In this document: piece after piece, positions 1 to 45,293 of the stretch
How positions within the stretch are numbered: position 1 is the stretch's first letter
Layout of the letters: the number at the start of each line of letters is the position of its first letter
Assembly: GCA_017502875.1 (NCBI GenBank)
Contig: JAFVUF010000008.1
Location: 1 to 45,293, forward strand
Direction: 5' to 3'
DNA: 45,293 nt
Origin: Clostridia bacterium
GTDB taxonomy: Bacteria > Bacillota > Clostridia > Oscillospirales > CAG-272
Position numbers and translations under genes: made by a program
The notes under the pieces: model-generated
Seen by the model: the letters and a program-made list of their open reading frames with translations, nothing else
The model's database searches: none
Told to the model about the DNA's origin: nothing

Positions 1-124
1 AAGCGGAGTAAAAGGTACTATCAGAGGCGCGGTTACTGATCCTAACGGAAACTGGATTTCTAGTAAGGAGGCCAAGCTGAAGAATCTTGGTAAAAATATT
101 AACAATCTAATTAAAAACAGTTAA
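1..124 (+). CDS. 3' end of an unknown protein (partial)
   Basis: An open frame runs in from the left edge (codons from base 2) and ends at TAA 122-124. About 40 residues are visible: a Gly/Thr-rich stretch (GTIRGAVTDPNGNW) followed by a basic tail ending NNLIKNS. No family can be named from so short a piece. A strong terminator follows 33 bases after the stop, which supports it being the real end of a transcript. Confidence 0.5.
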   Translation, partial: SGVKGTIRGAVTDPNGNWISSKEAKLKNLGKNINNLIKNS

Positions 125-156
125 GCCATTTTTCTTAAAATCTAAACTTGATATAT

Positions 157-190
157 AACCGCGCCATATAAATTGGCGCGGTTATTTTTT
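157..190 (+). terminator. Rho-independent terminator
   Basis: Perfect 9-bp stem AACCGCGCC (157-165) / GGCGCGGTT (175-183), then ATTTTTTAT. It ends the partial gene at the left edge. The rest of the gap up to 475 is very AT-rich, with runs of A and T and repeated TATAAT-like words around 400-435. The promoter of the polysaccharide locus must lie here, but no single -35/-10 pair stands out. Confidence 0.85.
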
Positions 191-475
191 ATAAATGATG
201 CCAATTTTAACAGTCCCTTATCAAAAAATGACAGTAAAATGATATTCAATGAGAAAATAATTGAAAAAATAGGGCTTTTTTCTTCGTTTTAAAAAAAATC
301 ATATTTTTTTGAAAAAATATTTTTAAAAAACAGCAAAAAGGACGTACTTTTGTTCGGTTGTAATAGAATGTTAACAAAATGCAGTAATAATACTCACAAT
401 ATTATATTATAATATATAGTAATATATAATATAACGTAAAATGATAAGTGCGTTATAAATCCATTGGAGGATTTT

Positions 476-2182
476 ATGGTTCTGTATAACACATGGAAAT
501 CGCAGAAGCTTGACGATAGTGATCTCACCGCCGAGCTAACGGCTATTGAAGGTAATGAAAAAGAGATATTTGATAGATTTCGTTGCGACCTTGAATTTGG
601 TACAGGTGGACTCCGAGGTCTTATCGGAGCAGGCACCAACAGAATGAATATATATACGGTAGGCAAGGCTACACAGGGACTTGCCAACTGTCTAATTAAA
701 CAAAATGAAACCGGAAAGGAGCTTTCCGTTGCCATAGCGTATGATAGCAGAAATAAGGGTGAGCTATTTACCCGTCGCTCTGCCTCTATACTCGCCGCTA
801 ACGGTATTAAGGTATACGTGTATTCCGAGCTTGCTCCTACTCCGGCTCTTTCTTTTGCTGTGAGATATTACGGCTGCGATGCGGGTATCTGTGTAACCGC
901 AAGTCATAATCCCGCGGTTTATAACGGCTACAAGGTCTACGGAAGCGACGGCTGTCAGATAGGACCGGCTATGGCTGACGTTATCCTTGATGAAATAGGA
1001 AAGACCGATATCTTTAACGATGTTAAGCTTACCGATTATGATAAGGCTGTGGCTGACGGAAAAATTGTTCTTATTGGCGATGAGGTGTTTGATGCATTCT
1101 TAAAAGAGGTTAAAAAGGAGTCTCTTCTTTCCGATGATGTGAGAACCGGAGATAAGCTTAAAATAGTTTATACGCCTCTTAACGGAGCTGGAAGACGTTC
1201 TGTTACTACTGTTCTCGCTACCGAGAGCTGCTATGACGTAACTGTGGTTAAGGAGCAGGAAATGCCCGATGGCAATTTCCCGACGTGCCCTTATCCAAAT
1301 CCCGAAAATCCCGAGGCGCTTAATCTCGCGCTCGCTCTTTGTGAGAAGACAGACGCCGATATTATGATAGCTACCGACCCCGACTGCGACAGATGTCGCG
1401 TGGCGGCTAAGGCGGAAGTCGGATATAAGGCTCTTTCTGGTAACGAGACAGGAATTCTTCTTCTTGATTATATATGCAAGAGAAAGCTTGAGCTTGGTAC
1501 TATGCCGAAGTCTCCCGTTGCGGTAACAACAATCGTTTCCACCGTAATGGCGGACGGTGTCGCAAATGAATACGGAATTGAGATGAGACGAGTTCTCACC
1601 GGCTTTAAGTATATAGGCGAGCAGATAGGTCTGCTTGAAAAGGACGGAGAGACTGACCGTTATCTCTTTGGCTTTGAGGAAAGCTGCGGATATCTTTCAG
1701 GTCCGTATGTAAGAGATAAGGACGGAGTAAACGCGTCGCTTCTCATATGCGAAATGGCGCTCTATTATAAGAGAAAGGGCATAACTCTTATCGAGGCGTT
1801 TGACGCCCTTTGCAAAAAGCACGGATATTACAAAGAAGCGCTTCTTAACTACTCCTTTGAGGGAGCTGAGGGCGCTGTGAAGATGAAGAGTATTATCGAG
1901 GGTCTGCGTGCCCAGCCGCCTAAGTCTATTGCCGGTAGTAAGGTAATAGACGTTAAGGATTACCATAAGGCTGGACTCCGTGAGGGTGAATACAACGACG
2001 AGACCGGACTGCCCGATTCAAACGTTCTTGAATTTAACACGGAAAACGGCTGCAAGGTCATAGTCCGTCCTTCAGGAACCGAGCCTAAGATGAAGGCGTA
2101 TCTCTCCGCTGTTGGAAAGTCTGCAGACGAGGCAGAGAGCATTATTGAACGTATAAAAAAAGACGAAGTATTAAAATTTTAA
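476..2182 (+). CDS. Phospho-sugar mutase (phosphoglucomutase/phosphomannomutase)
   Basis: An alpha-D-phosphohexomutase of 568 residues that moves phosphate between C6 and C1 of glucose or mannose in the cytoplasm. The phosphoserine loop TASHNP lies at about residues 141-146, a DPDCDR metal loop near 300, the sugar-binding GFEES loop near 400, and the RPSGTEPK phosphate-binding motif near the C-terminus. The length fits Firmicutes PgcA rather than the shorter ManB. The start is ATG 476, because GGAGG at 466-470 sits 5 bases before it; the in-frame TTG at 464 overlaps that site. The next gene makes GDP-mannose, so mannose 1-phosphate supply is the likely role here, though the family often uses both sugars. 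Confidence 0.93.
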   Translation: MVLYNTWKSQKLDDSDLTAELTAIEGNEKEIFDRFRCDLEFGTGGLRGLIGAGTNRMNIYTVGKATQGLANCLIKQNETGKELSVAIAYDSRNKGELFTRRSASILAANGIKVYVYSELAPTPALSFAVRYYGCDAGICVTASHNPAVYNGYKVYGSDGCQIGPAMADVILDEIGKTDIFNDVKLTDYDKAVADGKIVLIGDEVFDAFLKEVKKESLLSDDVRTGDKLKIVYTPLNGAGRRSVTTVLATESCYDVTVVKEQEMPDGNFPTCPYPNPENPEALNLALALCEKTDADIMIATDPDCDRCRVAAKAEVGYKALSGNETGILLLDYICKRKLELGTMPKSPVAVTTIVSTVMADGVANEYGIEMRRVLTGFKYIGEQIGLLEKDGETDRYLFGFEESCGYLSGPYVRDKDGVNASLLICEMALYYKRKGITLIEAFDALCKKHGYYKEALLNYSFEGAEGAVKMKSIIEGLRAQPPKSIAGSKVIDVKDYHKAGLREGEYNDETGLPDSNVLEFNTENGCKVIVRPSGTEPKMKAYLSAVGKSADEAESIIERIKKDEVLKF

Positions 2183-2216
2183 AATATTGACATAAAACAA
2201 ACGAAAGGAATTTGAA

Positions 2217-3293
2217 ATGGAAAAAGTAGCGGTTATAATGGCAGGTGGCAGAGGAGAGCGTCTGTGGCCTAAAAGCCGTAAGGATCATCCCAAGCAGTTT
2301 CTTTCCCTTGGTGGAGGAGATCAGTCGCTTATCGTCCAGACGGTAGAGCGAATGAAAAAGCTTACCGATATTAAAAATATATATATCGTTACAGGCAAGG
2401 ATTATTTTGATATTACTCACGAGCAGCTTCCTAAGCTACCCGTGGAAAATATACTTTGCGAGCCTATGGGCAAGAATACTACCGCCTGTATCGGCTATGC
2501 GTGTCAGGTAATAAAAAAGAGAATGGGCGATGCTATCATGATGGTAGTTCCGTCCGACCACGTTATCAAGGACGAAAAGGCGTTTGCGTCAGATCTGAAA
2601 AAGTGCTGTGAGCTTGCCGAGTCTGAAAAGGTTATTGTTACTGTTGGCATTACTCCTACAAAGCCTGAAACAGGCTTCGGTTATATTAAAATTCATAAGG
2701 ATAAACCGATAGAAAGTACTACTCTTGCGTGGAAAATGGCAAAATTTGTCGAAAAACCCGATTATAAGGTTGCGACAAGATACGTGGCGTCAGGTAAATA
2801 TCTTTGGAATGCGGGAATGTTCATATTCCCTGTAAGCTATATGCTAAGATCCATTAAACGCTACTGTCCTCACAACTCCGCATGTCTGACTACTATCGGT
2901 AAGAGCCTTGGCAAGAAGACCGAGGAGCTTATAACATATCAGATGTTTGAAAAAATGGAATCCATATCAATCGACTACGCGGTAATGGAGCACGTAAGGG
3001 GCAGTATAACCGTTCAGTCAACGTTTGATTGGAACGACGTAGGGACTTGGGCAGCGATTCCCGAGATACAGAAGCCCGATTCCAACGGAAACTACATCAC
3101 GGGCGAGGTTACCTCGTTTGAAAGCAGCGGAAACATAGTTGAGATTCCTAATGGAAAGCTCGTTGCGCTTCTTGGTGTCAAGGATCTTGTTATAGTCGAG
3201 AGTGGAAACGCGATTCTGGTTTGCCACAAGGATTATGCTCAGAAGATTAAAGAAGCGACTAAGCAGATATCGGACACGCCTGAGTATTTATGA
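2217..3293 (+). CDS. manC: Mannose-1-phosphate guanylyltransferase
   Basis: Makes GDP-mannose from GTP and mannose 1-phosphate, the activated sugar for the glycosyltransferases downstream. The 358-residue protein opens with the nucleotidyltransferase signature MAGGRGERLWPKSR followed by PKQFL, and carries the family motifs VPSDHVI, FVEKP and WNAGMF. It is the short single-domain form, without the C-terminal isomerase domain of bifunctional ManC/AlgA proteins. AAAGGA lies 10 bases before the ATG, and the gene starts 34 bases after the mutase. Its stop overlaps the next start (ATGA at 3290), so translation is probably coupled. Confidence 0.93.
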   Translation: MEKVAVIMAGGRGERLWPKSRKDHPKQFLSLGGGDQSLIVQTVERMKKLTDIKNIYIVTGKDYFDITHEQLPKLPVENILCEPMGKNTTACIGYACQVIKKRMGDAIMMVVPSDHVIKDEKAFASDLKKCCELAESEKVIVTVGITPTKPETGFGYIKIHKDKPIESTTLAWKMAKFVEKPDYKVATRYVASGKYLWNAGMFIFPVSYMLRSIKRYCPHNSACLTTIGKSLGKKTEELITYQMFEKMESISIDYAVMEHVRGSITVQSTFDWNDVGTWAAIPEIQKPDSNGNYITGEVTSFESSGNIVEIPNGKLVALLGVKDLVIVESGNAILVCHKDYAQKIKEATKQISDTPEYL

Positions 3294-4465
3294 GAATACG
3301 CTTTGAAGGGACGCCCGTTTGCTCAGAGCAGCTTACGGGAATCGGTATTCACGAAAAAGAGCTATGCAAGGCAATGATAGCTCTAAATCCCAGCGATGAT
3401 TTTGAATTTACTTATTTTTCGGGAATCAGAGGCAGGATAAAGCGCAAAAGAAGGATAATGCGGCAGTACGTAACGGAAAATTCGAAAATTAAGGATTTTC
3501 CTATAATGACAGCGGGACTGTATAGGCTTATTCAGGGAGTATGCCCGATTCCGTACAGATTTCTTTTTCCCGGGAAGCCTCAAATCACACATTTTTTTAA
3601 CTTCCTGATTCCACCCGGAGTTAAGGGAAAAAAGGTTGTTACAGTTCACGATTTAGCTTTTGTAAGATATCCCGAAACGGTAGCTTACAGAACCAGAAAG
3701 GTGCTCTCGCTCCGTCTCGCGAAAACGGTAAAGAGAGCAGATCATATCTTTGTCGCATCCGCATTCACCGGCAGAGAGCTATCGGAGCTTTACGGAGTTC
3801 CCGAGGAGAAGATGACGGTAGTGTACGCAGGCGTAGACCGAGAGGTTTTCAAGCCGAGAGAGTATAATGAATGTCAGGAGGTTCTTGTAAAGAGAGGACT
3901 AAGCGACAGAGGCTATTTCTTCTATCTTGGAACGATTGAGCCGAGAAAGAATATTGAGAGAATGGTCATCGCCTACGCTAAGACCTGCAAGCGTCTTGAA
4001 AGCGAGGGTAAGGAGTGTATGCCGTTTGTTTTCGGCGGAAAGCTCGGATGGTACTATGATCAGATACTTGAAAGAATAAAGAGTGAGGGTATTGAGGATA
4101 AGATAATCCTTGCGGGATATCTGTCCGATACGGAAAAGGCGTGTCTCTACGCCAGAGCAAGAGCATTTGTATTTCCGTCGCTTTACGAGGGCTTTGGAAT
4201 ACCTGTCCTTGAAGCAATGGCTTGTCAAACGCCTGTGCTCACAGCAAACGTCTCGTCGCTCCCTGAGGTTTCGGGTGAGTCAGCGGTGCTTTGCGACCCT
4301 CTTGATATTGATGAAATTGCGGGCGGACTTTACAGTCTCGCGACAGATGACTTGCTTTGCGAAAGACTCGCAAATGAAGGCTATGAGCGTTCAAAGCGTT
4401 TTTCGTGGGAAAGCACAGCTAAGCTGATGCGTGAGGTATACGAAAAAGTAGTTGCGCAGAGTTAG
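3290..4465 (+). CDS. Glycosyltransferase family 4
   Basis: A GT-B fold retaining glycosyltransferase of 391 residues. The C-terminal donor-binding half shows YLGTIEPRKNIERM and the E-x7-E motif in EGFGIPVLEAM, followed by LPEVSG, all typical of GT4. The N-terminal half has GIGIHEKEL and TVHDLAF, as in mannosyl/rhamnosyl transferases of the WbpY/MtfB kind. With GDP-mannose made by the previous two genes, a mannosyltransferase acting on a lipid-linked chain at the inner face of the membrane is a reasonable inference, but donor and linkage cannot be read from the sequence. Confidence 0.9.
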   Translation: MRIRFEGTPVCSEQLTGIGIHEKELCKAMIALNPSDDFEFTYFSGIRGRIKRKRRIMRQYVTENSKIKDFPIMTAGLYRLIQGVCPIPYRFLFPGKPQITHFFNFLIPPGVKGKKVVTVHDLAFVRYPETVAYRTRKVLSLRLAKTVKRADHIFVASAFTGRELSELYGVPEEKMTVVYAGVDREVFKPREYNECQEVLVKRGLSDRGYFFYLGTIEPRKNIERMVIAYAKTCKRLESEGKECMPFVFGGKLGWYYDQILERIKSEGIEDKIILAGYLSDTEKACLYARARAFVFPSLYEGFGIPVLEAMACQTPVLTANVSSLPEVSGESAVLCDPLDIDEIAGGLYSLATDDLLCERLANEGYERSKRFSWESTAKLMREVYEKVVAQS

Positions 4466-4501
4466 GTCGTCTAAATAATTAACAATCGAGGTTTACTCGT
4501 T

Positions 4502-5683
4502 ATGATAGATGATAAAATAGTCGAGGCAGAGGAGAATAAGTTTAAAATTCTCCAGGCTGCTAAATGGTATTGTCCAGAGGTCGGCGGAATAGAGACGGTG
4601 GCGGTAGCGATAACCGCGGCTGTAAAGGATAAGGCGGATATGCAGATACTCGTCTGCTCGGGCAAAAAGATCAAGGAAAGAGGCTTTACAGACGAGGGTG
4701 TTTATATTTACAGAGCTAAAACCCCGTTCAGAATATGCTCAACACCTATTTCCTTTGATTATCTGAGCGCGTTCAGAAGAATGTCCAAGGACGTTGACAT
4801 TATTCAGCTTCACGCGCCGTTTCCGCTTTCGGACCTTGCGCTTTTCCTCGGCAGGAGAAGCAGAAGGATAAAGAAGGCGCTTTGGTATCACAGCGACGTT
4901 ATAAAGCAGAAAAAGCTGATGTTCTTTTACAGACCGCTTCTTAAATGGATGCTAAAAAAGGTGGACAAGATTTACGTTGCGAGCCGAGCGATAGCGGAGC
5001 AGTCCCAATATCTCGGAAAGCATATGGACAAGGTTGAAGTAATTCCGTTTGGTATATCCACTAAGGATTACGATAGGGCGGACAGGCACCCTATACTTAC
5101 CAATGCGCTTAACAATAAGGGCAATGTAAAAATTCTGTTCGTTGGCAGGCTTGTTTATTATAAGGGTATTGACGTGCTGATAGAAGCTATGGCAAAAACC
5201 TCTGGGGCGGAGCTGTTTATTATTGGCGGCGGCGAGCTTGACGATATCCTTGAAAAGAGAACGGCTGAGCTTGGCATTTCCGATAAAATACATTTTATGG
5301 GCAGAATTGAGAAAAAAGACCTTCTTGCTTCGTTCTCGGACTGCGATTTCTTCGTTCTTCCGTCCGTTAACCGCGCGGAGTGCTTTGGACTTGTTCAGCT
5401 GGAGGCAATGGTGTACGGCAAACCCGTAATCAACACTTCGTTGCCTACTGCGGTTCCTGAGGTCAGCCTTCACGGCGAAACGGGCTTAACGGTAGAGCCG
5501 AGTAACGCAGACGCCTTGGCGGAGGCAATGAATACGCTTATAAACGATAAGGAATTACGTGAAAAATACGGCGCTCAGGCAAGGAAACGCTGCGAAGAAA
5601 GTTACAGTCTGAGCAAAATGCAGGATAAGCTTTACGCGTCTTATCTTGACCTCCTCGGCAAGTCCGTGGATGACGAAAAATGA
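4502..5683 (+). CDS. Glycosyltransferase family 4
   Basis: Second GT4 enzyme of the locus, 393 residues. The N-terminal part has KWYCPEVGGIETVA, the usual nucleotide-side loop of GT4 acceptor domains. The C-terminal half has ILFVGRLVYYKGIDVL and the E-x7-E motif ECFGLVQLEAM. It starts 36 bases after the first transferase, with a GAGG site in front of the ATG. The two transferases differ clearly and probably add successive sugars. Donor unknown; GDP-mannose is the obvious candidate from context. The ABC permease start follows 13 bases after the stop. Confidence 0.9.
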   Translation: MIDDKIVEAEENKFKILQAAKWYCPEVGGIETVAVAITAAVKDKADMQILVCSGKKIKERGFTDEGVYIYRAKTPFRICSTPISFDYLSAFRRMSKDVDIIQLHAPFPLSDLALFLGRRSRRIKKALWYHSDVIKQKKLMFFYRPLLKWMLKKVDKIYVASRAIAEQSQYLGKHMDKVEVIPFGISTKDYDRADRHPILTNALNNKGNVKILFVGRLVYYKGIDVLIEAMAKTSGAELFIIGGGELDDILEKRTAELGISDKIHFMGRIEKKDLLASFSDCDFFVLPSVNRAECFGLVQLEAMVYGKPVINTSLPTAVPEVSLHGETGLTVEPSNADALAEAMNTLINDKELREKYGAQARKRCEESYSLSKMQDKLYASYLDLLGKSVDDEK

Positions 5684-5696
5684 AAGGGAAAGCTTG

Positions 5697-6557
5697 ATGC
5701 AAAACAGTAATACTGAAAACAAAGGCGCGACAGTTAAGCGCACGGGGCAGAAGGAAGGCTTCGTACAGACCCTAAAAGAAATATGGTCATACCGTGAAAT
5801 GATAGCCTCATTTGTCAGAAGAGACCTTCGGGGACGTTACAAGGGCTCGGTTCTCGGATTTTTGTGGACATTTATAAATCCATTGCTTCAGCTTATGGTT
5901 TATACGGTTGTATTCACGGTAATACTGCCTTCCGGAATTGAGGATTACCCAATACATCTTTTTGTAGCTCTTATACCTTGGATATTCTTTTCATCTTCGG
6001 TAAACGGAGGCGCTACATCAATTCTTGCATATAAAGATATGGTAAAAAAGATATATTTTCCAAGAGAGGTTCTTCCGATTGCTACGGTAACAACCAACTT
6101 TGTAAATATGCTTCTTTGCTTTATAGTGGTATTCGGTGTGGCATTCGTAAACGGTTATATACCAACAGCGGGAGTTCATTTCATTGCGCTGCTTTGGCTT
6201 ATACCTTTGTTTATCATAGAGTACGTGCTTTCTCTTGGAGTTGCATTTTTGGCGGCAGCCGTAACTGTATATTTCAGAGATATGGAGCATATTCTTGGAA
6301 TTTTTGTAATGGCAATGCAGTTTCTTACCCCTGTTCTCTATAATTTTGATCAGATAAACAGTGAAGCAGCCAAAACGCTCTTAAATCTTAATCCGATGTC
6401 TCCGATAATACAAGGATACAGAAATGTTATATACAATCAACAGATTCCTCAAAACCTTATGTGGCTGCTGTATTCATTTATCGTTGGATTGGCAGTACTA
6501 ATAGTAGGTTGGTTTGTTTTTGAGAAATTAAAAAGACGCTTTGCGGAAGAGCTTTAA
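5697..6557 (+). CDS. ABC-2 type polysaccharide exporter, permease
   Basis: Membrane half of a Wzm/TagG-type exporter that moves a lipid-linked polysaccharide across the cytoplasmic membrane, 286 residues. It has the long amphipathic N-terminal segment with IWSYREMIASFVRRDLRGRYKGS, which is characteristic of this family, then about six membrane spans. The frame is open from 5646, but GGGAAAGC before ATG 5697 and lack of overlap with the upstream gene favour 5697. It pairs with the ATPase 20 bases downstream. Confidence 0.9.
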   Translation: MQNSNTENKGATVKRTGQKEGFVQTLKEIWSYREMIASFVRRDLRGRYKGSVLGFLWTFINPLLQLMVYTVVFTVILPSGIEDYPIHLFVALIPWIFFSSSVNGGATSILAYKDMVKKIYFPREVLPIATVTTNFVNMLLCFIVVFGVAFVNGYIPTAGVHFIALLWLIPLFIIEYVLSLGVAFLAAAVTVYFRDMEHILGIFVMAMQFLTPVLYNFDQINSEAAKTLLNLNPMSPIIQGYRNVIYNQQIPQNLMWLLYSFIVGLAVLIVGWFVFEKLKRRFAEEL

Positions 6558-6577
6558 AGGCAGTGAGAGGATAAAAT

Positions 6578-7330
6578 ATGCAAAACAATGCTGACAGTAT
6601 TTATTCAATAGAAATTGATGATTTATATAAGCATTACCGTATCTATAAGGATAAGGGACGCGAGCTGAAAGAAAGACTCTTGTTCTTTTGGCGCAATAAA
6701 TATACAAAGAATAAAGTAATAGACGGCATTTCACTGAAAATTAAAAAAGGAGAGGCCGTAGGCTTTGTCGGTCATAACGGTTGCGGAAAGAGTACTCTGC
6801 TTAAAATGCTTAGCAGAATAATATATCCAGATAAGGGTGTAATAACTACCCGTGGAAAAATATCGGGACTTATTGAGTTAGGAGCAGGATTTCATCCTGA
6901 TATGACCGGTAGAGAAAACATATACAATAACGCCTCAATTTTCGGACTTACCAAGAAGGAAATAGATGAGCGTCTTGATAAGATAATCGAGTTTTCAGGT
7001 CTCGGAGAATTCATAGACGCGCCCGTAAGAACATATTCATCGGGAATGTATATGCGCCTTGGATTTTCTGTGGCAATAAATGTTGATGCGGAAATACTTT
7101 TAATAGACGAGATACTTGCGGTTGGAGACGGAGAATTTCAGGCTAAGTGCATGAAGGCTCTTCGTGATGTGAAGGCAAGAGGGACTACTATTGTAATCGT
7201 AAGCCATTCGCTTTCTCAGATTGAGGAGATATGCGAAAAGTCGTACTGGATAAACGATGGAAGGATAATGATGGAGGGTGAGCCTAAGGAGGTTCATAAC
7301 GCCTATCTTTCAGCGACGGTCCAAAACTGA
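6578..7330 (+). CDS. ABC polysaccharide exporter, ATP-binding protein (Wzt/TagH-like)
   Basis: Energises the permease encoded just upstream. In 250 residues it has Walker A GHNGCGKST, a Q-loop region with GLIELGAGFHPDMTGREN (typical of polysaccharide exporters), signature YSSGMYMRLGFS, Walker B ILLIDEIL and the switch histidine in IVSHS. It stops soon after the ATPase domain, so the C-terminal carbohydrate-binding domain of E. coli O8/O9a Wzt is missing. It therefore resembles the short exporters that do not read a capped chain end. A terminator follows 10 bases after the stop. Confidence 0.92.
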   Translation: MQNNADSIYSIEIDDLYKHYRIYKDKGRELKERLLFFWRNKYTKNKVIDGISLKIKKGEAVGFVGHNGCGKSTLLKMLSRIIYPDKGVITTRGKISGLIELGAGFHPDMTGRENIYNNASIFGLTKKEIDERLDKIIEFSGLGEFIDAPVRTYSSGMYMRLGFSVAINVDAEILLIDEILAVGDGEFQAKCMKALRDVKARGTTIVIVSHSLSQIEEICEKSYWINDGRIMMEGEPKEVHNAYLSATVQN

Positions 7331-7340
7331 TTTAAAGGGA

Positions 7341-7380
7341 AAGCGGTAATTTCACTAAAAAGAAATTGCCGCTTTTATAA
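7341..7380 (+). terminator. Terminator after the ABC exporter
   Basis: A 13-bp stem AAGCGGTAATTTC (7341-7353) / GAAATTGCCGCTT (7362-7374) with one T.G pair, followed by TTATAA. The short T run suggests a partial terminator, so the ligase-like gene 20 bases further on may be expressed by read-through. Confidence 0.65.
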
Positions 7381-7399
7381 CTTGAAAACGGAGCTTAAA

Positions 7400-8581
7400 A
7401 TGGTTGAAAAAAACGGAAATAATGATTTACGGGTTAGCTTAACACCGTTAAAAGAGGCGAGCAAGCTTGACGTTCTTTTAATAAGCTTGATAGCGTTAAT
7501 GCCATACGTTCATTTCGTAGTAAGCGCAATGATGCTTATAACGGTAGGCATAGCGATAATGATAATGAAGAAAACTCGCCAAGCTGTTCTTGAGCAAAAA
7601 ACACTTACGCTTGTTGCGGCTCTGATAACACTACTGTCCGCCTTCAGCTCACTTGTGTCGGGTAATGTAATCGGTCTCGCGGTAACCTTCGGTATAATTC
7701 TGATACTTATCTGCGGAGCTTACGCGAGAAGCGTGATGCGCGCCAAGCTTACGGTACAGGTTTTCAGAATAGTCGGTTGCGGTAGCATTTTTACACTGAT
7801 TATAGTCCTTATACAGCGGTTAGCGGAGAAAAATCCCGGGTACAGACCTACGGGTTGGCAATGGAACGCAAATTATCTTGGAGCTGTCGCAGTAATGTCG
7901 GCGCTGATATCTGTCGTAGCCTTTTTTGAGGATTACGGGTGCGATGTAACGGGGAAAATTAAGCTTGAAAAAATATTTTACGGCATTGCTTTTCTGTCTG
8001 ACCTTGCTATAATTCTTATTTGTGAGAGTCGCTCGTCCTTGCTTGCGATTATGGCGTGTATAATCGTTTATATGCTGATACGTAAGCACTATATTCTGTG
8101 CGGGCTTGCGGTTGTGGGTGGAATAGGTGTGTGGGCGCTTGGAATGATTTCGCCTGAGCTTTTTGGGTGGGCGAACTCGCTTACGTATGTTTTTACCCAG
8201 AGATACGATATCTGGATGTGCGCCTTCAAGTCGTTCCTTTCCGGACCTGTTGAGTTCCTTATCGGTAGAGGTCCGATGACCTATCGCTTTGTTTGGCAAG
8301 CTGAAGGGCTTTACGGCGCGGACCATGCGCATAACATTCTTTTTGACACTTTGATAAACGTAGGTATTGTCGGATTTGTTTTATATCTCTTTTTAATTGC
8401 CGATTTTGTTAAAAATATGCTAAAACAAAGAGAGAATCATGATAAGTGCGCCTTTACGCTTTCCCTCCTTGCACTTACGGCGATTTTTGTGCAGGGAATA
8501 GCGGACGTAACAATAATGTGGCATCAAAGCGCTTGTTTATTTATTCTGATGTGTTCCGTAAGAGCAGCCCACGAAAAATAA
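7400..8581 (+). CDS. O-antigen ligase/polymerase-like membrane protein
   Basis: A 393-residue polytopic membrane protein with about ten hydrophobic spans. The long external loop includes RPTGWQWNANYLGA, and AHNILFDTLINVGIVG near residue 310 matches the HN-x-x-L signature of the Wzy_C/WaaL family. These enzymes transfer undecaprenyl-linked glycans to an acceptor or polymerise repeat units outside the membrane. The start is ATG 7400, with GGAG at 7390-7393; the in-frame TTG at 7382 lacks a site. Next to an ABC exporter, a ligase role fits better than a Wzy polymerase role, but the acceptor in a Gram-positive envelope is unknown. Confidence 0.8.
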   Translation: MVEKNGNNDLRVSLTPLKEASKLDVLLISLIALMPYVHFVVSAMMLITVGIAIMIMKKTRQAVLEQKTLTLVAALITLLSAFSSLVSGNVIGLAVTFGIILILICGAYARSVMRAKLTVQVFRIVGCGSIFTLIIVLIQRLAEKNPGYRPTGWQWNANYLGAVAVMSALISVVAFFEDYGCDVTGKIKLEKIFYGIAFLSDLAIILICESRSSLLAIMACIIVYMLIRKHYILCGLAVVGGIGVWALGMISPELFGWANSLTYVFTQRYDIWMCAFKSFLSGPVEFLIGRGPMTYRFVWQAEGLYGADHAHNILFDTLINVGIVGFVLYLFLIADFVKNMLKQRENHDKCAFTLSLLALTAIFVQGIADVTIMWHQSACLFILMCSVRAAHEK

Positions 8582-8590
8582 AATATACAG

Positions 8591-8620
8591 CGGCAAGGCT
8601 TAAACGCCTTGCTGTTTTGT
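8591..8620 (+). terminator. Terminator of the polysaccharide locus
   Basis: Nine-bp stem CGGCAAGGC (8591-8599) / GCCTTGCTG (8606-8614) with one G.T pair, followed by TTTTGT. It lies 10 bases after the ligase-like gene. Confidence 0.75.
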
Positions 8621-8691
8621 ATAAGAATAGCTGTTTTTTACAGTGTCATGAAAAATAACAATAAAAAGTCAGCCTAAAATGCTAAAAAACC

Positions 8692-8721
8692 TTGACTTTT
8701 TCAATGATATTATGATATAAT
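8692..8721 (+). promoter_or_regulatory. SigA-type promoter of the TIR/Sel1 gene
   Basis: -35 TTGACT (8692-8697), 18-base spacer, extended -10 TGATATAAT (8713-8721). GGAGG follows just before the ATG at 8775. Confidence 0.75.
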
Positions 8722-8774
8722 TTTATGTAGGTATTATATACACCTGTATTAGTGGAGAACGGAGGTTTTTCTAA

Positions 8775-10205
8775 ATGAGACTAAGAGAGCTTTATACGGG
8801 TCATAAATCATTTTCATACATAGTGTTCAGCTGTAAGGATTCCGATGAAACCGAGAAGCTGCTTGATAAGCTTGATGCGGATGGATACCGTTATTGGTTA
8901 AATTCAAAGCTTACGCCTAATGAAAAGGATATTCATGAGTTACTCGAAAGGCTTAAAAGCGCAGCGGTTACCGTGCTTGTGTTTACAGAAAACTCAACCA
9001 CCGATCCGTTCCTTTGTGAGATAGTGGAGTACGCTATCAGATGCAGAACCCCGATAGTAATATATATTCCCGCAGAGGATCCGTCTGACAGGAAGTATCT
9101 TAATTCTATTCTTGAAAGAGCAAAGAATGCCGTTGTATACAGAGCCGTAGAGCAGAAATTTGATTTTTCTAATTCGCTCAGGCAGATTCTTGCGGAAACT
9201 AAGGGAATAACCGAAAAGGATGCCGAGCGCATGTATAAAAACGGACTTAAAATGCTCCGTGATGAAAACGCGACTAATGAAATGCTCTCGGAAGCGATAA
9301 AGAGTATAACCTATGCGGCATCTCATGAATATCCCCCCGCGCTTAATTTTCTTGGAGTTTTGTCGCTTGAAAGAGCGAGACACGGTCAAGATTCGTATTC
9401 GTCCGCGGTATCGTACTTGAAGACGGCGGCAAGGCTTGGAAATATTGACGCTATATATACTCTCGGCTGTTTAATAGCTGACGGAGAAGGCTTCGCTCAG
9501 GATTATGACGTTGCAAATGGGTACATATCGTTAGCGGCAATTCAGGGAATTACAGACGCTCAGTACAGATTTGCAGAAATGCTTGACAAAGGCCTTGGGG
9601 TAGCGAAAAACCGTAACGAAGCATTCGTTTGGTACAAAAAAGCGCTTGACGGAGGCGACAGACGCGCTTACCTGCCTCTTGCTTACAGGTATCTTGAGGG
9701 AACTACGGTGAACCGAGATGAGACAGTAGCGGCTAAATATTTTACCGAGGCGGCAAACGACGGCAGCACCGAGGCGGTTTTGATGCTGGCGAAGCTTTAT
9801 AGGGACGGAGTCGGAGTAAGCATAGATATGTCTAAATCCGAAGGGTATTTCAGAAAAGCGGCTGAGGAGAATATAGCCGAAGCGCAGTATAGCTACGCTA
9901 TGATTTTGCACGGAAAGAAGAATTATACCGAGGCTTTCAAATGGCTTAATCTCGCGGCGGCGGAGAGAGACGATGAGGAGACGGCGCCTGAGATACTTTA
10001 TGAGCTTGCGCAGTGTTACAGTACGGGAAACGGCACAGAAATAGACCGTCCGAAAGCGTTTATTTATTATCACAAGGCGGCGCTTGCGGGTCATTTACAG
10101 TCAAGAGCTGCGGTTGCGGAGTGTTACAGAAGAGGAATAGGCGTAAACGTAAACAAGCGCGCGGCGGAGTTCTATACGCCAAGATATGCTTTTGAACAAA
10201 ACTGA
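8775..10205 (+). CDS. TIR-like domain protein with Sel1 repeats
   Basis: 476 residues in two parts. Residues about 10-125 look like a TIR (Toll/interleukin-1 receptor) fold: a first strand YIVFSC, a central strand VTVLVFTENS, then the acidic helix FLCEIVEYAI and strand TPIVIYI. E82 is the best candidate for the catalytic glutamate of NADase TIRs. From about residue 145 to 470 there are about eight Sel1-type alpha-alpha repeats, with words such as YKKALDGGD and YRRGIGV. No signal peptide or membrane span, so it is probably cytoplasmic. It is a single-gene unit with its own promoter. It could be a NAD-cleaving effector or a non-enzymatic signalling TIR; sequence alone does not decide. Confidence 0.78.
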   Translation: MRLRELYTGHKSFSYIVFSCKDSDETEKLLDKLDADGYRYWLNSKLTPNEKDIHELLERLKSAAVTVLVFTENSTTDPFLCEIVEYAIRCRTPIVIYIPAEDPSDRKYLNSILERAKNAVVYRAVEQKFDFSNSLRQILAETKGITEKDAERMYKNGLKMLRDENATNEMLSEAIKSITYAASHEYPPALNFLGVLSLERARHGQDSYSSAVSYLKTAARLGNIDAIYTLGCLIADGEGFAQDYDVANGYISLAAIQGITDAQYRFAEMLDKGLGVAKNRNEAFVWYKKALDGGDRRAYLPLAYRYLEGTTVNRDETVAAKYFTEAANDGSTEAVLMLAKLYRDGVGVSIDMSKSEGYFRKAAEENIAEAQYSYAMILHGKKNYTEAFKWLNLAAAERDDEETAPEILYELAQCYSTGNGTEIDRPKAFIYYHKAALAGHLQSRAAVAECYRRGIGVNVNKRAAEFYTPRYAFEQN

Positions 10206-10232
10206 TTTTCGTCCGAAAGAATGAATAATCCA

Positions 10233-10261
10233 TTGACAAAGCTAATATGATGTGATATAAT
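10233..10261 (+). promoter_or_regulatory. Strong SigA-type promoter of the lipoprotein gene
   Basis: -35 TTGACA (10233-10238), 17-base spacer, extended -10 TGATATAAT (10253-10261). Near-consensus, so the small lipoprotein is probably well expressed. Confidence 0.85.
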
Positions 10262-10307
10262 TATTAACGGGAGATACCCGAGTATGTTTTTGAAAGGAGG
10301 AGACACC

Positions 10308-10658
10308 ATGAAAAAGACACTTGTAAGAGTACTTACCCTTACTCTCGTAGCTGTTATGCTCGTAACCATGCTCGTATCCTGCGGAGGAGTTAAGTCCGGA
10401 GAGTATAGATTTGGAACCGAGAAATCCTACGAGGCGTATATCTTTAAAGGAAGCAAGGTTACCAACGTAACTTATGCTGCGGGTAACAAGATTGATTCCT
10501 TAACTAAGGAAGGCAAGTACAAGGTTGAGGATGATGAGATTATCTTCACTTGGATTGATTCTGAGGGTAAGGAAACTACCGACACCAAGGCGTTTGCTGA
10601 AAACGAGGATGGATCCATTAAAATCGGACTTGTAACCTTCAAGCCTGTTGAGGACTAA
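10308..10658 (+). CDS. Small lipoprotein of unknown function
   Basis: A 116-residue secreted lipoprotein. It has a basic start (MKKTLVR), a hydrophobic stretch, and a lipobox LVSC with the lipidated cysteine near residue 26. The mature part is beta-rich and acidic, with GEYRFGT, EGKYKVEDDEIIFTW and a short C-terminus, like the small extracellular beta domains (DUF5640-like) common in gut clostridia. The start is ATG 10308, with GGAGGAG upstream; the in-frame ATG at 10284 lies before that site. It stands alone between a strong promoter and a terminator. No function can be assigned. Confidence 0.82.
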   Translation: MKKTLVRVLTLTLVAVMLVTMLVSCGGVKSGEYRFGTEKSYEAYIFKGSKVTNVTYAAGNKIDSLTKEGKYKVEDDEIIFTWIDSEGKETTDTKAFAENEDGSIKIGLVTFKPVED

Positions 10659-10672
10659 TTCAATTAAACATT

Positions 10673-10700
10673 AAAACCGCTGAATTTCAGCGGTTTTTTT
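10673..10700 (+). terminator. Terminator of the lipoprotein gene
   Basis: Inverted repeat AAAACCGCTGAA (10673-10684) / TTCAGCGGTTTT, ending in a run of seven T. Confidence 0.9.
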
Positions 10701-10744
10701 GCGCCCTTTTTTGAACATAATAGTAATGAAAGGGGTGATAGAAA

Positions 10745-11986
10745 ATGAATTATCTTGATAAGGCTAAGGAATTGGAAAACGAGCTGATTAGCGACTATAA
10801 AGAGCTGCATAAATGCGCCGAGACAGGCTTTGAGCTTCCCGAAACGGTAGCGTATGTAAAAAAGAGACTTGACGAGCTTGGTATTGTATATACCGATTGC
10901 GGTAAGAACGGGGTTATTGGATATATAGGTGATAAAAGAGCAAAGGAAAGTGTTCTATTGCGCGCGGATATGGACGCGCTCCCTATAAAAGAGGAAACTG
11001 ATGTTGATTATAAGTCTGAAAGCGGCGCTATGCATGCCTGCGGTCATGACGCTCACACGGCAATGCTTATTTCCGCCGCCAAGCTGCTAAAAGAGAGCGA
11101 ATCGGAGCTTATGGGGTGCGTCAAGCTTATGTTTCAGCCTGCCGAGGAGCTGCTTGAGGGAGCAAAAAGCATGATAGAAAACGGCGTTCTTGAAAGCCCG
11201 CCTGTAAAAGCCGCTATTATGCTTCATCTTATAGTCGGAACAGAATTGGAAAGCGGAAGTGTTGTTATATCAAGCGGAGGAGTCAGCGCGCCATCAGCCG
11301 ATTATTTCCGTATTACGGTTAAAGGCGTTGGCTGCCACGGCTCAACACCTGAAAAGGGACGGGATCCGCTTGCCGTAGCATGCAGAGCGATTACCGCGCT
11401 TGACGAGATAAAGGCGAAGGAGCTTGCGCTTAACGAAAGGGCGGTAATATCAGTCGGCAGCTTGCATTCAGGCGACGCCCCAAATGCTATTCCCGAGAAA
11501 GCGGAGCTTACGGGAAGCATAAGAGCGTATAGCGAAAACACAAGGGAGTATATCAAGCAGAGGATAAATAATATTGTTTCGATGCTTGCGGGCGCGTTTG
11601 AAACACAATGTGAGGTGGATTTTTACAGCGGTACGCCGAGTCTTTTAAACGATGAAATCCTTTCAAAAAGCGCATACGAATCCGCAAAGGAGCTTTTCAC
11701 GGGAGATAGAGTTATGACGTCAGAAGAGCTTGGGTTACAGGCGCAAAAGCAGGGAAAACGAAGCGAGGGGGCGGGTAGCGAGGATTTTGCCTATATCAGC
11801 CGAGAGGCGCCTTCACTGATGATAGCGCTTGCCGCGGGTAAAGCTTCAGAAGGGTATAAATTTCCTCTCCATAACTCAAAAGTTCGCTTTGATACAAGCG
11901 CGTTTAAGTACGGCTCAGCGCTGCTTGCTCAAATAGCAAGAAAAATGGATAAAATGCCCAAAAATGCGGCAGAAAAAACGTTATAA
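10745..11986 (+). CDS. M20 family amidohydrolase
   Basis: A di-metal M20D hydrolase of 413 residues, of the kind that cleaves N-acyl amino acids, hippurate or IAA-amino-acid conjugates in the cytoplasm. Visible ligands and catalytic residues: RADMDALP (D75/D77), HACGHDAHT (C99, H101), the PAEE pair near residue 133, LHLIVG near 160 and the C-terminal LHNSKVRF. The dimerisation insert starts near 190 (VKGVGCHGSTPEKGRDP). AGGGGTGAT before the ATG gives the start. It ends just before the strong promoter of the glycosidase. The natural substrate is not predictable. Confidence 0.9.
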   Translation: MNYLDKAKELENELISDYKELHKCAETGFELPETVAYVKKRLDELGIVYTDCGKNGVIGYIGDKRAKESVLLRADMDALPIKEETDVDYKSESGAMHACGHDAHTAMLISAAKLLKESESELMGCVKLMFQPAEELLEGAKSMIENGVLESPPVKAAIMLHLIVGTELESGSVVISSGGVSAPSADYFRITVKGVGCHGSTPEKGRDPLAVACRAITALDEIKAKELALNERAVISVGSLHSGDAPNAIPEKAELTGSIRAYSENTREYIKQRINNIVSMLAGAFETQCEVDFYSGTPSLLNDEILSKSAYESAKELFTGDRVMTSEELGLQAQKQGKRSEGAGSEDFAYISREAPSLMIALAAGKASEGYKFPLHNSKVRFDTSAFKYGSALLAQIARKMDKMPKNAAEKTL

Positions 11987-12003
11987 TACTGAGTAAAAAT
12001 CCG

Positions 12004-12032
12004 TTGACAAATCCTTTGTTTATTGTTATAAT
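12004..12032 (+). promoter_or_regulatory. SigA-type promoter of the GH106-like gene
   Basis: -35 TTGACA (12004-12009), 17-base spacer, extended -10 TGTTATAAT (12024-12032). AGAGGAG precedes the ATG at 12067. Confidence 0.85.
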
Positions 12033-12066
12033 CAAGGTAACATTACAAAGTAGAGGAGACAATTAA

Positions 12067-15000
12067 ATGCTGTATAACAAGAATAGCTCAAAAGAGCTTG
12101 ATAAGGAGCTTTTCGCTTCTCCAACAAGCGAATACAGGGGTATACCTTTTTGGTCATGGAACTGCAAATTGACATCCGAAATGCTTGAAAAGCAGATTGA
12201 ATATTTAAAGGAAATGGGCTTTGGCGGGTTCAATATGCATCCAAGAGACGGTCTTGACAACGTATATCTTAGCGATGAGTTTATGGGACTTATCAACGAC
12301 TGTGTTGATAAAGCAAAAAAAGAGAATATGTTCGCAATGCTTTACGATGAAGACCGTTGGCCGTCAGGATTTGCGGGAGGACTTGTAACTAAGGACCCAC
12401 AGTACAGAGCGAGAAGGCTCGTCTTTGCGCCTGCCAATAAAACTAAAATGGCAGAGCAGTTTAAGAATAAGCTTGTCGTTGAAAAGCCTGTGCTTGACGT
12501 ATCAAACGAGTTAGGAAAGAACGATGCGATAAAGGAGGGTAAGCCGTATTTCGTTGCAGCATTTGATATATTGTTAGATGAAAACGGATATCTCGCATCC
12601 TACAAGAAAATCAAGAGAAACGGTAGAGCCAAGGGCGAAAAATGGGTAGCATTTTGTCTTACACAGGCTTTGAGCGATACGTTCAATGGGTATTGCTATG
12701 TTGATACACTCTCGAAGACAGCTATAAAAAGATTTATTGATGTTACGCATGAGCGCTATAAAGAGGTCGTAGGAGATGAATTTGGTAAAACAGTCGCTGC
12801 GGTATTTACAGACGAGCCTCAATTTATATTTAAAAAGACGTTTGAAAGACCGACGGATAAAAAGGCATGTGAGCTTCCATGGACTCCTGATCTTCCCACC
12901 ACCTATAAGAGAGCTTACGGTAGCGACCTCGTAGAGCATATTCCGGAGCTTTTCTGGGATTTGGGTGATGAAAGGGTTTCTGTTGACAGATATCGCTTTC
13001 ATGACCACGTATGTGAACGCTTTGTAGATGCGTTTATTGCACAGTACGGAAAATGGTGCGCAAAAAATAACCTTCCGCTTACCGGTCATATGGTGGAGGA
13101 GCGTACTCTTCGCAGTCAGACACACGCTGTCGGAGAGGCAATGAGACACTACAAGCATTTCGATTATCCGGGAATCGATATGCTCTGCAACGATGTTGAG
13201 CTTACCACTATAAAGCAAGCACAGTCCGTAGTACATCAGTACGGAAAAAAGGCTATGATGTCAGAGCTTTACGGAGTTACCAACTGGGATTTCGATTTCA
13301 GAGGACATAAGTTCCAGGGAGACTGGCAGGCGGCGCTTGGAGTTACTATGAGGATTCCTCATCTTTCATGGGTATCCATGAAGGGAGACGCAAAGCGCGA
13401 TTATCCCGCGTCAATCAACTATCAGTCGCCTTGGTACAAGGAATACAAGTACATAGAGGATCATTTCGCGAGAGTCAATACCGCAATGACCAGAGGTAAG
13501 CCTGACGTAAGCATTGGAGTTATCCACCCGATAGAGAGCTATTGGCTGCATTGGGGACCGGGAGCTACCACGCTTGCAAAGAGAAATCAGCTTGACGATA
13601 ATTTCCAGAACCTTATAAAGTGGCTGCTGTTTAATCAGCTTGATTTTGACTATATCAGCGAATCTCTGTTCCCCGAAGCCTGCAAAAAGGTGGAAAATCC
13701 TATCAAGGTGGGCAAAATGAAGTACGACGTAATAGTCGTTCCCGCGCTTGAAACTATAAGAAGCAGTACCGTTGAGCGTCTCGCAAAATTCGTTTCCGCG
13801 GGAGGAAGAGTGGTATTTATGGGCGACTGCCCCGCATACGTGGATTGCGGAGATAACGCAAGCGTAAAATCGCTTTACGATATGGCGGAAAAGGTTACGT
13901 TTGAAAAGAACGCCATTGTAAATGCTCTTGAAGCTAACAGAAAGCTTGAAATACGCGGACAGAACGGTGGATTAAAGGATAATTATGTTTACCAGCTCAG
14001 AACCGACGGAAGCGCAAAGTGGCTGTTCGTTGCAAATGCGATAAGGGAAAGCGATATAGAACCTATCATTGGCAGACATGTGGGTAAAGAGTCGCGTCCC
14101 GCGGATAAGCTTTATTTTAAAATCAAGGGAAAATATACTCCCAAACTCTACGATACAGTAAACGGAGAGATAAAGGATATATCCTATACGGTTGAGAATG
14201 GATATACTAAGTTCGTTCTTGACGCGTATCTGTACGATTCCTTCCTCTTTAAGCTTGAAAAATACACTGTAAAATCCCTTACAGTACCGACCGAGGTGCA
14301 TGAGACTGTAAGCCGTATTGACCGTTTTGAAAAAGTAAGATATGAAAGGGAAGAACCAAACGTACTCCTTTTTGACCTTGCTGAGTGGAAATGGGATAAC
14401 GAAACGGAATATCAGCCTCTTGAGGAGATACGCCGACTTGACAAACTTGTAAGAGAAAAGGCGGGAATTCCTCCCAAGAGTATAAAGCAGCCCTGGTGTC
14501 TGCCGCCTGAGGTAGCGGAGCATACCGTAACTATGCGCTTTACCTTTAACTCCGAGATACAGCTTAAAGGCGCGGAGTTTGCGTGCGAGGATATGGAGGT
14601 TACCGATATCAGCCTCGACGGTAAAAAGATAGAGAAGAAGGTAACGGGCTACTTTACCGATGAGTCCATAGAAAAGACCGTTCTTCCCGATATCGCGGCA
14701 GGTAAGCACGTAATCGAGATAACCAAGCCGCTTGCTTCGAGAACAAATATTGAAAACTGTTTCCTGCTTGGTGATTTCAATGTGCGTCTTGAAGGATTAA
14801 GAAGCACAATCGTTTCTTCAACTAAGGAGATAGGCTTTGGTTCGATTACCTCTCAGGGAATGCCCTTCTACGGTGGAAACGTTAAATACTACATAGATAT
14901 TGAAGTACCGGAGGACGATAGCGCTCTCAGGATACACGCAAATTACTACCGCGGAGCGCTTATTTCCGTAGCGGTTGACGGACAGTGTGTTGGTAAGATA

Positions 15001-15309
15001 GCTTATAATCCTTATACGGTTATAGCTAAGGGACTGAAGAAGGGTAAGCACACAGTTGAGTTTACTCTGTTTGGTAACCGCCACAATTCCTTCGGCGTTC
15101 TCCATAACTGCGACGGAAAATGGATATGGTTTGGTCCGGATGCATGGATGGTAAGAGACGATGCTTTCTGCTACGAGTATCAGATCAAGGAAATGGGGAT
15201 ACTTGGCAGCCCGGTTATTGAGGTAATAAAAACTATGTCAATATATGACGCAATTGAAAAAGTCAAAGCGCCAATAAGTCTTAGAGGAGATAATCCAGAT
15301 GCTGTATAA
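12067..15309 (+). CDS. Large glycoside hydrolase, GH106 (alpha-L-rhamnosidase)-like
   Basis: A 1080-residue protein without a signal peptide, so cytoplasmic. The N-terminal barrel carries the family opening PFWSWNCKLT, MGFGGFNMHPRDGL and YDEDRWPSGFAGG, seen in GH106-like proteins of gut bacteria. Further along are FTDEPQF near residue 245 and a long catalytic part with TGHMVEER. Beyond about residue 820 there is a beta-sandwich region like GH2 sugar-binding domains, with a second near 950-1060. It probably trims rhamnose-containing plant or bacterial glycans after uptake. The last ten or so codons run through the ribosome-binding site of the relic copy that follows, so the natural C-terminus may have been changed by rearrangement. 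Family placement is by motif memory; substrate is inferred. Confidence 0.75.
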   Translation: MLYNKNSSKELDKELFASPTSEYRGIPFWSWNCKLTSEMLEKQIEYLKEMGFGGFNMHPRDGLDNVYLSDEFMGLINDCVDKAKKENMFAMLYDEDRWPSGFAGGLVTKDPQYRARRLVFAPANKTKMAEQFKNKLVVEKPVLDVSNELGKNDAIKEGKPYFVAAFDILLDENGYLASYKKIKRNGRAKGEKWVAFCLTQALSDTFNGYCYVDTLSKTAIKRFIDVTHERYKEVVGDEFGKTVAAVFTDEPQFIFKKTFERPTDKKACELPWTPDLPTTYKRAYGSDLVEHIPELFWDLGDERVSVDRYRFHDHVCERFVDAFIAQYGKWCAKNNLPLTGHMVEERTLRSQTHAVGEAMRHYKHFDYPGIDMLCNDVELTTIKQAQSVVHQYGKKAMMSELYGVTNWDFDFRGHKFQGDWQAALGVTMRIPHLSWVSMKGDAKRDYPASINYQSPWYKEYKYIEDHFARVNTAMTRGKPDVSIGVIHPIESYWLHWGPGATTLAKRNQLDDNFQNLIKWLLFNQLDFDYISESLFPEACKKVENPIKVGKMKYDVIVVPALETIRSSTVERLAKFVSAGGRVVFMGDCPAYVDCGDNASVKSLYDMAEKVTFEKNAIVNALEANRKLEIRGQNGGLKDNYVYQLRTDGSAKWLFVANAIRESDIEPIIGRHVGKESRPADKLYFKIKGKYTPKLYDTVNGEIKDISYTVENGYTKFVLDAYLYDSFLFKLEKYTVKSLTVPTEVHETVSRIDRFEKVRYEREEPNVLLFDLAEWKWDNETEYQPLEEIRRLDKLVREKAGIPPKSIKQPWCLPPEVAEHTVTMRFTFNSEIQLKGAEFACEDMEVTDISLDGKKIEKKVTGYFTDESIEKTVLPDIAAGKHVIEITKPLASRTNIENCFLLGDFNVRLEGLRSTIVSSTKEIGFGSITSQGMPFYGGNVKYYIDIEVPEDDSALRIHANYYRGALISVAVDGQCVGKIAYNPYTVIAKGLKKGKHTVEFTLFGNRHNSFGVLHNCDGKWIWFGPDAWMVRDDAFCYEYQIKEMGILGSPVIEVIKTMSIYDAIEKVKAPISLRGDNPDAV

Positions 15310-15752
15310 GAAGAATACTTCAAAGGAGCTTGATAAGTAGCTTTTCGCTGCTCCCACAAGTGAATACAGAGGCGCGCCGTTCTACGGTGGAAACGTTAAA
15401 TACTACATAGATATTGAAGTACCGGAGGACGGTAGCGCTCTCAGAATACATTCAAGCTTCTACCGCGGAGCGCTTATCTCCGCCGCCGTTGACGGAGAGT
15501 GTGTGGGTAAGATAGTTTATAATCAGTATACGGTCATAACTAAGGGAATAAAGAAGGGTAAGCATACAGTTGAGCTTACTCTGTTCGGTAACCGCCACAA
15601 TAGCTTCGGCGCTCCACAACTGCGACAGACAGTATGAATGGTACGGTCCGAACGCTTGGGTTACAAAAGGCGACGCCTTCTCCTATGAGCATCAAATCAA
15701 GGAAATGGGTATACTTGTCAGCCCGGTTATTGAAGTAATTAAAACAGTATAA
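15299..15752 (+). pseudogene. Decayed second copy of the GH106-like gene
   Basis: A tandem copy of the preceding gene reduced to its two ends. Bases 15281-15375 repeat the upstream gene's ribosome-binding site and first ~25 codons (MLYKKNTSKELDK), with an in-frame TAG at 15338-15340. The sequence then jumps at a shared CCGTTCT/CCCTTCT word to the copy of the last ~130 codons (FYGGNVKYYIDIEVPED onward), losing about 2.7 kb. A one-base deletion near 15613 shifts the frame before LHNC. The open frame 15570-15752 is only the last part and is not a real gene. Confidence 0.9.
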
Positions 15753-15773
15753 TGTATATTCTATTAAAAACTA

Positions 15774-15802
15774 TTGACTTTTTTGTCAATATATGGTACA
15801 AT
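15774..15802 (+). promoter_or_regulatory. SigA-type promoter of the purine permease
   Basis: -35 TTGACT (15774-15779), 17-base spacer, extended -10 TGGTACAAT (15794-15802). An ~80-base leader follows with a short stem GCGCT/AGCGC around 15827-15849. It does not match the purine riboswitch consensus. Confidence 0.75.
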
Positions 15803-15889
15803 TAGTCATAAATGAAAATATCTTGGCGCTTGGAAGCGGCAGAGCGCATAAGGTAAGGAATAAGCCGTAAAAGAAAGGAATTTGAAAAA

Positions 15890-17344
15890 ATGGATAACGA
15901 AGTTCAGGTTCAGGCAAAACCCGAAAGCAAGTTCAGCAAATTCTTCAAAATCCGCGAGAGAGGCTCAAACGTAAAGACAGAGATAATCGCGGGACTCACT
16001 ACCTTCTTTGCGATGGCGTACATCGTCGTAACCAACCCTAATCAGGTCGTAGGCTTCACCTTTGGCGGCGCGTATGACAAGATTTGGAATGCGGTTTACG
16101 TCGCTTCGATACTCGTCGCGGTAGTAGGTACGCTCCTATATGCGTTGTACGCAAAGCTACCCTTTGCTCAGGCGTGTGGAATGGGACTTAACTCATTCTT
16201 CTTCGTCTCCTTCATTCTTCCCGCTGTTTTAAGCGGCTCGGACCCAATTGAAGGCTACCGTCAAGGTCTTTGCGTAATCCTTCTTTCCGGTGTCGTGTTC
16301 CTTATCCTCTCTGTAACAGGACTAAGACAGTATATCGCTAAGGCTCTTCCCGACTGTCTTAAAAAGGCGATTCCCGCGGGAATAGGTCTGTTTATAGCGT
16401 TTATCGGCTTTAAGAACGCCGGTATCATCGAGGCAAACCAGTATACCTTTGTTCAGCTCTTTGATTTCCACAGCAGAATTAACGCGGGCCCCGATTTTAT
16501 GACTGCTTGGAGAAATATCGCTCCCGTTGTATTCGCGCTTCTCGGACTGTTCCTTATAGCAGTTCTTGAAAAGAAGAAGGTCAAGGGCTCGGTAATTATT
16601 TCAATCGGCGCAATAACCGTTGTTTACTACCTTTCTACATGGCAGCTTCCCGCATTTGACCTTGGTATGATAGGTCAGTCCTTCAAGGATTTCGGTGAGA
16701 TTGGAATTATCGGCGCATTCAAGGGCTTTGGCATATTCGCTGGCGGCGTTACGGCTGTTATCAACGCTATCGTTCTTGTAATAACCTTTACGCTTGTGGA
16801 TATGTTCGACACCATCGGAACTCTTTACGGAACCGCTTCTCAGGCAGATATGCTTGACGAGAACGGAGACCCCATTGACGTTGACAAGGCTATGGCTTGC
16901 GACTCTATCGCAACCTGCGCGGGCGCGGTTCTCGGAACCTCTACCTGCACCACCTTCGTTGAGTCCGCTTCGGGCGTTGCGGCTGGCGGTAGAACAGGTC
17001 TTGCGTCTCTTGTAACGAGCGCGTGCTTCTTCATCTGTCTGTTCCTTTCTCCTCTTGCGGCTATCGTTCCCACTTGCGCTACTGCTCCCGCGCTTATCTA
17101 CGTTGGTGTTCTTATGCTTAAGAACTTCGCTAAGGTCGATATGTCGGATATTGCACAGGCAGTTCCCGCATTCCTTGCGCTTATTATGATGCCTCTTACT
17201 TATTCGATATCTAACGGTATCGCGGTAGGAGCTATCGCATACACCCTTATTACTCTCGCTACCGGTAAGTACACAAAGAAGGATATTGTTGTAACTATAA
17301 TTGCGGTTCTCTTTACCCTTAGATTCTTCCTTGTAACGATGTAA
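15890..17344 (+). CDS. NCS2 family purine permease (AzgA/PbuG-like)
   Basis: Proton-coupled uptake of adenine, guanine or hypoxanthine across the cytoplasmic membrane; 484 residues and 12-14 spans. It shows the AzgA-type markers: FFKIRERGSNVKTEIIAGLTT at the start, AYIVVTNP, CGMGLNSFF in span 3, GLFIAFIGFKNAG, and TLVDMFDTIGTL plus TSTCTTFVESASGVAAGGRTG in spans 8-10. AAAGGAATTT precedes the ATG. A strong terminator follows, so it is a single-gene unit. The purine salvage role fits the de novo purine operon that faces it on the other strand. Confidence 0.92.
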   Translation: MDNEVQVQAKPESKFSKFFKIRERGSNVKTEIIAGLTTFFAMAYIVVTNPNQVVGFTFGGAYDKIWNAVYVASILVAVVGTLLYALYAKLPFAQACGMGLNSFFFVSFILPAVLSGSDPIEGYRQGLCVILLSGVVFLILSVTGLRQYIAKALPDCLKKAIPAGIGLFIAFIGFKNAGIIEANQYTFVQLFDFHSRINAGPDFMTAWRNIAPVVFALLGLFLIAVLEKKKVKGSVIISIGAITVVYYLSTWQLPAFDLGMIGQSFKDFGEIGIIGAFKGFGIFAGGVTAVINAIVLVITFTLVDMFDTIGTLYGTASQADMLDENGDPIDVDKAMACDSIATCAGAVLGTSTCTTFVESASGVAAGGRTGLASLVTSACFFICLFLSPLAAIVPTCATAPALIYVGVLMLKNFAKVDMSDIAQAVPAFLALIMMPLTYSISNGIAVGAIAYTLITLATGKYTKKDIVVTIIAVLFTLRFFLVTM

Positions 17345-17358
17345 TTAAAAGTTAAAAC

Positions 17359-17392
17359 AAAAAGCTCGACTTCACAAGGTCGAGCTTTTTTT
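17359..17392 (+). terminator. Terminator of the purine permease
   Basis: Ten-bp stem AAAGCTCGAC (17361-17370) / GTCGAGCTTT (17379-17388), then a T run. The A run on the other side means it could also work on the minus strand. Confidence 0.9.
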
Positions 17393-17424
17393 ATGATAAA
17401 TTTAAATTATTCTGAAAGTATGAA

Positions 17425-17450
17425 GGGGCTGTCGCTTTTGCGACAGCCCC
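17425..17450 (-). terminator. GC-rich hairpin after the purine operon
   Basis: Perfect 11-bp stem GGGGCTGTCGC (17425-17435) / GCGACAGCCCC (17440-17450) with a four-base loop, between convergent genes. The minus strand continues TTCATACTTT, a weak T tract, so it is either a modest terminator for the purine operon or an RNA-stabilising hairpin. Its arms share the CTGTCGC/GCGACAG core with the hairpin at 21769. Confidence 0.55.
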
Positions 17451-17472
17451 TTAGCCGTATCAAAACTGTGAT

Positions 17473-18657
17473 TTAATGGTGGAACAGACGCATTCCTGTG
17501 AATGCCATAGCGATACCGTACTTATTACAAACCTCGATTACGTTGTCATCACGGATAGAGCCGCCGGGCTGCGCAATATAGGAAACACCGCTCTTTTTAG
17601 CTCTTTCAATGTTGTCGCCGAATGGGAAGAATGCGTCGCTTCCGAGCGCAACGCCGGAGATAGTAGCAAGGTAAGCCTTCTGCTCAGCCTTAGTAAACGG
17701 CTCTGGCTTTTTGGTAAAGAGAGTCTGCCATACGCCGTCGGCAAGAACGTCCTCGTACTCATCGGAAATATAAACGTCGATGGCGTTGTCTCTGTCGGGA
17801 CGCTTTACGCTGTCAAGGAAGGGTAGATTAAGCACCTTGTCGTGCTGACGGAGATGCCAGATATCCGCCTTGTTACCCGCAAGACGCGTGCAATGAATTC
17901 TTGACTGCTGACCTGCGCCAACGCCTATCGCCTGACCGTCCTTTGCGTAGCAAACAGAGTTACTCTGCGTATATTTAAGAGTGATAAGAGCGATTATAAG
18001 GTCGCGCTTAGCCTCGGCTGAAAGCTCCTTGTTGTCGGTAACTACGTTAGAAAGAAGCGCCTCGTCTATAACAAAATTATTTCTGCCCTGCTCAAAGGTT
18101 ATACCGTAAACCTGCTTTTTCTCCTGAGGGTCGGGAACGTAGCTTTCGTCTATCTTAACGATGTTGTACGCGCCCTTCTTTTTGCCTTTGAGTATTGTAA
18201 GCGCCTCGTCCTCGTAGCCGGGAGCGATAACTCCGTCGGATACCTCGCGCGCGATAAGCTTAGCGGTGGTAACGTCGCAAACGTCGGAGAGGGCAATCCA
18301 GTCGCCAAACGAGCTCATACGGTCGGTTCCTCTTGCTCTTGCGTAAGCTGTGGCGAGGGGAGAATCGTCAAGACCCTCAACGTCGTCAACGAAGCAAGCT
18401 TTTTTTAGCTTTTCGTCCATTTTGATACCGATAGCTGCGGAGGTAGGACTGACGTGCTTGAAGGAGGCCGCGGCGCACTGACCGAGAGCCGTCTTTATTT
18501 CCTTGACGAGCTGCCAGCTGTTAAAGGCGTCGAGGAAGTTTATGTAACCGGGACGTCCGTTAAGTATCTCTATCGGAAGCTCGCTTCCGTTTTCCATATA
18601 AATTTTAGAGGGCTTTTGATTGGGGTTGCAGCCGTATTTGAGTTCGTAATCTTTCAT
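17473..18657 (-). CDS. Stand-alone AICAR transformylase
   Basis: Formylates AICAR with 10-formyl-tetrahydrofolate to FAICAR, the ninth step of purine synthesis. The 394-residue protein aligns with the C-terminal transformylase half of PurH: LKYGCNPNQKPS, SFKHVSPTSAAIG (the catalytic Lys-His region), YTQSNSVCYAKDGQAIG, GAGQQSRIHCTRLAG and DAFFPFGDN. The N-terminal MGS-like IMP cyclohydrolase half of PurH (~190 residues) is absent; that activity is supplied by the gene 23 bases upstream. AAAGGA before the ATG. Expected to be under the ZTP riboswitch at the head of the operon. Confidence 0.92.
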   Translation of the reverse strand: MKDYELKYGCNPNQKPSKIYMENGSELPIEILNGRPGYINFLDAFNSWQLVKEIKTALGQCAAASFKHVSPTSAAIGIKMDEKLKKACFVDDVEGLDDSPLATAYARARGTDRMSSFGDWIALSDVCDVTTAKLIAREVSDGVIAPGYEDEALTILKGKKKGAYNIVKIDESYVPDPQEKKQVYGITFEQGRNNFVIDEALLSNVVTDNKELSAEAKRDLIIALITLKYTQSNSVCYAKDGQAIGVGAGQQSRIHCTRLAGNKADIWHLRQHDKVLNLPFLDSVKRPDRDNAIDVYISDEYEDVLADGVWQTLFTKKPEPFTKAEQKAYLATISGVALGSDAFFPFGDNIERAKKSGVSYIAQPGGSIRDDNVIEVCNKYGIAMAFTGMRLFHH

Positions 18658-18680
18658 TTTAAGACTATCCTTTCTTTGAA

Positions 18681-19403
18681 TTAAACCTTACTGTACTTAT
18701 TTATCATTCTGTTTGTAACGCTTCCGTCATCAAGGGAAACGTAACGAACGTACAGAGAAATTTTGTTGCTTTCGTTGAGGGAGCTCCAGATTTCGTTTGT
18801 AAATGCGTCAATATCGTTCGGAATCTCAATTCTTTCAGGCTCGCCGACAAAGGTAGGAATAGGATTGCCGTCGCAAACGTAGGTATGAATGAAATGTCCG
18901 AGACCGCTTATAGCGTCGTACTCAAAGAACTGACGGTTGCAAACCGTACCCTCGGCATCGCCGCTTTTAAGTATGCTCATCTTGTAGCTGAGTCCGTTTT
19001 CAAAATTCATAATGGCGCTTATTCTGGGAGTCCAGTTGGGGAAGTCGGGCTCGAATTTTCTCGTACGGAGAGCGTCCTCAAACGTACCGCCCTTGCTTAC
19101 GAAGTCGTAAACCGTATCAGTCTGGTCGCCGTTGGTAACAATAAGCGTATTGCCGCATTTTCTTATAGGGGAGTAAATAATAAGCGAGGGGTCCTCAACC
19201 TTGCTCTCGTCGTAAGGATAAATGGTAACGTCATCTCCGTTTTCAACGAAGATTCTGTTTCTGGAATTTTCGCTTCTACCCATTATAAAATAAGCGAAAA
19301 CCGCATGCCTTCCGTCGGCGCTTTTACCCGTGACGATACCTCTGCCGACGTAGGAATTACCCTCGACAGCCTCTTTGATGGTCTTAGTCTCGTAAACGTT
19401 CAT
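18681..19403 (-). CDS. purO: IMP cyclohydrolase, PurO-type
   Basis: Closes FAICAR to IMP, the last step of purine synthesis. The 240-residue protein resembles the archaeal-type PurO family (NTN-hydrolase-like fold), with YVGRGIVTGKSADG, YFIMGRSENSRNR and VVNGDQTDT-like motifs (here VTNGDQTDT). It does not look like PurH. The start is ATG 19403 with GGAGG in front; the frame stays open upstream only because the leader has no stop codons. It is the first gene of the operon and sits 23 bases before the stand-alone transformylase. The pair replaces one bifunctional PurH. The PurO assignment rests on motifs plus this context. Confidence 0.85.
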   Translation of the reverse strand: MNVYETKTIKEAVEGNSYVGRGIVTGKSADGRHAVFAYFIMGRSENSRNRIFVENGDDVTIYPYDESKVEDPSLIIYSPIRKCGNTLIVTNGDQTDTVYDFVSKGGTFEDALRTRKFEPDFPNWTPRISAIMNFENGLSYKMSILKSGDAEGTVCNRQFFEYDAISGLGHFIHTYVCDGNPIPTFVGEPERIEIPNDIDAFTNEIWSSLNESNKISLYVRYVSLDDGSVTNRMINKYSKV

Positions 19404-19430
19404 TTCTATAATCCTCCAAAATAAAATACA

Positions 19431-19478
19431 GTAAAAATAAGGGCAGTCCGCCATGCAAAAAACACTAACGGGCTGCCC
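19431..19478 (-). terminator. Riboswitch expression-platform terminator
   Basis: On the minus strand GGGCAGCCCG pairs with CGGACTGCCC (one mismatch; + coordinates 19469-19478 and 19441-19450), followed by TTATTTTT. Its 5' arm is the GGGCAG that also belongs to the conserved 3' half of the ZTP aptamer. The two folds are therefore mutually exclusive, as in known transcriptional ZTP switches. Confidence 0.85.
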
Positions 19479-19545
19479 AGACGGTCGACACATATATTAC
19501 TCTCCGTTCCCTTGCGGTAAACCCGCTTCCGTCAGTTACGGAGAA
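19471..19545 (-). promoter_or_regulatory. ZTP riboswitch (pfl motif)
   Basis: Reading the minus strand from about 19545, the leader has TAACTGACGGAA, a short GCGG/CCGC hairpin, GGGAACGGAG, an AU-rich linker, and then CCGTCTGGGCAG. These match the two conserved halves of the ZTP (pfl) aptamer: (GUGACUGGCGAA) with (GGGGAGCGA), and CCGCCUGGGCA. These RNAs sense ZTP/ZMP, which build up when 10-formyl-folate is short, and switch on purine and one-carbon genes. That fits the AICAR transformylase it controls exactly. The terminator that overlaps its 3' half supplies the off state. Confidence 0.9.
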
Positions 19546-19563
19546 CCTCTCTTTTACAAAAAG

Positions 19564-19592
19564 AGTATACCATATTTTTTAAAATATGTCAA
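19564..19592 (-). promoter_or_regulatory. SigA-type promoter of the purine operon
   Basis: On the minus strand, TTGACA (19587-19592), 17-base spacer, TATACT (19564-19569). The start would be about 10 bases before the aptamer. Confidence 0.85.
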
Positions 19593-19620
19593 GGATATTT
19601 CTTTGTTTTAGTCGAAAAAA

Positions 19621-20895
19621 TTACTTTTTAAGACTATTAAAAAAATACGCGCGAGCGCTTGACGCGATACTGAAAAGAATAGAAACGAAAATAATGCCGC
19701 ACGCTATACCGACACCTACACTTGCCGCATTGTATAAAAATTCAAGAGAAAGGGAATTATTTCCCGAAAGCAGATTGCTCATAGCGCTGTAAAGGCTTCT
19801 TCCGGGAACAATAGGAATAGTGCAAGGAAGCAAAAAAACAATGCTTGGAGCGCGCAGAATTCTGGCGCAAAGCTCGGAATAAAGCGCTGAAAAAGCGGAC
19901 GCAACAAGCGCGCAAGCGAATAAGGGTAACATGGAGCTTAAAAGCAGAGAAAAGATAGTATAAGTTCCGACGCCGCCGACGGACACATAAAAAAGCCTTG
20001 AAGGCTTAATATTGAATATTATCGCAAAGCCGATAACTCCAAGCGCTACCAAAAGAAATCTTATAAGCTCGTGAGTCTGATTTTCGAGCGGAGTATAAGC
20101 GCCTTTGAAAATAAGAGTGGAGGAAAGATATCCGAGCGCTATCATAAGAGCCGTTAGGCAAGCGCGTACGATTTCAAGTGAGCCGGAAAGCAGGTCGCCG
20201 CAAAGAAGATTTCTGAGCGCCGTACCGAACATAAGTCCTGGGATAAGAAGTATGACCGTGCCTATTATAATTGCGGCGGCATTGTGTCCTATGCCAATAA
20301 AGACAGAAAAGCAAGCTAAAAATCCGCCTATAAATGAATTGAACGCAATTTTTGCCATTTTATTGAAATTTAGCCCTAAATTCCTGTCGATATTAAAAAT
20401 AATTGCTCCGATAAACGAAGCGACTGCTCCGTCGATAAGATTACCGCCGAAGGAGACGGTAAATAAACCTGCGGTAAATGCCGCGGCTATAAGACGAACC
20501 CAACTCGGATAGAGACGTTTTCTCTTTGCTTCCTCAATTAATTCCTTAACAGATGATAGCGGCGGGGTTTCATTGCATATTTTTCTTGATATTCCGTTAT
20601 AAAGCTCAAGACGGAGAAGGTCGTTTGAGGTTGCTTTGACTCTGCGAACCTGAGATGAATACTCTCCGTTTTTCATTCTCACCGCGGCGATAATTACAGA
20701 TGTGATAGAGAATACCTCAATAAACTCCGCGCCGTATGCAAGGCAGATTCGCTCTACGGTATTCTCAACTCGGCTGATTTCGCCGCCGCTGCGAAGCATA
20801 CCCTCGCCTATATTAAGCGCTATACACAAAAGCCTGTCGGCATAGGAGTCTGGCGCGCTCACGGACTCATTTAAATTTGTAATTATATTTTCCAT
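19621..20895 (-). CDS. Threonine/serine exporter family protein (ThrE-like)
   Basis: A 424-residue fused ThrE-type exporter. An N-terminal soluble part (ThrE/DUF1212) has the family words GEGMLRSGGEISRVENTVERI and RVKATSNDLLRLE. Then come about ten membrane spans in two blocks, the second being the DUF3815 half with FLLPCTIPIVPGRSLY. In Corynebacterium ThrE exports threonine and serine. Many clostridia have the two halves as separate genes, so the fusion here is the ThrE form. AAGGAG precedes ATG 20895. A single gene; the next minus-strand unit begins right after it. Confidence 0.88.
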   Translation of the reverse strand: MENIITNLNESVSAPDSYADRLLCIALNIGEGMLRSGGEISRVENTVERICLAYGAEFIEVFSITSVIIAAVRMKNGEYSSQVRRVKATSNDLLRLELYNGISRKICNETPPLSSVKELIEEAKRKRLYPSWVRLIAAAFTAGLFTVSFGGNLIDGAVASFIGAIIFNIDRNLGLNFNKMAKIAFNSFIGGFLACFSVFIGIGHNAAAIIIGTVILLIPGLMFGTALRNLLCGDLLSGSLEIVRACLTALMIALGYLSSTLIFKGAYTPLENQTHELIRFLLVALGVIGFAIIFNIKPSRLFYVSVGGVGTYTIFSLLLSSMLPLFACALVASAFSALYSELCARILRAPSIVFLLPCTIPIVPGRSLYSAMSNLLSGNNSLSLEFLYNAASVGVGIACGIIFVSILFSIASSARAYFFNSLKK

Positions 20896-21050
20896 AAGTG
20901 TTTTATGCTCCTTGTTATTATTTTTAGTATGCCGTTTTAAAAGGCTGTTTAAAAGCTTAAAAAAGCCAAAAGCTAACGTAATATGTTAGGATAATTGTCA
21001 AAAATCGCTTTGATGATTTGTGCAATTATTATAATTTGCTTTAAAAGGTC

Positions 21051-21079
21051 TTGATTTAATTAAAAAAATATGATATAAT
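21051..21079 (+). promoter_or_regulatory. SigA-type promoter of the YiiX-like gene
   Basis: -35 TTGATT (21051-21056), 17-base spacer, extended -10 TGATATAAT (21071-21079). It is followed by a ~95-base structured leader with stems CCTTG/CAAGG (21094-21115) and TGAGA/TCTCA (21123-21142). No known riboswitch class was recognised. The rest of the gap from 20896 is AT-rich with nothing clear. Confidence 0.75.
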
Positions 21080-21180
21080 ATCTTTTAACCGCACCTTGAC
21101 AGCCGACAGGCAAGGAGGGAGATGAGATAAAAGATTTTCTCACCCGTCCAATCTTGGATCGATAGTATAAGGAAAAAAGT

Positions 21181-21765
21181 ATGGAATTAAAGAAGATATA
21201 TATAGTAATTTCGCAGACAGGCTCAATAGTCTCGAAATTCATACGTATAGTTACAAGAGACAGATACAATCACGTGTCAATATCTCTTGATAAGGAGCTG
21301 AAGAATATGTACTCGTTTGGACGGGTTCATACCTACAATGCTTTTATTGGCGGATTTGTAAAGGAATCAGTCGAAAACGGTACGTTTAAGCGCTTTGTTA
21401 AAAACACCGTAGCTTGTATTATGGAGCTTGAGGTTACTTCTGAAAAGTACGATGAGATAGTAAAGGACCTCGCTGAAATGTACAGACATAAGGGGGAATA
21501 CCACTACAACTACAAGGGGCTTTTCCTTGCGATGTTCGGTAAGTCAAGACACAAGATACACACCTTTTACTGCTCGGAGTTCTTACAGAACTTCCTTGAA
21601 AAGCATGGCATTAGCGAGCCAAGACCCGATACTAAGGTCATTAAGCCAATGGATTTTCTGGAAATGCCAAACGGAAAGGTTATATTTGAGGGTAGGCTAA
21701 GAGATTTCTGCCGAAGAAAAGCTGCAAAATACCGTATATCTAAGTTCTCGAAAATAAAACTTTAA
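21181..21765 (+). CDS. YiiX/NlpC-P60-like papain-fold protein
   Basis: 194 residues resembling the circularly permuted NlpC/P60 (YiiX/YaeF, LRAT-like) superfamily. The proposed catalytic histidine lies in RYNHVSISLD near residue 31, and the nucleophile cysteine in FYCSEFLQ near 124, the His-before-Cys order of the permuted group. There is no signal peptide, so it is probably cytoplasmic. Relatives cleave amide or acyl bonds in peptides or lipids, but the substrate here is unknown. It is a single gene with its own promoter and leader and a hairpin after the stop. Confidence 0.7.
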   Translation: MELKKIYIVISQTGSIVSKFIRIVTRDRYNHVSISLDKELKNMYSFGRVHTYNAFIGGFVKESVENGTFKRFVKNTVACIMELEVTSEKYDEIVKDLAEMYRHKGEYHYNYKGLFLAMFGKSRHKIHTFYCSEFLQNFLEKHGISEPRPDTKVIKPMDFLEMPNGKVIFEGRLRDFCRRKAAKYRISKFSKIKL

Positions 21766-21768
21766 TTT

Positions 21769-21801
21769 AAGCGAGCTGTCGCGAAACGCGACAGCTCGCT
21801 T
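21769..21801 (+). terminator. Long hairpin after the YiiX-like gene
   Basis: Perfect 15-bp stem AAGCGAGCTGTCGCG (21769-21783) / CGCGACAGCTCGCTT (21787-21801) with a three-base loop, 4 bases after the stop. Only two further T follow, so termination may be weak. Confidence 0.65.
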
Positions 21802-21841
21802 TGCGTTAAGGGCTAGGCGGATTTAGAGCGAAAATCGGTGA

Positions 21842-21985
21842 TTTTGACCAGATAGGCGTTACAAAGGTACGGCGAGGGTCAAAAGCGACGGTAGAAAATG
21901 ACTTATATAAAATTCGGATTTCGCAGAAATCCTACCTTGTAACACACAAAAGAGGAGCCTTACACTAAAAGCCACTCTTTTTTTG
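21842..21985. repeat. Structured intergenic region with nested inverted repeats
   Basis: No gene is visible in the 392-base gap 21766-22157. This part holds inverted repeats: TTTTGACC (21842-21849) / GGTCAAAA (21877-21884), GTTACAAAGGTA near 21869 / TACCTTGTAAC near 21934, GGATTTC/GAAATCC near 21912-21928, and AAAAGAG/CTCTTTT closing on a T run near 21985. The layout suggests a non-coding RNA or a small non-autonomous element ending in a terminator. It is not matched elsewhere in the window. Confidence 0.4.
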
Positions 21986-22071
21986 TTATCTTGTCATTTT
22001 TAGGTTGCGCCTAAATGCGATAGCACCTTTTGTGTTGAATTTATATTTTTTGTAAATAATAAACGGAAGAT

Positions 22072-22122
22072 GTTGACAAATCAACTAATTTGTGTATAAT
22101 AAAAGATGTTGACAAATCAACA
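22072..22122 (+). promoter_or_regulatory. marR promoter with two palindromic operators
   Basis: -35 TTGACA (22073-22078), 16-base spacer, -10 TATAAT (22095-22100). The palindrome GTTGACAAATCAAC occurs twice, at 22072-22085 (covering the -35) and 22108-22121 (just downstream of the -10), 36 bases apart. This is a typical MarR-family operator and placing, so the regulator most likely represses its own operon. Confidence 0.85.
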
Positions 22123-22157
22123 TGCTATAAGAATAATAAGATAGAGGAAAAAATAAT

Positions 22158-22607
22158 ATGTTAGATAGATACGAAAGGTTTTCTATGTATATTGCGGGCG
22201 CATACAGATACGTGCAAAAACTTGAAAGAGAGGAAATGGAAAAGTACGGTCTGAAAGGAGCATACGCGCAGTACCTCATAGCCATGCGAAGATACCCTGA
22301 CGGCGTAACAGCGACTCAGCTTTGTGAGATATGCGATAAAGATAAAGCGGCAGTATCGAGAGCTGTAACCGAAATGGAAGCCAAGGGAGTACTTTTTCGT
22401 GAAGGCAGTAATCCGTACAGAGCTATGTTAAAGCTCACGGAGGAGGGAAGAAAGGCCTCGGATTTCGTTTGCCAAAGAGCAGAGCTTGCGGTAAGAGACG
22501 CTGGAAAGGGCCTTAGTGATGAAAATAGAGAGATTTTCTATTCAAGTCTTGCGACCATTGCCTCTAATCTTCAATTAATATGTAAGGACGGTATTCCAGG
22601 GAAATGA
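22158..22607 (+). CDS. MarR family transcriptional regulator
   Basis: A 149-residue winged-helix regulator. It has an N-terminal dimer helix, then AQYLIAMRRYPDGVTATQLCEICDKDKAAVSRAVTEMEAKG as the helix-turn-helix region (residues ~40-80), and the wing with FREGSNPYRAMLKLTEEGR. MarR dimers usually repress until a small phenolic, aldehyde or oxidant binds. Two matching palindromes flank its own -10/-35. Its stop overlaps the start of the alcohol dehydrogenase (ATGA at 22604), so the two form a coupled operon and the inducer may be linked to the dehydrogenase substrate. Confidence 0.9.
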   Translation: MLDRYERFSMYIAGAYRYVQKLEREEMEKYGLKGAYAQYLIAMRRYPDGVTATQLCEICDKDKAAVSRAVTEMEAKGVLFREGSNPYRAMLKLTEEGRKASDFVCQRAELAVRDAGKGLSDENREIFYSSLATIASNLQLICKDGIPGK

Positions 22608-23833
22608 ATAAAGTAAAAAAGGCGCTTTGCAGAGCCTACCAGCAGGCGTTTCACGCGGCGACACCAGCGCTTCCATACAGAGAGCCTCAGGTGCTTTCAA
22701 GCGTAAGAGCGATAGGAGGACTGATAACTTCTATCAAAAATAAAAATGCTTTCATAGTTACAGGTCCAACTCTCCATAGGCTTGGGGCGTTGTCAGTGCT
22801 CGAAGCTTCTTTGCAGAAAAATGATATTAATTATACGATATACGACAAAACTTGCTCAAATCCGACTATTTTTAATGTTGAGGAGGCAAGAGAGCTGTAC
22901 GTTAATAACGACTGTGATGTAATAATAGCCTTTGGCGGAGGCTCGGTAATAGATTGCGCCAAGGCTGTGGGAGCAAGAGTCGCTTATCCTAAAAAATCAC
23001 TCTCGGAGCTTAAAGGTCTTTTGAAGATCAAGCGCCCTATTCCAACGCTTATCGCCATTCCGACAACCGCTGGTAGCGGAAGCGAGGCAACCTTGACCGC
23101 GGTAATTACCGATCAGGAGAAAAAGCATAAGTACACAATTAACAGCTTTCCGCTAATTCCTAAGTACGCGGTGCTTGACACTGAGGTTACTTTGTCGCTT
23201 CCAGCCGAACTTACGGCTACAACAGGAATGGACGCGCTTACCCATGCGGTAGAAGCCTATATAGGTAATTCAACAAGCAAAAAGACACGGGCGCTTGCGC
23301 TTGAAGCAATTAAGCTTATTTATAATAATCTTTATGAGGCTTACGTTAACGGCTCAAACCGCGAGGCGAGAGGCAATATGCTCAGAGCCTCATATCTCGC
23401 TGGCTGCGCCTTTACTCAGTCGTACGTCGGGTACGTTCACGCGATTTCACATACGCTTGGAGGCAATTACGGAATTTCTCACGGACTTGCGAATGCTGTT
23501 ATTTTACCTTTTGTGCTTGAAGCGTACGGTGAGAGCGTATATAAAAAGCTCCATGAGCTTGGAATTGCGGCAGGTGTTGCAGCCGCAGAGGATAACGTTA
23601 AGTGTGGAGCAAAGAAATTTATACGCTCTATTTGGGCAATGAACAAAAAGCTTGGTATTCCTTGCGGTATAAAGGGAATAAAGCAGGAGGATATACCGGA
23701 GATGGCAAGAATTGCCGCCAAGGAGGCAAATCCGCTTTATCCTGTACCGAAAATTATGGACGCGGAGGATCTTGAATGCTTTTATTTTAAGATAATGGAT
23801 AAAAATGACAGAATGAGTATAGCTTGCTCCTAA
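22604..23833 (+). CDS. Iron-containing alcohol dehydrogenase
   Basis: A group III (Fe-dependent) NAD(P)-alcohol dehydrogenase of 409 residues. It has the NAD-binding loop FGGGSVIDCAKAVGA, IPTTAGSGSEAT, and the metal ligands in the family pattern: D in TGMDALTHAVEAY, H in that same motif, H in YVHAISHTLGG and H in GISHGLANA. It converts an alcohol and aldehyde/ketone pair in fermentation or detoxification. The start is coupled to marR by a 4-base overlap. Control by the MarR operators upstream is expected. Substrate unknown. Confidence 0.92.
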   Translation: MNKVKKALCRAYQQAFHAATPALPYREPQVLSSVRAIGGLITSIKNKNAFIVTGPTLHRLGALSVLEASLQKNDINYTIYDKTCSNPTIFNVEEARELYVNNDCDVIIAFGGGSVIDCAKAVGARVAYPKKSLSELKGLLKIKRPIPTLIAIPTTAGSGSEATLTAVITDQEKKHKYTINSFPLIPKYAVLDTEVTLSLPAELTATTGMDALTHAVEAYIGNSTSKKTRALALEAIKLIYNNLYEAYVNGSNREARGNMLRASYLAGCAFTQSYVGYVHAISHTLGGNYGISHGLANAVILPFVLEAYGESVYKKLHELGIAAGVAAAEDNVKCGAKKFIRSIWAMNKKLGIPCGIKGIKQEDIPEMARIAAKEANPLYPVPKIMDAEDLECFYFKIMDKNDRMSIACS

Positions 23834-23847
23834 GAATTATATTAAAT

Positions 23848-23880
23848 AGAAAATGACTGAGCTTCGCTCAGTCATTTTCT
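23848..23880. terminator. Bidirectional terminator between adh and the GH2 gene
   Basis: Stem AGAAAATGACTGAGC (23848-23862) / GCTCAGTCATTTTCT (23866-23880) with a three-base loop and T-rich arms on both sides. The GH2 stop codon (23868-23870, minus) lies inside the stem, so the hairpin serves both convergent genes. Confidence 0.85.
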
Positions 23881-25568
23881 ATTTTAAGCATATCAGCTAA
23901 TTTTTTCATTCTGTCGGCGTTCACCTTAACTACCTTTCTGTCGTAGGTAAGCAGACCGTTGGTTTCGTCCTCAACGTCGGAAAGCTGGGTGTAAATAGCT
24001 CCGCAAAGCCCCTTTTTAATATTCGGAACGACCTCTTTTAAATAAAGCTCCTCAAGCGCGTCCTCAAAATCGGCTTGGTTTTCAAATATTTTATATCCGT
24101 AGGTTTTATCGAGGTTAAACGAATGCTCTATATCCTTATAGACGTAACCACCGAATTCGGTCAGCACGATTGGCAGCGAGGAGGCTTTTAGCTTTACCGG
24201 CTTAAAATAAACGTGAAGGCTTGTAACGTTACTTTGCGCGCCCGTAAACCAACCCGAAGCGGTATCGATAAAGCGTGAATTATCAAGCGTTTTCATAAAC
24301 TCATACATTTTGGCGCTTTCAAACTGTCCCCAGCCCTCGTTAAAGACTGTCCAGTAGCATATGCAGGGGTGATTAAACAGCTGCTTAACAGTTGAAATCA
24401 TACCGTTTTTGAACGCCTCGCGAGCTAAGCTGTTTCTATGCAAAAAACGGTCCGGGAGCTTTTTCAGTCCCAACGTAGGCAGGGCTGTATCTCGCAGGAA
24501 TGAGTAGGAGCCGTTGTTGACCATATCCTGAAAGACAATCATTCCAAGGCGGTCGCAGTCGTAATAAAAGCGCTCAGGCTCGACCTTAATATGCTTTCTG
24601 AGAGTGTTGAAGCCAAGCGATTTCATTGCGAGAATATCCTTTTCGTAGCCGTTTTCGGTTGCGGGTGTAAATATTCCGTCGCTGAAATAACCCTGGTCAA
24701 GCACACCGTGGAAAAAATACGGCTCTCCGTTAAGACAGAGACGGGGGATTCCGTTAACGGTTTTTGTTTCAAGAGTCCTTATGGCAAAATACGAAAGTAC
24801 CTCATCGTATTCAGTCTTTAAGCTGAAATAATAGAGGTAAGGAGACTCAGGAGACCACATTTTAGGTTTATCAAGCTTAATATATGCGTGTCCGTTTTCA
24901 AAGGGGACGGTCAGCTCTCCATCAGGCAGGGTAACCGTAATCTCACCCTGCGCGACTCCCGAAACGAATATATCCGCATAATCCGCGCCCGTTTTAACGG
25001 TCAGCGCCTCAACGTATTCGCTTGGAACACTTTCTATCCAAACTGTTTGCCAAATTCCCGTTATAGGCGTATACCACATTCCGCCTCGTTTTTCCCGCTG
25101 CTTTCCGTATGGATGAACCTTGCTTTGCAGCTCGTCCGTAATCTGAACTTCAAGCAAATTGTCATTTTTTACAGCATCAGTGATATCAAAGCAAAAGCTT
25201 TCGTAGCCGCCTACGTGAGAGCCAATACGCTTTCCGTTCAAAAAAACTGTTGCCAACTGATCAACCGCGCCGAAATGAAGAATTACCTTATCCTTTATGA
25301 AGTCCTTAGGAAGCGTAAAAGCCTTTTTGTAGACAGGCTTGGGGGCTTTATTCAGTCTGCGGTTTATTTTAGACAAAAGTGATTCGGGCGGAAACGGAAC
25401 GGTTATTTTTTCCTCGCTCGTTCCTTCATATTCATAAAATGACCATTCGCCGTTTAGACAGAAAAATGAGTCTCGAATGAGCTGAGGACGGGGATAAACG
25501 TTCCACGGAGTACCGGAAAGAGTTTCGCCTTCCTCGGTGTATAAATGCTTAATCTGTAGCTTTTTCAT
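23868..25568 (-). CDS. Glycoside hydrolase family 2 protein
   Basis: A cytoplasmic GH2 enzyme (beta-galactosidase/beta-glucuronidase type) of 566 residues. In order: a jelly-roll sugar-binding domain (LNGEWSFYEYEG, FGAVDQLATVFLNGKRIGSHVGGYESF), an Ig-like domain, and the barrel with LGFNTLRKHIKVEPERFYYDCDRLG, the acid/base glutamate in TVFNEGWGQ near residue 425, and the nucleophile glutamate in IVLTEFGGY near 480. It is short for GH2, lacking extra C-terminal domains. Start taken as ATG 25568 (MKKLQIKH); ATG 25574 is equally possible. It overlaps the end of the MFS gene, so the sugar entering through that carrier is probably its substrate or product. Confidence 0.88.
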   Translation of the reverse strand: MKKLQIKHLYTEEGETLSGTPWNVYPRPQLIRDSFFCLNGEWSFYEYEGTSEEKITVPFPPESLLSKINRRLNKAPKPVYKKAFTLPKDFIKDKVILHFGAVDQLATVFLNGKRIGSHVGGYESFCFDITDAVKNDNLLEVQITDELQSKVHPYGKQREKRGGMWYTPITGIWQTVWIESVPSEYVEALTVKTGADYADIFVSGVAQGEITVTLPDGELTVPFENGHAYIKLDKPKMWSPESPYLYYFSLKTEYDEVLSYFAIRTLETKTVNGIPRLCLNGEPYFFHGVLDQGYFSDGIFTPATENGYEKDILAMKSLGFNTLRKHIKVEPERFYYDCDRLGMIVFQDMVNNGSYSFLRDTALPTLGLKKLPDRFLHRNSLAREAFKNGMISTVKQLFNHPCICYWTVFNEGWGQFESAKMYEFMKTLDNSRFIDTASGWFTGAQSNVTSLHVYFKPVKLKASSLPIVLTEFGGYVYKDIEHSFNLDKTYGYKIFENQADFEDALEELYLKEVVPNIKKGLCGAIYTQLSDVEDETNGLLTYDRKVVKVNADRMKKLADMLKIEND

Positions 25569-26871
25569 TATCATCGCGCCTTTCAAGTTTTTTTATAATG
25601 AGCATTACACCGCACAGCAATACGACAAGCGCTACCGCGACTATAAGCGCCCAAAGGAAAATACTTTGATTTGGAATAAATGAAGCAGTTCCGTCGTCGC
25701 CTATTACAGTATCGGCGTTTCTAAGCACCGCCGCGCCTATCGCGGGGCCGATAATACCTGGAATAAGCACCTGAGCGACAATTCTGAGTCCTTGGAACAT
25801 TCCCGAACGGTTTTCTGGAGTGCGTTCACGTATGACCGCGCCGAATACCGCCATGCCCGCAAGATATCCGCACATCATAAGCAGAGAGCCAATAAAAACA
25901 AGCGCTGTCGCCTTGAAAAGAAGCAGTACGGTATAACCGAGGCAGAGCAGAGTAATAGTTGGGAATATAGCGCTTTTGAAGTGTATTTTATCGTACACAC
26001 GTCCCCATATTGCGGTAAATACAGAAGCTAAAACGATAGCGGGCGCCATTACGAAAACGTAGTTCTCCATTTTAAGCGCCTCGGTGTAATAAAGGATAAG
26101 ATAGGGCATGAAAATCTGTATCGAGATTCCGAAAACCGCAAATAAAATCAAAAGGAGATATAGAATAGGGTTTTCTTTGATTACGGAAATTCTAAAGCCG
26201 TAAAAGATGTTTTTAAAATAGCTTGCGTTTTGCTCGGTTTTTATTTTCGGGTCATTTATGAGGAAAAAGCCTAACACGCCGATAGCTATAACGGCTATAC
26301 CGATAATCACGAAGATAACCGACCAGCTTGACGCCTTGTTTAAATCAAAGCCCATAAAGCCGCCGAAAACCGCCAGAATAGCGACAAGCGGCATCATGGC
26401 GTTAATGCCCTCTGCTTTGCCTCTGTTGGAATCGTCCGTTACATCAGTAAGCCAAGCGTTAAAGCAGGCGTCGTTTGCAGACGAGCCGAAGAAGGTCATT
26501 ACGCAGTCCATAATTATAACAAGGGTTACCGCGACAGCCGATACGCTTGCGGCGGCGGGAAGAATAGCGCCGATGAGGTCCGAGCGAATTAAGGCGAAGC
26601 TTAAAATCGAAATACCCCAAAGGATATATCCAAAGCAGATAAACGCTTTACGTTTTCCGAGCTTATCCGAAAGCGCGCCGATAATCAGAGTTGTTACGGT
26701 AGCAGACACAGCGCTTAAAGATACCATGAGGGAGATTTCAGAGGCGCTGGCGTTGAACATTTTGTATATAAAAACGTTGAAATACATATTTTCAACTACC
26801 CATGCAATCTGCCCCGTCAAGCTGAAAATAATAAGGGCTAAATAGAATTTTTTACTGTTTTTACCGTTCAT
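25549..26871 (-). CDS. MFS transporter, sugar-porter-like
   Basis: A twelve-span carrier of 440 residues. The loop between spans 2 and 3 has GALSDKLGKRKAF, the MFS signature, and there is a matching GRVYDKIHFKSA between spans 8 and 9. The overall look resembles the GPH/SLC45-type glycoside carriers found next to glycosidases in clostridia. The start is ATG 26871, because AAAGG lies 7 bases before it, while ATG 26877 is too close. It is the first gene of a two-gene operon with GH2; its last codons overlap the GH2 start. Uptake of an oligosaccharide or glycoside is inferred. Confidence 0.85.
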   Translation of the reverse strand: MNGKNSKKFYLALIIFSLTGQIAWVVENMYFNVFIYKMFNASASEISLMVSLSAVSATVTTLIIGALSDKLGKRKAFICFGYILWGISILSFALIRSDLIGAILPAAASVSAVAVTLVIIMDCVMTFFGSSANDACFNAWLTDVTDDSNRGKAEGINAMMPLVAILAVFGGFMGFDLNKASSWSVIFVIIGIAVIAIGVLGFFLINDPKIKTEQNASYFKNIFYGFRISVIKENPILYLLLILFAVFGISIQIFMPYLILYYTEALKMENYVFVMAPAIVLASVFTAIWGRVYDKIHFKSAIFPTITLLCLGYTVLLLFKATALVFIGSLLMMCGYLAGMAVFGAVIRERTPENRSGMFQGLRIVAQVLIPGIIGPAIGAAVLRNADTVIGDDGTASFIPNQSIFLWALIVAVALVVLLCGVMLIIKKLERRDDNEKATD

Positions 26872-26894
26872 ATGCATACCTTTCAGTTTGATTA

Positions 26895-26940
26895 AGAAAA
26901 TAGCGTAGCCGAACTATATTATTACGGTTACGCTATCATT
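26895..26940 (-). terminator. Terminator of the DUF1538/PII operon
   Basis: Twelve-bp stem ATAGCGTAGCCG (26900-26911) / CGGTTACGCTAT (26925-26936) with one wobble pair. On the minus strand it continues TTTTCTTAA. Confidence 0.7.
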
Positions 26941-26960
26941 TTTATTATGATTCAGTGGTG

Positions 26961-27323
26961 TCAACCTTCTTGTTTTTTTTCGTTTTTAGAGGGCTTTGGA
27001 TCCCATTTTATGTGGTCCGCAAGACCTACGGCTGCGGTAACGGGCATAGAAAACGCAATACCTTGACCGGGAGTTTTAAGTCCGACTGCGCGGTAAAGGG
27101 CGTGGAGAATATCGTTTTTTATCTCGGTTGGGACGAGAATCATGACAATCTCCTTTTCGGGCTGTACGGTGATTTCGAAGAGGCGCTCCGCCTCACTGTT
27201 GGCGGTACCTCTTGCGTGAATAACCGTTCCGCCTCTTGCGCCGAATTCCTTGGCTGCGTCCATAACCGCGTCCGAGAATCCCGCGTTTACTATACAAAAT
27301 ATAACCTCGTGCTTATAAGTCAT
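26961..27323 (-). CDS. PII-like signalling protein (second of two)
   Basis: 120 residues with a ferredoxin-like PII fold. VIFCIVNAGFSDAVMDAAKEFGARGGTVIHARGT is the first beta-alpha-beta unit. There is a much shortened T-loop (TANSEAERLFEITVQPEKEI), and a B-loop-like GLKTPGQGIAFSMPV. The long T-loop with the uridylylated tyrosine of GlnB/GlnK is absent. Such truncated PII relatives are linked with DUF1538 proteins, encoded here in the same operon. It ends with a charged tail. Ligands (ADP/ATP or others) are not predictable. AAGGAG precedes ATG 27323; gap to the preceding gene is 27 bases. Confidence 0.85.
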   Translation of the reverse strand: MTYKHEVIFCIVNAGFSDAVMDAAKEFGARGGTVIHARGTANSEAERLFEITVQPEKEIVMILVPTEIKNDILHALYRAVGLKTPGQGIAFSMPVTAAVGLADHIKWDPKPSKNEKKQEG

Positions 27324-27350
27324 TTCAGGTTTCTCCTTATCTGGTTTATC

Positions 27351-27761
27351 TCAGCGCGGAATGTTTGCGAGGAACTGATATATCGCTACGCCTATTGTTC
27401 CGGTCATTGGAACAGTGTAGGCGATTCCCTTACCGTTTTTTATGGTCTGGAATTTTTCATCGAGGGCGCTAAGAGCCGCCGCCGCCTTTTCTTCCTTGAT
27501 AACGCTGATAATAACGCTTTTTTCCGAATCGGGAATACCGAGCATACTGAGTGTTTCCGCGCTTGCCGTACCTCTCGCGCCAAGCGTGAGCTGCATATTT
27601 ACCTCAAACGCTTGAAGAAAGTCCGCGTAGAATTCAGCCTTTTTTCTGTTAACAACGGTAAAAAGAAGCTGAAGTCTGTTGGGTGCAAGCTCCATAGTCT
27701 GTTTACTTTGTCTGCTTCTGGGAGTACGGGAGGCAGGCTGAGTTTTAATGTTTTCGTTCAT
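27351..27761 (-). CDS. PII-like signalling protein (first of two)
   Basis: 136 residues. A basic, proline-containing extension of ~28 residues precedes a PII-like domain: LQLLFTVVNRKKAEFYADFL, LTLGARGTASAETL, then VIISVIKEEKAAAAL and NGKGIAYTVPMTGTIGV. It shares the GARGT and GKGIA/GQGIA words with its neighbour but is otherwise far apart, so the pair may form hetero-oligomers. The T-loop is again very short. GGAGGAAAGGA precedes the ATG, and the gap after the DUF1538 gene is 22 bases. Role in gating the DUF1538 protein is inferred from context. Confidence 0.82.
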   Translation of the reverse strand: MNENIKTQPASRTPRSRQSKQTMELAPNRLQLLFTVVNRKKAEFYADFLQAFEVNMQLTLGARGTASAETLSMLGIPDSEKSVIISVIKEEKAAAALSALDEKFQTIKNGKGIAYTVPMTGTIGVAIYQFLANIPR

Positions 27762-27783
27762 AAGCTGTTTCCTTTCCTCCGTT

Positions 27784-29325
27784 CTACATAAAGTTGATTA
27801 TCTGCTCGTCGTCAGCGTTGAGAATACGTTTGATCGCTATACGCTTACGCATCATGTTGGTAACGACAGCTCTGAAGCCGAGTATCTGAATAGTTATAAG
27901 CGGAGTCATCGCGACCATAGCTACTATTCCGAAGGCGAGACTCATGATGCTCGCCTCTCCCTGAAGTGCGTAGCAAACGCCGATAGACAGTGGGAGAATA
28001 AAGCCTGAGGTAAGCGGACCGCTTGCGACTCCGCCGGAGTCAAACGCGATTGCTGTATAAAGACCGGGAACGAAGAAGGAAAGTCCAAGAGATATGAAAT
28101 ATCCCGGAATAACGTAGTAGAGAATATTGAAATCAAGAATAATGCGGAGCATGGAAAGACCGATTGAAATTCCAACGCCGATAGAAAGCGCTATCATCAT
28201 AGCCCTGCGGCTTACCGTACCGTCCGTTATCTCCTCGACCTGCTTGTTAAGAACCTGAACCGCAGGCTCAGCGAGTACGACCACCATTCCGAGAATAAAT
28301 CCGAATATGACTATTACGGCAGGGGCGGCGTTAGAGGCAAGCTCTGTACCAAGCTTGTATCCAATTGGCATAAATCCGACTGTAACAGAGGTGAGAAACA
28401 GAACGAGACCTATAAAAGTATAGATTATACCGAGCGTAATACGGATAAGTCTCTTTTTGGGGAGCTTTAAGAAGAATATTTGCAGAATAAAGAAGAATGC
28501 CACGATAAGTCCAAGCGCAAGGAGAACCTCGCCGACTGTGTGGAGTACAGTCTCCAAAAGAGCGAATCCGAGTCCGTTTGCGACGTTATAATCGGGCGTT
28601 GGATAAGAGATAGGCTTATTTGCCGTAACGCCGAGAAGCATAACCGCAAGAATAGGACCGATAGAGCACATAGCAATAAGACCGAAGCTGTTTTCACCTA
28701 CGTCCTTACCACCCATAGTTCCCGCAATACCGACGCCGAGCGCCATTATGAACGGAACTGTGATAGGCCCTGTCGTTACTCCGCCGGAATCAAAGGCAAG
28801 CGCCAGAAAATCCACGTTTCCGTTTGTTATCAGAAGCGCTGCGAAAGCGAATAAAAGCATATAGAAGAATATAAGCATTGACGACAGAGGCTTACGGAAC
28901 AGTATTTTAAGCACCGATAGAACAAGGAATAAGCCCACGCCTACTCCAACCGTTACAATAAGCAGCGTGCCGTTTATTGAGCCTGAAACCTGATCTGCGA
29001 GAACGGAAAGATCAGGCTCAGCCACCGTAATGAGAAGTCCCATAAGGAAGCAAACGGAGAGTAGCAGCTTAATGCTTTTTGATTTTGTAAGTCCTGAGCC
29101 GATATGCTCACCCATAGGAGTCATAGCGATTTCGGCGCCGAGGTTGAACATTCCAATACCGAAAATCAAAAATACGGACGAAACAAGAAAAACCGTAAGT
29201 TCGGTAGCCGTAAGATTAACAAGCGGAGTAAGGTTCAGTATTACTACTATTATTGCGACAGGAAGCACCGAAATGAGTGATTCTCTGAACTTTTTAACAA
29301 AAACGCTTTCAAATATATTTTTCAA
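27784..29325 (-). CDS. DUF1538 membrane protein
   Basis: A 513-residue membrane protein made of two homologous halves, each of about six or seven spans. Each half has a VAEP-type motif (ITVAEPDLSVLADQV and VVLAEPAVQVLNKQV) and a glycine-rich FDSGGV-T/S-GP motif (AFDSGGVTTGPITVPF and AFDSGGVASGPLTSGF). The inverted-repeat look resembles secondary transporters. DUF1538 has no settled function; the two PII-like genes behind it suggest a transporter under PII control. The start is a TTG at 29325 with AAGGAG 11 bases before; no ATG lies nearby in frame. Confidence 0.85.
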   Translation of the reverse strand: MKNIFESVFVKKFRESLISVLPVAIIVVILNLTPLVNLTATELTVFLVSSVFLIFGIGMFNLGAEIAMTPMGEHIGSGLTKSKSIKLLLSVCFLMGLLITVAEPDLSVLADQVSGSINGTLLIVTVGVGVGLFLVLSVLKILFRKPLSSMLIFFYMLLFAFAALLITNGNVDFLALAFDSGGVTTGPITVPFIMALGVGIAGTMGGKDVGENSFGLIAMCSIGPILAVMLLGVTANKPISYPTPDYNVANGLGFALLETVLHTVGEVLLALGLIVAFFFILQIFFLKLPKKRLIRITLGIIYTFIGLVLFLTSVTVGFMPIGYKLGTELASNAAPAVIVIFGFILGMVVVLAEPAVQVLNKQVEEITDGTVSRRAMMIALSIGVGISIGLSMLRIILDFNILYYVIPGYFISLGLSFFVPGLYTAIAFDSGGVASGPLTSGFILPLSIGVCYALQGEASIMSLAFGIVAMVAMTPLITIQILGFRAVVTNMMRKRIAIKRILNADDEQIINFM

Positions 29326-29381
29326 GGCGTATTACGCTCCTTAAAATGCAATGGATAGATAAAAAGCTTCATATTAATAAT

Positions 29382-29410
29382 ATTGTACCATATCAAAAGA
29401 ATTAAGTCAA
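29382..29410 (-). promoter_or_regulatory. SigA-type promoter of the DUF1538/PII operon
   Basis: On the minus strand, TTGACT (29405-29410), 17-base spacer, extended -10 TGGTACAAT (29382-29390). Divergent from the trxA promoter ~60 bases away. Confidence 0.8.
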
Positions 29411-29462
29411 TACAAAAAAAGCGATAATTTTAACATTGTAAAAAACAATATTAAGTCGCTTT

Positions 29463-29503
29463 GTGACTTTGTCACGGAATTACTGACGGAAAAGAGATAT
29501 AAT
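29463..29503 (+). promoter_or_regulatory. trxA promoter with Crp/Fnr-type operator
   Basis: Palindrome GTGACTTTGTCAC (29463-29475) followed by GGAA, and a -10 TATAAT at 29498-29503. No -35 hexamer is present. The palindrome centre (29469) is 29 bases before the -10, about -41 from the expected start, which is the class II activator position. The same arrangement recurs before ccdA. Confidence 0.8.
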
Positions 29504-29535
29504 AAAAGCGTAAAAACCGAAAGGAGGAATTTAAA

Positions 29536-29841
29536 ATGTCGGTTGTAAAAGTAAATATTAGTAATTTTGAGGATATTAAAAACGCAGGGAAACCTGTACT
29601 TCTTGATTTCTATGCGGATTGGTGCGGTCCGTGCCGCATGGTAGCCCCTATCGTTGATGAGATAGCCAAGGAGCGAAGCGATATAATAGTAGGAAAGGTC
29701 AACGTTGACGAGGAGCCACGCCTTGCGGGTATGTTCAACGTGTTAAGTATTCCGTGCTTAGTGGTTATGAAGGACGGAAGGGTAGTAGCGCAGGCGAGCG
29801 GAGCAAGACCAAAGGCGCAGATACTGTCTATGTTAGGATAA
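29536..29841 (+). CDS. trxA: Thioredoxin
   Basis: A 101-residue cytoplasmic thioredoxin. The active site is WCGPC with C30 and C33 inside DFYADWCGPCRM, followed by the cis-proline loop SIPCLVV. It reduces protein disulfides and can pass electrons through CcdA to the outside. The AGGAGG site is 9 bases before the ATG. Expression is probably driven by the Crp/Fnr-type regulator encoded convergently; their 3' ends overlap by 9 bases. No thioredoxin reductase is nearby. Confidence 0.95.
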   Translation: MSVVKVNISNFEDIKNAGKPVLLDFYADWCGPCRMVAPIVDEIAKERSDIIVGKVNVDEEPRLAGMFNVLSIPCLVVMKDGRVVAQASGARPKAQILSMLG

Positions 29842-30510
29842 AAGAGCGCGCAGACGCTTCTTATCCAATATTTTGATACCTTCGCTTCTGGATGCGGTGA
29901 TTATGCCCTCTCCGGCAAAGTATTTCAGCATTCGTGAAACGACCTCTCGCGCGGTACCCATATATTTAGCGATTTGCTCATGTGTGAGTCTTACGGTATC
30001 GCTTCCGTTCTTTGATACCTCATCGAGAAGGAATATAGCGAGTCTCTTGTCAAGGCTCATAAATAGAATCTGCTGTATTACCCACATAACGTCGGAGAAG
30101 CGGCTAACCGCGGTTTCGAGCGCAAATATTTTTGCTTCCGGCAACCGCCTTGAAAGCTCCTCGTAAGCGCAGCCTCCGATGACTACGCATTCGCTGTTTT
30201 CTTCTGAATCCACGAAGACGTCGAAGGTTATGGTTTTAAGCACGCAGGAGGCGGATAGTATACACATATCACCTGGGAAAAGGCGGTAAAGCGTTATCTC
30301 CTTGCCATCCTCGGAAAGCATATACAGACGCAGTGAGCCGCTATTTATAAGTATAACGCCGGTGCATTCGTTTCCGTCGTGGATGTTCGTTCCTTTTTCG
30401 AAGTGAACGTGGTGTGAAGTGCGGATAAACGTCTGACGGTCGTCTTCATTCATTTTGTCCCAAAAAGGAAATGTTTTTTTAAACAGCTCGGTAAGCTCTC
30501 TCTCGTCCAT
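29833..30510 (-). CDS. Crp/Fnr family transcriptional regulator
   Basis: 225 residues: a cyclic-nucleotide-type beta-barrel (about 25-115), a dimer helix, and a winged helix-turn-helix (about 172-215). The recognition helix GTAREVVSRMLKYF has the Arg-Glu-x-x-Ser-Arg pattern of CRP, which reads GTGA half-sites. The barrel holds cysteines C83 and C89 in DMCILSASC plus C49, C108 and C114, and lacks the N-terminal iron-sulfur cysteine cluster of FNR. A thiol-based or haem-type redox sensor is possible. It probably activates trxA and the ccdA operon through the GTGA-n5-TCAC sites. An inverted repeat GCGAC/GTCGC (30538-30554) lies in its own promoter region. Confidence 0.9.
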   Translation of the reverse strand: MDERELTELFKKTFPFWDKMNEDDRQTFIRTSHHVHFEKGTNIHDGNECTGVILINSGSLRLYMLSEDGKEITLYRLFPGDMCILSASCVLKTITFDVFVDSEENSECVVIGGCAYEELSRRLPEAKIFALETAVSRFSDVMWVIQQILFMSLDKRLAIFLLDEVSKNGSDTVRLTHEQIAKYMGTAREVVSRMLKYFAGEGIITASRSEGIKILDKKRLRALLS

Positions 30511-30620
30511 TTTACTGCTCTCCGTATCGTTATAATTGCGACAAAAAACGTCGCTATAAGAATTATAACATTTTACTTTGCGTTTTTCAATCTTTTTTAT
30601 AAAATTTAAAAAATAAAAAT

Positions 30621-30661
30621 GTGATTAAGTCACGGAACGGGCGGGCGAAAAGTGATATAAT
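30621..30661 (+). promoter_or_regulatory. ccdA promoter with Crp/Fnr-type operator
   Basis: Palindrome GTGATTAAGTCAC (30621-30633) followed by GGAA, and a -10 TATAAT at 30656-30661 with no -35. Its centre (30627) is 29 bases before the -10, exactly as at trxA, and the sequence after the -10 (TGTAAGCGTAA against AAAAGCGTAA) is also alike. Confidence 0.8.
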
Positions 30662-30698
30662 GTAAGCGTAAGAAAATAAAGGAATAGGAGGATAGATT

Positions 30699-31358
30699 AT
30701 GCAGTACCTGATATCTTTTCTTGAAGGAATTATAACCTTCATATCTCCGTGCCTTTTGCCTATGCTTCCGATATACGTTTCGTATTTTGCGGGAGGAGAG
30801 CAGAGAAATACCAAAAGAGTGCTTAAAAACGCTCTTGGTTTTATTATAGGATTTACCTTAGTATTCGTGCTTCTCGGAGTGCTGGCAGGAACGCTTGGCG
30901 CGTTTTTCAGGAAATACGCGGCGGCGGTCAACGTAGTAACGGGGCTTATAGTTATATTTTTCGGTCTGAATTTTCTCGGAATATTAAAGCTGAACATATT
31001 CAAGGGCGCAAGGCGTGCAAATACCGACGGGCTTGGTTTTTTCTCCTCGCTTTTATTCGGTATCGTATTTTCGATAGGCTGGACGCCGTGTGTCGGAGCA
31101 TTTTTGGGCTCGGCGCTTATGCTTGCCGCAAGTCAAGGGCATGCGATAGAGGGTGGAATTATGCTTCTTACGTATTCCCTGGGACTCGGCATACCGTTTC
31201 TTATCAGCGCGCTTCTGATAGATAAGCTGAAGGGAGCGTTTGATTTTATAAAGAAACACTATAAGGTTATTAACGTTATAAGCGGTTGCCTTCTTGTAGC
31301 GGTAGGCGTCTTGATGGCAACGGGAATGTTCGGTAAGCTTTTAGCAATTATGTCATAG
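30699..31358 (+). CDS. ccdA: CcdA-type thiol-disulfide transport membrane protein
   Basis: Carries reducing power from cytoplasmic thioredoxin across the membrane to external thioredoxin-like proteins. 219 residues, six spans, with the conserved cysteine motifs FISPCLLPMLP in span 1 and GWTPCVGAFLGS in span 4, and the glycine-rich YSLGLGIPFL. Without the extra domains of DsbD it is the CcdA form. AGGAGG precedes the ATG. The TlpA/ResA-like gene follows after 12 bases, and trxA shares the promoter type, so electron flow TrxA-CcdA-TlpA is a strong inference. Confidence 0.93.
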   Translation: MQYLISFLEGIITFISPCLLPMLPIYVSYFAGGEQRNTKRVLKNALGFIIGFTLVFVLLGVLAGTLGAFFRKYAAAVNVVTGLIVIFFGLNFLGILKLNIFKGARRANTDGLGFFSSLLFGIVFSIGWTPCVGAFLGSALMLAASQGHAIEGGIMLLTYSLGLGIPFLISALLIDKLKGAFDFIKKHYKVINVISGCLLVAVGVLMATGMFGKLLAIMS

Positions 31359-31370
31359 GAGGAAGCTATA

Positions 31371-32105
31371 ATGAGAACTGTTATAAAATGGTCAGTAATG
31401 GCGTTGGTCCTCGTTGGCGTCATCGCGGGAGCAACGGCGCTTTACGGCGTGCTAAGTGATAAATATGATAGCGGAGGACTGATGGCGCCTAAGGAATTTC
31501 AAAATGGCGGAGGGAATATTGGAGCCTCCGGGAATGAGGCGGCTTTGGGCGACGGGCAACAGACCGCGCTTGAAAATGAAGCCGCAAACGGCGGTGAGAA
31601 TAATACTGACGGGCAAGTAAATTCGGACAACGAGGAAAATAAACCGGTTGATGGTGATACCTCGGAGCAGGCAGAGCCAAAGCCAGAGATAACAATGACG
31701 GCTCCGAATTTTACTGTGTTGAATAACGAAGGAAGGGAGGTCAAGCTTTCCGAATACGTCGGTAAGCCGATAGTGCTGAATTTCTGGGCAACGTGGTGTT
31801 ATTATTGCAAGCAGGAGATGCCAGACTTTAATGAGGCGTATAAGAATTACGGAGATGTAAATTTCGTCATGGTAAACGTCACCGACGGCGTACACGAAAC
31901 TGTGTCGAGTGCAAAGGCATACGTTGAAAATAACGGCTTTGAGTTCGATATCCTTTTTGATACCGAGGGGGATGCGGTAGACGCGTACGAGGTTACGGGA
32001 TACCCAACGACCTATTTTATCGACGCAAACGGTAACGTGGTTGCTTACGCCACGGGAATGATAGATTACGAAACCATTGTAAAAGGGATAGAGATGATAA
32101 CCTGA
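31371..32105 (+). CDS. TlpA/ResA-like membrane-anchored thioredoxin
   Basis: 244 residues. An uncleaved N-terminal membrane anchor (about 8-26) is followed by a low-complexity linker rich in Gly, Asn, Glu and Gln (about 35-108), and then a thioredoxin fold of the AhpC/TSA-TlpA type: APNFTVLNNEGREVKLSEYVGKP, active site WCYYC in FWATWCYYCKQEMPDF, and the cis-proline loop GYPTTYFID. It lies outside the membrane, where it reduces disulfides and takes electrons from CcdA. In other bacteria such proteins serve cytochrome c maturation or repair; no haem genes are near, so general thiol repair is more likely. Confidence 0.9.
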   Translation: MRTVIKWSVMALVLVGVIAGATALYGVLSDKYDSGGLMAPKEFQNGGGNIGASGNEAALGDGQQTALENEAANGGENNTDGQVNSDNEENKPVDGDTSEQAEPKPEITMTAPNFTVLNNEGREVKLSEYVGKPIVLNFWATWCYYCKQEMPDFNEAYKNYGDVNFVMVNVTDGVHETVSSAKAYVENNGFEFDILFDTEGDAVDAYEVTGYPTTYFIDANGNVVAYATGMIDYETIVKGIEMIT

Positions 32106-32120
32106 TATTCGGATATATCT

Positions 32121-32156
32121 AAGGAGCTGATTTATGACAGTCAGCTCCTTTTAATT
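32121..32156 (+). terminator. Terminator of the ccdA operon
   Basis: Ten-bp stem AAGGAGCTGA (32121-32130) / TCAGCTCCTT (32141-32150), then TTAATT. Confidence 0.85.
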
Positions 32157-32189
32157 GCAGTAGCTACTATTCAAAAAAAGAAATAAAGA

Positions 32190-32224
32190 AAACACAGCCC
32201 AACTATAACTGTTGGGCTGTGTTT
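32190..32224 (-). terminator. Second terminator, facing the other way
   Basis: Fourteen-bp stem AAACACAGCCCAAC (32190-32203) / GTTGGGCTGTGTTT (32211-32224). On the minus strand it continues TCTTTATTTCTTTTT. A minus-strand micro-frame of 17 residues (MIPDKDVAELFEFEKNI, 32231-32284) ends just before it and may be the last scrap of a lost gene. Between 32285 and 32540 I see no gene, only AT-rich sequence with a hairpin near 32410-32440. Confidence 0.7.
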
Positions 32225-32541
32225 GAAAAATCAAATATTCTTTTCGAATTCGAAAAGTTCTGCAACATCCTTGTCAGGTATCATTAACTACCTCGCCACC
32301 GATAAAGCGTTTAGAAATACGCAGAAAACACCTTGGCACATCGCTGTAATCGGGCAATTTTTAGAGAAAAACTGAAAAAATTCTCACAATTATCCAAGTC
32401 AAAGTATGAAAACCCTTGTGGTGTAAGGATTTTCGGGGTGTGCGGTTTCTCGCGTTTTTTCGAATTTATCTAAAAAAATAAGCCCTAAAAAGTTTTAGAA
32501 ACCCCTCAAAAAACGCATGCAAAGTTTTGATAGCAAAAGAG

Positions 32542-32577
32542 AAAAGCCTTGAAAATGCTTGGTTTTCAAGGCTTTTT
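32542..32577 (-). terminator. Terminator of the zinc-ribbon repeat gene
   Basis: Stem AAAAGCCTTGAAAA (32542-32555) / TTTTCAAGGCTTTT (32563-32576), loop of seven. The minus strand continues with CTCTTTT. Its right arm GGTTTTCAAGGCTTTTTGA matches 35279-35297 at all but one base, across the tRNA-Ser scar. Confidence 0.75.
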
Positions 32578-32689
32578 GAATGTGAGTAATTAACCATATG
32601 ATGCAGAGATGCATTTCCGCAAAAACGAATGCACCGCCGTAAAAACTGGTTCAATTTTAACGATAGAATACAATTTGTATGCGCTTTAA

Positions 32690-34381
32690 TTAATGTACAG
32701 ATAAAAAGTTATCAACCAAAATATCGTAGCCGTGTGGCGCATTGTAGGTTCTTTTTCCTTCGTCGACATATGACGAATTATATGTAAATATGCCATATAA
32801 AACCACTTTGCTTCCTGCGTTCAGTGGATTAGTAATGTAAGGTGCTTGTTGCATATAATTGCTCAATGGTATTCTAAAACCTATATATTGATGTAACCAT
32901 TTCAATGTATCTAACCAGTAATGATACGTTTCTAAAGTATTATTGGGGTCTGTGTCCATTTTGGCTATATCTTTTTCTTTTACCAAATAAGCATCAAAGC
33001 AATTATCCAGTTCATAGCAGCCTACATAACCAATAATTTTTACTTTTTTTCCGCTATATGTCGCGGGAGAGTTCCAAAGCTCCGCTATAGTTACCTCCAC
33101 ATATTCGGATAAGTTGTATTTGCTTTCATAATTTTGGATTAAAGCATTCTCACACATTGTTATGCGTGACACACTGTCCTTATAAGCATTGAGTTCTTCA
33201 AATGCCGTAATGGCATCACTATAATTTTCTGCATTATATAGAGAAAGGGCGACTTGATATTTTTTTTCAAGAATGAGACTCTCACATTCTGTGACCTTAT
33301 CTTCACTGTCTTTGTATCCGTCCAATGATTCAAATGCTGAAATTGCTTCGTTATATTTTCCTTCGTTCAGCAAAGAAAGAGCTGCTTGATATTTATCTTC
33401 AAGGATTAACGTTCTACATGTGGACGCCTTTGCCGCACTATCCTTGTACCCACCTAATGATTCAAACGCAGAGAGTGCTTGCGTATATTTTTCTTCATTA
33501 AGCAAAGAAATTGCAGACTGATATTTGTCCTCAAGAATAAATGTTTCACACTCGGATATTTTATCCATACTATCCTTGTACCCATCTAAATCTTCAAATG
33601 CGGCTATTGCTTCTTCGTATTTTCCAGCATTCATAAGAGCAAGCGCATCGTTATATCTACCATTTGGTATAATTATGGCATTTAAAACAACAATAAAAGC
33701 AAGAACGACAACCACTATAGGGGTAGCAAATATAAGAATTTTCTTGTTGCGCTTTGCTACTTGCGCGGCTTTGATGCGGTCATTTTCTTCCTTAATACGG
33801 ATTTGCTCAATTCTCGCTTTACACAAATCAATCAGTTGTTCGGAATCTTTGTATCCTGCAAGAAAAGCAAATGCTTTTATAGCCTTTTGAATTCTCTCAA
33901 TATCGTATGAATTATAATCATTCATCGCTTCAAAATACAGGCTTTTTTTGCGCTCTTCTTCTGCTTTTGCTTCACATCTTTCCTTGATAATGCTGATATA
34001 ACCATTGAGTTCATCAACGATAACAGTATCTGCGAAGCGAACGACTTTTTGATAATTTTTGCTACTATCAAAGGGAGTATCGCAGTTAATGAGGTCTTCT
34101 TTACACTTCACGTGCAATTCGACCATTAATTTGCCGAAATATGCCTGCGCATTTTCGGGTTCTTGATTTAACACAGCTTCAAGATAATTATCCGCTTTAT
34201 CAAATGATTCCTCTTCAATAAAAAGAAATGCCCGATTTAACAATGCACTCGGTTGATATAGGTGGAGTTGTTCACTTGAGTCAGTGTGTTCATCCGACGC
34301 ACGTATTATTTGATTTCCACAAAACGGGCAAAATTCGCTATCGTTAGGGATTGATTTCCCGCAAGTATTACAATTAATCAT
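32690..34381 (-). CDS. Zinc-ribbon membrane protein with GYKDS repeats
   Basis: 563 residues of unknown function. Parts in order: an N-terminal zinc ribbon (CNTCGKSIPNDSEFCPFCG), a TPR-like cytoplasmic region (about 35-205), one membrane span (KKILIFATPIVVVVLAFIVV, about 213-235), then four tandem ~38-residue helical repeats outside or inside the membrane, each with ALSLLNEGKY-EAI-AFE-L-GYKDS (about 240-410). It ends in a C-terminal beta domain like a tRNA_anti/OB fold (SPATYSGKKVKIIGYVGC). The repeats are close to each other, so they arose recently by duplication. It lies 15 bases after a second, broken zinc-ribbon gene. Membrane-associated sensing or scaffolding is only a guess. Confidence 0.75.
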   Translation of the reverse strand: MINCNTCGKSIPNDSEFCPFCGNQIIRASDEHTDSSEQLHLYQPSALLNRAFLFIEEESFDKADNYLEAVLNQEPENAQAYFGKLMVELHVKCKEDLINCDTPFDSSKNYQKVVRFADTVIVDELNGYISIIKERCEAKAEEERKKSLYFEAMNDYNSYDIERIQKAIKAFAFLAGYKDSEQLIDLCKARIEQIRIKEENDRIKAAQVAKRNKKILIFATPIVVVVLAFIVVLNAIIIPNGRYNDALALMNAGKYEEAIAAFEDLDGYKDSMDKISECETFILEDKYQSAISLLNEEKYTQALSAFESLGGYKDSAAKASTCRTLILEDKYQAALSLLNEGKYNEAISAFESLDGYKDSEDKVTECESLILEKKYQVALSLYNAENYSDAITAFEELNAYKDSVSRITMCENALIQNYESKYNLSEYVEVTIAELWNSPATYSGKKVKIIGYVGCYELDNCFDAYLVKEKDIAKMDTDPNNTLETYHYWLDTLKWLHQYIGFRIPLSNYMQQAPYITNPLNAGSKVVLYGIFTYNSSYVDEGKRTYNAPHGYDILVDNFLSVH

Positions 34382-34396
34382 TTCGTCCTACTCCTC

Positions 34397-34927
34397 TTAA
34401 TTCCAGTCTATTTTCGCACCGCATTTATTGCAAAAAACACTATCTTTTGTTACTTGATTACCACATTTTCTGCAGTAGTTTATGGTGTTGTTTCTAACAT
34501 TCTCAATTGATATGTTATTAGAAATAAATAAAGGCTTTCTCTTGTAATAATAAATTCCAATCAGAGTAGGAATTATCAAAGCTCCAATAATTTGTCCTAC
34601 ATCCACAGCGGTGTTAGCCGATTGCGTTGCTGATATTATATTTGACGAAACATTGAGAATTAGATAAGCGTATACCATATACCATGCGTATTGCTTTTTC
34701 TTCGCAAAGCCATATGTAATAAAGCCGAGAAAAGCAATAGCAATACAGGAAATAATCAAATTGAGTATTAGCACACCAACATTATAGTAACCATTATCGT
34801 CTGTAAGATAACCAATGGTTGCAAGCAAGACAAGTGCCTACACACCCATAAAAATAGGTGAAAGCACTTTATAAAACGCCTTGTGAAATTTGAGTGGTGT
34901 TGATTCAACAGAATAATAAAATTTCAT
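34397..34927 (-). pseudogene. Zinc-ribbon membrane protein interrupted by TAG
   Basis: Read from ATG 34927, the frame starts MKFYYSVESTPLKFHKAF, meets TAG at 34838-34840, and continues in the same frame as ALVLLATIGYL with three or four membrane spans. It ends in a zinc ribbon, YCRKCGNQVTKDSVFCNKCG. Both sides look like one 176-residue protein, so a single nonsense change (for instance TGG to TAG) has broken it. TAG is used as an ordinary stop in nearby genes, so readthrough is unlikely. Restart at the TTG near 34828 is possible but has no good ribosome-binding site. Confidence 0.7.
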
Positions 34928-35071
34928 ATTCTAACAGCCCTTAAGATTTCATAGTTCGGTAATAGATCAAAAGCCTTATTATAATAGTATATCATAAAAT
35001 TATGAATTTTTCAATGTTTTTTCATCGTCTGCAGACTATAATTTTAACAAATACCCATAATTTTAACGGAA

Positions 35072-35122
35072 ACAAAAAGCCCATCCACCGAAAGAGCAAA
35101 AACTCTCAGAAGATGAGCTTCT
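35072..35122 (-). terminator. Terminator-like hairpin
   Basis: On the minus strand GCTCATC pairs with GATGGGC (one wobble) around a long loop, then CTTTTTG. It lies downstream of the tRNA-Ser scar, about 60 bases after that gene's own terminator. The gap 34928-35180 otherwise holds only AT-rich sequence. Confidence 0.5.
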
Positions 35123-35179
35123 TCTATCGCAAAATATGATATTTATGCACCGAAAGGGAATAAATACCCCTAAAAAGCA

Positions 35180-35229
35180 ATAAAAAATGCAGAAACCGTA
35201 CAATTTCTTGTATCCTTTTCTGCATTCTT
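35180..35229 (-). terminator. Terminator of the former tRNA-Ser gene
   Basis: On the minus strand AATGCAGAAA pairs with TTTCTGCATT, followed by TTTTATTG. It begins a few bases after the CCA end of the tRNA-Ser fragment, as expected for the original transcription unit. Confidence 0.75.
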
Positions 35230-35232
35230 ATT

Positions 35233-35290
35233 TGGCGGAGGGTGTGAGATTCGAACTCACGCGCCCGTGAAGGCAAACGGTTTTCAAGAC
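35233..35290 (-). tRNA. tRNA-Ser(UGA) 3' fragment, attachment-site scar
   Basis: The minus strand reads GTCTTGAAAACCG (anticodon UGA in its loop), a variable arm, GTGAGTTCGAATCTCAC (T arm), and CCCTCCGCCA. This is the 3' 58 bases of a class II tRNA-Ser. The acceptor 5' strand, D arm and first half of the anticodon stem are missing; unrelated A/T-rich sequence stands in their place. It is therefore not a working gene but the displaced 3' end left when an element integrated into tRNA-Ser. The intact copy should lie at the other end of the element, beyond the right edge of the window. Confidence 0.88.
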
Positions 35291-35517
35291 TTTTTGACAA
35301 ATCCGACATTAACGCAAAATAATCGAAAATATCAGACGATAGAAAACGCTGAAAACCCAGTAAAATCAAGGGCTTTCGGCGTTTTGTCTTTTCGAAAATC
35401 CGAAACCTCAGGCAGTGCAAGAATTTCCGCTTCTAAAACAATTTCTAAAGATTTTTTAGAAAAAGTTTTAGATAAATCCGCCCCGATATGCCCCGTGGCA
35501 AGCCACATTAATAAGTA
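35291..35517. mobile_element. Left end of an integrated island (attachment region)
   Basis: This 227-base stretch starts at the crossover in the tRNA anticodon loop and runs to the RES gene. It has no clear gene. It holds a GAAAACCC...AAGGGCTTTCGG hairpin and repeated TTTTAGA-type words (35430-35475), which look like integrase arm sites. A related GAAAACCC...AAGG...TTTCGG pattern recurs at 32408-32440. The element is taken to extend from here past 45293; no integrase is in view. Confidence 0.6.
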
Positions 35518-36756
35518 CTATTCGTTTATTTCAGATAGTTTGACAACAGGAATAATTTCGCTTATACTTAAAAATTCAAAGTGCCTATCATCCCAAGTTA
35601 CGTAATTAGTATACTCCTTGCTACCATAGTATTTTATTCCGTCTATGTGGTTCGAATAGCAACAATCCGCTACGAAAGAAGGAATTAAGTACTCTCTGCG
35701 CATTTTGCTATACTTATCATAGTCTGGAACATATCTACAGAGATCAAGAAATTTATTCGGTTTGGCTGTCTGCATCGACAAATCTAGCATCCTTATATGC
35801 GTTCTTGGTTTTAACTTCACGATTTGAATTCTCGGAGCTTTGCTGTGTTTTTTAATTTCAGCCATCGCACCTTTTTTCTTATCGGAAAAGTAGTATCTAC
35901 TCTGTCCTTCAAAATTAAATCTTCCTTGGCTTGTTACCCCATAAGGCGCTTGACGCAGCTCGTTTTCAGTATAAGGACAAACTCCGTCTCCCAACGCCCT
36001 TCCGTGATAATAACAAGTATGATCAAAATCAATCTCATCGCTCCAAGTAGAGATTATTTCATTAATTCTTTTACCAACATCGTGGGTGCCTGCCATCGAA
36101 GGACATTCCGATATGTAGCTTTGGAATCTTACTAATTCGTCCTCGTTCAATTCACCCAAAAGGTCTATACCAGAACAAATTATATTTGTTTCCGGTATTG
36201 TAGCAATTTGATCGGGTTCGGCAGTTACATAAAATTCTTTTTTGTCCGCATTAAAGGTGAGCCTGTTCGATTTTGAAATTCTCAAGATTGTCCTCACGTG
36301 TACCCCCTTAATTGCAGCAGACAGACCTTTGGGATACATAGAACTAATTATCTGTGTGTGTTCAAAGGCTTTAAGAACCGCGAGATCGGGAGCACATATT
36401 TTTGAAAGCGTTATTGAAGAAATATAATCGGAAAATGCATAGGGATTGCGTGTATATAATGATTTTTGCAATCTAGATAAAGCGGGAGTTTCGTACGCAC
36501 TTGCAATTGCAGCAACAGCGCTCCACTTGGCAGCAACAGCCTCCATAATTAACGGATCTTTTGCTATAAGCGAATTCGTGGCTGATAACAATCTGATATT
36601 TTCATCTATAACGCTAGTGATCGCCAAATTAGCCATACGTGACTCATTTATCAAAGCAAACGTTGATCGATGAAAATCTGTGAGAATTTTGCTCTGCCCA
36701 GAGATTTGATTTAATGCACGCATAGCTCTATTAAGATCGTCAAACGGATTTTTCAT
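35518..36756 (-). CDS. RES-domain protein
   Basis: 412 residues. The C-terminal 160 or so form a RES domain, the fold of NAD-degrading toxins: YYHGRALGDG (R253), LRQAPYGVTSQGRFNFEG (269-284), RYYFSDKKKGAMAE with the conserved E300, and a late GIKYYGS...NYVTW region. The first ~240 residues are helical and not a known antitoxin. RES toxins usually pair with a Xre/MbcA antitoxin; none is next to it, so this longer form may be self-contained or triggered by infection. AAGGA precedes ATG 36756. It stands alone at the left end of the island with its own promoter. Confidence 0.8.
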   Translation of the reverse strand: MKNPFDDLNRAMRALNQISGQSKILTDFHRSTFALINESRMANLAITSVIDENIRLLSATNSLIAKDPLIMEAVAAKWSAVAAIASAYETPALSRLQKSLYTRNPYAFSDYISSITLSKICAPDLAVLKAFEHTQIISSMYPKGLSAAIKGVHVRTILRISKSNRLTFNADKKEFYVTAEPDQIATIPETNIICSGIDLLGELNEDELVRFQSYISECPSMAGTHDVGKRINEIISTWSDEIDFDHTCYYHGRALGDGVCPYTENELRQAPYGVTSQGRFNFEGQSRYYFSDKKKGAMAEIKKHSKAPRIQIVKLKPRTHIRMLDLSMQTAKPNKFLDLCRYVPDYDKYSKMRREYLIPSFVADCCYSNHIDGIKYYGSKEYTNYVTWDDRHFEFLSISEIIPVVKLSEINE

Positions 36757-36790
36757 ATAATTAATTCCTTGATGTGTGTATTTTGGAATA

Positions 36791-36819
36791 ATTATATCAT
36801 AAATGTCGAAATTTGTAAA
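36791..36819 (-). promoter_or_regulatory. SigA-type promoter of the RES gene
   Basis: On the minus strand, TTTACA (36814-36819), 17-base spacer, extended -10 TGATATAAT (36791-36799). Confidence 0.75.
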
Positions 36820-36933
36820 CCGTATTTCATTAAATCATTAGTGTTATTCGACTTGAATAAGCTATCAAAATTTTTACTGCTTAAATAAAGAATACATCAA
36901 AAGAAAGTTTACAATAATCTTGTCGAAATCTCT

Positions 36934-36962
36934 TGTGTAACTATTAGAAAAGGTGTATAATA
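36934..36962 (+). promoter_or_regulatory. Promoter of the DUF6088 operon
   Basis: -35 TTGTGT (36934-36939), 17-base spacer, -10 TATAAT (36957-36962). The start is only about 10 bases before the ribosome-binding site of ATG 36982. Confidence 0.6.
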
Positions 36963-36981
36963 TTTAGTGAGAGGTGATGAT

Positions 36982-37593
36982 ATGGACAAACCATCGAACC
37001 TGACGGTTATCAAGAATAGAATTAAGAAAGCACAGCCCGGCACAGTTTATGTTGCTGTTGACTTTGTGAATATTTCTGATAAAACAAATATAAACGCCTA
37101 TTTAGCCGTTCTTGCAGAACAAGGAGTCTTGCATCGCGTTCTCCGTGGCGTATATTATAAACCGAACTACAACGAGCTCTTGCAAGAATACGTTGCACCC
37201 GATATAGATAAGGTGGCTCGAGCAATTGCTCGAAATTATGGTTGGACTATCGTCCCTTCGGGAGATACTGCTTTGAATATGCTTGGACTTTCCACGCAAG
37301 TACCGGCAGTATATGTCTATGCAAGTGACGGAGCATACAAGAAATATGAAGTGAACAATACCACGATTCAGTTCAAGAGAACAACAAACCGCGATTTGGC
37401 AAAGCTAACCTATAAAACCGCGTTGGTAGTACAAGCCCTAAAAGCTCTCGGCAAGGATTATATCGATAACAAAGTTATTGCACAACTGCAGCGCGTCTTA
37501 ACAGCAGAAGAAAAAAGTAAAATGTTGACCGAAGCTAAAACTGTAACCGCGTGGATTTACGATTGCATAAAGCAGATATGCATTGAGTGTTAG
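36982..37593 (+). CDS. DUF6088 (AbiEi antitoxin-like) protein
   Basis: 203 residues. An N-terminal winged-helix part (VIKNRIKKAQPGTVYVAVDFVNIS...LAEQGVLHRVLRGVYYKP) is followed by the DUF6088 body with IARNYGWTIVPSGDTALNMLGLSTQVPA and KRTTNRDL. This is the architecture of AbiEi-type antitoxins of type IV toxin-antitoxin systems, which also repress their own promoter. The usual nucleotidyltransferase toxin partner AbiEii is not here; a DUF4238 gene follows after 13 bases instead. ATG 36982 is chosen because GAGGTGAT lies before it. It heads a run of four plus-strand genes that ends with two nuclease genes and may be their regulator. Confidence 0.82.
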   Translation: MDKPSNLTVIKNRIKKAQPGTVYVAVDFVNISDKTNINAYLAVLAEQGVLHRVLRGVYYKPNYNELLQEYVAPDIDKVARAIARNYGWTIVPSGDTALNMLGLSTQVPAVYVYASDGAYKKYEVNNTTIQFKRTTNRDLAKLTYKTALVVQALKALGKDYIDNKVIAQLQRVLTAEEKSKMLTEAKTVTAWIYDCIKQICIEC

Positions 37594-37606
37594 GAGCGTG
37601 AATTTC

Positions 37607-38620
37607 ATGCCGAAGAAGAAAAAAGAACATTATGTTCCCCAATGTTATTTGGAGAAGTGGTGTATTCCTGGCAGCCTTCAAGTGAATGTTTTTGATAAAG
37701 AAAAAGATGAAACTCGTACTAATCACATAGAAGATGTTGCCTCTGAAAACTATTTTTACGACTTAAATTTAGAGGGCGTTTTCTCTGCAGAAGAAATAAA
37801 GTTTTATGATTTAGAGGGCGTGGATCTTTCAAAAATTGATGACGAACAATACATAGAGAATTTCTTCGCCAATAACATTGAAGGAATATTTAAGAAGGCA
37901 TTAGAACAAATCATTTTTCGTGTGCGCGAGATGAATACTTGGGAACTTAAAAATTGTTTCTTTATAAAGCCAGAACAAGTATTTTCGTTCTCAGTCCTTT
38001 TAGCACTTCAATACATTCGCGTTAAAAGTGTTCGAAATTCCATTGAAGAGTTTGCAGATTTACTTGATCAAGCTTTGAGAGATAAAAATGCCTCTCAAGA
38101 ATTGATTAATAAGTATACAAAAACATCTAAAAATCAACTAAAATACATACACGGAAAAATGATTTTTGATAATGAAGCAATTTTGCATTTTGCACATGCT
38201 TTTTCAGATCATATATGGATTCTGCTGAAGAACAAAACAACGCAACCGTTTTTCACCTCTGATAACCCCATTGGTACAGCCGAGCATATTCATAATCCAT
38301 ATATGGCTATGTCAGGCATATCTTCAATGGGCGTGGAAGTATATTTTCCCCTATCCCCAGACTTAATGTTGGTAATGTTCGAAAAAACATATCACAAAAA
38401 TGTGAGGCAAAATAATTGCCGCATCGTGGAAATAGATGATCTTGAGATAATTGATGACTATAATTCTCGCTGTGTAATGAACAGCAGTCGTTGTGTTTTT
38501 TCTCAAACAGGTGATTTTTCTATTATAGAAAAGATGAAGGCAAAAAGACCTGATGTGTTACAGTTACCAAAATCCACGCTAACGTGGAGTGGAAAAACCT
38601 ACCTGCCAAAGAAAAAATAA
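37607..38620 (+). CDS. DUF4238 protein
   Basis: 337 residues, beginning with the family signature HYVPQCYLEKW after a lysine-rich start. Further family words are FTSDNPIG near residue 220 and a C-terminal part on surface-loop residues. DUF4238 proteins are widespread in accessory regions and have no settled function; a nuclease-like or effector role has been suggested only by context. The start is ATG 37607, with TAGGAG before it; the in-frame GTG at 37583 overlaps the upstream gene. It sits between the DUF6088 protein and the restriction genes (47 bases to the next start), so it could be the toxin-like partner of DUF6088 or an accessory of the restriction system. Confidence 0.8.
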   Translation: MPKKKKEHYVPQCYLEKWCIPGSLQVNVFDKEKDETRTNHIEDVASENYFYDLNLEGVFSAEEIKFYDLEGVDLSKIDDEQYIENFFANNIEGIFKKALEQIIFRVREMNTWELKNCFFIKPEQVFSFSVLLALQYIRVKSVRNSIEEFADLLDQALRDKNASQELINKYTKTSKNQLKYIHGKMIFDNEAILHFAHAFSDHIWILLKNKTTQPFFTSDNPIGTAEHIHNPYMAMSGISSMGVEVYFPLSPDLMLVMFEKTYHKNVRQNNCRIVEIDDLEIIDDYNSRCVMNSSRCVFSQTGDFSIIEKMKAKRPDVLQLPKSTLTWSGKTYLPKKK

Positions 38621-38667
38621 AAAACACGAAACGATAAAATCTAAATCAACTAAAAAGGAGTAATTTT

Positions 38668-40053
38668 ATGGACAATTTATGGTTACTTACCGAGGAACGC
38701 CCTAAACTTTCTGTTGTGTTAAGAATTTTAGACGAATACAACAACGATTTTGGTGCTACCGTAACGGTTAATGAGAATTTCAATATTAGACCTATCATCA
38801 AAAACGGCAAATTCACATTTGAATATTTAGTAGAAGGTGTATCCGTTCAAGGAATTGCAAATGTTTTTATTGAGATAGTCAGCGGCAATTCAAGTTTTGT
38901 TGACTATATGCTTATTCGACAGGAAGCAAAGCCGACAGATCATTCTTTAGATAATGTTCTTATGGCTATTGAAGAAACAAAAACAAGTGATGCCGAATCG
39001 AGAAACACCGGTATATATCAGCGTGCATCGAAATTTGTATACATAGACAACTATTGCCCTCAGGCAAAGAAATATATGTTATACAACGAAGAAATGACTC
39101 CCGACGAAGATAGAACGCCTACGGATACAAACAGATTCGGAACAAATATGCTTCTTACTTTGGGAGTGAAATTTATAGGAAAAACCATGCGAGGTTTTAG
39201 AGCTTTTGCTAATGTCGACGAAATGGTTGCTCAAAAATCAAGCATGCGTCTGCCTAATCATACGAACGTTCCAATTCTGCTCCATAAATACGCAGATAGA
39301 ATTACAGTTTCGGGTCGATTGGCAAAGCCCAAAGATGCCGGAAATATTGGACACGACCCTAATATTGGTGCTCTTTCTTGCATTGGATACACTCTTCGCA
39401 AGCTCGGTTGGGATAAAGACATTATTGTAACACACCACGGAGTTTCCCAATCCTATGTGGACAGAACGAGAGGAAGGAACAAGTGTTTGTTCCTCTTCAG
39501 TATGAATCACATGAAGTTGGACGGCATAACTATGCCTCCCATCGTTCCTATGCCTGAATTCTATTGGAATTACTCATGTTCATCTGAAAAGGTTGCATCA
39601 ATCTTTTTGCATCTTACCTGTCAATATTCAGGAATTCACGGAATTTACGAAAATCATGCTGGTTGTGAGCGCGGATATTTCAGAACTCGTACAGGGGCTT
39701 TTTTGGCGTTGCCCAAAAAGGACAGATATGGCGAAAATCTTTTGCTTCCCGATGTCGTTTTATGTGACGACACAATCCGTGAAATTTACAATGTTGAGGG
39801 AAAGAAACTCTCAACTCTTTATGATGGTGTGGCAGAAGTCGACACCTATGATTCCATAGAGAATGAGTTTATCAAACCGCATTATCCCGGCTATTCCATT
39901 CAACGCTGGGTATCAATCTTTGGTGGAAATTTAAAAGGAGTTCCTCACGAAAAGGTTTTGGTTTATCTGAATGAAGATGGAGAGGTTTATATAAATAATG
40001 CCGCTCCTTCCAACATAAAAAGCGCCTTTAAGGTAATAGGAGTACATTGCTAA
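38668..40053 (+). CDS. PD-(D/E)XK restriction endonuclease-like protein, large subunit
   Basis: 461 residues. The C-terminal half holds a PD-(D/E)XK active site: E328 in YENHAGCE, P361-D362 in LLLPDVVLCDD, and E377-G-K379 in YNVEGKK. The middle has GHDPNIGALSCIGYTLRKLGW and ITHHGVSQ-like words (here VTHHGVSQ) seen in uncharacterised Type II endonucleases. The N-terminal ~200 residues are probably the DNA-recognition part. It overlaps the small nuclease gene by TAATG at 40051-40055, and two methylase genes converge on the pair. I infer that it is the specificity and one-strand-cutting subunit. AAGGAG precedes the ATG. The enzyme family and site cannot be named by eye. Confidence 0.75.
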   Translation: MDNLWLLTEERPKLSVVLRILDEYNNDFGATVTVNENFNIRPIIKNGKFTFEYLVEGVSVQGIANVFIEIVSGNSSFVDYMLIRQEAKPTDHSLDNVLMAIEETKTSDAESRNTGIYQRASKFVYIDNYCPQAKKYMLYNEEMTPDEDRTPTDTNRFGTNMLLTLGVKFIGKTMRGFRAFANVDEMVAQKSSMRLPNHTNVPILLHKYADRITVSGRLAKPKDAGNIGHDPNIGALSCIGYTLRKLGWDKDIIVTHHGVSQSYVDRTRGRNKCLFLFSMNHMKLDGITMPPIVPMPEFYWNYSCSSEKVASIFLHLTCQYSGIHGIYENHAGCERGYFRTRTGAFLALPKKDRYGENLLLPDVVLCDDTIREIYNVEGKKLSTLYDGVAEVDTYDSIENEFIKPHYPGYSIQRWVSIFGGNLKGVPHEKVLVYLNEDGEVYINNAAPSNIKSAFKVIGVHC

Positions 40054-40616
40054 TGAACAATACTATGATTTTATATAACTCATATCAGATACCACAGCAT
40101 TTAATTGATGAAGCATATGAGTATGCTGTATTATCGAGAAGGTATACATCAAATAGACATGATTTTCATGCTGGTGGACTTGACAACAAACAGAAAAAAA
40201 TGTTTGAAGGAAAGTTGGGTGAAAAAGGCTTTAAAATGTTTTTGCTGGATAATTCTATAGAATTTATAGAAGACCATTCCTCTTATGAAGAACGTGATGA
40301 ATACGATTTTTTAGTATCAGTAGACGGATATGATGTTAAAATTGATGTAAAAACTCGAACCGAAGCATTTCATGTTCGAACACTGGAGATGGTTGAGCAA
40401 GCGCAGTCACACCCTAAAGACATATATGTTTCAGCACGCTTGTTTCGAGATACTAATACCGTAAAATTATTAGGATGGTTTTCATATGACGATATGATGC
40501 GTGTTAATCGTATAGAAAATCAAGGCTATTTGGACAATTACGTTATGTTTGATTCCGAACTTAGACCTATGTCTCAGTTATACGATACATACTTAATAAA
40601 ATGCAAAAAGCAGTAG
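40053..40616 (+). CDS. Small PD-(D/E)XK nuclease subunit
   Basis: 188 residues with a compact nuclease fold. D85 lies in DEYDFLVSVDG, then D98-V-K100 in VKIDVKTRTE, the D-x12-D-x-K pattern of PD-(D/E)XK enzymes, with an acidic residue-rich helix upstream. It is about the size of the catalytic small subunit of heterodimeric Type IIS enzymes such as BspD6I (186 residues by memory). It starts inside the stop of the large subunit gene (TAATG), so the two are made together in about equal amounts. Its TAG stop lies in the stem of the terminator it shares with the methylase genes. Cleavage of the second strand is the inferred job. Confidence 0.75.
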   Translation: MNNTMILYNSYQIPQHLIDEAYEYAVLSRRYTSNRHDFHAGGLDNKQKKMFEGKLGEKGFKMFLLDNSIEFIEDHSSYEERDEYDFLVSVDGYDVKIDVKTRTEAFHVRTLEMVEQAQSHPKDIYVSARLFRDTNTVKLLGWFSYDDMMRVNRIENQGYLDNYVMFDSELRPMSQLYDTYLIKCKKQ

Positions 40617-40632
40617 TAATCTACTGCTTTTG
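40606..40632. terminator. Bidirectional terminator between nuclease and methylase genes
   Basis: Ten-to-eleven-bp stem AAAGCAGTAG (40607-40616) / CTACTGCTTT (40621-40630) with loop TAAT and A/T runs on both sides. The TAG stops of both convergent genes fall in the stem. Confidence 0.85.
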
Positions 40633-41589
40633 CTTTTTGAATATAAGAATATATTGATGTATTTGATTTGCTACGAAATCGAATGGATAGCCATATGGAA
40701 ATAGTTTTACGGACTGGTCAGCCCATATTTTCATTCCTCTGTAATAGAGATTCGGAATTTCATTCAAGGTATCTACGATTTGAGCATGTAGTAAATTGGT
40801 CTCTTTCTTTTTAGGTTGCATATCTTTACAGAACACAACCAAATAACCTTTGGTTTTTAAATAAGGTAAAGATTTTTCAATAATGCTTTTTAGGCGAGGA
40901 ACAAATTCCTTACTATCGATATTTCCTAAATCAACATCACAGTCAGTAAACGGGGTAGCGGATTTACCATACACAAGTATGTCCGCTCCCGTTTTTTCTT
41001 TTGACATCATGTTGGCGTAAGGTGGATCGATCAGGATCATTCCGACTTGTTCGCCTCCAAGCAAACGGTGCATCATGTCATGGTCTGACAAAACGACATT
41101 GCTATCTCCACATACACAGGGTTGAACTGGCAAGCCAAGATTTTCAGCAGCCAATTTGTATGTATCAATATAAGATTGATTCAGATCTATTCCCAAAGCT
41201 CTTCTTCCACAGAGAGAAGCTCCCAAAAGCGAGCCACCTACGCCCATGAAATAATCAAAGACAATCTCATTCTCTTTTGTAAAAAACTCTATCAGATCAC
41301 GCATTAATTGAGGGGGCTTGGGTGTTGGGTGCACCTTTCTGATGTGGTGAGCGTAACTATCTTCACCACGCGTAGAATATCGAGTATTAATAACCGAACA
41401 AATCTGTCTTGTCCATTCCGAACCCGGTAAATCGTTTATTTTGTTAGTAAGACAAAATCTTCTTCCGTCGGATATTTCAATGCTAATATTACTTCCTTCA
41501 ACAAAAACAGCGTTTTCAATATCTGCTTTTACCCAACTTGGGAGTGCCGATATTTCCTCTGCTGATAAAACATCTTTAACTTTTATCAT
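40621..41589 (-). CDS. DNA methyltransferase (N4/N6-type)
   Basis: 322 residues. The S-adenosylmethionine site DYFMGVGGSLLGA (motif I) comes before the catalytic LIDPPYANM (motif IV). A motif X-like PTPKPPQLMRDLIEFF stands ahead, so the order is X-I-IV, with amino-methylation of adenine or cytosine N4 expected. It follows the fused methylase after 18 bases and is probably the third methylase activity of the same restriction-modification system, needed if the site cannot be covered by two adenine marks, or else a separate protection enzyme. GGTGGA precedes the ATG. Base and site are not predictable. Confidence 0.85.
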   Translation of the reverse strand: MIKVKDVLSAEEISALPSWVKADIENAVFVEGSNISIEISDGRRFCLTNKINDLPGSEWTRQICSVINTRYSTRGEDSYAHHIRKVHPTPKPPQLMRDLIEFFTKENEIVFDYFMGVGGSLLGASLCGRRALGIDLNQSYIDTYKLAAENLGLPVQPCVCGDSNVVLSDHDMMHRLLGGEQVGMILIDPPYANMMSKEKTGADILVYGKSATPFTDCDVDLGNIDSKEFVPRLKSIIEKSLPYLKTKGYLVVFCKDMQPKKKETNLLHAQIVDTLNEIPNLYYRGMKIWADQSVKLFPYGYPFDFVANQIHQYILIFKKQKQ

Positions 41590-41607
41590 ATAGCAGTTCC
41601 ACCCAAA

Positions 41608-43563
41608 TTAGTAATTTGTTATCAACACTTCGATGGTTTCGGCGGTTTTATCCTTCAACTGGTAACTGCAATTTGAGTAATTACTGCTTATATAATGAAT
41701 CTTATATTTTTTCGCCCACTCTTGAAGTATCTTATTTTCTACACCCTTGTGCTTGGTAACATTGGAAAGTGCGAACTTAATTCCTTGTGCATTTGCCTGA
41801 TCCAAGTAATCATACAGGGCTCTTTCTTCTTCTTCGCCCCAATCGTGGAATCCGCGATTGCCGTCATTATATGAACCTGTTGTGATTAGATATGGCGGAT
41901 CACAGTAGATAAAATCATTGCTTCCTAATCCGACAAGACTTATTTCTCTGAAATCTCTTGTGTAGAACTCAATATTTTTCTTCTTCATTGCTTCCATAAA
42001 CAACAAAAGGTTCTTTTTTGTTGTTTCGGAGAATTGGCTTCGGTTTCTTCCGAATGGATTATTGTATTCCATCTGATTATTAAATCTAAACTGATAATTA
42101 AACGAGAAACATGACAAGGTAAATAAGTCTACAGGATTACCTGTTTGATTATAGTAATCTCTAAATGCCTTGTAGCCGACTTCGTTTTCTTTGGACAATC
42201 CAAACTCTTTTATTTTATCATCGATTCTCTTTAAAACTGTAGCAACATCGGCAAAGCAGAAGAAGCGAACCATTTCCACAATGCGATTGTTCAAATCATT
42301 ACAAATTGTTCGGTTAGCAGTTACATTGACGGCAACATTAAAACCACCTGCGAACAAGTCGATAAAAGTATCTATGTTTTCAGGAAACAATTGCATTAAT
42401 TGAGGTAACAGTTTGTACTTTCCACCAATATAATTCATGGGGCTTTTGATAAATGTTTTTTTATCAAATCCCGGGATTGCCATTGCCTCTTGAATTGCAG
42501 TATATACAGGCGTTTCAAAAGTTTGCACAGGTTTGTTAATCAGCTTTTTTGTATAGAATATATATTCAAAATGTTCGGGTTTACCGTCTTGTGGTAACTT
42601 CGATTTATATCTGCTATAAGGAATTTTGTATAGCTTAACACTATCTTCGATACAATGCTTCTTAAGTATTTCAAGTATTTCTTCTGCCGTTAACAATCCA
42701 TCGTCGCTATAGCTGATGACAATGTGCTTAAAATCGGCATCTGAAATCAAAGATTCAAATGCTGACGTAACGGATTTTTTAATGCAATAATCAGATTTTT
42801 CGTTGTTGTAAGGACGAACGCCTGTAACACCCTTAAGTGTAGGAGAATCATATCTTGCGATAGTTTCCAACAGGTGATAGTTAGGCAAATATTGTCTTTC
42901 GTTGTATGGAGGATCAATATATAGAATATCTCCGCTTATTTTCTTTATCAGCTCGTTTGCATCCTCGTTGTAACAGATGTTTCTTTGATTGTTATCAACT
43001 ACACTTAACTTAATTAGTTCAAATCTCTTGAAAGCACGCTTATCCCATGACTTCAAAAAAGCGCCGTATGTTCCCGTAATGTTGGATACATAAGGAATGC
43101 CCTCTATTAAAGCAGCAATGAGATACTTGTATTCATACGCATCTATTAGGTTGTTCTTTTTCCACTCTTCAATAGTGGTTCTTATGAAGTCAATTCGTTG
43201 AGCACTGTCTATTGTCAAGTACATTCTGCCTGCACTACCTGCCGGAGAATATTCCTGCGTAGCAAATCCACTAACATTTGATACATCTGTTGTTTCTAAA
43301 TAAGCAAACGGATCATTGATTCCTATCTGCTTCAATTTATCAAAAGACGGTATAGAATTGTTCTCAATAGTTGCTGCGGTAAGAATATGAGAAAAGTAAA
43401 GCAGATCATTACTTATGATACGATAATATGGTTTAAAGAATCTTGATACCGAACCTGTGCCGGAAAATATATCACAAAAGATTTGGCTACCGTCATTGCA
43501 GTTCTCGTCAATGACCTCTTTTATTATCTCTAACAAATTGGTCTTATTTCCAATGAATCTCAT
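41608..43563 (-). CDS. Fused double DNA adenine methylase (M.FokI-like layout)
   Basis: 651 residues made of two D12-class adenine methylases. The N-terminal domain has MRFIGNKTNLL, the SAM site DIFSGTGSVSRFF and catalytic DPPYNERQY (about residue 220). The C-terminal one has SPMNYIGGKYKLLPQL (about 370), DLFAGGFNVAV and catalytic CDPPYLIT (about 555). Two fused adenine methylases are the arrangement of M.FokI, where each half methylates one strand of an asymmetric site. The start is ATG 43563 with AGGAGGAG before it; the seven upstream codons of the open frame lie before that site. First gene of a two-gene methylase operon with a near-consensus promoter. Confidence 0.9.
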   Translation of the reverse strand: MRFIGNKTNLLEIIKEVIDENCNDGSQIFCDIFSGTGSVSRFFKPYYRIISNDLLYFSHILTAATIENNSIPSFDKLKQIGINDPFAYLETTDVSNVSGFATQEYSPAGSAGRMYLTIDSAQRIDFIRTTIEEWKKNNLIDAYEYKYLIAALIEGIPYVSNITGTYGAFLKSWDKRAFKRFELIKLSVVDNNQRNICYNEDANELIKKISGDILYIDPPYNERQYLPNYHLLETIARYDSPTLKGVTGVRPYNNEKSDYCIKKSVTSAFESLISDADFKHIVISYSDDGLLTAEEILEILKKHCIEDSVKLYKIPYSRYKSKLPQDGKPEHFEYIFYTKKLINKPVQTFETPVYTAIQEAMAIPGFDKKTFIKSPMNYIGGKYKLLPQLMQLFPENIDTFIDLFAGGFNVAVNVTANRTICNDLNNRIVEMVRFFCFADVATVLKRIDDKIKEFGLSKENEVGYKAFRDYYNQTGNPVDLFTLSCFSFNYQFRFNNQMEYNNPFGRNRSQFSETTKKNLLLFMEAMKKKNIEFYTRDFREISLVGLGSNDFIYCDPPYLITTGSYNDGNRGFHDWGEEEERALYDYLDQANAQGIKFALSNVTKHKGVENKILQEWAKKYKIHYISSNYSNCSYQLKDKTAETIEVLITNY

Positions 43564-43607
43564 AACTCCTCCTAATGCTTCCACATCCTAAAACATCCTT
43601 GTCATAA

Positions 43608-43636
43608 ATTATAGCTCAAAAATGGCAAAAAGTCAA
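43608..43636 (-). promoter_or_regulatory. SigA-type promoter of the methylase operon
   Basis: On the minus strand, TTGACT (43631-43636), 17-base spacer, -10 TATAAT (43608-43613). Much closer to consensus than the promoter of the nuclease operon, as wanted if methylation must come first. Confidence 0.8.
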
Positions 43637-43678
43637 GATGTTGAGGGAATATTGTTTGCTTTATTTTGCGGAAATATC

Positions 43679-43707
43679 TGGACTTTTCCCCTCTTCTGTG
43701 GTATGTT
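43679..43707 (+). promoter_or_regulatory. Promoter of the PARG gene
   Basis: -35 TGGACT (43679-43684), 17-base spacer ending TCTTCTGTGG, -10 TATGTT (43702-43707). The same sequence type recurs at 44617-44645. Confidence 0.6.
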
Positions 43708-43737
43708 GTGTGTTACCCAAAAGAAAGGAGTATTAAA

Positions 43738-44583
43738 ATGATCGACAGAAGAACAAAAAATGCGGAGATATTCCGCGACACGGAACGGCGGTACACGACC
43801 GATCAGGCGTTGGTACAAGCTGTTCGAGAATCAACCAAATCGCAGGTATTCATTTCGGAAAAATCAACCGTAAATGTGCCTGTGCCGAGCAAAACCGAAA
43901 AGGCGAAGGTAATCGTTAGCGGAAAGCGTTCACTCGAAGCAGCCGAGAGCTATGCAAAGCAAGGGAAGAAGGTGTGCGTGCTTAACTTCGCCTCTGCCAC
44001 CAACCCCGGCGGTGGCGTTGTAAACGGTTCATCGGCACAAGAGGAATGTATCTGCAGATGCACTACGTTCTACCCATGCCTAAACACCAATCACATGTGG
44101 AATGTGTTTTACAATCCCCATCGCAAGGCGGCAAATCCGCTGTACAATAACGATTGCATCTACACGCCCGATGTGTGCGTATTCAAGAGTGATACGAATT
44201 TTCCCGAACCTCTCCCGAAAGAAGATTGGTGGAGCGTGAACATTCTGACCTGTGCGGCACCGAACCTTCGCGAACGCCCAAGCAACATGATGAATCCGCA
44301 CGCAGGAAACACGGCGGTAAAGATTACACCGTCGGAACTTGAAAAGCTATTAACCGCGAGAATCCACAGAATATTTGAAGTCGCGGTTACCAACGGAAAC
44401 GAGGTATTAATCCTCGGAGCATTCGGGTGCGGAGCTTTCAGAAATCCGTCCGAAATCGTAGCGAGAGTGTTCAACAATGTGATGCAAGACTACCTCTGCC
44501 ACTTCGATACCGTTGAGTATGCGGTATATCACACCGAGCGTGAGGTGGCAAATTACGAAGCGTTCCTCAAGGAGATGTCGTAA
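43738..44583 (+). CDS. Bacterial-type poly(ADP-ribose) glycohydrolase (TIGR02452 family)
   Basis: 281 residues with a macrodomain-like PARG fold. The signature NPGGGVVNGSSAQEE (the GGG-x7-QEE catalytic loop, with the two glutamates near residues 102-103) is complete, and LGAFGCGAFRNP gives the ADP-ribose-phosphate loop. It removes ADP-ribose from modified targets in the cytoplasm. The start is ATG 43738 with AAAGGAG before it; 24 upstream codons of the open frame are not used. In this island it could reverse ADP-ribosylation by a phage or host enzyme, or act on products of NAD-cleaving systems; no ADP-ribosyltransferase is visible in the window. Confidence 0.88.
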   Translation: MIDRRTKNAEIFRDTERRYTTDQALVQAVRESTKSQVFISEKSTVNVPVPSKTEKAKVIVSGKRSLEAAESYAKQGKKVCVLNFASATNPGGGVVNGSSAQEECICRCTTFYPCLNTNHMWNVFYNPHRKAANPLYNNDCIYTPDVCVFKSDTNFPEPLPKEDWWSVNILTCAAPNLRERPSNMMNPHAGNTAVKITPSELEKLLTARIHRIFEVAVTNGNEVLILGAFGCGAFRNPSEIVARVFNNVMQDYLCHFDTVEYAVYHTEREVANYEAFLKEMS

Positions 44584-44616
44584 CAAAAAGTTATCAAATT
44601 AAGTTTCGGTTTATGC

Positions 44617-44645
44617 TGGACTTCCTCTCTCTTCTGTGGTATTGT
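44617..44645 (+). promoter_or_regulatory. Promoter of the DUF6809 gene
   Basis: -35 TGGACT (44617-44622), 17-base spacer ending TCTTCTGTGG, -10 TATTGT (44640-44645). AGGAGG follows, just before ATG 44671. Confidence 0.6.
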
Positions 44646-44670
44646 GTTGTGCTAACAGGAGGTGCAGTCT

Positions 44671-44940
44671 ATGGAAAGCATTATAAAAGAGTTGTGGCAC
44701 GGCAACATCATACCGCAAGAGGACAGTCGGACGAACTCGAAGGAGATGAAAGAGCTCCTTGGGTACATGTCAAGGCATCACGAGAACTTGGAGAAAAGCT
44801 TTACTGACGAGCAGAAGGAGGTCTTCGAAAAATTTCACGACTGCTGGAGTGAGTACGCAAGTCTATCGGAAGCAGCCATCTTCGAGTACGCCTTCCGCCT
44901 CGGCATGCGAATCGCGCTTGACAGCATACTAACGAAATAA
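44671..44940 (+). CDS. DUF6809 family small protein
   Basis: 89 residues, helical, starting MESIIKELWHGNIIPQED, which fits the DUF6809 family of small clostridial proteins found in phages and integrative elements. Function unknown. AGGAGG lies 9 bases before ATG 44671; the frame's earlier start at 44662 lies within that site. It has a promoter nearly the same as the PARG gene and is followed by a strong terminator. Confidence 0.75.
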   Translation: MESIIKELWHGNIIPQEDSRTNSKEMKELLGYMSRHHENLEKSFTDEQKEVFEKFHDCWSEYASLSEAAIFEYAFRLGMRIALDSILTK

Positions 44941-44945
44941 AGAAT

Positions 44946-44984
44946 ACAGAGGGCAATGACCGTAGTCGATCATTGCCCTCTGTT
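44946..44984. terminator. Bidirectional terminator
   Basis: Fourteen-bp stem ACAGAGGGCAATGA (44946-44959) / TCATTGCCCTCTGT (44970-44983), then TTGTTATATTTT. It serves the DUF6809 gene and the minus-strand gene that converges on it. Confidence 0.85.
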
Positions 44985-44986
44985 TG

Positions 44987-45293
44987 TTATATTTTCCACC
45001 TATCCTCGTGAATACCAATTTGTATTTTTGCAACAAGTGTGTCATCACTTAGCGCTTCGCGTTTTCGGCGTTCTTCTGTGTTAACGCATAACGAAAGACA
45101 AATAATTGCTTCTCGAACCACTTTGAAAAGTTCAAGAGTTTTTTCGTTCAATTCGCTTTCATCAAGATATAATGCAGATGGATGGCTTTGAAAAGGATTG
45201 TTGGCATTATAATTCAACGCTACTATTGTGTACTTGTGCTCCAAAAAGTTCCTTATCTCTCTAAGTCTTTTCAATTCTGGGTTGGAATCTTCT
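44987..45293 (-). CDS. HEPN-like protein, C-terminal part (cut by window edge)
   Basis: The frame runs from the right edge to TAA at 44987 (about 101 residues visible), so the start lies outside. KRLREIRNFLEHKYT carries the R-x4-6-H core of a HEPN RNase-like domain, and ALYLDESELNEKTLELFKVVREAIICLSL resembles the LA2681-like HEPN family. HEPN proteins in defence islands often cut RNA; here the missing N-terminal part is needed to judge. An internal TTG at 45274 is not a likely start because the frame continues open upstream. Confidence 0.6.
   Translation of the reverse strand, partial: EDSNPELKRLREIRNFLEHKYTIVALNYNANNPFQSHPSALYLDESELNEKTLELFKVVREAIICLSLCVNTEERRKREALSDDTLVAKIQIGIHEDRWKI

Follow-up and report, generated by a model that had tools for sequence, protein, structure and literature searches.

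The window, a 45,293-nucleotide stretch of contig JAFVUF010000008.1 from a Clostridia bacterium, carries two convergent operons, one encoding a large and a small nuclease (RL and RS) and the other two methyltransferases (M3 and M12) (Table 1). An earlier note, made from the sequence, had described all four genes, and each was confirmed where it had been placed. The nuclease genes overlap, in line with the translational coupling proposed there, the ATG of RS at 40053 sharing its first base with the last base of the RL stop codon TAA (TAATG). Between the operons, where a shared terminator had been suggested, we found a hairpin with folding z scores of -6.0 (+ strand) and -5.5 (- strand) and U-rich stretches after it on either strand, which on this folding evidence is a candidate terminator. 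A search of E. coli genomes in 'near' mode gave no match to the locus.

Table 1 Features of the restriction–modification locus, in positions of the window
Feature	Position	Strand	Basis
RL, 461-aa Type II restriction endonuclease, two PD-(D/E)XK motifs	38668..40053	+	PADLOC PDLC03445; motifs in 87 aligned relatives
RS, 187-aa small PD-(D/E)XK-type nuclease (E52, E57, D85, D98-V-K100)	40053..40616	+	Invariant residues, 14 relatives
Terminator-like hairpin between convergent operons, readable on either strand	40598..40642	.	Fold z
M3, 322-aa N6/N4 DNA methyltransferase, DPPY motif	40621..41589	-	PF01555, PADLOC PDLC03391
M12, 651-aa fused double D12 adenine methyltransferase (Ma then Mb, DPPY each)	41608..43563	-	PDLC03287, TIGR00571, PF02086

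RL matches the PADLOC REase_II model PDLC03445 (2.6e-63), bearing out the proposed Type II system, and so do all 87 of the aligned RL relatives. A Pfam search with the window's protein gave no family at E<=1. Among the 87 aligned members, Pfam matches to BsuBI_PstI_RE (9 members, best E 0.013) and SCVP (25 members, best 0.00053) were rejected as chance or too weak. Compared with solved structures, neither RL nor RS found a credible sequence relative, the single RL match having an E value of 2. We detected 131 relatives of RL and kept the best 80 (51 were dropped); the loci of 3 of these 80 genomes are left out of the alignment, two as copies (L013 of L012, L037 of L036) and one for its split frame (L048). 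The Type II restriction family to which RL belongs is widespread in both bacteria and archaea. A sample of the genus Prevotella held RL in 1 of 60 cases, the carrier already known. Those of its proteins that lie on plasmids and prophages carry the annotation 'hypothetical protein'.

The earlier note assigned one nuclease site to each protein. Its residues in RL are present, and D362, E377 and G378 are invariant in the 87 aligned sequences, with K379 in 84 and E328 in only 76. It missed a second, N-terminal site in RL, made up of D79, E103-T-K105 and Q118, all invariant in 87 of 87. Both motif sets are conserved whether or not RS is present. RL therefore carries, by motif, the two different catalytic sites that define Type IIT enzymes, for which BtsCI is given as a single-chain example (PMC4081073, the part available to us). 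In BtsCI/BseGI, a single-chain enzyme cutting GGATG(2/0), the catalytic motifs are described as E-X14-QR and PD-Xn-EXK (PMC6097692, in part), and RL has counterparts of both (E103-X14-Q118R119 and P361-D362-X14-E377-G-K379). The likeness is one of described motifs, not of sequence, and the SD-X6-E of BtsCI is not exactly matched: residues 94-103 of RL read D95-X6-E102 without the S, E103 is the residue that precedes X14-QR, and the invariant Asp is D79. A published primer, used to look for the gene of BtsCI among plasmids, gave chance matches only. With these provisos, RL is laid out like BtsCI (GGATG) and other Type IIT enzymes made of one chain, a type that cuts inside an asymmetric site or near it on one side, and RL alone should cut both strands. 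FokI, in contrast, dimerises to cut (PMC6097692, same excerpt); FokI-type families were absent both from the Pfam results for RL at E<=1 and from the weak matches of the 87 aligned members.

The two nuclease genes, one large and one small, had been read as encoding a heterodimer of the BspD6I or BbvCI kind, in which RL would bind the site and cut one strand and RS the other. The overlap of the two genes and their adjacency in all five genomes with RS, the window's own included, are consistent with such an arrangement, and enzymes of this build exist, namely BtsI, BsrDI and BspD6I (PMC4081073; BtsI also in PMC2909958; both seen in part), which likewise combine large and small nuclease genes with methylases for an asymmetric site. 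In those enzymes, however, second-strand cutting depends on the small subunit, whereas RS was present in 4 of the 80 RL genomes and not found anywhere in the other 76 (the search ran in two parts; the second returned no RS and had no positive control of its own, its query being the one that found RS in the other part). A sister genome with a 93%-identical RL likewise had no RS, nor did three plasmid systems with RL. On gene content, RS is therefore not required to complete the enzyme in the RL family, and because RL also holds two conserved nuclease motifs, we regard a split heterodimer as unsupported and quite improbable. It follows that natural nicking subunits, which the earlier note had hoped for, are not to be expected. 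Knocking out one of the two sites of RL would be the likelier route to a nickase, as a review says of Type IIT enzymes (PMC4081073, in part).

The methyltransferases fit the single-chain reading. M12 matches the 646-position PADLOC Type II methylase model PDLC03287 end to end (7.5e-264) and TIGR00571 at 5.1e-45, and the D12 family PF02086 matches both of its halves, in agreement with the FokI-like fusion claimed. A fused double adenine methylase is also the layout of M.FokI, and the same site is predicted for both systems. The fused Ma and Mb correspond to the two methylases, separate or fused, of Type IIT systems, with one predicted per strand. M3, the second methyltransferase of the earlier note, belongs to the N6_N4 methylases (PF01555, 1.5e-23; PDLC03391, 2.5e-123) and in some relatives replaces Mb, the second D12 (FokI-type) methylase. 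The BstF5I system, which has several methylases, is a possible precedent; a literature search for BstF5I methylases gave no paper about them. In Mycoplasma hominis, MhoVII (GATG/CATC) pairs a YhdJ-type with a D12 methylase, comparable to our relatives with Ma and M3, but the part of the source seen describes an AlwI-type nuclease in related systems and no RL or RS (PMC12898733).

The recognition site is most likely of the GGATG/CATCC kind, and the asymmetric site that had been proposed is probable. In Prevotella intermedia, Pin17FI (GGATG/CATCC) comprises R (1401 nt, 466 aa) and M1 (1068 nt) with an 8 nt overlap, and m6A was reported at both motifs (PMC5608340, in part). RL and Ma of two relatives (L084 and L089) are identical to Pin17FI R and M1 in gene lengths and overlap, a comparison of dimensions and not of sequences. 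Pin17FI differs from the window's system in having two separate methylases, and the portion of the paper available lists no third methylase or small nuclease; nor does that on BtsCI mention a small nuclease (PMC6097692).

Avoidance of GGATG points indirectly to the same site. In 343 kb of the window's genome, the observed/expected ratio (O/E) was 0.49, rank 2 of 512 5-mer pairs. Of 12 genomes sampled with RL, 9 gave a rank of 1-5, as did 1 of 11 without RL (Fisher two-sided p 0.0028, with the rank-5 cut chosen after the ranks had been seen; 12 of 81 RL genomes were sampled and G770, at 3 kb, was dropped). By a Mann-Whitney test on the same genomes, GGATG ranked only 19 of 512 (p 0.017). Pooled loci, which also span the restriction–modification genes and lack an RL-free pooled control, gave rank 1 of 512 (O/E 0.47) for 38 of the 42 complete loci with Ma and Mb, rank 3 for 12 loci with Ma and M3 (11 of 12 complete ones plus the truncated L079) and rank 4 for 7 of 12 complete three-methylase loci. 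Three of the 12 RL genomes showed no clear avoidance (O/E 1.09 in G674, the sister genome with the 93%-identical RL; 1.01 in G689; 0.89 in G679, for which only 30 kb was available), and one genome without RL avoided GGATG (G118, O/E 0.36). The window's genome also avoids GTSAC and GGCC, for neither of which a methylase was found; avoidance therefore does not prove that a system is there now. Similarly, a Campylobacter coli homologue of the FokI methylase with predicted site GGATG lacked that motif in the methylation data (PMC4687069, in part); methylase likeness alone thus does not fix the site.

The avoidance of GTSAC bears on whether two systems are nested here, one in which RL, Ma and Mb act at GGATG and another that pairs RS and M3 at a different site, possibly GTSAC. 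In the sampled part of the window's genome no 5-mer pair is avoided more strongly than GTCAC/GTGAC (O/E 0.16), four family searches found no methylase besides M12 other than M3, and RS and M3 adjoin. Yet the two genes part company elsewhere: RS stands without M3 at two loci (L017 and L111), the whole genomes G681 and G680 hold no M3 relative, and M3 stands without RS at 19 of 24 complete M3 loci (the tally skipped eight duplicate or truncated records but includes both members of the near-identical pairs L012/L013, L036/L037 and L047/L061). GTSAC O/E was 1.00-1.04 in five M3-bearing genomes (G678, G689, G676, G683 and G679) and 0.95 in G674, whereas it was avoided in G706 (0.41) and G709 (0.05), where even the closest match to M3 has only 29-38% identity. 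M3 is, moreover, fused to Ma in six relatives, and sites without a known methylase are avoided too. Nested systems are, on balance, very improbable.

RS is instead an optional partner of RL, recurrent and unusual, with a putative accessory role. The earlier note gave its length as 188 residues, one too many, but read its catalytic residues correctly: D85, D98 and K100 are invariant across 14 relatives. Family matches to RS were weak and sub-threshold only, and a profile comparison of RS with the RL domains was empty (probability 0.4%), which removed an RL domain as its relative. Among 398 genomes of the phylum, RS occurred only in the window's own; its patchy distribution on the RL tree implies at least five gains or losses. 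Among the matches listed, close relatives of RS without RL lie on phage contigs, one adjoining a YqaJ recombinase gene by Pfam check. Both the phage relatives and the patchy distribution could be explained if RS were a phage nuclease gene brought beside RL by common mobile islands, with no joint function. This we consider unlikely: every RS detected in the searched genomes lies next to RL, and the two occur in several gene orders with ends overlapping or very close. A possible scenario, offered tentatively, is that GGATG enzymes have on several occasions acquired a phage-type nuclease as a third catalytic component that they can do without, with RL cutting first and RS then processing the ends or nicks, which would keep phages from repairing the break.

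As a whole, the locus is probably best explained as a BtsCI-like Type IIT restriction–modification system, most likely for GGATG, with RS as an optional phage-type nuclease. The fused Ma and Mb would methylate adenine on both strands of the site, and M3 may provide one of the strands with a second methylase that is partly redundant. RL would recognise the unmethylated site and cut both strands through two different catalytic sites in a single chain. RS, a type of nuclease that phages carry too, would have joined RL several times and would most likely act, with any RL–RS interaction this may entail, on DNA nicked or cut by RL, making damage to foreign DNA harder to repair.

The system is thus of a known kind, with an unusual recurrent accessory. 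The two-site layout of RL corrects the heterodimer reading and gives targets for making a nickase by inactivating one site, and the relatives in which M3 takes the place of a D12 methylase show how the methylase for the second strand can be exchanged. With RS, the recruitment of phage-type nucleases by restriction systems can be put to the test.

Large nuclease RL belongs to no Pfam family in our search; its match is to PDLC03445, a PADLOC model for Type II restriction enzymes (2.6e-63). GTDB species genomes yielded 131 RL relatives in our scan, the best 80 of which were taken further; others lie on small Psychrobacter and Bartonella plasmids, on viral contigs and in four Streptococcus prophage records. 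Across 87 aligned sequences, D79, E103, T104, K105, Q118, P361, D362, E377 and G378 are invariant, with R119 kept in 86 and K379 in 84. Judged from the alignment, these residues are two PD-(D/E)XK motif sets, spaced as E103-X14-Q118R119 and PD362-X14-E377-G-K379. The earlier note had recognized the second set, which stands (D362 and E377 are invariant), and overlooked the first; its further site residue, E328, is conserved in 76 of the 87 sequences and substituted in the others, whether they accompany the small nuclease RS (L017, L025, L110 and the second RL of L009) or not.

BtsCI, a single-chain GGATG enzyme, is described with two catalytic sites, SD-X6-E-X14-QR and PD-Xn-EXK (available text of PMC6097692). 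The E-X14-QR and PD-Xn-EXK elements have counterparts in RL, whose fit to the SD-X6-E part is only loose. Type IIT enzymes are described as having two different catalytic sites, within one chain or across two subunits (available text of PMC4081073). At two loci of relatives (L002:4263-7401 and L009:691-3531), tandem RL paralogues each carry both motif sets and are possible two-chain forms.

Coding features in and around the restriction-modification locus
Feature	Position	Strand
RES-domain protein	35518-36756	
AbiEi-like and DUF4238 genes	36967-38620	
RL, large nuclease	38668-40053	+
RS, small nuclease	40053-40616	+
M3, third methylase	40621-41589	-
M12, fused methylase	41608-43563	-
Microbial PARG-type protein	43666-44583	
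LA2681-like HEPN protein fragment (window end)	44987-45274	

Under the split-enzyme proposal, RS would be RL's missing half. This does not fit RL, whose two active-site sets are retained with and without RS, nor the presence of RS in 4 of 80 RL genomes (best 80 of 131; whole genomes searched), each copy adjoining RL. Together, the retained sites and patchy occurrence argue that RS is, on sequence grounds, an accessory tied to RL, which might process RL's products. RS is conserved (51 invariant residues across 14 sequences), and family searches gave no clear match. It adjoins RL at 12 of 92 tabulated places, as RL>RS, RS>RL, divergent, convergent or between Ma (the first half of M12) and RL, and also in prophage Javan105. 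Among 398 genomes of the phylum, RS was found in the window's own genome only. Sister stretch L010, with RL 93% and M3 97% identical to the window's, lacks RS, as does the remainder of its genome in a whole-genome search. On the RL tree, RS requires 8 changes, of which at least 5 fall on branches with good support (quick method). RS relatives also occur on at least 12 viral contigs (L092-L103, several near-copies), with a fragment on L104 and no RL on the stretches examined; Pfam identifies one neighbouring gene on L092 as that of a YqaJ recombinase. Phage and RL-linked forms are not clearly separated on the RS tree, one split appearing in 25% of bootstrap trees.

Of the tabulated RL places, 72 are complete: 42 carry both M12 halves (Ma+Mb), 12 Ma+M3, 12 all three, 4 Ma without close Mb or M3, and 2 Mb without Ma. 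M3 is fused with Ma in six relatives (L060, L063, L070, L072, L076 and L081). Given the Ma+M3 loci and these fusions, M3 most likely acts on the other strand of Ma's site; the window carries both candidates for this role, Mb and M3. M12 and M3 were the sole D12 and N6_N4 methylases found in the window's genome (95.7% complete), with none found from the N6_Mtase and C5 families.

M12 matches end to end a double methylase model of 646 positions, about the length of M.FokI. In Prevotella intermedia 17F, m6A at GGATG/CATCC is assigned to the system Pin17FI, whose R gene is 1401 nt and M1 gene 1068 nt long, with an overlap of 8 nt (available text of PMC5608340). RL and Ma of L084 and L089 have exactly these lengths and this overlap. 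Independently, we compared 512 5-mer pairs with Markov expectation. A 343-kb sample of the window's genome has GGATG/CATCC as its second lowest pair (162 found, 333 expected). Across 23 genomes, the pair fell among the lowest five, a cut chosen once ranks were known, in 9 of 12 RL genomes versus 1 of 11 RL-less ones (Fisher two-sided p 0.0028). In pooled loci it ranked lowest for Ma+Mb (38 loci, O/E 0.47), third for Ma+M3 (12 loci, 0.72) and fourth for all three methylases (7 loci, 0.71). Across sampled genomes, a Mann-Whitney test placed it only 19th of 512 (p 0.017). RL genomes G674, G689 and G679 show little or no avoidance, and G118 avoids GGATG, yet neither RL nor an M12 relative was found there. 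The window's genome also avoids several palindromes for which no matching methylase was found, so avoidance can be historical. For Campylobacter coli, methylation data lacked the motif expected of a predicted GGATG methylase (available text of PMC4687069). The most avoided pair in the same 343-kb sample was GTCAC/GTGAC (GTSAC; 49 found, 308 expected); four methylase family searches found only M12 and M3. The RL proteins of L025 and L110 form a single long branch (1.83 changes per site), their RS and methylases remaining close to the window's; because G689, which carries L025, lacks GGATG avoidance, RL specificity may have changed there.

RL and RS reading frames share a TAATG overlap. Between the two convergent gene pairs lies a hairpin whose flanks are U-rich whichever strand is read. 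From ~32 to 44 kb, GC is 34-41% (mostly 40-50% to its left) and other defence-like genes occur, suggesting that this stretch is an acquired island. The gene for an AbiEi-like (DUF6088) antitoxin is followed, in an overlapping frame, by a DUF4238 gene in the AbiEii toxin's place, and the two may form an unusually composed toxin-antitoxin pair; neither gave a blastn match in the 17-kb stretch L010. The RES-domain protein (PF08808 at residues 272-401) has a long N-terminal extension, the PARG-type protein (PF10021, TIGR02452) immediately neighbours the methylase genes, and the HEPN fragment matches PF18733.

The core restriction-modification system is of a known kind. Among the openly licensed papers listed in our searches, judged on titles and abstract openings, none describes this arrangement with an accessory nuclease and a third methylase. 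It is the recurrent RS partner that makes this system a variant of interest for experiment.
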